The position numbers and the translations under genes are program-made. From the NCBI GenBank assembly GCA_037576195.1, contig CM075103.1:8990001-9054000 (forward strand): DNA of 64,000 bases. The letters are read 5' to 3'. Positions 1-64,000 of the stretch are shown piece by piece; the stretch's first letter is position 1, and the number at the start of each line of letters is the position of its first letter. The notes below the pieces were generated by a model. That model made no database searches. It was given only the letters and a program-made list of their open reading frames with translations, and was not told where the DNA came from. Origin of the DNA: Phytoseiulus persimilis. Its lineage: Eukaryota; Arthropoda; Arachnida; Mesostigmata; Phytoseiidae.

Positions 1-2002
1 TCGACAGGGACCAAAATTCAAGCCGGAAACCACCAAGGTCATGGATTTCAATATTTAGACACTAGAGGTGAGTTTATGCTAGAGGAGCATCGCCGTGCCA
101 TAAACGTGTCGTGGCCTATAAACAACATGCTATACACTAGAACAGATGTTGCGTCATAGATCAATCGCCAACTGTAGTGCATGCATCGCTCAGCTCGCAA
201 GAAGCTTCCCAAGAGCGAGCGCTACGAGTATTTGAGACGCCTGGACCCTCCACGTTCACTCCCTGTTTTTCTCCACTCGTCATGCGTTCCACGCCGGAAT
301 CCGTCGGGACTCTCATTCAACCGCTAAACGCCGGTCTTCAAGTCGCCACTCGCCACCGATGCAACAGCGAGACGACCATGAGTATTCCCGAGTGAACGTG
401 AATCCGTTTCGGCCGAGCCGGATGGAAATAGACATGAAATCGTAAATTCAACATAAACTCGTTGTTGGGGAACGGGAGCACGAGAGCGGCGAATTCTCGT
501 GAGGCTTCTTCGCGGATGAGAACAACTACTCCTGGTGCTCTCAGCTCACCGACGTCACGTCTCGCGCAGCTCTGTAGCAATTCCATGAGAACCACGGCGC
601 CCCATATTATGTTCGACTCCTCTGTTTCCCGCTACTCGACGTAGTCGGGTCCCGGTCCGGAACCGAACGCAGTTATCTCCAGGTCAAAATGCAGATAATT
701 ACTCGAAACCCGACGACCTGAAGAAATGAACGTATTCGGTTGGACAGTTGCTGCTCGCTGATCGAGAGTCAGCCAATGCGGCGCGACACGCTCAGATACC
801 AGTTCGACTGCATTTGACCTTGGCGGCGTTGTTTTTCACGTCGAGCAGCGTGGTTGGGTCTACGCCTGGTTCATTGAGTAGCGCGTAGATGCTTCCGCCA
901 TTGTGCTCGACACCGACGTGCTCTCACCCCGACCCCGAGGCCCGCCGCCAGCGGAGATAAGGACAACAGTTTACGTTGTTTTCGGGGTGCAATGTCAAAC
1001 TATGGCACGGTAACATATCACCGGCGATAAGCAGGCACAGCGCGGACATCGGGCCTAATCCGACATACAGCAGCAGAGCGACCGGCATATCATGGATCTC
1101 CGACGTTCGCAATACAAAGCCTTGTTAAGCTCGTGTGTGTGTATGTGTACTGATGCTATCACCCGATTCGGGGAGAAAAAGATGAGGAATGTAATTTTTC
1201 TCATCGAGACGTAGCTAATGTTGGGTGAGGAGCGTGTTCTACGCACGAGGATTAGGCTCGGGGTCGATGGTCTCCTCTGTTCTCCGATCAGAAGATCTAC
1301 ATAAGTGTTGACGGAATTCGATAGGGTTTATCTCGGCATAGTGGCGGGTTGTTGAGCAGTTCCCGCCCACAGATAACAGCCGCGAGCCCGGCGCTCCTCC
1401 TCCCCCGCAAGTCAGTTCATCGCTCGTTTGTTCATCGTCTAACCAGATCAGAGTACCTCTGACAAGCCATGCGGATATTCGTTGGGTATCAGTTCAAGGG
1501 AGGGATGTACGCCATACGATGACTTCACATGTCATTTGTCGACCGGACTGGGTCCCACGATAACCATTTCCCCCAGACTGCTGTGACAGGTGTTCCCGCA
1601 CAGTTCGACCGGGTGAACTTTAACGGTTCAGCCCTCTTGGAAATGTTATGCTTCCCGACGTTTCTGTTTCCATCTGAAGCGCGCCGCCGGAAGGTTGTCT
1701 CATATTGAGTTCCAATAGTTCCAGGCAGCATCAGCTGATTTTGAGTCTAGGAATTCGAGATCGGTCCGTCCGCTGTTGTCGCAGGCTCGGAGGCCAAGGT
1801 TTCCAGCGACCATGGCATATATCCGAGTGAACACGAGAGGTTAGCCTAGTGGACACTCTAAGCAGAGTGCGCCCTCCGCCAGCAGCGCAGCCGGGTCATT
1901 ACCAGTCAATACCTCAAGGTAGCGAGCGTCTCTCCGTGTTTCTCGAAAATGAGAGAAACTGTTCACAATAACATACAGGCGCCGTCGCTGTGGCCATTAT
2001 CA

Positions 2003-2022
2003 ACACCACCACCACCACCACC
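2003..2022. repeat. CAC trinucleotide microsatellite
   Basis: A short run of CAC triplets in non-coding sequence; no function inferred. Confidence 0.8.
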
Positions 2023-2487
2023 ATCGCCCTCAGCACATGTACTGCTGACCGTGGCCGTAACCCACTCAGGCTCAGCCAACCATATCGAGTTTATCTCTCG
2101 CTAAGTGTCTCTCTGGTTCTGTCGTGAATCATGAAGGCCCCGTCATCTGGAATTCCCCATGAGGTGAACTCCGAATGTGCGAAATGGAGCGTGACCAGAG
2201 TGTCAAAAACGTCATCAAACTTCCTGCTGATCGCTGTTCGACGCAGCGAGCAGAACGGAAGAGTTGCCGGCGTTGAGTCACTTCGTTGACAGGCCGTGTT
2301 GGAGGCTCTGGACTATGAGCAAACATTCAGCTTCTGCGCTCAGAGCTCAAGGTCATCGGAGGGAATAAAGACGAGTTCTTGAAAAGTTCAGCTATCCTGT
2401 TCGAGAATTCTCAGCGACCCTTCTCTTTCCATGGAACTTTCTCTCGATCCGAATTGATCCCGGGCATCAGAGTTTACCTGTTCTCGG

Positions 2488-2560
2488 AGAGAGATAGAGA
2501 GATAGAGAGATTGAAAGAGAGAGATAAGGGAGAGAGAGAGAGAAATTTGAAGAGAGGGCA
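2488..2560. repeat. GA-rich simple repeat
   Basis: Imperfect GAGA/GATA tract of about 70 bases, interrupted by single T and A bases. It falls inside a short open frame rich in Arg and Glu that I regard as an artefact of the repeat. Confidence 0.8.
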
Positions 2561-4399
2561 GAAAAATTGGAGCAATCAGTTGAGCCGGGACGGAAGGTAA
2601 TCTTCTATAGCTCGCTCGGCGTTTTCTTCCCCAACAGGAATCGGATTCGCTTCTCCAATAGCGTTCGTCGCGGTGCCTCTCGACGCGCTCGTCACCGTCA
2701 CTGGAGAACAGAAAGCCGAGCTCAGGCTGCTCTCGCCTGATCTAGTCTACGAGTTCCGACCTTTTTGAATTCCCGTGCAATACCTCGATCAAACGCTCCC
2801 TGGCAGGAGCGCAGCTCGTGCAGTCTCCGGACGAAATCGAGACAGGATCCTATCCACTGTTCCGGTGGCCGTTTCCCCAGTCGCGAGTCTGATTGTTCGT
2901 CCGAGCGACCAATAATTCCCATCGGAGTTAGACAAGAGATATGGATTTCCTTTCGAGTCACTCAGCTCAGGACATACTCGACCCGGGATCCGGCCGAGTG
3001 AGCGGAGAGGTTGATGGTGGGCTCGGTCCACGGCTTTGACGACATAACGAATCGAAACGACGTGCACATGAACGATATTAACAACAACAATCGTTTCAAA
3101 GTCCGAAGCCTCCTCCTTCTGGCCCGGGGTCGCAGCCGGATCCCGAGGACAGTTTCCGCACGACTCCTCGAGTTTCGTTCCCATTCTTCAAGGAACCGGT
3201 TGAAGCTCTCCGAAAACGGTTCCGACAATTGGGAAGCTCTCTCCGGATCGAAATTCGATCCAATAAAAGAGCGAAGCCATAGTATTTCCGTCTCGAGAAT
3301 AGCGTCCCGATCCAACGTCCTTGATTGTTGTTCAACGGGAGGATCGCGTTCTGTGAAGGACGAGGAGGGACAGGAGGGGAATAACGCCACCGTAAAGGAA
3401 GCCGGTTTGCTGAGATGGCAAACGGAAGCATCCTCGTCCCGCGTGCGCGCCCAACACACAGCATGTGACTTATGATTCCTCCATGAGCGGGACGTTGACG
3501 GAGAAACAACGAAAAGCTCCTGCGAATTCGTCTGCTCTCCGGCGCATCCATTCGCCCGTTCGTTTGCCACTCAGCTGTTCTTCCCGCTGTTTGTGTTCGG
3601 CCATTCATTCGTTCCTTCCATTCCTCAACCCTTCCGTGTTGACTTGAGAGGAGCTAGAAGAGTGCATGAAGAGGGTCCGACAAGAGAGGAGAGGAAGTAT
3701 TCAGAAACGGGGAGAGGAGGGAGAACCTCCATAGAAGGGGCCTAAAAACCCTATCGCGAGGATCTCATACTCGCTTGCGAAACGCGTATGAATATCCTCT
3801 CCCTGGACGGAGAGCATCTGATGAGTTCGCCGAGGGTCCACCCCTCTTGTCTCTCACACCCCAGCCACTGCGCCCCCCTCTCCCCTGCTCCCCTCCACTG
3901 AAATTCCGGGACACGCTTCATTGAATTCATTCCCCCGGATCAGACAGGCTGTTTCTCGCTTCGAAAACTAAGCAATAACTCGGTTGAGGAGCGCGTGTTT
4001 GTGACGACTGACTCGTTTTGTACAGGATGCACGTTCCGTCCTGCATTCTGTCCGCCGTCGTCGGAAAATGTATCTGCGTTGCGCATGAAGAGAGGCAGCG
4101 GGACCATACTCTGCAGAGACGACTCAGAAGGCGGACGTGGTCTTTGTCTTTGTTTGGAACAAGTTTACTTTTAATGGCCAAGGGTTAGAGCTCAGAGGGA
4201 AGTGAGGATAAGAATGAGCGCCGGGTCGAGTTGAGAGGAGTTGAACGGAGAGTTCGACGGTAGGTGCCAGGACAGAATGGCGCGGGTGTGTCCAGAGATT
4301 CGATGACGAGGTCACCAAACTCTGGTCCGACGAGCTGCCGCTGCTCGTCGTCCTGATGGTTTTCGTCCGATAATTCCCGGTTCGATGGGGCGTCGTTCT

Positions 4400-4822
4400 T
4401 CAATGGAGAGACTCTGTTAACTTCATCAGCCCGTGATCGGGAAATGCGGGTCGGTAATACGCTGACTGATTTCGAAGAGCTCGACTTTCGGTGGTATCAG
4501 CAAATTCTTCGGTGACCACCACGTCCTTGGACGGATGGAGCCGATCGTATTCCCGCGGCGCGACGTCGCCGCTTGTTGACGATGGTGTCACGTCAGTTTC
4601 GATTTTCGAGACGCAATCTGTAATGATCGACAGCAGCGGCACGGCCGGGTTCGATCGACGCAGCAGGCGTTGGAGCTCGCGGGATTCTGTGAATAGCAGC
4701 AACAACCACGTCAGTCGCGTGAACTCTCTCGGGGAGTAGTCGAGAAATCGAAGAGAGTTGTTGACTGAGGTCGGCTTCGGCCGATTTGCTGGAGCGACGA
4801 CGTCAGCTGTGCGAGTCGACAT
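4400..4822 (-). CDS. Candidate 140-aa hypothetical ORF
   Basis: An ATG-started frame on the minus strand runs 140 codons to a TGA; the open frame extends further upstream without a stop, to about 5035. It has a leucine-rich stretch near residues 40-48 and no recognised domain. Frames of similar or greater length occur by chance elsewhere in this window (9861-10550 and 24537-25232, both minus), so length alone is weak support. I list it only because its lower part reads like ordinary protein sequence. It may be one exon of an unrecognised gene or nothing. Confidence 0.15.
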   Translation of the reverse strand: MSTRTADVVAPANRPKPTSVNNSLRFLDYSPREFTRLTWLLLLFTESRELQRLLRRSNPAVPLLSIITDCVSKIETDVTPSSTSGDVAPREYDRLHPSKDVVVTEEFADTTESRALRNQSAYYRPAFPDHGLMKLTESLH

Positions 4823-6060
4823 CTTTCCGGCGGGAATCCGGAGAGGAGAGGCAGAGATCAGCGGAGGAGACCTGCGCTGGAGCTCAAGAGCCCCCAGCGA
4901 CTTGATCAAGGAAGACAGATGAAGCATCTCAGGAGCAAGCGACCGAGAACAGGACGCGTTCCAGTGGAGCGTTCGGTATCTCCGGAAGCAAGCGACGCTC
5001 TTGTTCGCTCCCTTCACTTCTCGAGTGGGGGACATTTTTTCGTGGAGGAAGCGTCTGTTTCAGAGGCCCCCACAGACTGGCCCCTCGCGAGAGGCCGCTG
5101 TTCTCCTGAACCGATAGCCAGAGGACAGGATCGCCCGTACTCCTGAAAATCACACTGCCAGTCGACATCGAGCCACTGTGCATTTGTGGATCTCGTTGTC
5201 ACGGCTTCAAGATTCAACTCTCGCAACACGAGCGACGCCAAGTCTGACCGAGCGTGACTTGCACTTTTCCTCTCTTCGCGTTTCTTATCTCAACGGTTGC
5301 AGTCGGTCTGAGCGGCCGGCGGAGCTGCCAACTTTACCGAAAGAGGTCTAATGTGATTAAATCGCACTTGGCTTAATGTCATGAGCGGAGCGAGTCGCCG
5401 TGTTAGTTGGTCCTTGCTCTCGCGGTTCCGTGTGTTTCGCTTTTCACCCGCCGATCCGAACTACGTGCGGTACACCGCGATGCATCGAGTGCGTCTCGCG
5501 ACACCGCGGAGCCGAGGGGCCCAGTTCGGGAGCTGCTGTCACGTAGAGTCTCGATAGGGGCACTTCTCGGGACACTTGTGGAGCACAGTACCATTCTCCG
5601 GGAAGATTATCACCTGGCTGGAGACGATTCTCCTGGACGAGGAGCGTTGAGTTCTAAAAGAGAGTCGAGATACATCCGTTTCCGAGAGCGGGTGAGCTTC
5701 CCCCCTGGTGTCAACGTCACATTGCATACCGAATCGTTCGTAGCCCAGCGGAGTCCGGAGACCGCAGACGCCGCGTCTGTTGGAGTCATGGAATTATCGG
5801 AAATCATATCATGGCTCACGTCAGCGACTCACTGCTGCTGCCCATTCGCCATGTCTCCCTCTGCGATCGGTGGCAAAAAGCAGGTGGTGCTTGAATAGAA
5901 CAAGCAGCTGAGCACTCTGTCGGGCGGCCGCGAGAGTACCTCTCGACTCGTATTGGTCAGAACACAAAGGTAACAAAAGGTCTTGCTCACTATTTACCAC
6001 CGTTGCCGGGGCTGCAAGCTTATTTCCAAGCAGACGAACATCGCTCTCAGACTCTTCCGA

Positions 6061-6084
6061 CGGTCGGTCGGTCGGTCGATCGGT
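6061..6084. repeat. GGTC tetranucleotide repeat
   Basis: About six near-perfect GGTC units. The repeat gives Arg/Ser/Val-rich open frames in two registers that should not be taken as genes. Confidence 0.8.
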
Positions 6085-9000
6085 CGCTCAGTCGATACGT
6101 CTGGCTACAAGCTGTTTCATCCTCTGGGCTACCGACTGCGAAGTTACACGCAGACGATCGGCCGTGTTCGAACAAGCAGGTCTGTCCCGTTTGTCCGAAA
6201 ACGGAGCTGACATGGAACGACTCTCAACTCGATTGGGATCTCTGAAGTACATCCTTGAGCTCGCTTTGGAAGGGGGTCGACGCTCCGCGCTCAAATGAAT
6301 TCTTGATCGATATGAGGGAAAGCGGGTGTGAAAATGACCGAAACCTGAATGGCAGCAATCATCGTGCATGGCGGGTCGCTAAATTGATCCGATTGGCGGA
6401 GACCGCCGGCTGGAGCCTCGTGGCTCGGAACTCCATCAGAAACAGTTTAACGTCACGCACACACGCGTCTCTCCGAGCTCGGTTCGAAACGCGAGTCCGA
6501 GACGACGTCCCCATCCGCCGCCCGGAAACTAACCCGAAGCCGCCGCGTGTTTGTTGCTATCGCTGCTCGTGCAGCTTCAACTCGTATTTTGTTTCTTCCG
6601 TGGCTACTTGTCCCATTCGGAAGCGACTGGAAGGTCATCATGCGAACACACGCGCCGGGCTCGGAAACATGTTCGGCGGGCTCTGAAAAGTTGTTAGGAG
6701 CACAATGTTGTCGCATTCCGGAGCCGCCATTAACACTAGAAAACAACAACAACAATGGCGGCGATGGGTGCAGTGGCGGTAACAACAATGACGACGACGA
6801 GAATGATTTATTCTGCCCGAACGTACATTCCGAATGAGTCTCAGCCGTCGTCTGACAATGTGAGACGATGTCGTCAAGTCTCGTAGACGTCGCGTCAGCG
6901 GGCGCAGGAGCAAGTCCAACCCGTTTCGTGTTTTCCGCGATTCGCCCGTTTTACGATTCGTCCATGCTTTATGATCTAGCTCTTATTCATTCATCCGAGG
7001 TCGACAGTGCGTCGGAACGAGATCACTCCATCATCTGCATAAGTGAACCTTTCCAAATCGGTCATGAATCTCAAGGGAGTAGACAACGGTGAAAAATTAC
7101 TTTCCGCGGGCATTTCTCAAAAGCATCTCAGGAATGAACGAATGAAACTTGTCGGCTGTGGCGAGGAGAAAGAAAAACCGCTCGTTCCGAATGATCATGC
7201 CGTCAGAGCATCCAGAGTTCGTGGTGGTCCTGGACGGTTGAGAGTCGATCGCCGCTAGGGTAAGGCACCGCGTGCTCTAGTTAATAATGAATGAACGCAA
7301 TCGCTCGTGAGTGACGTCGGTGCTCGCCGGGAACAGGGAAAGCATAGTGTGAGACAGATAGAGCAGAATAGCCCGCTCTCTACTCGAGTGAAGTTCAAAG
7401 TTCTCCGGGCTGATATCTGGGAACCGGCTTGAAAAAAGGGAATATCTCCCCAGAACAGAGGGTGCATCAGAGTGTCTTCCGCTTGCGTGTCTCCGCGGCA
7501 CGATGTTCTCCGCCGTCGTCGTGGTCGTTGGCTCTGTGAGATTACACGTCATTGTCGTCCCAGGGAGGGAGGGAAAAAAATCGTCGAGAACGTCAGCACC
7601 CCTCCCCTGGAGCTGCAGACTACAGGTTCCGGCAGCGAATCTAGACTCCAAATTACCCCCTGTCAACAACGCGTGCAGCAACAGAATCTTTCACTGAGCC
7701 TAGGAAATTACTCAGCGTATTCAGGGGGTGATTTTTGCACGTGCGGGGATCCCTTCTCCAACGAAGGGGGACAACGTGGATCCGAAGACGGAACGGGTCC
7801 AAAGTTCACATTTTTCCGACGATCGGCGTGATCGTTTCCGTCGCAATCCGGAAGCCATTCTGAGCTCCGGCGCGCATGTAGCCTCTTCATCTAGAATGGT
7901 TTCCCAACATCGACAGCTTACAGAGTAACGCCCTGTTGCGCGCTCGCTCAATGCCGCGGGTCTTCCGTTCAGGGCAAGGTGTGCAGAGTGTGGCGATTCG
8001 ATTATTGAATGTTTTGAGAGCTCGCTCGCTCGCTCGGGCAAGATTTGGCACGCCCAGAGTTCGATTGCCCTTGCAGGTCTCACCGGGAGCCTCACGACGA
8101 CCTTGCTGAGCGGTCGTCTTCATTCGTCCCTCGACTATTCGACTCGAACCACACGAATCGTTTCGACTCGTCGCGAGAGCGAGAAAACTCGTCCCGAGCG
8201 TGTGATGGAGCTCTGAAGAGGGATCATCCTGGTAGGAACAACTCGGTCGCAGAGCCAGCGCTTTCGCAGCCAAATCTCAGAGTACACTCATGGTCTTATT
8301 CTACTCGGCGAGAGTCCAACTGGGTGCATGGTAACAGGACCGCTTCAACCGCCGGCTACCATTCTGGCCTATGACGTATCTTCGCTTGGGTCTTGAGAAT
8401 GAAATCAGTTAGGCGGCCGTAGAGTCTCCCACCCGGTCATCCAGACTTCCAGTCGCAATCGACAGCCGCCAACCGGGACGCGTGCCAATTATTCCCTTCT
8501 ACTCTCACGCAGCATCGTCTCGAATTATTGTCGCCACTCGAGCAGCTCATGGCTGGCTTCGATAAATCGCGACAGTTCACTTCTCTGGAAGACTTTGACG
8601 AGGACCAACGGCTTCGAAAGCACTCCATCCCTCCCGAGCGGGCGAGCGAGAGAAACAGAATAGGGAAAGGACGGAGGGCGGAATTTCGTAAGAGCTCGAA
8701 GGAGCCGCGCGTTCTACATCGGTGCTTTCAAGTGGAACAATAATTTATCGTCAGGCAGAGAAGTTCCCAACGATAAACATCGCCTCGCTGTCTTTGATAC
8801 TTCTCACAGTTTCCCGAATCCGTTTTCCCATGCCCCCCCTTCCTCTCTCGAGTTGACTCCCCACTCGGTGAAGCAGAAGATCAACGAGAAAAAGTCTGCC
8901 TGTCGCAGCGTTCTCCGGTCTAGAGGGCGTTCGGAGTTCGCTGGCATAATCCATCTGGGTTAAAACACTCATTGCCATAATAAGAGCATGAACTAAGCTG

Positions 9001-12000
9001 TGGAACAGGCCAGCCAATCTTTTGCTAATGCAAGCACCGGGACCAAAGCAAACTCCCTTTCACTTTCTCCACCTCAATGTCAATCAAACCGCCTGCTGCT
9101 AAGTGTGTCGGATTCGCTGCTCGGGGTTTTCAGCATATTTGTCCTTGAACCCTTACGCAGTAACCTTCTCGGTATTCCTCAGCCGAACCAGACCAATTGT
9201 GGCGGTAGCCGGGAGGAAGGGGGAGGAAAAAGCATTATCCAACGCTTGTCATGGATTTGGCACGGATCCAAGCTTCGGCAAGGCCGGCTCAGGCTCCAGG
9301 TTAGCGATCCTTAGAAGGAACGACTGTCGGGGGGCTCGGGCTCCAGTCAGCGACCTCACACGGTCGTAGACAGACCTTGAGCCCGACGGGCCCGCGGACT
9401 CGAGCCGAGCGTAACTCGATGGGTGACTGTGTGTGTGCCTGCTGTTAATTTTTCAAAAGCCGCACATTTTCCTCGGGACGAATGACAAAAAGCGAGTCCT
9501 TGCTGAGCTACATACGTACACCGCACGTGGACAAAAGGCCGACCGGGTGGACGGGCAGGGACGAGGACCGCGAATAGAACCTTGAAGGTGCTTCACCCAG
9601 CCCGTACATCACCACCGACAATATCTCTTACGGCGGTACGACCGGCTGCGGCTCGTTGTCGTCTTTGTTCGGCATTTTGCGCTGACCCCAATCGCTCAGT
9701 GTCGTACCGCTGTTATGCTTGTGATACGTCGGGAAACATTTCCTTCGTTGCGGCTGCCTGGCGCGATGATGACTTCTGGATTCGAGTGGAAAGGAAAAAC
9801 GCACAAATGAAGCGCATCCTCGACGAGGACGTCTCAAACGAGCTGGCTGCATGTAAATTATTAATCAAGGCACGTGTCACTCTGCGGGCTAGCGCACGGC
9901 CATTTCGAATGTGGGGGGAGCGAACCATCTAACCAAAGCCCCCTGTGACGCGCTCGTTTTCGTCCGAGTTCGTTCTCACTCATTTTCCCGGGAGCATCGC
10001 TTGGTTCCTGACCGAAGCGCGGACTCGTAAGCTTTTTCCCATGCTGCTCTCGGCCGTCTTGCATGGCACAACTCCGAAGGGGAACTCTGAGCGGCTGTGC
10101 ACTTGGGGCGGCTGGCATCCCATTCATTCCTTTCTCTCTCGGGCTTCGCGTGCGATGTGAAGCCAGTGCCGGGAAACCCTTCAAGGTCGTGACGTCGTCG
10201 TCGAGATCTTTTGACCGGTAACGGACAATTCGGCCCTGAGCGCCCTCCCGGAAACAGCCTCGCGAGCGATTAGACTCACGCGCTGAACGCTGACTATATT
10301 CATTTAGGCGAGTTCGATCAGGATCGACAACGGCAACGGCAGTATTTCGTTCTTTTTTCGTCTGCGATCCGGGGTTGGTTGCTGCAGCGATGGGCCAGCG
10401 GCAATTTCTGATCGGCAGTCCTTGTCCTAAAAATATCAAAAACGTCCGCAAGACCCCGCTGCGGCCTGCCTTAGCCAATCGGGAGCAGCACCCGTAAGTC
10501 CGCAATTGGACCCGAGGTCCCCAGCTGCATGCAGCTCGAGCCAACCCCACGGGTTCCAGATCCTCTCAGGGAAGACTCGGGGCGGAACGAGATAAGTCGA
10601 CCAGAAGGAATGTTCACTCCTGAGAAGTAACCCCCAAATTCATTTGGTTATCTCCATTGAGCTCATGAGAACTGCGGGCGTTGGAACTATCACTTCGGAT
10701 CAAGGGGCGGCGGCGGCCCTCTGTTTCTGACCGTTATCAACAGGAACACTCAATACCACATTTGCGGGGAGTTGCCCGACACCCAACAGCTGTCCCGGCT
10801 CGAAGGCTCTTGTGGGCGGGAGAAGGGTGGACTGAAGCGAATGGTTTTGCAAGACACGCACAAAAAGTTGCATGCAGCCCTCCCCGCACAAAAAATCATT
10901 GCGGCTACCGTGCGTCGAACTTGTGAGGACTTCTGAGTGCTCTATCTGAGGAGATAACGTTCGGAGCTCTTCCCGGAACAAGTTTTGCGTCCGTCCCCCA
11001 ACGCTTGTGCAGAGTCGGCATCTGCTGAGCCGCATCGACATCTTCAACAAGACGGCTCCGGATTGAGCGACACGTCCGCGGACATCTCGTTGCGGATTCG
11101 TACCGAAGTCCGTTGAGAGAGGGTTTCTAGGAGGAACGAGATGCTACCACCGGGAGTCCGCGGGACTTTCCCGCTCAGTGTTTCCACCAGAGCGTTCCGA
11201 GAGGCTGGTCGTCCAAACTGATTTCCCCTGGCTCCCCTGAGCTGTCATGAACACTCATTGTACAGCTGAACCTTATTTGTTATCTAATGATATCGCCGCT
11301 TCGCGAGCCACTGGTTTGGCAGGTTCTCTGATGCGCTCTCTGTTCCGTATCGGAGTGGAGAAGCACTTCAGAGTGGGCTCTTGCCCACAGGACCGTCCGG
11401 TCAACATCAGTTGGTTTCCTTGTCAGCCTGAGTTGCTGAAGTGAACGATTTTTAGCCGGGTCGGCTCAGCCCTCCGACTTTCTTCCGAACTCTCAAAGTC
11501 ACATTAGTAAACAACTCGACCGTGTTCTGTCTGCCCCGCTCGACCTACAAGCTGGCGGACAGCTGGATTGGGAGCTGAGTTGAACTGGAACCCCGCTGCC
11601 GAAACTCCCATGTGAAGCCAGACAGTGACTCCCTGCACGTCTGGCCGTTTCGAGTTTCGGCATGGCCCTGAATCGAATATTAAAACTCGGAAGAAGCTGC
11701 ACGTTGTTCGGAGCGGATGACGAACGAACGAACGCAAAGCTCAAGAGCTCAGCTAACAACTCAGATCTCCATCTCTACTTGCAGGGAAGCAAGCGATGTC
11801 CTCGTAAATACGGCCGACGTCCGACGGCTGGCCAGGAGGAGGTTGGCCCCCGTAGTGTTTAGGAGGAAGGAGTCGGGAAGCGGCCGGAGGATAGGATTGA
11901 ATCAAGTCAGAATAGGCTAATTTAGCTGGAGCCCTCGGGCTCGAATTCCGACGCTGAGGCCCATAGCCAAAGTGCGCTCGAGCCGGCCCAGGCCGCCGCC

Positions 12001-13651
12001 AAAGCGGACGGCATAGCCCGTCGGGAGCGGCGCTCTCCAACACCGCATAGTTCAAGATCTACAGGTGCTTGTTCCGACGACGACGACGCATCACCGCTCG
12101 GAGAATCGGACCCATCGGCAAACGTGAGCTCGCATTCCTCGGGATAGCTATGTATGCGAAATGCTTCCGCGAATTCACTCCTGCGCCAGAGTTTTCGCGA
12201 CGCACGCGGTAAATTTCAATTCCTAGGAGCTCTAGCCATTGCTGACAGGGAAAACGAATGGACCATCCAGGGACTCAGCATGAAGTGCTCGGTTGCCTTG
12301 TCCAGCCACGACGAAACGTTCTCACGTTCCAAACAGCGTTCGTTCGAAACTTTCATCGTATCGAACTCGAGGAGCTTGCACTAAGAATGTCTATTCCCCG
12401 AGTCCCTCGAAGAATTGTTATCCTTAAGAGCCTCACGAAACTTGTGTAGGAGAGCACCAACACTCGCGTCAGGAACGCAAAGGAGCTCGATACTGCTCTG
12501 CCTCTTCTGGCGGCTCGGCCAGCCTCGTTGTGGCTCCTGGGCGGGCATTCGGTCTCCTGATCCGGAACTCCTGCGAATCTCATAGTGGAATTCGTTCCGC
12601 TCCTTACAACCCTCCCTCAATTCGAATTCACACCATGGAGTGAATATGACGGCGAAGACCTCGGCGAGGATCTCTCCGGGAACGTCGTGGATCACGGACG
12701 TCGTGCCTTACGAGATCGCTTTCGTTCTCTCTCCCTTCGTTCCCTGCTCGTACTCTCAATGATTTCCTTTTAAGTATTCACAGCGCGCAGCTGAGCGGAA
12801 CGCGTCTCCTCTATCCGGATCTATACGCCTTACCAATATCCACGCGGCCGTCTCAGCTGCCTTCCACCGTTTCCTCTCTTCAGCATATGTTCGTCATTAG
12901 GACATCTGCAGTTGATGGAATCAATGAGCTAATGGAAATGCTTAGAGCCACCTGCGTCAACCTAATGATTGACTGCAGCGGGGGGAAAGTCCCGTCGAAC
13001 TATCCCGATCAAGGCCTTGTTTAGATTGTGGAGGTCGCAACTCTCCGGTAAAAAGCCGTCATCCGAGGCGGCCCGGGTCTGACTGCCCCACCCTCGAGTT
13101 CCTCCCAGACCGATGGTCCGCGCTGGAATCGAGCTTGCTTTGACACAGCTGGCTCTTCGGTTGCTCATAGACTTCAGACATGAAAGTTCGTCCCGTCGGG
13201 AAGCGGAGTGAGCGTTTCTCCGCACTGTCCTGAGAGCTGGGACGGACGAGAGAAGGGGATGCGGAACGGTCTCACATCTGCCGATGACATTCCATTGTGC
13301 ATCCAGCTACCATCTCCGGACGCATGAGTCGCCCTGGCGTCAGGCGGCCTCTCAGCCGACAGCACTGATTTCGTGAATAGCGATGAGACCCCATACTCCC
13401 CCGCCAGCCTCTACCCTGCACTGCCTTCCGCGTCATTATATTTATTTCTGCCTAATTATCTTCCGCAATGTCCAACGGCCTTAAAAACGCAGCCGGCCTT
13501 TCCGCCGGCTCCTTCGGCTTCGTTAACGAAGCCCGCCCCGGTAACGTGTCGACAAACGTTAACCGATAGAGCGCTAAACGTTCGAGTTTCCGCTATCGGA
13601 ATCCAGGCGGAGGTTCCGGATCCGGTTCACGTGATTCCGTTACTATTTCAG

Positions 13652-16600
13652 ATGCCAGTGACAGTCAAAACGAAGCGGTCGGGCAGGCTAAGTCGGGGCG
13701 CAAAAAGGAGCCGTCGCAAGAGGACGACAACTTTCGATCCTATCAACGCTCTGAACCAATCATTCATCAATGTGGGGATCGCATCGCTTTCGAAGGGAAC
13801 CTATTTCGTACCGAAGAAAGCTCTAGCCTTTGCCGATTTTTCACGGCACTGCAAACTGCTGCACAAGAACAAACACCTCCTGCGGACGGAGTTCATGGTG
13901 AGTTCCTTTCCCGGATTATGAATATCGCTTTTGTTCCACCAAGCTAGTATCGCAAGCCTCTCTTGACCTCTATCTCGAAAACTCGAACCCCAATTCCAGT
14001 TGGCAACCAAAGCCGATGTCCACTCTCAGCGGCACGCCAATAAACCGGCGAATGATCTTAAGAATAGTTACAAGAAATTACTGCCATGTAAGTGTTTTCG
14101 AAATCCTCGGAGTCGGGTTCCAAAGTTGGCTACGCGTGGGGATAGACCCGAAGCTTTTGGAGCTTTTGGATTGTAGCACTCCCGCGGGGCTTAGAGCGTG
14201 TCTGCATGAAGCTTCCTGGCGAAGCGACAACTGGGGCGAGTCTCTGACGTCTCCATTTCCTTAATCCGCTCGACCGTCAACCCGTTCACCCGTCGAATCC
14301 TTTGTTCCTCAGTGGGATAGTTTGTGAGGATCCGAGTCCTTCGAAGACTCACGCGCAGGGACCCGAATTAGAAGCACACAACGTGTCTCGAACCCTACTC
14401 CCCGACCTCCTCTCTCCTATTTTGCGTAGAAATTGACTACTTGTCGACTACTTGAGAGATGAGGAAGCTCAACTCACGCCGCGTAGTAGTTCTGCGTCGG
14501 TGAGAACTCGGAGACATATTTTGAGCGGATGCTGATTAGTTGCAAGATGGCGTCTCTGGGACCGAACCAATTTGCACGCGTCATTTGGACCGCTCGGCCA
14601 TCTTTTGATCGAATGTAGGTTTGTCCGAACGAGTTTTTTTTACCTTCTAGACGACTACAATAGGGTTGTGTTGTCCACTTTCGATGATCAGGAGGACTCG
14701 GATTACATCAACGCAACATACATCGACGTGAGTTTCAATATTTCTGAGTCGCGGCGGGACGAACATCTACCGCGAGCCGAGCGCCCGGAGCTCACTCTGG
14801 AGTGTATAATCAAACGCAATTCGAACCCGCTGGGACTCACAAACCATCTCTTCCGTTCACAGAGCCTTCTTCGACCAAACGCATACATTGCTGCCCAGGG
14901 TGAGTTTTAGGTATCGCGACCTTGAGAGGAAGACAGACGAAGGTTTGGGCACTCAGATATCGGAATGGTTTCTGCTCCGAGATCCAAACGGAACATCACA
15001 CTGGGAAAGGATCGCGTTCCGAGAACATTGTTTACCGGAGCACAAGCGCTATCTTGGTTCGTTGCGAAAATCCTCCATTCGGTACCCGAGAACAAGGACT
15101 CGGAGGAACAGAACGATTCTCGAATGGCAACAGAATTGCTTCAGATGAGCGGGAGGATTGCCGCGATCAAATAGAGCCACCGTTCCCTTGGACCGAGTTG
15201 TGGTTTCGAGGCAGGATCGTTAACGGTCGGTGGAAATTCCCCCGACCGTGGACACAAGGCTTCTCCTCTCATGTCGATGGGAGTTCGACCTGGAAATCAA
15301 ACAAGCTGCGACCGGGACCTCTGCTCCGCACTCTACTGACGATACACTGGGAAATATCGGACTCGGAGGCTCAGCTATTTCGCTTCCGTCGGAACCGGGG
15401 AGAACCGTAACGAACGGAAACCCTTCGTGTGGCGTCTGACCACGCGGCGATTGCCGAGAGAGAAAAATGACTTCTGCGTGAAGACGCTCCTCCAGCACAT
15501 TCCAGGGAACGGCTCGATTCGGTAGCCAATGATCGGAACTTGAAGCTTTATTCTCGAATTGAAAACCTGCCTAACTTCAGCGTTTTGATTCTTTTGCCTC
15601 GAAGGACCCAACGACGAAACTGTAGCTGACTTCTGGCGGATGATCTGGGAGAGCAAAGCCTGCGTGGTGGTGATGCTGACTCGGGTGTTTGACTTCGTCC
15701 GGGTCATGTGCACCCAGTACTGGCCCACAGAAAATCGTAGGGTAGTCGAACACGGTAACATCACGATCACTCTCATACGGGAAGACACGTTAGCCAACTT
15801 CACACTGAGAGCTCTCTTAGTGAAGCAGGTAGGAGGACATCGAGGTCGGAAGCCCTGGCTTCCGTTGCTCCCGCGGAATAGGCCTGCGCAGACTGTTAAA
15901 ACCGGTTTCTCCTCTCCAGGGAACCGAACAGCGGCAAATTCACCAATTCCACTTCACCAACTGGCCGATCCACACGCAACCGTTCTCGAACGCGTTGCTG
16001 GATTTCCGCCGCAGAGTCAAGGCCGTGTGTCAGCAGTATAACTCATCAGCCCCTCTCATCGTACACTGCAGTGATGGCTGCGGCAGAACCGGTACTTACC
16101 TGGCCATCGACGCGAACCTGGAGCTCGCCGAGGAAGAAGCCGTCTACGACGTGTTGGCCTACCTGAGGTTGTTACGATCCGCTCGCAAAGGCATGGTCGA
16201 ATCAATGGTGAGCGGGAGCGCGTTGATTTCATACGAAGTGGAAGCTCCAGCTCGAACAGCCCGGGAAAAACTTGTTTTGAGTCCGCCATCGTGGCGCGCG
16301 CCCGAGGAGCCTCGGCCCTTTTCCAAGCTGCCGCTATCTCCCAAATGGATCGCTCCGTGAAAACGTGCTGTCAAGCAACACGGCTCGTGCTATCGTCCTG
16401 GATCAGGGAACGCGGGGAGAATATGGAAAGACCCGGTTTGTCGGAGCATACTGCGGATTGATTCGATGCGGTGCGGAACGCCGGGAGGTTGTGACCCGGC
16501 GGCGCTGGCGGAGCAGTCTCCAACAACGACTGAAGATGTTGATGACAGCCGAAGCAAAACGTCGAGATGGATTGTGCGCAATGTCGAGGGAGAGTGAATC

Positions 16601-19600
16601 GTTCCTCGATCTCGAGCGAGGAACGAATCGTTCATTTCCATCGAACAGCGATTTCCAGCATCTTCTCTCTGTCAGACTGAATTTTGTTCCTTTTTTGTCC
16701 CCGTTCCACGACAGGTCCTCAGAGACTTGCGAATTTCTGAGACCCGGTCGGAGGCTCGAATCCCGCGTCGGGGGGAGTTTGTTGCGCGCTTGCTTGCTTT
16801 CTCGGTTTCTATAACTTAGCGGCTCCAACGATCCCGGAAGGACATCAAGGACAAAACCTTCGAGGAATTGTTGTGTGGGGGCGATGTGTTTCCGCGGGAG
16901 TCGCTGCTACGGCTCGCCGGTGGCGCGCAGGCCTCCCGAGGAAAATGGATTACAGTTTGTGAAAAGAGCCCGAATCCAACGGTCATTAAGAAAGAATGTG
17001 CTGGCTTCGCGTTCCGATAGAGCCTCAAGGGACCATTTCCTCGCATTCGGTTATCTCCGACGCCTCGCCGTTCAAATGAGCGAGCGGCCGAGATCCTTCC
17101 CCCGCCCGATTACTCCTTTCTCCGACGCGCAGTCAGTCTTTTGCTCGTGATTGTTATGCTCATTCGAGTTCCTCTCCTTGTTTAAACACCACCGGAGCTG
17201 GAAAGGTTCGAGACTCGGACGAACATGGGGCGAAAGTAGCTGAGCTCAATCCTCTTGTCAAACACTGGCTCGTTCCCAGCGTTTCCGGGTGTTCTTTGTA
17301 CACGCGTAACTCCGTTCCCGTTTCGGGCCTCCCGCCTCGAAAGTGACTCAGCCGGTCCCTCCCGTCGTCCTGCTTCTTTGTAGCAGTTACGATCTCCGAG
17401 ACGCTGCATCGGAGTCGGAGAAGTCACTGAACCAACTAGTCGAGCAGTTTGGAAACAGCTGAACGAGTTTATGCAATATCTCCAGCAGATGGGGCCAGCT
17501 GTTCTGAAACGATGATTCCTCTCTCCACAGGAACAGTATTTGTACATCTACGACACGTTAGACGAAGCTTTGATGTGCGGCAAGACCTGGTTCAGTGTCA
17601 CTGAGATAGCCCACAAGTTCAAACAGAAGTCGCAGAAAAACCCCATCACTAGAGTCAACGAATACCAGAGGGAATACACTGTAAGTAGAAGACCCCTCGA
17701 ATTCGGTGGAAGTCTCCGCACTCTGAGAAGACCCGTGAACCCGGTTCTCGAACTTAGCTATGTTCTCCGCAGAAAATCTGTAAAATGAGCACACGGCTCT
17801 CCATCGGTGACTGCGCTGGAGGGCACAGACCCGAGAACAGAGAGAAGAACCGCGATATTACCACAGTTCCGCGTGAGTAACGGACGTGTTCTTGAAAAAT
17901 TCGATAAAAAAGAAGACCAGGGTGTGGATTTCGTCGAACCCATGGAGTTCCGGAATTATCTTCCCACCGCTCGCGACCAGAGTTGAATTCAGGTGAACTA
18001 AAGTCTGAATCGGTTGATTTTCCAGCGGACAACTTCCGGCCCTACCTAACGACTTTTCAAAGCAACGATAATACTGACTACATCAACTCGGTATTCGTAG
18101 ACGTGAGTGATCCGCCGCTCTTCCAGCTTCGCATGCATGCTTTCCAAGAAATCCATCCATGGAATACCTCTGATTCGGATCGCCCAAGGTTTCCTCGTTC
18201 TTGGTGGGAGTTCGATCAGTGTTTTCGTGGATGGAGAAATTGTTGTCAGAAGTGACAGCTGGCGCCGGAGTGGCGTGGGGGCCCTGCTCGGATGAGAGCT
18301 GCGTGATCCCGATTCCGCCAGCCAACTGCGTGGAGGGAGATTCGCAAACGCAGTTCGTAATCATTAACCATCGTACTGTTCGGTTCGAAGGGCTACACCC
18401 GCTCAAAGGAATACATCGTGACAGAATGGCCTCTTCAGAGCACCGCGCAAGACGTCTGGTCTCTAATTTATGATCATGGCTGTAACGCCGTGGTGATCCT
18501 GTGCGATCCACCACCATCTCACGTGAGTGGCGAGGAGTGATCCTCCATTGTCCTCGATTGTCCCCGCTGTTCAACATCGTGTCGACCCACTTCCCCAGCG
18601 TATAGAACGAGTAGCGAGCGAGTTATCTCGATTGCAAGCTTCTTTCCTGCCCAAACCTCGTGAAGGCAGCGAGGTGGAGGCATCCTCTTCGGCCATAGTT
18701 CAATTTTAATGATGAAGAGCTCGTTTCTCTTGATGGAAGTAACCCGCCGACTTCCGTTCCGGCCGACGGCGCGTTCATTGTTCTCACGCATAGGATAATC
18801 TGTCATCTCTGGAAAAGCCCAAGCTTCAACGGGCAATGTTTTTCGTTGTGTTCGCAGACTTTCCCCGCCTTCTGGCCTACGGAACGGGATAAGCGAATGA
18901 AGTACGGACCCGTGTTCACTGTTGACGTGGTGTCCTATTCGCATTATCAGAAAATAAAGTCATGGATCTTCCGTATCAACAAGAAGGTGAGAACTCGCCG
19001 AGAACTCGGCGAAAGAAAACGAAGCGTTCGCCCCCCGTCGTAATGAGGGAGGCTCCGAGCGAATTCGCAGCGAGGAGGATTCTCTCGAGTCAGAGAGCTC
19101 TCGTCGCCTCGCTCCGCTGAGTTTCGAGTTAGAATCGGTATTTGAGCCGAGTGATTCCGTTCCCATGGACTCCGCACTCGAGCAAAGTCTGCGAGAAGCG
19201 AATTCACCGAGATTCTCGTTCCAGGTCGTCTCCCTTACCGAATTGATGGCAGGAGTCAAAGCTGAACCGAAAACCACGCAGTTTTTCCAGATCACATGTT
19301 GGCCGGATGGTCACAGAGTTCCCACGTCCACAAACACCTTGGTCGAAATGATGAACATGGTAGAACGCTGGAGACAGAGAACCACCTATGGTCCAGTTCT
19401 CGTAATTTCCCAGAATGGTGAGTTCGGGCCCGCCAGAGATGGAAGTCCCCTCAGAAACCCCGATCGGAGTCGTCGACTGGGGAGAAGCGAGCTGGGCTGC
19501 GTCACGGGAAACCAGTTTCGGAGCTCAACGAAGTGATGCATGAACAGGCGTTGCTGCGCGTCGGGAGCTCGAGCCTCTCATTGTTTTACAAGCACGAAAA

Positions 19601-20007
19601 AATTCCAGGCAAGAGCCGTGCAGGGGTATACTGCGCCGCGAACGTCGCTATAGAACAGGTGATCGAGCACGGAGAGATCGATGTCTTTCAAGCAGTTCGC
19701 ACCGTGCGTCGACACAGGGTGCAACTGGTGGAAAACATGGTGAGTCTCGCAACTTTTCCGCGTCAGATACCGGTCATGCTCCTCCGTCGTAATTCCACGA
19801 CGACTCTAACGGCTTCCCCTGCGTCGTCTCTCCTCCGTTCCGTTGCAGACCGAATACAAGTATTGCTATGATTTGGTACAGCATTATGTTGTACACTACC
19901 TGAACAAGGATAGCGTACGACCAGCGGTTATAGCCTCCGGCTCGGCAGAGGAAGAGGACCAGCCGGGCACTACGAGACAGTTCACACTTCAAGTACCAAA
20001 AATTTAG
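13652..20007 (+). CDS. Receptor-type tyrosine phosphatase, cytoplasmic tandem PTP domains (5' end missing)
   Basis: Fourteen exons: 13652-13891, 14000-14087, 14651-14727, 14863-14899, 15605-15828, 15920-16207, 17531-17680, 17773-17872, 18026-18102, 18391-18522, 18858-18986, 19225-19417, 19609-19739, 19849-20007 (TAG). They sum to 675 codons and all phases agree. Domain 1 shows NKPANDLKNSYKKLLPYD, DYINATYID, AYIAAQGP, DFWRMIWES and the signature HCSDGCGRTG (Cys about residue 272). Domain 2 shows DYINSVFVD, a complete CWPDGHRVP loop, and a signature degraded to SQNGKSRAG. Domain 1 keeps Cys and Arg of the CX5R loop, but its WPD loop reads WPI and HCSAG reads HCSDG; domain 2 has Ser where the Cys should be. 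Both may therefore be inactive or nearly so. The first exon start (acceptor at 13650-13651) is the least certain boundary. No signal peptide, extracellular repeats or membrane helix were found. The subfamily is unresolved: the domain 2 tail (GVYCAAN...HYLNKD) does not match Ptp99A, LAR or PTPRA as I know them. Confidence 0.85.
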
Positions 20008-23000
20008 TTGGCTCCGATCTCCAGCTGAGGTTTCGATGATTTTGGGTTCATCAATGTGCGTTGTTACATCCCGGGAGCAACAGTCGGCTCCAACATCAGC
20101 GGCGTTTGCGGCAGCAATCGTTCCGCGACGAATGACTGACGACGTGATCTGCGAGGACAAGGCCCGACTTGCGATTCGAGTTTTTGTCGCAACTTCGGCC
20201 GGGTGTGACCCTGCGCGAGAAATGTTGCGAACCGTTGCCAGGAAGAAATGCATCGAAGTGTCGTCACACCTTCTCTGAGATCAATCAACAAGTCATCCGT
20301 AACTGGGACCACCACGAGACTACTTTTTCGCTTCGAAGGCTCCGCAGAACCTGCGATCGTTTCTTGTTGGAATTATCCCGCTTCTTGATCGCTGCTTGTT
20401 AGGTTTGACTCGATACGAGTTCCCCGCTTGCCGGACGGAAAAGGATCCTCGAATGCCGCGGACCTTATCTCGTCTATTTTTGATAACCTCCAACGGCTGA
20501 CGGAGCATGCAGTGCGCGGGAGCGAGCAAACGAAAGGGATCGAGGGGGTTTCAGAGGAACGAGCCCCATCAGAAGGGAGTCCGTTCTCGTCGGCTCCGCT
20601 CCCTCCAGGAGCGCGAGGTTTCCGGTCCGAGCGGCCGAAAACCCGCTCGTCCGCCCGTCGTTCACACGTCAGCATCCGCCAGCTCGAAAGCATATCAGGG
20701 GCCTATTCGAAGCCGCAACAGAACAACTTTCCTGTCGATAATGTCGTACCAAAATGAAGAGAAGGAATGGCTCCCCGGGAGAAGGGAGCCCCAGGTCCAC
20801 AAAAGTTCGAACGGTCTCTCCACCTTTGCCGGTCAAACGCGAAAGTTTTGATTCCTCCACCGAAGTTCGCAGAAAACTCCGGCCGGATGATACCAGAGCG
20901 GCGTTCCATCATTCACTCGCACCGGCCACAACTGTCGAAGATAGAGTCCGATCGAAAACCCCGAACATGACACGGGCTGTTCGCAGCGGCAGCCATATGA
21001 ACAATTGAGATCTTCCTCTAGATTGCCGGGCGTCGAGCCGGACGATGGTGATATAAGTACGTACTTTCGGAGAGATAAACTGTTTGCCGGAAACGTGCGT
21101 AAAGCAGAATAACACGTGAACAGACAGATGTCGAATTCCCAACGATGAATGAAAATGGTTCGAGCGTTGTTGTATAGATCGTGGAAACCTTTGAATCCCC
21201 GCGATAAGCTCCCCTTTGCCTCCCCTGGGTTCCGAGCCTGCGCCTCTGGCCAGGGCCTCAGCTGTACACGGAACAAACATCGGTAACAACATCAACACAG
21301 CGACTCAGAGGATTGAGTTTCGAATAAGGCGAAAGAGATGGAATCTCTGTTCACCAGGAAGCGTTTTTACGTAGCTCCGTATAAGAACGGACCCATGTTG
21401 TACTACTAGCAGCCAAATCCCGTGTCGGCTGACTGACCAAGTAACCGACCACGTAGTTGTCGTCGTCGTCGCCACATCGATGATGCTGTAGGCGACGGCA
21501 GCGGCGACTCCTACAACTTGAGTGTTTAGAAGTAGAGAGAATATTTGCGCACTTTCCCAAAGACTGTTCGAGTCGAGCCACGGAACGATCGATGGATCGA
21601 TCGACTGGCATCATCGGCTCGAACAGCCTCACGAACACCAAGTTGTGCACTATGTACAAGCTGAGATGGAGAAATACCACTATTTATGTAATTTTCTATC
21701 ACCACTTGCATGCATGAACGGTTAAATCGTTCGTACTGATTACGACATGGCGACACCGATCCGAATTTCTTGGTATTTCCAAAATTTTTAGATAGTGCTC
21801 ATCGCCTCGAATCTCCTTCAAAATTACCGTCCAGCAAAACGAGTCTCGTGCCGACACCTCCCGTGCAAGATTCACACATCGGGTCAACATGATGAGGAAA
21901 GGGAAATTATACTTAGCCTACTTTGTGTACACAAGCAAGTTTGGAATATCCAATAAAATATGAGCCGGTCATATTCAACAGGATCGTATTCTATCAGTGG
22001 TGTGGGCGGGTGGGGTAGGGGGGGGGGGGACACGGCATGGGGCCATGGTCCCCGTGGGAATTTCGTCCCTTCCATGGGGGATTTATCGTGGAGATCATCA
22101 TCGTCAGCATCCGTTCTCCTCTCCTCAGGAGGTGCTTGTCCTCTGGAAAACCTCCATACATGCCTTACGGCCGCTGACTGATAGAACAGCGAACTTTCAG
22201 TTCCATTGCGAACAGTTTCGCAGTGCCTGTCATGAATTGTCACGGATCAGCAGCGGCCTCACTTCAATCAGGTTCGAGGATTTCGAATGATCCATCCGTG
22301 TCCGATACTCAACGAGTACTTTGGAAGTTCGTGTTAGGAGGCCACCGCCATCTTCCGGTGGAACTCGACTCCAAACAGCTCTATGAAATCAGGCGATGGT
22401 GCTGCTGAGAGATGATCGCGAAATACCCACGAACGTCTCCTACGCGGACTCCTCGCTATCATCGAGTTTCTCTGAGCGGATCCGGGAGATGAGATTGTGG
22501 TCGGTTTGACGTCAGAATGGCAAGCTATTCGGAAGAGGGTTCTTTCGAAATCAGGACCGCTCCTCTCCGACAACTGCCGCTTCCGGCGACGGTGAATTAT
22601 GGAAGAAGCTTCACGAGACAATCTCTCGAATTCGGGATCAGTTTAACTCGGAATCCAGGGGAAGCCACGAGAGCCGTTGGATGTGCCCGAGGGACTGCCG
22701 GAGTGTCCGCAAAGCCGATCAGGACGTCGGTGGTGCATTTTTATCCTATTCACTCGGCTGATTAGTGTGAATGTTCGTAACTAGAGGGGAGCCCGCCGAC
22801 GGGGGTTCGCCATTAACACTGATGCTGGCGGCAGCAGGAACACGAGAATGTTTTGTTGGAACAGAATGCAAGGGCTGGTATTGAGTCATTCTCAGAAGAA
22901 GCATTCCGGAAGCGCATTGTGAACGACGCTCATTGTCCAGCCGACACAGGCCAGAAATTCGCCGGGCGGACTATGACAACGATCGTTGCGGGTTGGTCCC

Positions 23001-23310
23001 GAGAAAAAGTCCATCAATGAAAAAAGTCCCAGACTTACCTCGGAGCTTCACCTCGCCCGGGGCTGATATGCGATTACGTATCTTATCCGTCTCCCAGTTC
23101 GAGCTCGCCCACATCGGTCGATCGACAATCGGAAACGGAAGAGCCTCGACCATCCCGAGCCCCGTGAACCGACAGTTCTCGAAGCATCCGAGAGAGGTGA
23201 GCTATGTTTGGAGTTCGGAAATTAGCTTCCATCGACCTCACTGTTTTCTTCTCATCCAACGCAGCATGATCGTGAAACGGAGTCGCCGCGGGGCGTTCAT
23301 GTTCGTCATG

Positions 23311-23629
23311 CTAGACATGTATTCCCGTATTACGGCGTTACGGGAAATTTATCCCGTAATTCCGTAATACGGAAAATGATCCCGCCCAGATTCACACCCC
23401 AGATGTCCTTGATGAAGCGATATTGATTCTGTTTCCCATGGCGAGCCGTGATCACCGGATACCGGATGACCGAATATCCAAGCAGAGTTATTGGAAATGA
23501 TTCGTGCATGGAACCTCATCTATGTTTCATGTGATTTTTTTCCCGTAATTCCGTATTACGAGGTTCATTTTCCGTAACGCCGTAATACGACGAAATTTCG
23601 TAGTCCCTAATACGGGAATACATGTCTAG
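23311..23629. mobile_element. Foldback/MITE-like element with CTAGACATGTATTCCCGTATTA ends
   Basis: The two ends are near-perfect inverted repeats beginning CTAGACATGTATTCCCGTAT on the left (23311 on) and its reverse complement on the right (ending 23629). Inside each arm are further short palindromes of the type CCCGTAATTCCGTAATACGG. Length is 319 bases and there is no coding capacity. If the duplication is TA, the element proper begins at GACATG. A small non-autonomous DNA transposon is the simplest reading. The superfamily cannot be told from the ends. Confidence 0.75.
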
Positions 23630-26600
23630 TCGTGCCCGCCCAGAACTTGGAGTTCTTGCCGAGTGTGAATTCCTTGTTCCGCACCGAGCTCGACCTCCAG
23701 TATGATCATACCACCCTACCGAGATATTCGGAGGTTGTAGATGACATTTCGAGGCCGCTCCTGGGAGATCCTGCATGCACGAGACTTCTTGGACGATAAG
23801 CTCTTCCAGAGCTTATTCTGAATCGCTGGAGTCCCGTCCCGCCAACTCCCACATGATGGAATCGTTGTAATCAAGCAGCGGATGAAATGATAGTCTGCTA
23901 ACTGAATCAGCACTTGACTTCGAAGAACATGTATCGGATGTCCGCTCGCTTTTTTCATCCTGAGGGCTTGATATGAATGGTTGGCGATGACCCATGTTCA
24001 GTTGGCGCCAAGACTTCCATTTACTCACAGAGCACAACGTACTTCGGATTTGTCGGTCTCCGCATGGTCTCGGGACGAACTTCTGGCCTCGACAGGAATT
24101 CGCGACACAGCGGCACGTTCGATGGTAGGAGTCGAACGTCGGGCCGCCTACCAGGCATTGAAGGTTTCATAATCTCACGAGCCGGATGCACATCGAGCCC
24201 ATGCTCCGAGTTACGAAAGACAACGCTCAGTCCGGCACGGATAAGAAGCTAGCGGAGACTTACAAGTTTCGAGCGCTCAGAGTTCGCGAACATACTCCTC
24301 CCACAGATGCAGGCACTGAAGGTCAAAGATCGGGATTTTTCGTGCGCTTCGTCCCAATATGTAGATTCGCATGCGGGGAGCCATCAGAGGGACCGGAGAT
24401 TGCCAAGATGGAACTTGCGCTGTCGGGTGTTACGACTCGAGGGAAGCTCAGCAGGAATCTGCCTCCTTGCCTTACGAACCAAACGGCGCTGCGGGGGAGA
24501 CTGGAATTCGTCAGCCTCATGAGTTCGACTCAACAGCTAACGTTTCTCTCTTCGATCCGTGTTCCCCGGCTTCGAGCTGAAGTTCTTTCGCTCCGACGAA
24601 ACACATCGAAGCCCCGACTGGGAACTCGATCCGATCGAGAGCCCTGATTTTGAATATCCAGAGAGAGCCCAGTCCAGGAATCTCCGAATCCTCAAGCGCA
24701 CAATGAGGACTCTATCGCTGCAGTGTTCGTCTCGATTCTTTACTCCCCCAGCCCCTCCCGTTCTCAATCTCTCAACTTTGTGGAAAAGAACGGAGCAAAA
24801 CGGTCCAGATTTTCCAGAGTGAAGATCCTGACCGAGCCGGACCGGTTGACGTGAAGGATACGTCAAACCGAGCAGACGTTGTCGTGTTCGGCGAAAAGTC
24901 CGCCGATTTTTCTCCCCGAAGAGCTGGCTTCGAGGGCCGAACCCGTCTCTGATTGTTCTTCCCAGTCCAGGGAACGAGACCGTCCGCCCTCCTTGATGAA
25001 ATTGTGGCAAGGATATATCCCACCTGGGGAATCTTTTATTCCATTCAATTTTCCCTCCTCTCTCACGGCGAGGTGAGCTCTCGTTCCCTGAGGTCTCGAT
25101 CCGACAGGGACGCGATGCTCGGCGAACACCGACTCCCCGATTCTCTTGGTGGAATCGGGAACGAACGTGATCCCGAACAAACGTTTTCCCGCGGAGAATT
25201 CTTCCGGAATTTCGATCGAGCTGCAGGGTCAACGATTACGGCCTCGAGCGATCGTCGCTCACCTCGTTCTGTTTCATGCGTCGACCTGGCTGTCGTCAGG
25301 AGTTGACTCGTGCGGAAAGGAGCGGCAACGGTTGACATCACGGGCGACGCGAGTATTCATTGCAGCTCCGAATTGCGGAGGAGTCTCCTGGACCCATCCG
25401 GTGATTGAAGTCTTGCGTCCGTCTCACGGCGAAGGAGAAACGCATGACGTCATCTAGGTCGGACAGCGGGAAAAGAATCCGCCGTACCTTGCGCAATGGA
25501 CTCCTCCCTCCGGATGGGGGATGTTGTATTATCGTGACGTGCGGGGTGTTCAGGAGTGGAGTACCATCGGGAGCATGTCTCCGAAAGGAGTTCAGGATCA
25601 GCCGGGTGCCGACGGGAGCGGCATTCACCACTGGGGCAGTGGAACTCATCAACTCTGTCATGGTCGTATCATGGAGAAACAAACTCTGCTCGAGAGCAGA
25701 GAACAGGAAAACGTTAGTTTTCCTGTTCGAGGAACAACAACGTTGAGTGAGTTCTTTGTTGGGACGTGAAGAGATTGCTGAAGTCGAGTGGCTGTGCCGC
25801 CCCGTACAATTAGATGGCCGCTTCAAGGGTAGGAGCGCCGATCGGGCCTGGCACTTGGGCACGTCCGAGGAGACATGAGATGGCCTATGGGGGGGGGGGG
25901 CGAATTCATCACCCGCCTCTCGACTTCAGGTGAGTTTGAGGGGCGGAGGGAACAACAAAGACATGTGGCTAGCCTGAGGGTCAGGTTTGCTGTCTGGCAT
26001 CCGCGAAGGGCTGGAAACGCTACGATCCCGGACAGGTCGACGGCGAGGAGGGCAAGGGGAGGGGGCGGATCGCTTCCACTGCACTAGCATCGCGCGGAAA
26101 ATATCAACTGAGAACACTCGGCTTGGTGATAGTTACATGTCTGTGAGATTCTGAACTTCTCACTCCGAGATTCAAGAAGTTCCTTCCTTCAGATCTAACG
26201 AGCTGATGCGCCTCGATCACTTATGTGGCATGGATCCTCCACTGAGGGGCCCGTTTGCTGTCCTGCTCTCGAAGTTAAACAATGGTCCTTGATCACTACC
26301 CCGCTTGATACCGTCACGACCAGAGGACTTCGCCTGGAAACTGCTGCTCCAAACGCCTTGCATAGAACTTGTGGACCTTCAGTGACGAATCATCACTGAT
26401 GATTGGTCACTCGCTCAGCCCCGGGACCCAGCTCACTCGGTGCATCCTCGAGAACAATCAATAGTTGTTTCGACGATTCGTTGAAAATAAACCTCGTATC
26501 TTTTTTTTTGTGTAGGGCAACCCACGGAGGGGAAACCCTACGATTCACAAAAAGGAAAGCAGAATATGGGAAAGCTGTAGGGAATACTAATGCTTTCACG

Positions 26601-26977
26601 CACGACTCAGAAGAATGTGAAATTCAGATGGAGCGTGGGGCTCATATAAATAATACTCACATCTCCGATCGACAGAATAGACAGAGGTCGGCGACCTTGC
26701 ATTCGAAGGAAGAGCGCTCAAGAGAGGAGGACAGGGGGTCTCATCACCGAGGAGAGGAAAATAACGCTTCCGTATGGAATCGAGGATGGAAATTGATGGA
26801 GGAGCGGCGCTTTCCCAGCTAGCGAGCGGTACTCGACGGTGGGATCCATCCCCTCTCATTGAGCGACAGAAGATGAGGAGGGGGGGGACGCTTGGCGCGA
26901 AAAAGGAAACCCAGCTTTTTAGAAGCTGATTTAGCCATGGTTGCGATGTTCAACCTGTATTATCTGATCTTGATATA

Positions 26978-27043
26978 CAGTTCAGCGCCGACTATTTCAA
27001 GCGTTCTCTGCATCGATCAGCTCAAATAATCGAGGGTGAACTG
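26978..27043. mobile_element. 66-bp minimal pogo/Tigger-like MITE
   Basis: Starts CAGTTCAGCGCCGACTATTT and ends with AAATAATCGAGGGTGAACTG, flanked on both sides by TA (26976-26977 and 27044-27045). The ends are diverged relatives of those of the 340-bp element at 36875-37214 (CAGTACAACCTCGATTATTT). Only about 20 bases separate the two terminal repeats, so it is almost nothing but ends. It probably arose by internal deletion of a larger element of the same family. Confidence 0.65.
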
Positions 27044-27122
27044 TATTTTCGGATCCGTTTGTTTTGCGCGACTGCTCTTCGAAGTACGCATCTTTTGCGT
27101 TTTTGTCCTGGAAATAAGGTTG

Positions 27123-27679
27123 AGAATTGGTGATTTGAGTGCATGTTGGAGTCGACTTTTCACTTCTTTCCGACTCCCAACTTCAACAGGCTCGTAAATC
27201 GTCAATTCTCAACGGATTTACGATATTCAAAATGGGTTCGACTGGTCTTCCGACCCCCTCTCAAACATCCACAGGCGGATTCGGTGCGAACTTGGGGAAC
27301 TCGAAAGAAAATACTTTCCACTGAAGATCATACCAACGCAGTGCATCGACGATCCATTGTTCATACCTTCATCATGCCCCTCGTTATCCAAGTATGTTCT
27401 ATTGGCGCAGGGTCGATGTGTTGAATAGAAACCCACGAGTTTTCAGATACTTGGCCTCAGAGGAAGGAGCTTGCCTCCTGCGTCCTCAGAAAGCCACGGG
27501 CGGCTTTGCGAAGAGACCGAAATGAGGGGTAGCGAAGTTTTGATTTCACTCCAAGTGGAATCGAGCCCGTTTCAGGAACCGCAAATCCATTGAGAATCGA
27601 CGATTCAGGAGTCTGTTGGAGATGGGAGTCGAGGAAAGGTGGAAACTCGAATTCGACAAGCTCTCAAATCACCAATCCC
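27123..27679. repeat. Inverted repeat upstream of the MFS gene
   Basis: Arms of roughly 120 bases, 27123-27245 and 27558-27679, are clearly related when one is reverse-complemented. Shared blocks include ATTGGTGATTTGAG and CGACTCCCA. The 310-base spacer shows no coding features. The arms are imperfect and I see no target-site duplication, so it may be an old foldback transposon or an inverted duplication. It ends about 260 bases before the MFS start codon. Confidence 0.6.
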
Positions 27680-27941
27680 GATGTCAGAACCTGAGGTTTT
27701 GTTCTCGCAATCCGATGAGTGCATCCGTTGAGTTGTACAAAGTTGCCATGAGAGGGCAGCCTTGGCACAGAGCAGAGCTTTTGGAAACGTTCCAACCCCA
27801 ATCGAAAGCTCGAGCTAATCCTCGTGGCTTACGCGAGCGCTCTCACGTGTACGCCGACGTTATTCGGTCGAAATGCCCGATTCGATCGACCGGTGACGAG
27901 ATCGCCTAAGAGCAACCCTGGATACCCTACGAAGTCAGCGA

Positions 27942-29276
27942 ATGAGTCGCTCCCACCGCCCGGAGCCGTCGCCCACGGTTCCGGTTAGGAGGAATTCGAG
28001 CGGGCGCGGGAGGAGTTCGACCGCCAGAGGGAACGTGCAGGACGGTTCGCTCGAGTCCGGGGAGAACGCGACCCGTCAGCAACGCTGGAAGGAGCAACGA
28101 GTTTTCCGCAACGGAGCCACCATTATCTCTGTGAGCAGTTTCTTCTTGTCATGCTGTGCCGCCCTCCAAGCTCCTGTGATGCCCGCGGAGATTTCCAGGA
28201 GGAAGCTCCCCAAGTATTGGACGAGCGTCATTTTCATCGCGTACTGGGTTGTTCTGGCGGTTGTCACAACAGCACTCTACCGCCGGGCCTTCAGATGCAA
28301 GACTGTGCTGCTGTGCGGCTCGGCGCTGGTCGCCGTCTCCGTGGTCCTGTTCGGGGTCCTGGAGTTCCTGCCGTGCGGCCCCGGCTTCGTGTTCCTGGCG
28401 GTTCTGCTGCGCTGCGTCGAAGGTGCCGGCTGCGCGATGTTCCACGACGCGAGTGAGAACTACATCCGATTCCACTTCGAGAGCAAGAGGTCGATGTACC
28501 TCGGCGCGAACCAGAGCCTCTACTTCTTCGGGTTCGTGTTCGGCCCCATCCTCGGCGGGATGATTTTCAGCGACGCGTCGTTCTGCACCCCGTTCTTCGC
28601 CGCCGGCGGCTCGGTGCTCATCTGCTTCGTGACTTTGACGTTCGTGGTGGACAAGCACTGCCTCGAGGACCGGCTCACGGTCTCGACCCTGAGCTACACC
28701 GCCCCGTTCAGGCTGTCGACGTTCCTCTTCGTCGTGGCTGCGTCCACGTGCCAGGGCTTCAATCTGTGCACGATGTGGTCCCTGCTCGACGGAACCCTGA
28801 AGCTCCCGCCGCTGGCCATCGGAGGGATGATCGCAATGCCTGACATCGTGAACTGCCTGGTGAGTCCGGTCGTCGCGCCGTTCGTCGCCCCGGACTCGTG
28901 CTTGCCGATGGCGATGTTCTACGCGGTCGGGACCGTTCTGATCTCGGCGTCTGTTTACCTCACCGGGCCGGGCTACCCGGTGAGCCTGACTCTCGCCGCG
29001 AGTGTTCCCCGAGTGAGCCTCTGCCTGCTCGGACTCGGAGTCGGCCAGTGTTTGCTTCTCACGGCCCCGCGAGTCACCCAAGCGGGAACGCTGAAGCCTT
29101 TCCACACGGCGTTCTCGCTCGTGTCCGTCTGGGCGTTCATCGGATCGACGTTGGGAGCTTTGCTCTCCATCCTCAGCAACGGCGTTCTCGACTTCCATCT
29201 GGGATACACAGTCAGCGCCGCCGTCTCAGCGGCCCTGGGCGGCGCGGGCATCGCGAGCTTCTTATTGAGGAATTAA
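27942..29276 (+). CDS. Intronless MFS transporter, SLC18-like (VMAT/SLC18B1 group)
   Basis: A single uninterrupted frame of 444 codons from ATG 27942 to TAA 29274-29276. The first about 55 residues are hydrophilic and Ser/Arg-rich, probably a cytosolic tail. After that come about twelve hydrophobic segments in two groups separated by a short polar loop (VVDKHCLEDRL), the usual MFS plan. The segment RCVEGAGCAMFHDASENYI followed by LGANQSLYFFGFVFGPILGG resembles the TM4-TM5 region of the SLC18 family of proton-coupled vesicular amine/polyamine exporters; SLC18B1 is the nearest relative I can suggest. Substrate cannot be read from the sequence. Third codon positions are strikingly G/C-rich, which also creates a 349-codon antisense open frame at 28149-29198. 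Unlike most neighbours it has no introns, so it may be an old retrocopy or have lost its introns. Confidence 0.8.
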   Translation: MSRSHRPEPSPTVPVRRNSSGRGRSSTARGNVQDGSLESGENATRQQRWKEQRVFRNGATIISVSSFFLSCCAALQAPVMPAEISRRKLPKYWTSVIFIAYWVVLAVVTTALYRRAFRCKTVLLCGSALVAVSVVLFGVLEFLPCGPGFVFLAVLLRCVEGAGCAMFHDASENYIRFHFESKRSMYLGANQSLYFFGFVFGPILGGMIFSDASFCTPFFAAGGSVLICFVTLTFVVDKHCLEDRLTVSTLSYTAPFRLSTFLFVVAASTCQGFNLCTMWSLLDGTLKLPPLAIGGMIAMPDIVNCLVSPVVAPFVAPDSCLPMAMFYAVGTVLISASVYLTGPGYPVSLTLAASVPRVSLCLLGLGVGQCLLLTAPRVTQAGTLKPFHTAFSLVSVWAFIGSTLGALLSILSNGVLDFHLGYTVSAAVSAALGGAGIASFLLRN

Positions 29277-29733
29277 AGTTTCCGTTCGAGTGAATATTCT
29301 CGTCGCGAAAGCTGTCCTGGCCGCTCGACCAGACGCTCCGCATGTAAGAAATCTGAGCTTCCCATCCTCGGCCGGCCCCATATTGCGCGGCTGGGCTCGC
29401 AGAGTTTTTGTTCACTGAGCCTCGGCCCCGAGCCTCTCGGATGAATGCTGAGTCAGGTGGCACAAACGATTACCTCCGCCGTTCAACTTAACGTTTAGAA
29501 GATTTCCGGCCTGTGTGCCGGAAACAATAGCGACACGCTTCTCGCTCATGAGGGACGGGCGTCTCCTTCTGACCCACGCCTCAGAACGGAGCTGCACAGA
29601 AAAGCCGACAAACTGGAGCCGGAACCGAACATCTGCGGCCTGAGAGCTCCGGTCCCGGGTCGGCCATTCACATGGCTAGGCACGCTTGAGATCAGCCATT
29701 TGAGGAGGCTGGAAGGGAAGAGTGAACGCACAA

Positions 29734-29739
29734 AATAAA
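29734..29739 (+). promoter_or_regulatory. Possible poly(A) signal for the MFS gene
   Basis: AATAAA about 460 bases after the MFS stop codon. The stop codon itself overlaps an ATTAAA-like string, so cleavage may occur closer to the gene. Confidence 0.35.
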
Positions 29740-32700
29740 ACTCACATCGTTCTCGACGATATCGCGGAAATTTTCCGACGCAAAGAATGATTTCGCCCAC
29801 TTCCTTCCTCCCCCCTGACTTCTGGCCTCGTAAGTCGAGGAAATCAATGGATCAAACGGACCAGCTCGATTTTTCCACCTGGAGTGGGGGGGCTTCGGTG
29901 GAGCTGATTTCAGAGGTCGCTTGCCGACCCCTCCAACGAATGACGGATCGTGCTCAGGGAAGAGGATAACATCGTGGTTGGCCGGGCAGGACTCTCGCTC
30001 CGGGTTATCGGTCGCAGAAACGACATCAGAAATTTATCGAAAGCTGTACTACACGGCGAAGGAGCGGGAGAAAACGTTGAAGGATGACCTGAGCAGCTTC
30101 CGCAGTTCACAGGGAAATTTAATCTCGGTATTTGCGTGGCGAACACAGTCGTTCGCTCGCGGATTTCCTCGACGATTGCGATAAGCGCTGCCGGTTGATG
30201 GAGATTTTCCTCGACGCTCGGGCTTACGAGAGCTCATCGAGGGAGACGCGATCCTCGAAGCTCATCGGGTCAAACTCTAATGCCGATCATGACGCCCAGA
30301 AACGGAGTGTAAATAAATTAATTTGTATCAACGCAACGAATCGATGATCGAGCACTTTCTGAGCACATCGTAGTCTCCGATTATGAGAACCAGCACTTCG
30401 AGACCCTCGAGACAGTGTCCGAGGCTACACACATCGGAGGTTTCCCTGCACTAGGGTTCCCGTTGAGACACATGGCTCCCGAGGTCACAATCGAATATGA
30501 ACTGCGATTGGCAACCGGTCTCCGGTGGACATTTGCAGTCCATTGGAGGCTTCAGACAGTCAGCGTTCCCTCACAACAGTTTCCTCTGCTGATACTGGCA
30601 CGGAGCTTCGGTCCTGGAGCCTTTTCGGCAAGTCTAAAGCATTGAACAAGGAAGTCTCGGAGTGATAGCGCGGTCATCTGACGCGAAACGACAGAGCTGG
30701 CGCAGTGGGTTCGAACGCTCCACTCCCGGACTGCTGAGAATGACCCACCTTCGGGCCCCACACAAAAACTTGGGGCGGCCCGGAGCTGCAACAGGTAACT
30801 TGGAGTTTCATGCACTTCGTGCAGGTCGAGTCCCGACAAAACTGCGGAGAGCCGGTATACCAAGCTTCATTACCTTCCTATTGAACGGTTTCAACGGCTG
30901 CTCTATTTCCAGAGACTTCGTGCTGAACATCTCGTGTCAACAGTGGTTGCTGAGCAAGCGGTTCCCTCGGCCGAGAAGACGGCAACAAGTTCGTCGGGAG
31001 GACTCATGCCCCCCTCGAAGTTTTGAGCAGCAAAATTCAGAACAGGGAGAGCTGGCGCATATTTCAGACCAGAGCCGTTCACGAAAGAAAATAGGTGACT
31101 ATGTATTCGGAAAGCGCAACTTCGAAGCGTGCCCAGCACCGCGCTCATTTAACGTCGGAATCCGAGCTGATTCAGCACAAGCGAGGCAGAAGTTGCTGAA
31201 GCTCCCACAATGAACGTAGGAGAATGGTCCGACGATATTGACGACATGTGAAATTTATCGATGGAGACTGTTTACGGCTAGACGATGCCTCCAGTCCGTT
31301 GAGGCAAGTCGCTAGAGGAGGCTAATTTGTATTACTCCTCGGAGCCGACCCTCGTCTGGAAGCGTGGGCCGATTGGAAAATTGAAATTCCTCGTCAGCGC
31401 AATCTCATCACACTGAGCGGAGCCGGCAGAGAGTTCTCGCCCAGACGCCTCCATCTTCCATCCTTTGCCGCGAAGGAAAGCGAACCGCGTTCCTCAGTTT
31501 CGGCAGAATTATAGGCAGCAGCGAAAGTACCACGCTTGGTACTCCGGAGCGGCCACGTATTCGATCGAGTGCGCGGAGCATTTTTTTTTCTTCAGTATCA
31601 CTGTACGCTCGAAGGATCTCGTGACGTGTGAAACCGCGTCTAGTGTCGGTGGGAAGATTCCGAGATTACACGAAGATTTATCATCCGAGCGCGACGGAGA
31701 GGTATGTCCGATCAGGCCTACTCTTCGCGCACTTATGACTCGCGCCCAGGCTTCGCAAAATCCGTTTTTTTCAGGGCCTCAAGCCCGCCGTCTCCATCAA
31801 TTTGAATGCTTGGATGATTATTGAACTTGAATAATTTGATCGGATAACCGCAATAGGTCTTTGGAACCGTGGATTTGCGGTCACTGTTCCAGGCTCGATA
31901 GATCCCGCCTCTGAAATCTTGACTATGACTGATAGTCAGCGGAGTTTGGTAATAGTTATCTGAATAGTTATGGTAAGGAAGGTTCATAAGTGGGCTCTTG
32001 CGGTTGAAGCTCGCTGGTTTTAAGCCGCGTCCCGCTGACGCAGCAGTTAGGGGTGCCCGCGGGCTTGCGGTCCTGAGAATGCGAGCTTTGCAGAGCCTAC
32101 CCACGACGCTGCGACAAATGCAGTGCGATCGCCACAGCCCTGCCGGCAGAAGTGAGACAGTTTAGCGTCGCAGGCAACTTGAATGGAAAGGAATCGTGGG
32201 AAACAGGTCGCTTATCTCGGAATGACGATGAGCGCTTCCCTGAAAAACGATATACTTCATGAGCGTGACCTCGACGTCACGTCTGCTTTGCGAGACACAG
32301 CTCGTGTTGGAGGAGAGCGCTCAATGCATAGAGGGACTTTGCGCCTTGAATTGCAACCGTCGAGGATCCTCTGGAAGGAGATCATACGGCGAGGAAGCAC
32401 GGCAATGCCTTCGTTTGTGACTCGATGTCGAACGAGGTGACTACTTTGCCCGGAAGCTGTGGCTCGGGGAAGACCTATGGGACTCCGAATGCTCCTCAAA
32501 GAGGCACGGGATCGCGACCAGAGCAGAAAACAGAAAGTTGTTTGGCTCGAAACACGAGATTGATTCGCCTCGTGATAATACTACGAAAGTCGTTGATGAT
32601 AATGAGACTACTGTCCCAGACGAGAAGCTAAGTGAGAACCTCACTGGGACGGCGCAGGTTCGCTAATCGTTCGCGGAGAGTGTGACTCTGAGCGAACGTC

Positions 32701-33032
32701 AAGAGTATTCGTCGCTGTCCATGGTGGTGGACAAACAGATGTCTTGATGTTGAAAAATGCAAACTTGGTGCAAAATCATTGGACGCATTGTTTGCAGACT
32801 CAACATTATTCTCGCTAGCATGCTGGGAAACTCGGTAGAGCACGACGTCGCCATTTCGACCGACTTCCTCAGTAAAAACTTCTCAAATGGAAAGGAGATC
32901 CTAAGCGATCGAAAAGAATCCACCCATAAGAAGGAATTTCTACACCTTGACCCTACCTTGAGCCATTGACTGTCACCCCGTCCTGTAGCGACCGTCCATG
33001 AATATGTTCGCATCGAGTATTCAGGAGTTGAT

Positions 33033-33410
33033 ATTCTGCGCGAAGAACAGAACGGATTCAGCCCAGAGAGGCGTGAATACGACGATCTGTTCATTGTCAC
33101 GTCGGTCATAGAGCTGTATAGGACAACTGTCTGGTCTCAGGAATACTTGACAGAAACAAACCATGGGCCATGGTCAATACTGTCCAAGATTGGAATGAGT
33201 CCGACGTGGATAGCTCTGCTGAGGCGACGCCACAGGTATAGCAAAGTGAAGCTTTTTAATGATGACGTCGACTCCGATCGGCTGAACACGACTGCAGGTG
33301 TAGAAAGAGGCTGTCTTCTCAGCAGTTTATTATTCCCCATCCATGTCTCGGAGTTGGGGAATCACCTCATTAGAAGAGGTCGTAACTTCCAATTATGGAG
33401 GGGACGCGAT
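33033..33410 (+). mobile_element. Decayed LINE reverse-transcriptase fragment
   Basis: Two collinear blocks match the reverse-transcriptase core of non-LTR retrotransposons. The first (33033-33131) reads LREEQNGFSPERREYDDLFI, the counterpart of the EEQNGFR-x-GRS-x-D motif. The second, in another frame (33147-33410), reads IGMSPTWIALLRR and then TAGVERGCLLSSLLF with HVSELGNHL, the counterpart of GVRQGCPLSP-LF plus the following helix. The intervening AFD catalytic block and the downstream YADD block are missing, and a frame change joins the two parts, so it is dead. The clade cannot be assigned with confidence. Confidence 0.75.
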
Positions 33411-33421
33411 TTTTCTCAACG

Positions 33422-34181
33422 ATTGCCCTTTTTTATTTTCAACTTCTCTCAGAGAACGGATTGACAAACTTCTGAAGTCGACCGATTAAATTCGGAAGTG
33501 CCAAGGTCTACGCTGGATAGGAGGCTGCTCAAAAGTCCGATAACTCTAGATTCCTAGCTCAGGGTCTGTGAGGAGGTCGAACGATCGTTTCAACCTTGAC
33601 GCCAAGAACGGACCTCTTGACAAAACGCGTCCTCGATGCATTCGCCCCTTATGTCCTCAGGGAAGCCGAATTCGAAAAATTTCCTACCGGCAAAAAGTTC
33701 TTAGATTGGTCCAAACTACCCAGCTTTAGAGTTGCAGGGTGGTTCCGGTCACTTTCTCTTTCCTCCGAAAATCGAGCTTCACCAGTTTTTTGTCCTGGAA
33801 AGAAAAACCGACTGAGAAAACCGATCGATCTTCAGGCGGGGAAAAAACGATCGTATCGAACCATAAACTTTCTTGTTGAGCACTTTGGAGCAATCTAGGA
33901 ACATTTTGCCATCGGAATTTTTTTCAAATTCGGCTTCCCTGAGGAGTTACGGACCGAAATGCGAATAGGACGCGATCTTGTCCGGAGGTCGATCTTAACG
34001 TCAAGGTTGAAACGATCGTTCGCTCCTCCTACAGATCCTGGGCCAGATTCCTGGAGTTGCCGGGCGTTTGAGCAGCCTCCTATCTTGCATCGACCTTGGC
34101 AGTTCTGAATTCGATCGGTCGACTTCAGAAGGTTGTCGATCAGTTTTTTGAGATGAGTTGAAAATAAAAAAAAGGCAATAT
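33422..34181. repeat. 760-bp foldback: 295-bp inverted arms around a 170-bp loop
   Basis: The segment 33422-33715 matches the reverse complement of 33884-34181 along its whole length with scattered substitutions and small gaps. Shared blocks include GAAGTCGACCGAT, ATAGGAGGCTGCTCAAA, GAACGATCGTTTCAACCTTG and CCTCAGGGAAGCCGAATT. The loop (33716-33883) has no partner. The left arm follows directly after the LINE remnant. It may be a foldback transposon, or two inverted copies of a LINE 3' region. The transcript would form a long hairpin. Confidence 0.75.
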
Positions 34182-34980
34182 TTGAGTATATTCACAAAAT
34201 TCGATTGCTTGCCAATCCACGAAAATCAGAGAAAAATACGCGCCATCCTCCCAGCTATCGGAGGCCGAAAAAAAATCCGGGATCGGATGATTTTTCACCG
34301 AAACATGAGCAAAATAAGAGAGAGTAAGAAAGTTCCCGACATACGATGACCACCCTCAGGCTGCAGCATTTTGTTGGTCCCCGTGTTTTGAGCTGTATCT
34401 CGGTCTGACTGAATCCGATCGGGTCAACTTTTTTTCCGTCGGAAGCTCATTTTCGGATCAGGGCTGCGATTTCTAGGGCTTATCAACGATTCCCTTAAGT
34501 TTATCCGTGCTCCCTGAAATCACCGGCAAGGAAATCTTCCATTCTCAACCAATTCCGGAGAATGAAAAACGAGAACCTACCTCCCGTTCCCACCCACGAA
34601 ACACTACGGTACGCGTGAATCGGTTGCGCATTGGAGAAAGGGCCCTCAATGTGAGAAACACCTGCATTCAGCCTTCCAACCCCTTCTCGTGTAAAATCGC
34701 CAGGAAAAACGATTTCGGCAAACTCACCGCCTAAAAAGTTACTTAGCGCTCATATCATGTCCCCGCCTGGAAACGCGCTGACAACGCGGCAGAGAGGCAG
34801 GGGTCATAACGGCTACGACGAATAGCAACTCGGAAGAGTCGCGAGGAATTGGATTTTTTTCCTCGAGCCAGGAGCCTTTGCGAGAAAATCCCCCAACGTG
34901 ACTTGCTCCCCTAGAAGTACGCTGTTTCAGACTCCGCATGGAGGCCTCATCCACTGGTCGGAGGAACCGACTCAGTAAAA

Positions 34981-35050
34981 CGGATCCGGGGGAAGGGGTT
35001 CAGGGAAACGGATTCGGGGGAACGGGTTCAGGGAAACGGGTTCGGAGAAA
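34981..35050. repeat. Tandem repeat, 14-bp unit, five copies
   Basis: Five 14-base units of the form CGGRTTCGGGGGAA / CGGGTTCAGGGAAA alternate, giving a 28-base higher-order period. Copies differ by one to three bases. No coding or regulatory role is evident. Confidence 0.8.
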
Positions 35051-35499
35051 CGTGGTGTTATCGTTCAAGGAGGGCAACAGAGACCTAGGGATCACGCTCC
35101 GTCATCGACCAAGCTATCTCAAGGAACAGCGAGAGATATGAACGTCCAGTGGCGCAGCCAGGATTCTCCCCGCGGCGAGATGAGAATTTCTCTCTTCTGC
35201 CCATTTTTCACGAATTCCTCAGCGACCTCGAGAGAACCTTATCCCGCTCTTTCCTTAACCCATTCATGGAGAATTCATGGGATGGATTTATTTATAGAGT
35301 CCAATGGAAACAGTAGGCGTCAGGTCAGACGGCACTTATCATTGATTCATCGAACATGACCCGAGCGTCCACGGTGCTTTTATGACACCAATTATGGAAC
35401 GTAATCCAGTTCCTTTGGATTCATGGCCAGTATGTCGATGACTCCTTCCGCATCGGAAGAGATTCCGGATGCATGCTCATTAAGACCAGCCCGTTTTCT

Positions 35500-36213
35500 G
35501 TCATGACTCATGAGTCATGAGAACGGACACCATTTGACCGGACATGTCCCTGTCCGTCCGGTTCCCTGGATTTCAGGGGGAAACGCCCGGTTCCTGATGC
35601 TTTGGGAGAGAAGGTCCGAAGTTCGGGATTCAGGAAGATAATTTTCCATTGCTGAGGAATCGAAAGAAACCCAGTTCGATTCCGAGCTTTTCGGAAGCAA
35701 TTGTCCGGCGCCAGAGAGCATTTTCCGTATTAGCGCGCAACAAGCCCTCGGGCGGTTGAATGCCGTCTTCGCAGACCGCTGTTTCGTCGGCTAGCGTACT
35801 TACACTGAAGAGAAAGTTGCTCGCGCCAACCACCACGCGAGCATCCTCCTGCGGTGCACTCAAAACGTGAGTTTCTCATACAGAGAAGTATTTCCAGCGG
35901 AAAATGAACTTGAAAATACACTCCTCCATGTTCGAATGACATTATGCCGGGAAATACTCCAGCGCTCAAAGGAACAGATGTTGGATATTATTGAAGAGAG
36001 GGTGAAGTTCACTCTGACTTCTCATCCTGGTACTTGAGACTCATCAATGCTGCATGGAATGAGGGAAACCTGTCGAGGCTCGAGCCTCTTCCAGACAAAT
36101 ATATTGGTGAATCTGGAAATGTCCAGTTTCGGCACTCATGTCCTATTCGGACCATGTCCGATTTTCATGAAAAAATGTCCGGTCATATGTCGTCCCTAGT
36201 CATGAGTCATGAC
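35500..36213. mobile_element. Inverted-repeat element with TGACTCATGAGTCA palindromic ends
   Basis: The left end begins GTCATGACTCATGAGTCATG; the right end is its reverse complement in outline (TCATGAGTCATGAC to 36213). Homology continues inward, with TGACCGGACAT present in both arms in opposite orientation. Arms are about 55 bases, total length 714 bases. No transposase was recognised inside. The left terminus contains a perfect 20-base palindrome (35501-35520) with overlapping TGACTCA and TGAGTCA, the consensus of AP-1 type bZIP factors. Most likely a non-autonomous DNA element; superfamily unknown. Confidence 0.6.
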
Positions 36214-36874
36214 TGATATCAGGTGAGTCTTCAACCTCCGGAAAATGCTGAACGTCCGCTTCGATAGAGCGTCCTTACGGGTCACGTGGAGAATATCTCC
36301 GAGAAATTGAGAGCCCCGGTAAAGTTCCCGGACCACAATGGCTCAGGGTATCGATCGAGTTTGCTGGCTTGGCTCCTGAAGAAACATTAGAGCATTCCAC
36401 TCTGCTGCGTCGATTCTCCGCATGCACCACGCTGGTACTTCACTTCAAATCGGTTCTACGGAGAGTGAGTGCGTCTCCCAATTCATGGAATGAACTCCTC
36501 TGTCTAGATTTGGGTACCAGATACTGGGGTTTGGACGAGCTCTCACGGCGACCTCGGGAACGTGAGCCAAGCTCTGCAATCAGCTGGTCGGCTCTGGGCG
36601 AATATAGCGAAACACGGAAATCCTTCTCAATGTCAGCTGATTATCCCTGGGAGTCATCTTTCCGCACGATGACGGCGAACGGATCTCGACGCTGGGTCAG
36701 CCCCTCCGACGCCCCCGCCCCCATCATTGTCTATTTTCCGCAAAAGCCTGATCCTAGGCACCAAGAACTCTTAGAATGTGATTTGGGCGAGTGTTTTGGG
36801 CTTAGAGTTTCGATCCTACGTGACGTTGTGATGAACCGCTGATAAAATATGTGCGACTTTCAGTCAACGAAATA

Positions 36875-37214
36875 CAGTACAACCTCGATTATTTCAACCC
36901 CGATTATCTCAATTTTGATTATTTCTACCTTTCGCATTCCAACCTCGATTATTTCAACTCTGCGGAACAGGCCGAAGGATGTCGACCGGAAGCGTATTTT
37001 TATGTGGAAGCTGAATCCATCGTTTCAGAATCTTCCATCGTCAATATATCTCGTATCGTTCTGGATCGGTTAGCGTTCGAACTCGGACTCTCATTCCCGA
37101 ATGGGTTGCGGAGTCCAATAATGTGGGTGATTTCTTCATCTCTCGATTATTTCAACTTTTGATTATTTCAACTTTTTTTCGCATCAATTAGTTGAAATAA
37201 TCGAGGTTGTACTG
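36875..37214. mobile_element. Pogo/Tigger-type MITE, 340 bp, TA target duplication
   Basis: Terminal inverted repeats start CAGTACAACCTCGATTATTT and end with the exact reverse complement; TA flanks both ends (36873-36874 and 37215-37216). CAGT ends, a TA duplication and an AT-rich subterminal motif are typical of the pogo/Tigger branch of the Tc1/mariner superfamily. The motif GATTATTTCAAC is repeated several times near both ends in direct orientation, perhaps transposase binding sites. The interior is open in one frame for about 100 codons but matches no transposase, so the copy is non-autonomous. Confidence 0.85.
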
Positions 37215-38769
37215 TAGATGAATACATGTTAGCTTCACGGTGGGCTGTTTTCTCTTTCATTCCAGTCTTCGCTCCTAAGGTTCGATCCTGCGCTATAGGA
37301 GCTTCTCAACCTCAGGCTACGACTTCCATGGCCTACAAGAACGTCCCGAACCAGATGCACGCCTAACGACTTGACCGTCTCTCGCATACACGAGCTGTCG
37401 TGGACATTCTGGAAGACTCTAGCCGTTACCAAACCAACCCACGCTAATTCGGTCACCGTAATGACAAGAAGGCAGAAGAGGAGTTAGGGGAGACTTGACG
37501 CGCGCTGCGCGGTGGGGCCCCGGCCGTGCAGGGTGAAATGTTGCCAACGAAATCGATGGGTGCCAACAGTAAGCCAAAGTAGTTTGCCCGAAACCGCTCC
37601 ATGGCAGTCAATCGCTCGCTGATGATGACATCGGACATGCCAAAAGCTCAAAACATCTAGACAAAGGCCCGTACAGAGATAGAGAAGCTCAAACCCGTGC
37701 TCGGATGCAACGAGACCTGAGTTTCCGTATCTCGGAAAGTACGAATGATACGGACCACCCCGTAAAATTCAACCAACAGGACAACGGCGACGCTGATGAA
37801 ATGACTCGTAGGTCTTCGCGCAAGTGGTCGGGAACAGCAGTCTTCGCCCCATACCACTACAGTGAGGGATCCGCTTCGCTGCCCTCCGCTGGGGTTGACG
37901 CCCTCCATTCGGGGGTGAAGGTCCCGTTTCACCGCTGACCCAACTCGTGACAGATCTGCGTGGAAACACTAGGACATGTGAGATTCCAAAATGATGACGC
38001 ATACCACACGGCGGATGGCCTCCTGACCAGCGCGAGACTGAATGAAAAGATGAATCGTTCTGGCGTGGAAGCAGCAAATTGACTCTTAGGAGTCTGGCAA
38101 CGTGAAACCATAGGATCCGCTGAGCTTGCTCGCGGCTCAAGCGAAAGGCTGGTTTGTACATGTAATATGCAATCAGGTCCGAATAAAACCATAACCATAA
38201 CCATATTTCCTCCCCGAAAAGTGCTTCCGGCTTGGTAAGCTGAAATGAGCTCCATGACAATTGGCACTCGTCATGTCGTAGTAAGCAGAAGCGGGATTGC
38301 CGGCCACCCTAATGACTCGTTTCTGAGCGTTTCATTGAAGCTCGCTGCAGCCCCTGATTCCGTAGCAATCGTGTTGCCGGCAACCACGTGCAGCCGACAA
38401 GCTTCGCTGGACTCAAACAGGAAGTCTCTCGCAGTTGGACCCACACAAATTTGCCCCGTGCTTCGTGCATGCACGCGCCAAAAATGCCGGGGACCGCACT
38501 CCCCCATCGCTGTGCCCTTACCACATTGCAACAAAATCGCGCGGACGACTGTGGTCTCATCAGTTGATTCGATCAACTCGAAGGTTGCGGAATGCTTAAA
38601 CTCCTCCTTATCACAGGTGAGCAAGCTTTCGGTTGATCTATTGAGCGACTGGACCCCAAACCACGGTGATGGCCACAGGAGTACCGGCTGAGCACTGGAC
38701 GGTCTGAGATCATTTTTCGGAGTTCGCACTCCGGAGCCGCTTCGACGAGGGATCGATTGGTTGGGCTAG

Positions 38770-39011
38770 ATGAGCGCTCGCATGAAGAGTAGGAAAGTTT
38801 CTGAGAAGATTCGTCTGTTTCCAGCTGTGGTCGCGGGCACTACCTCTTTCAGACTGTTCGACACGCTCCGAAATCAACTATACAGCACCATCGACAAAAC
38901 CGTGGATAAACTAGGAGAGAAGACCTCAGAAGATCCCGATGTCGCCAACATGATCAAGAGCGTGGCGAGTAGAATATCAGCTTGTCTCAAAACTGCTTTG
39001 TCGGAGCGAGG
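38770..39011 (+). CDS. Possible 5' exon of the lipase gene
   Basis: An ATG-started frame contains SEDPDVANMIKSVASRI, which resembles the segment just before the lid region of acid lipases (DPDV...). Codon use looks coding. The exon end is unresolved: no GT donor gives phase 0, which the next recognised lipase exon needs, so either a small exon is missing or this is not part of the gene. An internal acceptor at the TTCCAG near 38822 is also possible. Confidence 0.35.
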
Positions 39012-39442
39012 TTTCCTTCCTCAGCGTTCGTTTCAAACTCGAGACCTTCGCGAAGCTGTTTCATCCTGAGTACTAGACGGTTATCCGGTCTAGAAAGTGA
39101 ACGAAAAATGTGTTTTCGGTGGCGGTTTCGAATAGAAACGCCTTCCCGCATCTCCCGTGCCTCTCTGTCGAGCCGCGGTTTCCGGCTCCAGTGGCCGGAT
39201 GAGAAGTTCATTGTTTGCCGAGACCCCACGATCCCGCTGCGTTGCGTACGGCGACAACTACCGCTCGTACGGTGGACGGCGGCGGCGGAATTGCCAGCCT
39301 CGATTGGTCGCTGGAGTGCACTGTATCTATGCCTTCTTTACTAGCCTGCATACAACAGCCGCCCAGGGTACACTGGGTACTCTTGCATGGCGAGAAAGTT
39401 TCGGAAACTCGAATAACGTCTTCGGATCTGTTGAACTTGCAG

Positions 39443-41936
39443 GAGTGCTACGTGAAGAGTTACAATTACGATTACTACGAATTCAACATAACTACGAAAG
39501 ACGACGTCATCCTCACCATATTCCGTGTGCGGAGCCGGAAAGCTTACACAGCGGAATCCGTCCCTGTTATTCTACAGCACGGAGTGGTGAGTGAGACGCC
39601 GGCGATATTCGCAACTCCGCGTTCCCTCAGGCGACGAGGCAGCGCGAAGCACGCCAAGCGAATCAATTTCGAACCTCCTCCTCAGATGAGCTCCGGGGTC
39701 GACTTTTTGGCAAATCCACCCCAACAGGCGCCCGGGTTCTTTCTGGCTGACATGGGGTACGACGTCTATTTGCCGAACACGAGAACCAATAAGTTCAGCT
39801 CGTGGAGCGCAGCGACGAAGCCTTACTTCTATTACGTCAGGTTTGTTGTCTTCGAAGGAAGATAGTCGGGTGAGGGAGGGTTCCTCACATCAGCATCAAG
39901 AGTCGGCAGCTGTTTCCGGGGCTTTTGGCTCGTTCGAGTCCCGAGATGATGAAAACTCTCGAACTGTATGCGGTCATCCGAGAATTCCTCCCCGAATCAA
40001 ACACTTCCACCTCGAACCATATTTCTCGATTGCTCAAAAGTCAAATTTGGATTTCTCCGCTGCTGCACTTCCACCGGTCGATTATTTTTGTCTACAGAAG
40101 GGCTGGCCCGTTCCATTGCACAAGTCGCACCTGTGAAGCGGCCGAACGCTCTGGAACGGAACTTTCCGCCACCTCTTGTGGAATACTTGGAGTGTTCTGG
40201 AGTAAGGAATACTCGGCAATAATCCCGTGCCGTTTGTATAAATGAATGGCACTCCCTCGAATTCTTCTCAATTTGGGAAGCTTGCCAGCTTGACGCTCGT
40301 TCAGCTTCTCTCCTCGCGGTACACGTGCGTTCGTAGCCTGAATGGCCTTTGGGCACGCTTCCTGTTGTGGGGGGAGCGGGTTGGGACCGCGGCAGCAGCG
40401 CCGCCCATTGAGGCGTTCATGATGAGATGGAGTCCTCAACCACCTTCAGCGTTTCATGCAACGATTTTTCCTCTGCATTGACAGCTTCATGGAGATGGCG
40501 GAGTACGACATGCCGGCCATAATCGATTCGATTCTGTCGCGGACCGGCTTCAAAAATCTCCACTACATAGGTCACTCCAGAGGGACGACGATCATGTTCG
40601 CTCTGCTGGCTTCGAAGCCAGAATACAACGACAAGGTGGGATTGCGGGACTTCGCATGACTTCGATCGCATGATTCTTTCCTCCTCTCCATTTTGACGTC
40701 GGACTGCTCGTTACAGGTCCGCCTCTTCGCGGCGCTGGCCCCGATCGTGTACCTCGACCTGACTGCCGCCTGGTCGATCATCAAAAACATCATACCGAAG
40801 CTTGTAATCATGAGTTCTCGATCACTATGAGTGTCTCGATAATACGCGATACCCACCTCGTCATCTAAGCCTCGCTGGAAAGTGGAAAGGGGGAGAGCTC
40901 CACTCCATCCTCGTCTCTCGATTGGGAATCTCTGGAATTCCCTCATTTTATCGATTTCCTTCGCAGAAACTTGCCATGGACTGCCTCGGATACTCGGAGA
41001 ACCGGATTTTCGACAGCTCCAAGGTCAACGACATATCCTTCCCCCTGATGAACCCTCTGGTGTGCTCACTGGGCGGCGGGGCGCTCTGCAACTCGGTGCT
41101 GAACGTTGGATTGAGCCCATCACTTCTGCGACAGAAAGAGCATCCCCGAATTAACAGTGTATGTTCATCGTGACCCCCTTCCTCCACCCCCACCTCCTTC
41201 CCCGGCCTCCTCTCCCTCTCAACAGGGATTGCGGCTCCTGAGGGCCGTGGGTGCTCAGAGTTAATGATCGCCGCAGTTTCACCCGGAATATCGGTTTCAG
41301 ACCAGGGTCCCGGTGTACTCTGTCAACACGCCCGCAGGAACCACGGTGCAGGACCTCACCCATTACTTCCAGATGATCGAATCGGGTAAATTCGCGAAAT
41401 ACAATTTCGACTTCGAGCCGGCCTGCCACCCAGTGATCAAGAGCAACAAGCAGATCTACCGCCAGGTCTGTGAGCTGGTCGCTCGGCAGCCTTGATCTTG
41501 AGAGTTTTGAGTCCGAATGAAAAGACAGTTTCCGCTCGACTGCACTCGAGCTCCGTGAAGTGCACCAGAGGATCCAAGCGATTCAAATGGAAGTCCTGTT
41601 GAATTTCAGAGCACGCCTCCCGAATACGATCTCGGGAATCTTCGTACTCGCCTGATTGCGTTCCATTCGGTGGACGATACGTTCGCGGGACCTGAAGGGG
41701 TTGCGAGGCTTTATCCCAAGGTCAAGCACCTGGTTCTCGACGACGGATGGTATTTCATCGAGAAATCCAAGTTCCTCCATCTGGATTTTCTGTGGGCGAT
41801 AGATGCAATCGAACTGGTCTATTTGAACGTTCTGAATCACATGCGCAAAGTAGATAAACTGGAAGACGGTTCGGTCCGGGATCTGGATGAACTGTTCAGC
41901 ATGTATCAGAGAAACGGAACCAAGCCAGCGATCTAG
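39443..41936 (+). CDS. Acid lipase (gastric/lysosomal lipase family), N-terminus unresolved
   Basis: Seven exons: 39443-39586, 39686-39840, 40485-40635, 40717-40803, 40967-41158, 41301-41465, 41610-41936 (TAG); 407 codons, all phases agree. The family hydrolyses triglycerides or cholesteryl esters, either secreted in the gut or in lysosomes. The alpha/beta-hydrolase plan is clear: VPVILQHGV at the oxyanion strand, FFLADMGYDVYLPNTR, nucleophile elbow HYIGHSRGTT (Ser codon 40576-40578), VYSVNTPAGT in the cap, catalytic Asp in HSVDDTFAGP (GAC 41673-41675 or the adjacent GAT) and catalytic His in FLHLDF (CAT 41778-41780). The triad is complete, so the enzyme should be active. The segment between the oxyanion strand and FFLADMGY is shorter than in human LIPF. 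No signal peptide could be assigned; see the candidate exon at 38770. Confidence 0.88.
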
Positions 41937-42104
41937 ACATTCGGTCTGATTCCCGTTATTAGGAACTCATTATGAAATGTAGAACTGTCTTGAAAATATT
42001 TCCGGGGCCTCGCTTGTCTCCAACGGGCAGATGTGGTTCCAGCCAAGCGGGAAATTCGGCTAAAACATGCCCTCCTACTCAAGACTCAGGATGATGTCAC
42101 GTTG

Positions 42105-42110
42105 AATAAA
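42105..42110 (+). promoter_or_regulatory. Poly(A) signal of the lipase gene
   Basis: AATAAA 169 bases after the lipase stop codon, in an otherwise unremarkable 3' region. Confidence 0.6.
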
Positions 42111-45004
42111 TGATCGGTTGCTGGCCGGAGAAACCTTTATCAGAGTTATGCGATCTTGTAGGTACGATTTACTAGTTACTGAGTGCGAAAATCGGAAAGA
42201 TCGAACTGTCCACTGGCTGTTCGGAGGGAAGCCATCCCAGCGTCGGGAGATTCATCATTCCTCAACCGAAGATCGAGCTGGAATCATGCACAGATGAATG
42301 CGTCGGTGAATACCGTTCGGCCCGTGCATGACGTGCTTCACGGAAAGTGAATCCAAAGCATTATTTCTCACGGTGGGGGTGGGGTTATCCCATCGGTGGG
42401 TCGTTGGCGGATTTGCCCGGAAGCACGGACTCCGACAACGGGACGGTTGGATACGGGTCAAAAAGTAGGGACGAAACGCTCCCATTCGAACACCTCGAGA
42501 GCTCCGGCCGCGCCCGGGGATCGACAATTGCGCGTTGCTCAGCGCCTGGCCGCCTTTTGTGCATGACAGCTCTTGTTTATCACCTCTGATGTATTTACCT
42601 CCGATCTCTCACGCAGACTCTCAGTGTGCGAAATAGAATTGCTTTGGACAGGCGCGGCTTCCGAGAAAATTCATTAGTGGCCACCGTGACCTAACGTGCT
42701 TTTGATTTCTTGAAAGCCTCTACGTAACAGTGGGCCAGCAGCAGCAAAATGAACACTTTCGTCCAGCAAAGCGCCCGCAGCGCTGTGGAATTAGTTACCA
42801 CTCGAGAATGTGATGAATCATCATGGGAGCGTGTCATGACGGTCAGAAGTGGGTCAAAAGAAGGCCAGCGAATAATGCTCAGAGAATGGTCCGTGGAAGA
42901 AATATCACCTGCTGTTTCTAGCAGATTCGACAGTTTGGCCGAGGAAGCGACCCGCTTTCGGAATGAAATCCCCGCTATCGGGCGATGAGTGAAAGCGCTC
43001 CTTCAGAGACGGGAGTGAGTAAATGGGAGCATGAGGAACTGAGAAGACACCTCGATTTTTCTCGTACGTCCGTTAGATGTGTCTTTTTTGCATGAGCATT
43101 TGGTTCCGCGCGAAGTGGCAATCGAGTTCACTTCCGACGGCTTCGTCTGAACCTCAGCGACTGGAAAAAAAAATGCCCAGAGCGATCGGCTCCGGGTATA
43201 CCAGCATGGAAGCTAATTAACGGATTATCGGAAAATCTCTGAAAAAGTTAAGGTGGGGAGAGGCTTGGGGAGTCGGGATCGAAAAAAAAAAACACTCTCG
43301 AGCTGTGTCGAGCCTACAGAGAGTCGAAAACCACGGCTTCCTCATGTATCACAACGGTGGAGGAAGCTCTTCGCTCGCCCTAGCGAGAGCTGGGAACCTC
43401 CCAACAGAGTGTTATAATTATTTCTTATTGGCCGTCCCGGACATAATATGCGATGTGGACTTCACCTCGGAAGACTGGCCATGTGATCCTCGGATGCAGT
43501 GAATTCTATTCGATAGTTCAACAGTAAAGACCTGGCTGCGCGCATCGGCCTTAGCAGTGGGCTGAATCGTACATCGGTGACCACGAGAGTGCGGCGACTT
43601 CTCGAAGTATGGGAACGCTGCAAAGAAGTATCTGCTGAACATGCGCGCGCCTGGATTGAGAGTGTCATTTGTGAAAACACGAATCAGTAACAATGAACCA
43701 CCCGCCTCATAAGGTCGGCCCGGCTCTCTGCAGGCTTAGCCAGGGTCGACCGCTTGCTTTTGAGAGTGGATGAGACGCTGATGGGGGAATTTCGAATATC
43801 AGTGAGCTTGGTTCTCACGCACAACTCAGGATATCACCCCTAGATCCCGACGAACATCGGCTGCGAAGTTCCATAGTTTTGGCCTCCGGCCTGATCAGGT
43901 TCGCTGAATGTCAGAGCACGAATCCTTGACTCTCGGTCAAAGGAGTCAGGAGACTGTTCGCTTCATTTTCGTGGCTCGAAGCCTGGAATTTGGAGCCGGC
44001 AGTTGGGACCCTCAGGGCTGCTATGCTTGTTTATTTCCGTTGGAGGATACGCCAATTTGTTGCCATTCCCGCCCCGGGCGGCAATAGTATGGTCGGCCAA
44101 AGGCATAGGCGTGAGATGCGTCCCCTTCTGCATGACGTGGAACCAATCAGGAGCTCAGCTTACGTGCTGAACCTTTCATGCAAAGGAAAGCAGGAGTGTT
44201 CTTGCGTGAAAAGTTGAACGCTCAAAACTACATGTTTTTGAAATCACGGGTTGCACGAGCATACCGATTCATGAGTATGCTGAAAAATGTAACTTTTCCA
44301 ATGACTCTTCGAAGCTGTGTTGGATGTTAAATAATAAACTTGATGATCGCGGAGCCTTTCGTCGTGTCCGGTTTATTCATACACCTGCTCCGCGTATTCT
44401 CAACACATTCAACTTCTCACTACTGCATGAACATTCACGCTACCATCATGACATTGTGCGAAGAAGATACCCAATCCAGTATTCTCGCGGAATGGTGCAA
44501 AGAGGATGACAGGAGCGTATTTAGTGAAGTCCGACACAGTGCGACAACTTTAGGCTCCTCAGCAGTCGCACGAGTTTGGAACAGGGCAGGCGCTCTCCAC
44601 ACTGCGCGACGAGAGACAGCTCGAGAGCAGACGATGCTGCTTATCGTGCCACCGGTGAACGTTTCAGTGAACTGAACTCGAGTGTTGCGGAAGAGTCCTC
44701 GAATTTAGTGAATTTACCAGGGGCGCCCGTAGCTCGACCGTCCTCATCGTGTTTTTTGTAAGTATTCCGCCCCACCTCTTGTGAGTGAACAGCTTTCCGT
44801 TCGACTCGCCCTTATTCCATGAGCTCTGATGATGAACTTATGAGACTGCCGCTCTCTCCGCGAGGCACGTGCTCAAGACTTCGGTGCGAAAAACAACGGT
44901 CAACGCGTTCGTGGCCTATCTCAAGTGTTCCGAACCGTTCAAGAGACATGCATTCGTCTAACAAAGACAAATGAATCATTCAAACACAGAGCAAGCTTGT
45001 CGGC
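42111..45004. other. Intergenic stretch, no gene recognised; ABCB8-like upstream block at its end
   Basis: Short open frames only (for example 42749-42988 and 43305-43502, plus), none recognisable. From about 44620 to 44700 the sequence resembles the region upstream of the full ABCB8 gene (51695-51745), sharing GAGCAGACGAT and CTTATCGTG followed by CCGGTGAAC. Confidence 0.55.
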
Positions 45005-46029
45005 ATGATCCTCTCTACCCTCGGGCGATCTCAACCCGCTATGCAGTGCCTCCACTTCTCCAGGTCGGTTGCCGGATTATATTTTCGTTTCGAGCTCCCT
45101 CGTTCTGAATATAACGATTGAAAAAGGTTAGCGTGAGAAGACTTTCCAAACCATGCGAAAGTGACGATTCTCATCCCGTAACAGGCTTTCACTGAGCCTG
45201 AAGTTCGGGAAGAACAACTGCGTCCGACCTAGACAAGCTGTCTCACCTACTGTCCGACTCCTGTCGGGAGCAGCTTTCAGCGCGGCTCTCGCGCACAGAA
45301 GTCTGAGGGTCGGCGTAAGTTTTCACTCTCCAAAGATTCAGACAGCCATGATACTATAATGAATTCGAGAGGATCAGACGGGAGATGGAACGCTCAGAGA
45401 ACATTTCCCTCCACCGCAGATCGCGGAGTGCGGACCGAGGACGACCAGAGTACTTGACGGGGAAAGGAACTTAGCCAAAGGATGCTCTGCCCTTGAACTA
45501 CTCTTGATCATACTCAAGAATGAAATGTTCCCCCTGCTCGTCGCACTCACGGTGAGTCCGAGCCATTTGATCGAATGCGCAACACCAAGACCCTTGAGTA
45601 CGTGACTTTTTCTTCTGAAATAACGCTCGTTGTTCCCTCACGAATCCGGCAGAGCGCTCTCCTGACAGCAGTTTGCCATGCGCTGATGCCGATTTGCGCC
45701 GAGGAGGTCATTCCGGCGCTGAAGATTTTCCTCTGGAATGGACGTCTGCCTCTGGAAAGCGTCCATGTTCCCGCGGTCCGACTCGCCGCTCTTTGCGTCG
45801 CCCATGTAGGTTATTCGATCCCCCTCCTCGTCGCTGTCGCTGCTCGAATGCACACGAAGCTTGTGTTGAGTGGAATACTCTTTTCACTCGACAATTCCGG
45901 ATCCCGCAGATCGCCTGTACGTCGGTGTACGTCGCGAGCCTTGCCGTGGTGTTCAGAGATGCGTCAGCCCGGTTGAAGCAAGCAGGCTCGACGAGGCGAA
46001 GATGGGAGCAATCCTCGACGAAACCCTAA
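45005..46029 (+). CDS. Truncated ABCB8 paralogue lacking the nucleotide-binding domain
   Basis: Five exons: 45005-45063, 45185-45314, 45420-45551, 45653-45805, 45910-46029 (TAA); 594 bases, 197 residues, all in phase. Each exon pairs with one of ABCB8: exon 1 59 bases in both, exon 2 130 in both, exon 3 132 versus 129, exon 4 153 versus 159. Introns sit at identical positions and phases. The product starts MILSTLGRSQPAMQCLHFSR (full gene: [20 protein letters not shown]), so a mitochondrial targeting peptide is retained, then SPTVRLLSGAAFSAALAH and the first two core transmembrane segments. In exon 5 homology ends at SARLKQ. The next +1 frame then reads AKMGAILDE, matching TKTGAIMNV of ABCB8, so a small deletion and frameshift created the early stop. 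No NBD exon follows. It is either a decaying pseudogene or a short membrane protein; the undamaged frame and splice sites despite marked divergence favour the second. Confidence 0.65.
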
Positions 46030-46298
46030 GAAACGACTAGGGCTTCTCAATAGATCTCAAAGATGCAACTGTCCAACATCGACGTTTCTTCCTGATTTGT
46101 GATTGATCGATTCAAGAGAACGATCTGATATCATATTCGGGAGAGGCTCTCTCTTGGAAACACGACGGTGATGCGAACCATTTTACCTTAATTCATCTTT
46201 TATTTCAAAACCAGAAATATATTGCGCCGAATCGATTCAAGCTCGATCGACACCTTCAGCGACTTCCACATGGGTCCAAACGGATGGAGCTGCGCAGA

Positions 46299-46304
46299 AA
46301 TAAA
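46299..46304 (+). promoter_or_regulatory. Possible poly(A) signal of the truncated ABCB8 paralogue
   Basis: AATAAA 270 bases after the stop codon of the truncated copy. It would allow a complete short transcript to be made. Confidence 0.35.
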
Positions 46305-47545
46305 ATGTTTGTCAGGGTTTGCTTGTCATTCTTAGCGAGAAGGCTTACAGTTGCCCAGAAGGGAATGGTTTACGTGAATTAGGCGGACGCTCAAGTTCCT
46401 CGCTCAAAAACGGTACCGTCGCGGATCAGTGACGATTGGCCTGATCTGAAGGAACTGAGGTGCCCGTCCGTTCTCGTGGTGTGCCCTCGTCGACTCGGGC
46501 TATCCAAAAGCGTCATCAGCGCCAATCCAAGAAATCGCGGAACGAGTCGGGCCTTTTTTTGTGGCCGCACCATGGGCCACTCTGTTCCATTCTGTTGTGA
46601 GTGAAGACCAACGATCGCCAGGCGCATCCAGCAAGCGATGTTACAGTTGCCGCGCACACGAACAAAGTAGCATCGCGCACGCTTGGCCGTTGGCTGATTT
46701 TTCTTCTCAAGGCTTCCTTTCCCTCTCTCCGACAACAGCGATGCCGTCCGCTGTTCTGACCATTCGCTCTTGGCAACGCTCAGCGCGTCACAAAAAGTTT
46801 GCTCAAGCAGCCAGACACCATGTGTCTCCGGTGAGTTCGCTACAAGTTCGATTGCTAGATCTCTTCTTCGAATCCCCGGTAGTTTTCAACCCTTGGTGAA
46901 CACTCGCCCTCTTTCACCCCTTCCACTCGCGTCAAGTACACGTGCGACTCGCGAACCGACTGACAGCCCACATCAAATTGTCAGCGGCAGACCACGGGGA
47001 TACCGGCCGCCAGCTGATCGACTAAAACTTCTCTCCGAACCCGATTCGACTAAGTTTCTAAGAAGAGTTCTGAAAGCAATCCACTTCGAGTTTTTTTGAA
47101 GAAAACAACTGAAACTTCCCGACTACACAGACGAACTCGCCGACGTCGATGAGTCGGTCCCTCCCGGAGACCATTGAACGGTTTCTTATTACGAACAGCG
47201 TCGCCTCTGAGGCTCGATGACGACTGCCCTGCCAATGAAAAGAGCCGAGTTCATCTTACGGCTTCCTCTCCGCGAGACAGTTTCGGGCGCTCGCATCTCG
47301 TCGGGAATGAATTCGGAGTTTACGAAAGAAATAATTCATCGCCTACAGTGGCCGGCTCGAATGCGAGACTCTGAGCACCTGAGAGAGCTGGGTGGGGTTC
47401 GTAAAGATAGCTCCTCCTGTCGTGCGGCGTAGTGCAAGAATGCAGGAAAATACCCTGAAAGTAATTTCTGTCTCATCACAACATCAATTCATCCTTTTCC
47501 AGGGTAGGGCTCCTGTCTCGCGGCGCAGGCATGCTCAAATGAACC
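46305..47545. other. Intergenic stretch between the ABCB8 copy and POGLUT2/3
   Basis: No gene or repeat recognised. Several overlapping short frames on both strands (for example 46391-46735 minus, 46561-46899 plus) look like chance. The promoter and 5' leader of POGLUT2/3 must lie here. Confidence 0.5.
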
Positions 47546-49842
47546 ATGATGTACCTGTCGGTAGGATGCCTGGCGGCCATGGCATTCGTTGTGGCAGCGG
47601 ACATTCCGCGGGCGTCTGTGTGGGGGCCTGGACTGCGAGGTGGATTCGTCCTGCCTGTGAGATACATTTTCATACAGTTCAACGATGAGAAGGACCAAAG
47701 GTTAGATTGAGCTGAAATTCTCTCAGGAACACCAATCACCTCTGCTTCAGAGCGTTGTGTTGCCACACCGAAATCGCAAGCATTGGTATGCGTGGTGGAA
47801 ATCGTAGAAATCGATTGAAAGTTGGTTCGTTTCGGAAATGGACAATTATCTGAAATCTCGCTCTTGACTCCCATCGTCATTCCCAGATACACGAACATGT
47901 CTATTGATTCGGTCAAAGTGGAGTTACGCTCAAAACCGTCCGGAGCAATCAAAGAGTATCAGTATGATCTCCTGAGGACAGCCAATGACCCCTCCCGTCT
48001 TCTGTTTCGATTTCGTCCCCATGCCGCTCATGAAGGGGACCTCGTCCTGACTGTGCTATTCGACAATCAAGAAGTCGTCTCCGAGATAATCAAAGGTGAT
48101 TCGATTGAGTTTTCGAAGATTTCGCTCTCCTACATCCGTCCAGGCTCTTGAGTCTCGGTTCAGTAACTGTTGGTTCCAGCCAGGATAGAACTCGTTACTT
48201 TCATTCACAGGTCCCATGGAACCGGAAGAATGCGACTGCCCCATAGGTATTCAACGGTGGCTCGTTGATGTGGCGAAATGTCCGAAAATCAGCGAGCAGA
48301 TCCTGAAGGACCTCGCCCACTTCTCAACGAGCAAAGTTCGGCCGAATTACAACCGCGAGATCATGAAGAAGTATTACGACCAACCGTATTCCGTTTCGCT
48401 GTGCAACTACGTCATCAAAAGCAATAAGGTCTACCGCAAGTGCCTCGGGGAATACACAGGATTCAAGATGTTCGTGGATAGCGTCCTCCTGAGCCTTGTG
48501 CGGAAGGTCAGCTCAACTTTCACGGCAGCCTTCCTGTGATTAGCATTCGGACTTTGCGCGATTCATTGAGCCCCGCCTCGCAGCAATTATCATGTGGCTC
48601 GATAGGGAGTATCATTCACGGAAGCTACAGCTTGAACTTTTCCTCACAGGTCAAGCTGCCGGACGTTGATTTCCTGGTCAATCTCGGGGATTACCCCTTG
48701 GCGGGGAAAACCGAACGTCGCTACTCACCCCAAGTGCCAATTTTCTCCTGGTGTGGCTCTGAGGATTCCTTGGATATTGTCATGCCGACTTACGAGCTGA
48801 CCGAAGCTTCGGTTCATATGATGCGACGAGTCGTTGTTGATGTACTCTCGGTTCAGGTGATTCGATTTTGTCCTCTCCCCGAGTCGAAGAAGTCGAAGGG
48901 CTTTACGCGTCTACGGTTTCCATTCGATTGGATCCTTTCAGCCGTTCCTCTAATACTCATTCATCTATTTCACTCGGTTTAAGGATCGCGCCAGCCAACC
49001 TTTCTCGGAACGACAGCACAAGGCGTTTTGGAGAGGACGGGATTCCCGCGAGGAACGACTGCGTCTCGTCGAACTTTCTCAGCGTGATCCTCAATTGCTC
49101 AACGCTTCAATTACGAACTTTTTCTTCTTTAGGGACAGAATGGAGAAATACGGAGGCGGCTCACCGCATGTGAGCTTTTTCGACTTTTTCGAGGTAAGAC
49201 GGCGTTTCTATCCGACTCTGAGACTTGACCCCGTGCTTCGAGCATTTCGCTCCTCCCTGCGAAACAGCCAGCGCTGAACCGAATCGAGCCAAAGTTTCCA
49301 ATTCCAGTACAAATACCAGATCAACATCGACGGGACTGTTGCCGCCTACAGGATGCCTTTTCTGCTGAGTGGGGGCAGCACGGTTTTCAAACCCAAGTCG
49401 ATATTTTACGAGCACTTCTATTCACTGCTGGAGGAAGATGTCCACTACGTGCCCGTGCACTCAGACCTGTCGGACCTTTTGCCAAAAATCAAATTCTGTA
49501 TCGCTAACGAAGATCATTGCGCTCAGATCGCACGAAACGGTCGACAGCTCGTCAACGACGCGCTGCTTCCTCACCACGTGTACTGTTACTACGTCCAGCT
49601 CCTGCAAGTTAGTGGAAAAGCTCCAGGAATCTATCAGAGAGCGAGGGTTCTCGATTCTGGACGTTTAGTTTCCGTCTAGAGTACATCAATGGTCTGATGC
49701 TTTCTGATTATGTATTTTTGAACTTCAGGAATACTCAAAGCTCATCGAAGGACCAGTGGAAATTCAAGAAGACATGGAATTCGTTGAGCACGCCCAGGAG
49801 AGCGTCTGCAACTGCCCTGGTAGAGCAAAGGATGAACTGTGA
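47546..49842 (+). CDS. POGLUT2: Protein O-glucosyltransferase 2/3 (KDELC family)
   Basis: Seven exons: 47546-47700, 47887-48095, 48211-48506, 48650-48856, 48984-49193, 49308-49607, 49729-49842 (TGA); 497 codons, phases agree. The family transfers glucose from UDP-glucose to serines in EGF repeats of proteins such as Notch and fibrillin, in the ER lumen. Residues 1-18 form a signal peptide (MMYLSVGCLAAMAFVVAA). A filamin-type repeat follows (SVWGPGLRGGFVLPVRYIF to about residue 122), then the CAP10 glycosyltransferase domain with ECDCP, LPDVDFLVNLGDYPL, PIFSWCGSEDSLDIVMPTY, KAFWRGRDSREER, VSFFDFFEYKYQINIDGTVA and STVFKPKSIFYEHFY. The protein ends KDEL, the ER-retrieval signal. Length matches vertebrate POGLUT2/3 (about 500). 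Which vertebrate paralogue is closer cannot be decided by eye. ATG 47546 is followed at once by a second ATG; either may start. Confidence 0.93.
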
Positions 49843-49980
49843 TTACTGGAACTTTTTCAATCGGGCTTCCCCACCGGCCCTCTCATTTTATTTCGGAGAG
49901 CCAGGCAACAGTATTATTTTACGTTCTTTATATCACTTTATGCTCAATGAGATTTGTGCCACATCCGAAGTCTTGATGAA

Positions 49981-49986
49981 AATAAA
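49981..49986 (+). promoter_or_regulatory. Poly(A) signal of POGLUT2/3
   Basis: AATAAA 139 bases after the KDEL-TGA end of the gene. Confidence 0.6.
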
Positions 49987-52087
49987 GCATGGAAAGTACC
50001 AAAGATTTTTTCCGCTCGCTCATTACCTCAGAGACTCTTGAAACATACATTTTGCTCGTTTCTAGTAAGGTTCCGACAACCCCGAGTCGAGTTCATCGGA
50101 AGATCATTTCTTGTATTTACCAAGCCCCGCTCCTTGCCCCGGCTTGCTAGAGATTCAACCTGCTAGTTCGAGATGCGGTTCAGCCGGACTTTTCTCTATA
50201 AGCCGTACTTGAATCCGACGGAACTTATCGACGAAGCCAGACATGAATTCCACAGTATTCGGCGTGGTATATCCGGTGCCAAGCTCTCGAGAGTGACGGG
50301 GATTGGAGCTCGCGTACGCTTGCTCACCTTGAATGAACATCCGAAACCGAAAGTTCGTGAAAAGCGGTGGCTTCCGTGTATTGATCGTCCAATCCCACCT
50401 TTGAACGTGCATGAGACATATCGTACTGCACGAACTCTAGCGCTTTCATGATGATCACGGGAAGATGAAATGAGAGATAAGAATTTTGGTATTGCCTGAA
50501 TAGGGAAAAACGACCTCCAGCGGAACGTTCTCGACTCCATTGCGCTTCAAAAACGCTCAGGAAGCGGACATTCAATTTGTCAAGACAGCGATGCCGCAGG
50601 ATAAATTGACGCCTCTCCTTGTAGGACTTTCATCCAATACCTATCGGAGCTCCTTCTTTCCCTACATCTCTCGCTATCGCCTTAACTGTACGCCTACGCA
50701 ATCCTTCCTCCTCTCTCGCTAAGAGCTGCGTCGAACGACGGGCATTGAGAACTCTCAATATGTGGAATCACCAACTTTGCAAGGAGCCATGGAATCGAGT
50801 CCCGTTGGCTGCTCAGCAGGTCCAAGTATCAACTTCCCTCATGTCCTAACTTGCTGCACCCTCCAATCTAAGACTCATGTTTGAGTAGTTGATCAACAGT
50901 GGGAATTTTGGTGTTTTCAACCGATGTCACGGCTGCATCGCTCGGTGCGATGATGAAAGACGTTCAGAATGAGATGATGGGAGCCCGAACCTCGTTGGAA
51001 ATCGTCCTCTATGGTGCGTTTCCAAGACTAGCTTGCTGAGTATGCTTCCAGAATGGGCACGCTATACTCTCGCCGAACAGTCTCGTGCCTGATTGATCCG
51101 AAATCAAGCCATGGCGGAATTTCATCGGCACTCTTCAAACTTAGGGAAAGTCCTATCGGGTACTCGGCCTAATCAGATCTTCTCAGAGGTCTCCGGGTCG
51201 CTGCAGCAGGGTTTAACTACAGATATGAACCTTGATCTCCATGTAACGTCCGTTACTCCGTCCATGTAGCGGCGCCGTTGCCGAGCGGTCAGCGCGATTC
51301 CAGAATCGTTCAGCACATCGCGAGCTTGGACAACAACGGTTTTTCTTACTTGGAAAGCTCACTATCCGAGCTGATAATGAATACCACGTCAGGGCAAGCA
51401 CTAACTCCTATCATTTGCTCGAGACGTATGCATGTGCCCTCCAGATTTGGCCTTGTGCATATGTCAGTCGCCTTTCCCTCGGACTCTACGTAATCAAGCG
51501 ATGACAATTCATCTTCGACGGCAGGTCCCGACTTCCCGCGACGGAAGGCGATACAAGAGGAAGGGAGTTTGTGAATGAAAATGAGTCGACAACTACTACA
51601 GCCCCTATTCAGCAGCATGGAGAGCGTGCTCCTTTACTCAGCTGCTGTTTTCTTTCAGTACCAGCTGATCATGAAGCATTGAGAGAGGGGAGGGCAGCAG
51701 AGCAGACGATTCTACTTATCGTGTTGCCGGTGAACAGTTAAATGAACCTAAACTTCAAGGTCCGAGAGATGATAAGGGTTCGGGATTGAGTAAGTTCCTC
51801 AGCGAAGATCGAAATCTTCTAGAACTTTCCTGACGTGCTGTTCAGGTGGGCTTCGCAATTCCTACGCTCGTTGTGGAAGTAAGCGAACCAATTCCACCTA
51901 GTCGCCAATGTTTGCATGCGAAGGTTGAATGGTATTTCTTCTCTCTCTATGGAGGCCGTCCGCGCAAGAGCTTGTGCATCAATCCTATAGATTGATATAA
52001 TAGTTGTGTGGCTCTGAGCATGAACAGCGCGTTGAAAAGAAGAGTAAATAGGATTTCAATCGTATCCGCGCAGTTCCAACGTTCAAC
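49987..52087. other. Intergenic stretch upstream of ABCB8
   Basis: No gene recognised. The block 51695-51745 resembles 44620-44700 upstream of the truncated ABCB8 copy and may be shared promoter or leader sequence. Short frames at 50173-50451 (plus) and 50196-50540 (minus) overlap and look accidental. Confidence 0.5.
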
Positions 52088-55000
52088 ATGATTTTCTCCA
52101 AGCTCGCGCGATGTCAACCTCTGGCGCACATACTCCGCAATCCTAGGTTCGTTGAACTGAGAAGCTTGTATCGATATCACAAATCTCTGTTCCGATGATT
52201 TGATACAAGCGACGTGATATAATTTTTGGTGCGTTTATGATTATACGTTAACTTTCCTGCGCAGAGTCACTGGACGTCGAAATTTGACGTACTCCGGAAG
52301 ACGTTCCATCCGAGACCCAGTATCTCTCACCGTTCGGCTTCTCACAGGAGCGACCTTCAGTGCGGCTCTCGCGCGGAAAGCACTCAGCGTGACAGTGAAT
52401 ATCTAATTTGAAAATTTTCGAGAAGATTACGAATCGGAGATTTTTGGGCCGAACCTCTAAGAACAGTATTGTCCCTGTGAGGTCGTAGACTGCAAGAAGA
52501 AGACCAGGGTGATTGAGAACGCTCAGGATGGGCCGAGGAAGGACTTTGATTGGAAACTGTTTTTCCATTACCTCAAGAAGGATTGGTTCTTCCTACTCGT
52601 CGCGGTCACGGTGGGGAGAAAGATGTTTGGATCACTCGAATCGCAAAATACTGAAAACTGCCAAGTCCGATATCCTTTTTCGCCGCAACTATGCTAACCG
52701 ATTGCGTACGCGGCTCGCAGACAGCCCTGCTGACCGCAGTGTGCAACACTCAAATTCCTATCTATCTCGGGGACATTATCACTGTACTGACGGATTTTCT
52801 ACGCCACGATGCTGAGAGGTCTTTCGTCGAAGCAGTGCACATGCCCGCGATTCGGCTCTTTGCTCTCTACGCTGCACAGGTGGGTTCCCCGGTCTCCGGA
52901 ATTCATTGAATATTCCGAGCAATTCTGAATTCAAAATCCTGAATTTCCACAGAGCATTTTCACGGTGGTCTACATTTCGACCCTAGCCCATGTGAGCGAG
53001 CGTCTCTCTGCTCGCCTGAAGGAAGACGTTTTCAAGTCTGTTCTTCGTCAAGACATTTCGTTCTTCGATCGAACGAAAACTGGGGCTATCATGAACGTGA
53101 TCAGCGGGGACGTTCAGGATTTCAAAAGCTGTTTCAAATCTTGCGTTTCTCAAGGACTCAGAAGCTCCGCTCAGGTGAGCAGCCGGGGCTCGCGTCTCAC
53201 TGTTGGACTCTCAGATAGAGTCAAACTCGAGAGGAATGCAGATCTATCAGAAGAATCAGATATGAAGAATCGCGAATCCTCCATCAGACGGTCGATAGAT
53301 ATCTCGGACACTCATGCTCCTCTCCGCAGGCGATCGGCTGCATTTTCTCTCTGTACAACATAAATCCGAAAATGACCGGACTCATGTTGGCTATAGTGCC
53401 GCTCATCATGGCTATCGGGACTGTTCTTGGTGCTGGTCTGAGGAAAATATCTATTGAGGCCCAGATCCAGGTGAGAACGAATCGATCTCGCATTTGCCTT
53501 AGATACTCACTCGATGCCTCGATTGTATGCGTCGGGATCCTTGATTCCAGGAGGCACATGCGGCTGGTGTCGCCGATGAAGCAATCTCCAACATTCGAAC
53601 CGTGCGCGCGTTCGCGATGGAGGACTCTGAAGTCAGTTTGGTTCATGAAGAACTCCAGAAATCGCAGCGGATCCATAGTATTCTGGGGCTCGGCATCGGT
53701 GGTTTCCAGGTGAGTGAAAAACTCAATTGAAAGGAGCGCCGTTTCCGACCATGGTCTCGGCTCCTGACGTTCGACATCAGCGACTTAATAGAGCCTCTAT
53801 TCCTCCGTCTCCAGGCCTTGACCAACCTCGCCCTCAACGGAATCGTTCTCGGTGTTTTGTTTGCTGGCGGGAAATTGATAAACGAGGGAGAGCTCACGAC
53901 CGGAAACTTGATGAGCTTCATGGTTGCAACGCAGATGATTCAAAAGTACGATATTAATCGCATCAGAAAACTCAGTTGAAAGCATATATGAATGGGGCCG
54001 GTTGAAATACACGATTTTGAGCTGATAGCCAGTGTGCCGCATTGAGAGCGAAAAAACGACGAGTTCGAGAGAGCATTATCGGATGCGACTCCGAGCTCTG
54101 TTGTGCGAGTTCGGCAGCTGGCCCTGGGTATGAGCCAAACGATGGAGGACTCTTCACATTCTCTCTTGGCGGAAACTGACGCTAGGAATCCTCCGTACCA
54201 GATCTCTTGGCCAAATATTCCTGCTCTTCGGCCAATACGTAAAAGCAGTCGCCAGCGGGACCCGGGTCTTCGAGCTCATCAAGCAACAGCCGCTGATTCC
54301 GCTCAAGGGAGGAATCACAATCGAGGATTCAACGCTGGCCGGTGAGGTTCGCTTGCGCAACGTGACTTTCAGCTATCCAAATCGACCGGGACAGAAAGTT
54401 CTCGACAACCTGACGATTGCCATCCCTCCCGGGAAAGTTGTCGCGCTGTGCGGGGCTTCGGGATGTGGGAAAAGTACGATAGCGGCTTTGATCGAAAGGT
54501 AAGTGCTAGCATTCCGTCCTCCGTGAGCGCATCAGTAAATCCTGAAACTCATTGAGAGTCTGCGTTCCACTTGTCGCGCCTGATATGCGACTTAGCGGAG
54601 TGTTCCTGAATGTTCCCAGGTTTTACGACGTGCAAGAAGGCGAAGTCTTGATAGACGGGGTTAATATTCGGGAGCTTGATCTGGAATGGCTCCGAGGTCG
54701 CACGATCGGGATGATCTCTCAAGAGCCGGTGCTGTTCGCGACTTCGATATTGGAAAACATCCGATACGGGAGGCCCGGCGCCACCGACAGCGAAGTGATG
54801 GAGGCCGCAAAGCAGGCGAATGCTCACGACTTCATCATGGATTTCGAGAATAAATATGACACGGTTCTCGGAGAACGCGGGGCTACCGTGAGCGGCGGCC
54901 AGAAGCAGCGCATAGCGATCGCGCGCGCTCTCCTGAAAAATCCGCGGATCCTGATCTTGGACGAAGCCACGAGCGCTCTCGATACACAGTCGGAGCAGAT

Positions 55001-55408
55001 GGTTCAGCAGACCCTCGACCGGATAATCAAGGGGAGAACTGTCCTCATCATCGCGCACCGTCTTTCGACCATTCAAAAGGCTGACATAATCTACGTGGTC
55101 CAACACGGAAAGATAATCGAGGTGAGTCCAAATGTTTATGACCAAGATCTGCATCATTACCATTGGGCAAAAATCTTTCGAGTACCGGAGTCGAGCGTCG
55201 GAGGAACGCCCCCGAGCCATTCTAGGAAAGGTTGGAGCATTTCTAAGCCCCCCCCCCCCCCCCCCCCCCCTTCCCCCAGAGCGGCGACCACCATACCTTG
55301 ACATCGTTGAAAGGAGCTTACTGGCGACTAACTCAGGACGCTCGCGACGAGGAAAAAGTGAGGGCTTCGGAAACGCAAAGTAAATCGTTCTTCAGGACTG
55401 CTGGTTAG
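52088..55408 (+). CDS. ABCB8: Mitochondrial ABC transporter ABCB8
   Basis: Eleven exons: 52088-52146, 52265-52394, 52482-52610, 52721-52879, 52953-53174, 53330-53470, 53551-53709, 53815-53945, 54202-54498, 54620-55121, 55280-55408 (TAG); 686 codons, phases agree. ABCB8 is a half transporter of the inner mitochondrial membrane, acting as a dimer; it is linked to cytosolic iron-sulphur maturation and to the mitochondrial KATP channel. The N-terminus [20 protein letters not shown] is a basic, acid-free targeting peptide. A leading hydrophobic helix ([17 protein letters not shown]) and the family landmark [11 protein letters not shown] precede the transmembrane domain, which includes [11 protein letters not shown]. 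The NBD is complete: Walker [10 protein letters not shown] (461-469), Q-loop SQEPVLF, signature VSGGQKQR (566-573), Walker [13 protein letters not shown] with catalytic Glu 591, and switch His 622. Intron 1 uses an unusual GTTCG donor. Intron 10 ends in 23 consecutive C. Confidence 0.95.
55248..55270. repeat. Poly-C run of 23 in the last ABCB8 intron
   Basis: Twenty-three C in a row, followed by TTCCCCCAG and exon 11. It is placed exactly as the polypyrimidine tract of the acceptor site. Such runs mutate in length readily. Confidence 0.9.
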
Positions 55409-55463
55409 AAGGGGGACGTTCAGACTTCGCGATAGAATATTCGTCGAGCATTTCAGTTTTTCT

Positions 55464-55469
55464 AATAAA
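55464..55469 (+). promoter_or_regulatory. Poly(A) signal of ABCB8
   Basis: AATAAA 56 bases after the ABCB8 stop codon. The 3' end of ATG16L1, transcribed towards it, is at 55794. Confidence 0.7.
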
Positions 55470-55793
55470 TCTTGACTTTTGAGACACGCCATATTGTTAG
55501 TTGCCTAGAAGACGCTCAGGAGTTTCGGGGAGATGATTTTCGGCGATAACAGGTGAATAGAAATGGAATCTCATCGGAAGCAAGACGAACACATCTAAAA
55601 CATCAATATGCACCACATTGCAGATCGTTTATGCGTCAACTCGCGACGGCTCGGTTGGTATTATTGAATCATTCAAGAACGCGCAACAGTTTCCTCGTCG
55701 ATTTTCTATTTACAATGAGCGAATGGCGAGTTCGTAGCGGGGTTTCATGTTGAGACCTTGGTTTTCGATGTTGCTTCTGATGACTTGGAACGA

Positions 55794-58700
55794 TCACGGG
55801 CCCCACAGACAAACTTTGCGCTCCCGATCGCTGCTGGCAACGCAGTCGCCCGAGGGGCTCCAGCTCGTGCAGATCACCGCCGAACTGTGGAAAAGCGCAG
55901 GAGTTAGGTTTGCCTTCGACAGGACATCCCGTGCGTGGTCGTGAAATTGATAATTTCTCATTCCGGGTTCGTTCTTCGGTGAAACAGTCGTCTTCGGTAA
56001 GCGTGCTAGTGGAAAGCTCACTTGAAGTCTTTGAGTTTGGCTTCGAGTTTGTTAGTTAGGGTGTTCCACACGAATACCGATCCATCAGAGCTGCCCACGA
56101 CGATGTGGCTTCCGTCGGAGCTGAACCTGGCGCGCGTCCAGTCGTTGCCGACTCTGAACCCGTCGTTGCTGAAAGCATCGGTTCATCTGTTTTTCGTGGC
56201 GCTCTCTCGAAAATTCGGAGTCGGTTCTCCACACGAAAGCGCGTTCCGCTCTGGTTGTACTCACCAGTACGTAGACAATACTTGATTCGCTCGGACATCT
56301 ATCACTTTCAGGGTATCGTCCCTGACACAGCACAAAATGTAACAACGATCCAAGGAGAGATCCAGCGAAGTGATTTTGCTCGCGAGCAGGATTTCCGTCG
56401 GCATCGAGTCTGCGCGCATGTCCCAAAACCGGATTTTTTTGTCGAAGTGACTGCTCACAATGTTGCTTGCTGAAAAATAGAGATTAACTCATTCCCGCTG
56501 CCGAGCGCCGATCGATGTCTGAGGGCGTTTAACTCCAGGAGCGATGCGTTCCGGGCTGCGGCGAATCGTTCGGCCGCGTGGCCCGAACTCACCGGAGGCG
56601 TCGCTGACGATCACATCCGTTGCCGAAGAGCCCGCGAACAGTGTCCGTAGACAGCAGTCTTTTTTGAGATCCCAGAGCTTGAGAGTACGATCTCGAGAAC
56701 CAGTCACAACGTTCTGAGCTCCGTTGAAGAACTTCGCCGACGACACTCGATCCGAGTGACCGGTGAGCGTGTGCTGTGAGAGGGGAGGGTGAGTCGTCGT
56801 GTGATCATCGCGCCCGGATTCCAACGTCTCGGAAAGAATAAACTCCTTGAAGCGTTCGGAGGTTCTCGGCGAGGATAACGGAATCGGGGCTCACTCACCC
56901 GAAGTCTCTGATCCGCGATCGTCCACACCCGAGCGGACATGTCGTTGCTAGCCGCGAGCAGAAGACTATCATCGCTGTCGATCGCGATCGACGTGACACC
57001 CATGTTGCTCCCGCTCAAGTGACACCTCAGCGTGACACTGTAGTTGTTGAAGTCCCAGATCTTCACTTTCCTGTCAGCCCCTCCCGTTGCCAGCATCTTC
57101 GACGAGTTGCTCCACTGCACCGCTTGAACTTCGCCGTCATGTGCGTCCTGGACAGGGGCAGGAAGTAGCTGTTACACTCCGTTCGGGAGACGGCGATTCT
57201 TGGCCGGGATCACCTCCGAATGTCGCACGGTATCGATCCCGGATACGGCGTTCGGGAGTTCGAGCGCTCACGGAGAGTATACTCACAAACTTGCAGATCA
57301 GCCTCGATGGCACCATGGAAAAGCACGGCATGGGCGGTCCGTCGTCGAGGTTGATGTTCACTTCTTCCCTCGCGGCCTCCTGGAGCTGCTTCTGTGTCTG
57401 CTCCCGTTTCAACCGCATGAACTGCTCGTTTTCCTCGTTCATCTTCGAGGCTCGCTCCGCCTTGAGAGCAATGTACCTGAACCGAAAATACGAAATCCCG
57501 CATATGAATCTCTCATTCCCATTGCTCGTTGCCAAAATGTGAACCTGCGAGCTGGCGGCGACCGCCGATCGCGAGAAATCTCCGCGAAACAACTCGTACT
57601 ACGACGCGACTCCAAGGGCCGCAGCAGAGTTCAGGTTCGGACAAACTCTCAAAGCTTTGGAAAGTCGCACAAAACCTTTTCTTCAATCCGAACATCACGG
57701 AATCTGTGTTTGAAATGAAAACAAGGTCGCTGGGGAGCTCTCGAGAAACCGAAAACACCGAACGCAGACTTGAGGGGCGAGGGAAAATAGTACGTGACCC
57801 CGAGTCGCCCTATCGATTTCGTTCGGAGATCTTCAACAAGAGAATCGTCGATCACATCGAGTAGTACGCAGCGATAACGCGCGTTCCACGGCGCTCGAGG
57901 ATGAGTACGGTTTCCTCCTTTTCCCTCAGCTCCTCTCTCCTTTCTCAGATCAGTATCGTCGTCATGGAAGCCTCCCAGGCCGACTGTATCAGACGAGAAG
58001 GACACAGAAGTTATTCCTGCTTATCAGTCCGCGTTGCGTCACCGATCGAAACAGCGCAGCTTCACAGCGGAAATGGGGCGAATGAAGTCGCTCTTCATCG
58101 ACGGACGATGACCTTTCGATAATCGCGCCACCGTCTCGCCATGATGACATGCACCCCCCGCTTATCTCGGAAGGTCGTCAGACCCGAAGAGTCGGGAAAG
58201 TTTGATATGCAGCTTTCAGATTGAGCTGCTCGCGTTCAAAACGGAAACCTCGAGGGAACCGCGGCTCGAGCGAGGAAGTTTTCCAGCGGGTGGACCAACC
58301 TTGCAATGATGTCCTGATTCTCCTGCTCGAGCTGGTGATTCTTCTTCTCTGAGCTCTGATAAGCGAGATGCAACGCCGAATACTCATCGTGAACTACCTG
58401 CGAGTTCTCTTTAATCGCCCTGCTTTCCTCCTTAATTCTGTTGTTCTCCAGCTGCAGGTTCTCGATTGTGCTGCGCTGCTCTCGGATCAGATTATCTGAA
58501 AGAGAACGACAGACGGTGGTCAGCCGTCACGCATTTCACGCAGCTCGGAATAGCGCCCCATTCATATCGATATGGGGCCGGCTCGGATTTCAGTCTGACC
58601 TTTCATTTGAAGCTCCTTGTCCTTCAGCTCCAACGTGTTTCGGAGGTCGATGATTTGTTGAGCGTGCTCCCCTTTCTTCCGGAGGAGGCTCGTGATTTCT

Positions 58701-59531
58701 TCTTGGAGGCCGAAAAGTTTCTTCTGGAGTTCGTTGCTTGTTGCATCGCCCCTGGAACAACACTCAATTCAGACTCGAACTCGGGGGTGATTTCGTTTCC
58801 AATCCAGCGGTAGGAGCTTTCGAAAATCACGTGTACTCTAGAACAGCGAACTGTCGAAGCCCGTGGAAGCGAATCTGCGCGCCGATGACTCACGATGTGA
58901 ACATTCGTATCGTAGAGCTTATCCGGAGCATCGTCTCTTTCAATTTCAAACCTGCTCTGTCGAGAGCGACGTAGCAATCCACGGAGCAGCTCAAGTTTCG
59001 GTTAGAACGATCCTAGGATTTTAATTCTCAGGAAAAATAATAGAGAAACAACTGTCTCACCCCGGGGTAAGGTTCGACCGCAGGTCAGCGTTCTCCTGCC
59101 GGTACTTCTCATTCCGAACTGTGAGTTCTGTGTTCTCCCGCCTGAGATATTCTACCTGGTCCTGGTAGCGCGCATCTGGAAAGGAATCCGGTTGCTTAGC
59201 GGATTATTTATCTGATGCGGATACAATCCATCCACCTCCTGAGCCCTCCTCCCAGTCCTGTTCGATATCAACCCTTCCAGCTCCTTTCTGGGGCAGAAGA
59301 CGTCTGAGCGATCCCATCGGAGCGAGACAGGAAATTGTCGGAAGCTCGGACGGTGCCCGGCGACCGCTGAGAGTGTTTTTTTCTGCGATGGGATTGACGG
59401 AGGCGGAAAAAAGTTGACTGTAACTGCTGAGAGGGCTACTAACTTGTCAGAATGATTTCCTCGAAAACCTTCCTCTCTCTCTGGTTTCTTTTCCGCAATG
59501 CATCGAGCACTTCGTGTTGCCAATTCTCCAT
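55794..59531 (-). CDS. ATG16L1: Autophagy protein ATG16L1
   Basis: Ten exons on the minus strand, 5' to 3': 59531-59444, 59175-59061, 58751-58600, 58495-58300, 57476-57287, 57147-56899, 56773-56593, 56469-56265, 56168-56022, 55884-55794 (TGA); 538 codons, phases agree. ATG16L1 binds ATG5-ATG12 and directs LC3/ATG8 lipidation to the phagophore or, through its WD40 domain, to single membranes. The N-terminus contains the ATG5-binding helix ([11 protein letters not shown], compare FEEIIL in human). A long coiled coil follows to about residue 225 (LQLKDKELQ-type and [17 protein letters not shown] segments). Seven WD40 repeats occupy about residues 248-537: [119 protein letters not shown]. The linker between coil and WD40 is only about 25 residues; in human it is about 60 to 80. 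ABCB8 ends 385 bases away, convergently. Confidence 0.95.
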
Positions 59532-62500
59532 GAGCTGAGCGCTTCCTCCACAAATTCTGAAGGTTCAGATCGTGCACATAGTTCCACAGGGAAAATCCGA
59601 AGACTGTGCGCTCAGGTTAAAGGGAGAGATGCGAGACGACTGCGATGATCAACAGCAGTCGGCCCTACTTTCTATCTGTTCGCCTGCTGGTGCGGATGAC
59701 TCCAGAGCAGAACATAAACCATTCAATAATAAAAACCCTTTTCAACTGTGTTGTTCCACGGGCAAGGGAGCAGTGGAAGCAGTGTCCCATGTGTCAACGA
59801 GCTGCGCCCGGAAAAGAGTGGTTCTCTTCCAAATAGCAACTCTTCGAACTCATCCGCCGGCGAAACCTGGCGATAGTCGGTTCTCAGTTCGCTTAGAACG
59901 TGATACTGAGCGGAGTCTAGTCGGACATGCGCAGCACGTCGTCACGAGAACGGTCTCGCCGGGGTGCGCGAACCACAGCTTCCGGGTGCAGCTTCGACCC
60001 AGCTCTGAGCGTCGGAGGTGCAGCTCATTCAGTTGGTCAGTTAAACTGGTCGCTCTCTGGGCCAAGTGGAACGCAGTGTTCTCTGATCGATGGTCAGCCC
60101 TTGGTGTGTGGTATCGGAGAATTACGGGATTACCCATCGGCGGCTCGTAATCGAAACGACTGAACGCTTACGAGTTCGGCGCTCGTGTTCGCGTGAATTC
60201 GAAACCTGTGTCACGTTCCGACGGCCGGCTAAATTCAGATACTCGGCAGAACCTGTGGCTGAATCCTTCAAAAACGGGCTCCACTGATAAACGAGGATTC
60301 GGATATTGAGTCTCAGTATCCATCGGGAACAGGTTTCGTCCCTTGTCACAGACTGTGATCTCATGCTATGATTCCCCGATGATCCGATGCCGAAACAGCG
60401 AATCACTTTGATCCTGAGCTTCGCTCATTTGACGTGGAACTTCCTCATCCAAACATTAAACTCGAGGCGCAACTGTTGGTAATGAGAGTATCTGTTGGAA
60501 GATTTCCAGCTTTCTCGGAGAGCTATGATCCGAATCAGGTCTCTCACAGGTGCAAGACGGCAAAGTGCAGGACGGTCTGCAGGTCACATTGAAAAATAGG
60601 AGAGGGGGAAAGGTTGAGAACCACTGCTGTCTACTGGAGCCCAGCTCCCAAGTTTCGGTCGGAATCGCATCAGAGGACTTGTTGCATGCAAATGTTCTTG
60701 GCGCGGCCATGGAAGAGAAACTGAATCGATGTTTCTCGAACTGGGCCCTCCTTTTTGTCCTGGCCAGTTAAGCCGCGATACAGCCCCAGCGAAGTTCGCG
60801 ATCGATTCCGAGCTGAAATTTTAGCATGGCGAGTACTATCTGGCAGACATGGATCCAGAACCCGGATCGTGAAAGCCTCCCGGCGTTCTGAGCATCTTAT
60901 AGAAGAGACTTTCACTATCTCGTGGCGATCGTCATCGCTGAGGAGCGAATTTATCCCGACAACATGCGTGGAGTTCCCACTACCTCGGAGCAGCCGAAGC
61001 GCCCGGAGGTCTGTCGAGGAACCGGGCCGGTTCATCGGCGTGGATTGGATGCGCAGAGCTCCTTCTCAGTATAACGTATCATCGAGCTTTCGGAGCTGTT
61101 CGATGAAAGTCACGAAGGAAGACATGGGGCCAGCCCCAACACCAACGAGTGGTGGCTTGGGATCGGGAGTCGAGGGAACAAGAATCATGATCGTCAATGA
61201 GCTTGGGCGCTTTCGTGCAAGTCTCGTAGGAACGGTGCCCATGGGAGGTTTCCCGATGAAGTTGAGAACAAAGCCAAGGTTGGCGTTGAAGCTGAAGCAT
61301 TAACTGATCCCTATCCGAGATTCCGCAGATTCCTATGCTTATCGAGAAACGAGTGAGCCTGCGTGATTTTCTGTCGACCTGTGCGATGAGTGGAACACGG
61401 ATCGCCCATTTCTCCCGATTCGCTGTTCAGAACGACGTTGGAATCTTCCGGACGGCCTGATTTCAACCACCGACGCAGTGAAATACATTCCGATTGGGCA
61501 ACTTCGATCCCTGTCTGCGGGAGAGAAACTCTGCAGTGAAAACCCGGTATGAGAGGATTGTCCTTTGTTATTGAAACACACAATAAATAAAGTTCACACA
61601 GGGTTCGCGGTGGTCACTACGATGAGTCTTCCGAACAGGTCTAGCTTTAACGTCTCTTCTTCTTATCATTATGTTTTCCTTTATGACGGGGTGGAGCGGT
61701 GGGTCCCCCTTTCTGTGGAATCTCTTCGACTTCACCTTCTTTCGCTGGAAGCCATATGGCGGCCGCTATGCACACGAGCTGGAAGATTGCACCTGGAATG
61801 CGATGAGAATCAAACCTTCAGAAACGAGCGCATATTCGAATGTGGGAAGCCCTCAGCTCGAAGGTTCTTTCTTGGGACAGTCTCCGCTTGAGGAGTCTCC
61901 GCTTGGCACCCCTCCGGTGCAGTATCTCAACGCCGACGCTATATTCTGCGGAACTTTCATCTGTTGTTCTTCGGTCAGAATGTCCAACTCGGCAACGAGA
62001 GAAGCTCAGAGCCCGAGTTTTCCGGAAGCATACAAGGAAAACAAGCGGTTCCTCAGGAGCTGTACTTTGGGGGCTGGGTTTGAAAACTCGTGAATCTCAC
62101 CTAGGAAGAGACCGTATCGAAGAATCTCGTCGATGATGTACTCGGACGTCGAAAGCGGCTCCAGCAAATCCGACATTTCTGATTCCTAGCACCCAACGAA
62201 GAAGCTCTCCCCGTTCAGCTGAAGCAACCGACTCGAGAGTCGCGTTGAAATTTCACACAGCTGAGGAGCAGTAGGTCGCCGCCGCACACCTCTATCGGAT
62301 GCGGTGTGATACAGAGAACACTTCTGTTGTTTATGTTGTTCCCTTCGCCTGGTCCGCGTCAGATCTGAGCTCTCGACGAAGCCGTTTCGCTCCGAACCGG
62401 GACAGTCGAGTCGCAATATCCGCTCCGAGACGTACGAACCAATGTTCCAATCGGGTTTACGAACAGCCGACGGCAGAGGATCGATATCTGTTTGAAAAGA

Positions 62501-62917
62501 GATATCGCGCACCGTGAGTTCCCAACAGAGGTCCCGGCTGAGAGTAGCGCAAACCACGGGCAGCGAGCCGCATCACTCGAGCCGCCGCCATCGAGATCCT
62601 CTCAGAGGAAGCCTGAACTCCTCGCTCGGCGAGCGGAGACCTCAGCACACGTCTCAGCCGGGCGATTCGGTCGGCGATCGAGTCCGCAGCCAGTCAAGAT
62701 CGACCGGTTCCCGGCTCGGGGTCGAATGTTTCCGAACGGCCAAATGACACGTCGCTCGGGGGGCGTCGATTTCGGGCAACTGTGATCGCGGCTGCATTCG
62801 ACAACAAGCTGTCTGCTTGGCAAGTGCCAACATATCACTTGTGGTGCCGGAGAGCGAAGCCGGCTATAGTGGACTCTTCAGGAAAACGCTGTCGACCGAG
62901 CGACCAACAGCTCGAGA
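59532..62917. other. Intergenic stretch between the divergent genes ATG16L1 and STT3B
   Basis: ATG16L1 leaves this stretch to the left and STT3B to the right, so both promoters lie here. No other gene was recognised. The longest frames (59572-60150 plus, 192 codons; 60755-61303 plus, 182 codons; 61671-62093 plus, 140 codons) show no domain and overlap competing frames. No inverted or tandem repeat was noticed. Confidence 0.5.
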
Positions 62918-64000
62918 ATGTTGGACGTTAACACCAAATACATGGGAGTCGCGTCCCTGCTGCGCTTCTGTATCCTCATCATGGCGTGGATCGTGGGATT
63001 CTCGTCGCGACTCTTCGCTGTCATTCGCTTCGAATCGATCATCCACGAATTCGACCCCTGGTTCAACTATCGAGCGACGCACTACATGGTCGAACACGGT
63101 TTCTACAAGTTCCTGAATTGGTTCGACGAGCGTGCGTGGTACCCCCTGGGAAGGATCGTCGGAGGCACGGTCTACCCCGGTTTGATGCTCACGTCGGGCC
63201 TGATACACTATGTCCTGTCTCTGCTGAACATCCCCATCCACATCCGTGATATTTGCGTGTTTCTGGCTCCGATCTTCAGCGGTCTCACCGCGCTGGCAAC
63301 GTACTTCCTGACCAAGGAGCTGTGGGACGAGGCCGCGGGTTTGTTTGCCGCCTGCTTCATCGCCATCGTGCCCGGATACATCTCCAGGTCGGTGGCCGGC
63401 TCCTACGATAACGAAGGCATCGCGATCTTCGCCCTGATGCTCACCTACTACCTCTGGATCAAGTCGGTGAAGAACGGAGGGATCCTGTGGGCCATGATGA
63501 CCGCCCTGTCGTACTTCTACATGGTGTCTGCGTGGGGAGGTTACGTTTTCATCATAAACTTGATTCCTCTCCATGTGTTCACCCTGCTGCTGATGAACCG
63601 CTTCTCGCAGCGGATCTACGTGGCCTACACCACATTCTTCATCATGGGCCTGTTGTTCTCCATGCAAATCCCGTTCGTCGGGTTCCAGCCGATTCGATCG
63701 TCGGAGCACATGGCGTCCATCGGGGTCTTCGGCCTCCTGAACGCTGTGGCCTTCCTGAAGTACCTGCAGGGCTACTTCAGCAACCGCGAAATGAAAGCCC
63801 TCATCATCCTGTCGATCATCGTTCTAGTCATTCTCGGAGTCGTCGGACTCGTTCTCCTCACGATGGCCGGCTACGTCGCGCCTTGGTCCGGTCGATTCTA
63901 CTCGTTGTGGGACACCGGCTACGCAAAGATCCACATTCCCATCATAGCATCGGTGTCGGAACATCAGCCGACGACCTGGTTCTCCTTTTTCTTCGATCTT
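62918..64000 (+). CDS. STT3B: Oligosaccharyltransferase catalytic subunit STT3B (5' part)
   Basis: Open for 361 codons from ATG 62918 to the window edge, with no intron. STT3B is the catalytic subunit of the ER oligosaccharyltransferase that moves the lipid-linked glycan onto Asn-X-Ser/Thr. Hallmarks: [14 protein letters not shown] (metal-binding Asp), [40 protein letters not shown] with the second acidic motif [38 protein letters not shown] and [10 protein letters not shown] of the external loop. At diagnostic places it follows STT3B, not STT3A ([40 protein letters not shown]-type loop read as [12 protein letters not shown]). The WWDYG motif lies beyond the window. An in-frame TAG 51 bases upstream supports this ATG, but a CTTCAG acceptor at 62880-62881 would allow an upstream exon; human STT3B has a longer N-terminus. 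Third positions are G/C-rich, as in the intronless MFS gene. Confidence 0.93.

Follow-up and report, generated by a model that had tools for sequence, protein, structure and literature searches.

A truncated ABCB8 duplicate in Phytoseiulus persimilis with a constrained reading frame, possibly retained as a two-helix mitochondrial protein

Truncated copies of ABC transporter genes are usually classed as pseudogenes. Within the window, the 64,000-nucleotide stretch of the Phytoseiulus persimilis genome analysed here, five exons at 45005-46029 (+) mirror exons 1-5 of a full-length ABCB8 gene in order and splice phases, which raises the question of whether this copy is likewise a decaying remnant or still encodes a protein under selection. 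In the reading that we favour, with a probability of about 0.5, it would be a retained gene whose two-helix, likely mitochondrial product does something other than pump. The copy and ABCB8 are laid out as follows.

45005-45063, +: exon 1 of the copy, 59 nt, MILSTLGRSQPAMQCLHFSR, last codon split, donor GTCGG; ABCB8 exon 1 is 52088-52146, with the same length and phase
45185-45314, +: exon 2 of the copy, 130 nt, containing VRLLSGAAFSAALA; ABCB8 exon 2 is 52265-52394
45420-45551, +: exon 3 of the copy, 132 nt, in which the first hydrophobic segment begins; ABCB8 exon 3 is 52467-52610
45653-45805, +: exon 4 of the copy, 153 nt, in which the first hydrophobic segment ends and the second begins; ABCB8 exon 4 is 52721-52879
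45910-46029, +: exon 5 of the copy, 120 nt including the stop, with the second hydrophobic segment; ABCB8 exon 5 is 52953-53174
46299-46304, +: AATAAA, a possible poly(A) signal, the sole one in 46030-47500, which could be chance
52088-53174, +: ABCB8 exons 1-5; the first eight exons match human ABCB8 (7EHL)
53330-53945, +: ABCB8 exons 6-8, the rest of the transmembrane domain, missing from the copy
54202-55121 (borders approximate), +: putative ABCB8 nucleotide-binding part, read from ORFs by its characteristic motifs, missing from the copy

Splice phases are identical between the copy and ABCB8 at each junction (0-2, 2-0, 0-0 and 0-0), and the exons measure 59/59, 130/130, 132/144, 153/159 and 120/222 nt (copy/ABCB8). 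The preliminary description of this DNA, which had proposed a short paralogue with an intact frame, was right about the matching phases and order, exons 1 and 2 being equal in length as well, and about the odd first donors, GTCGG in the copy and GTTCG in ABCB8, both of which are present. It was also right that neither a stop nor a broken splice site precedes the final exon: GT/AG is intact at 8 of 8 exon borders, and 197 codons are open up to the first stop, a TAG at 46027-46029. Its exon indels stand for exon 4, which is 6 bases shorter, and fall for exon 3, which is 12 bases shorter (144 to 132) rather than 3 longer. In donor strength the two genes score alike on a matrix built from only 10 donors, two of the four donors in each lying below the 90th percentile of all GT sites.

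Homology of the copy to ABCB8 is above chance. Protein matches between the two reach E 7e-10 and 9e-7, and the DNA match scores 68 bits, where the highest-scoring of 30 shuffles reaches 26.8. The same residue is encoded at 76 of 180 aligned codons, an alignment that omits from the 197 the last 15 codons of exon 5, which are out of the ABCB8 frame, and two codons opposite gaps. By exon, identical residues number 28/61 in exons 1-2, 13/44 in exon 3, 24/51 in exon 4 and 11/24 in the in-frame part of exon 5, whose last 15 codons lie outside the comparison. Over aligned exons and introns together, 356 of 622 bases are identical; for the introns taken separately, shuffles equal the observed score in 17, 30, 4 and 10% of cases in the four comparisons. 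Exon sizes, phases, order and sequence all point to descent of the copy from an ABCB gene.

The first eight exons of ABCB8 encode 381 residues, which match ABC_membrane at E 3e-50 and human ABCB8 (7EHL) at E 1e-72. The copy had been called a tandem one, and both loci do lie in the same window on the same strand, but they are not adjacent: a GT90 gene at about 47546-49842 (+) intervenes (PF05686, E 2e-25, from two joined exons), which by our reading ends in KDEL and presumably resembles POGLUT2/3. Had a larger segment been duplicated in tandem, pieces of GT90 would be expected upstream of the copy; a search for them gave as the best of 12 matches at E<=1 an unconvincing 17 residues (E 0.006). 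Against the whole genome (181 Mb, 127 contigs), the copy's protein finds seven matches, five being its own exons and two ABCB8, and no further copy at that protein-search sensitivity. As for a second ABCB8-like remainder elsewhere, three of four genome matches are ABCB8 itself, and the fourth, 33% identical, lies within an open frame of 637 codons on contig 3 that is presumably another ABC gene; the candidate was set aside. Just past the last long ABCB8 exon stands a run of 23 C's (55248-55270, +), probably in an intron, which could be an assembly or slippage spot.

Similarity between the two loci extends to a short element upstream of each.

44600-44678, +: upstream element of the copy, 405 bases 5' of the ATG, with the core GAGCAGACGATGCTGCTTATCGTG; 60/81 identical to 51677-51754 (E 2e-8)
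51677-51754, +: matching upstream element of ABCB8, 411 bases 5' of the ATG, placed by alignment to the copy's element

The cores are identical at 31 of 36 positions, for which the chance is 3e-7 at one substitution per site and 4e-4 at 0.6 per site, uncorrected for the choice of place. Both elements contain the inverted repeat ACGAT-N7-ATCGT (44631-44647 and 51706-51722, +), perhaps the site of a dimeric factor. A 24-base core pattern, itself derived from the alignment of the two elements, matches exactly nowhere in the 181 Mb but in these two elements; the pattern read backwards, as a control, gave no match. Two further genomic sites carry 2 and 3 mismatches; the two-mismatch site, on contig 1, bore no evident relation when read and was treated as chance. 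When the genome was queried with the 85-base element, the sole match was the element itself; a search that overlooks even its ABCB8 counterpart is too insensitive to count relatives. Since the element is shared, the duplication included the upstream region. At both loci the element seems to have been retained, and we infer that it may form part of the promoter. The element was also considered as a structured RNA and rejected, with fold z-scores of -0.48 and 0.27; Rfam gave no match in the 64-kb window.

A gene fragment duplicated together with its upstream region recalls human ABCC6P1, which has lost the NBD part of its parent. ABCC6P1 is reported to be a 5' copy with promoter and nine parental exons, followed by a new last exon (10) unrelated to the parent; it is transcribed, and its knockdown lowers ABCC6 mRNA (PMC2329642). 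It is the nearest described case that we found: like ABCC6P1, the copy consists of the 5' part of an ABC gene with introns and, given the shared element, with its upstream region. The copy could then be a transcribed pseudogene whose RNA acts on ABCB8 mRNA, as proposed for ABCC6P1, with which it has in common the truncation and an upstream element kept in both copies (PMC2329642). We regard this as doubtful, because an RNA role needs neither an open frame nor the third-position-biased changes, raised GC3 and hydrophobic segments described below, and because the large divergence from ABCB8 (the 356/622 given above) makes long cross-pairing unlikely. Exons 1-9 of ABCC6P1 are 98.3-100% identical to the parent, in contrast to the 76/180 residues of the copy, and ABCC6P1 is treated as a transcribed pseudogene, whereas the copy's frame shows constraint.

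At its 3' end the copy is, as had been proposed, NBD-less: its 197 codons stop short of that domain, for which no convincing match occurs in 43000-47540 (best E 0.7), and the later ABCB8 exons have left no convincing remnant in the same interval, which includes 1.5 kb downstream. Within exon 5, beyond SARLKQ, the frame of the copy departs from that of ABCB8. Counted by hand, the difference from ABCB8 agrees with a net loss of 34 bases, and ABCB8-like residues persist in another frame (45870-46037, SRLDEAKMGAILDET), about ten of these codons (DEAKMGAILD) resembling ABCB8. Automatic DNA alignment does not contain this tail, and tblastn aligned it elsewhere in ABCB8 (E 3). The earlier proposal that ABCB8 homology ends by a frameshift thus agrees with the hand count, but the alignments did not recover the tail; the frameshift is plausible, and the tail, being short, is only suggestive. 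Relative to its parent, then, the copy is truncated, with the 34-base loss of the hand count in exon 5 and an intact frame upstream of it, and its C-terminus looks like a frameshift product.

Out-of-frame residues past the exon 5 loss, which are seen by reading and missed by the alignments, would be expected in a recently dead paralogue, that is, a longer, fast-evolving working gene that suffered the 3' loss and the exon 5 frameshift late, the rest having not yet decayed. The little selection found in exon 5 (see below) fits such a history, and the lack of a convincing remnant of the later exons in the 1.5 kb downstream speaks against it. Taken with the evidence from constraint and from the ABC signature that follows, we consider it unlikely, though not to be dismissed lightly.

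Whether the frame has been under selection was examined by comparison with ABCB8. Differences fall at first, second and third codon positions in 67, 68 and 112 of 180 codons, and GC3 of the copy is 129/197 against a GC of 206/431 in its introns (p 5e-5); GC3 of ABCB8 is also above its introns (139/238 vs 157/373). In a branch model, both branches were assigned equal synonymous lengths, because the copies share one genome and one age, and omega of the copy was fitted on a grid. The best dN/dS for the copy's branch was 0.3-0.5 with the omega of ABCB8 set from 0.2 to 0.03, 0.6 being nearly as good at the low ABCB8 settings. The dN/dS against ABCB8 that the preliminary description had suggested as a check is therefore not near 1 for the copy, omega 1.0 being worse by 4.4-6.8 lnL. 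With the ABCB8 omega fixed at 0.1, the fit improves on neutrality by 6.0, a gain that 0 of 600 neutral simulations reach (three branch lengths with 200 runs each, put through the same realignment; largest 5.64). A mixture of 35% of codons at omega 0.02 and 65% neutral beats a single omega by 4.0 lnL. These omega figures are rough because dS is near saturation (2.1 pairwise).

Across the range of settings, the gain over neutrality is 1.9-13 lnL in exons 1-2 and 4.5-17 lnL in exon 4, and 0-1.8 lnL in exon 3 and 0.2-3.4 lnL in exon 5. Exons 1-2 and 4 carry a clear signal of constraint, exons 3 and 5 a weak one or none; selection on the frame, as first proposed, is upheld in that coding constraint goes beyond neutrality (omega 0.3-0.5; 0/600), but exons 3 and 5 show little or none of it. 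Identical residues also tend to cluster, with p 0.15, 0.05 and 0.008 by three statistics, which is only suggestive.

The best-fitting branch amounts to about one synonymous substitution per site. When the present coding sequence was mutated under an assumed indel/substitution ratio of 0.15 to 0.05, neutral survival of the start, the frame and 16 splice bases was 0.8-5.7% at 0.05 substitutions per site and 0.007-0.36% at 0.1. Given this low survival, a branch of about one substitution per site and introns scoring little above shuffles, it is unlikely that the copy spent more than about a tenth of its history free of constraint. It is possible, judging from these simulations, that it lost coding constraint within the last 5-10% or so of the branch, and recent death draws support here, the intact frame being compatible with about 0.02-0.05 neutral substitutions per site. 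Neutral decay of the copy since the duplication is rejected. An ordinary unprocessed pseudogene, neutral from the duplication on, would agree with a copy that is truncated, frameshifted relative to its parent (by the hand count) and devoid of an ABC signature; the omega fit, the 0/600 simulations, the frame survival and the hydrophobic segments all go against it, and we hold it to be highly improbable.

This constraint is not accompanied by a recognisable transporter signature. Searched against Pfam, the whole copy has no match at E<=1, and against PDB chains none at E<=10. In the ABC_membrane (PF00664) test, its membrane part finds no family at E<=10, whereas the same stretch of ABCB8 scores 1.3e-6; that stretch reaches 4.6e-12 against PDB, where the copy again has none at E<=10. 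Among residues common to ABCB8 and human ABCB8, 15/34 are kept in the copy, compared with 29/65 of the others (Fisher p = 1; of 101 alignment columns, the two with gaps are excluded). The losses include ABCB8 W92, K93, N120, Q122, G128, E180 and R181, and the kept residues are mostly hydrophobic. With no ABC signature and no preferential keeping, pump constraint has therefore probably been gone for most of the copy's history, and on its sequence the copy is not an ABC transporter at present. A full-length transporter that had died only recently should have kept its ABC residues, but 19 of the 34 shared positions are changed, at the same rate as elsewhere, and the ABC signature is not found.

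The two hydrophobic segments score 1.93 and 2.03 in the copy and 1.79 and 1.62 in ABCB8, so that neither has become less hydrophobic than its ABCB8 counterpart. Both are kept in only 0-0.9% of 1500 neutral simulations at each of eight settings, for which the ABCB8 of today served as starting sequence in place of the ancestor. The first 63 residues of the copy contain 0 acidic and 9 basic residues; 3-10% of neutral simulations are also acid-free, and the acid-free N-terminus would thus be weak evidence of constraint, while the net N-terminal charge, equalled in 12-44% of neutral simulations, is uninformative.

In exporters of this kind, TM1-TM2 packs against TM3-TM6 of the partner. The hairpin of the copy might replace the same helices in the ABCB8 dimer, or in a potassium channel formed with CCDC51, reported as a co-channel with ABCB8 (PMC11668171), and so lower or tune activity. 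The same compartment is expected for both proteins, both hydrophobic segments are kept, and the common upstream element suggests co-expression. Such an interface would, however, need the residues that the species' ABCB8 has in common with human ABCB8, and because these are not preferentially kept, action on ABCB8 is possible and not favoured; we think it quite unlikely.

In the preferred reading, that of a retained two-helix protein, the copy would be an old duplicate of the ABCB8 5' end and upstream element that is transcribed and spliced and encodes a protein of 197 residues. Its basic N-terminus would direct this protein to mitochondria like that of ABCB8, and the two hydrophobic segments would form a helical hairpin in the inner membrane, both compartment and topology being predicted. 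Because it has no nucleotide-binding domain, the protein cannot pump; unable to bind ATP, it would most likely work as a small membrane protein whose role has shifted away from transport. In a more detailed history, the copy arose already truncated, together with its control region, and was released from pump constraint immediately, while selection preserved the presequence and the two-helix hairpin; its product would now act on its own in the inner membrane, perhaps as a subunit or brake of ABCB8 or the mitochondrial KATP channel. We offer this history as tentative and, taken as a whole, rather unlikely.

Compared with the ABCB8 orthologues (human 7EHL/5OCH; spider mite tetur17g02000, PMC3724490), the mitochondrial half transporters that form its parent family, the copy is without TM3-TM6, the NBD and a detectable ABC signature, its exon structure being common with the window's ABCB8. 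The same source describes nearly all ABC fragments and pseudogenes of the spider mite Tetranychus urticae as not expressed (PMC3724490), which, by analogy, is a fair prior against function of the copy. In the literature, where subscription papers were thinly covered, no NBD-less ABCB8 paralogue appeared in the titles and abstract openings among the matches listed. The product of ABCC13, a truncated human ABC protein, lacks NBDs. A mitochondrial splice variant, SUR2A-55 (PMC10146620), was also considered and is not drawn on here. Coding constraint with no sign of pump constraint would be unusual in a truncated ABC copy, and it is the combination expected when a piece of a transporter becomes a new membrane protein. 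If expressed, the copy would offer a compact case of how mitochondria can put an ABC transmembrane fragment to new use, and it might naturally regulate ABCB8.

Elsewhere in the window, an uninterrupted ORF at 28074-29273 (+) belongs to the major facilitator superfamily (E 1.5e-14) and runs for 400 codons without an intron, unlike the other genes read in the window, and a tyrosine phosphatase domain (PF00102, E 1.8e-23) lies at 15833-16357 (+).
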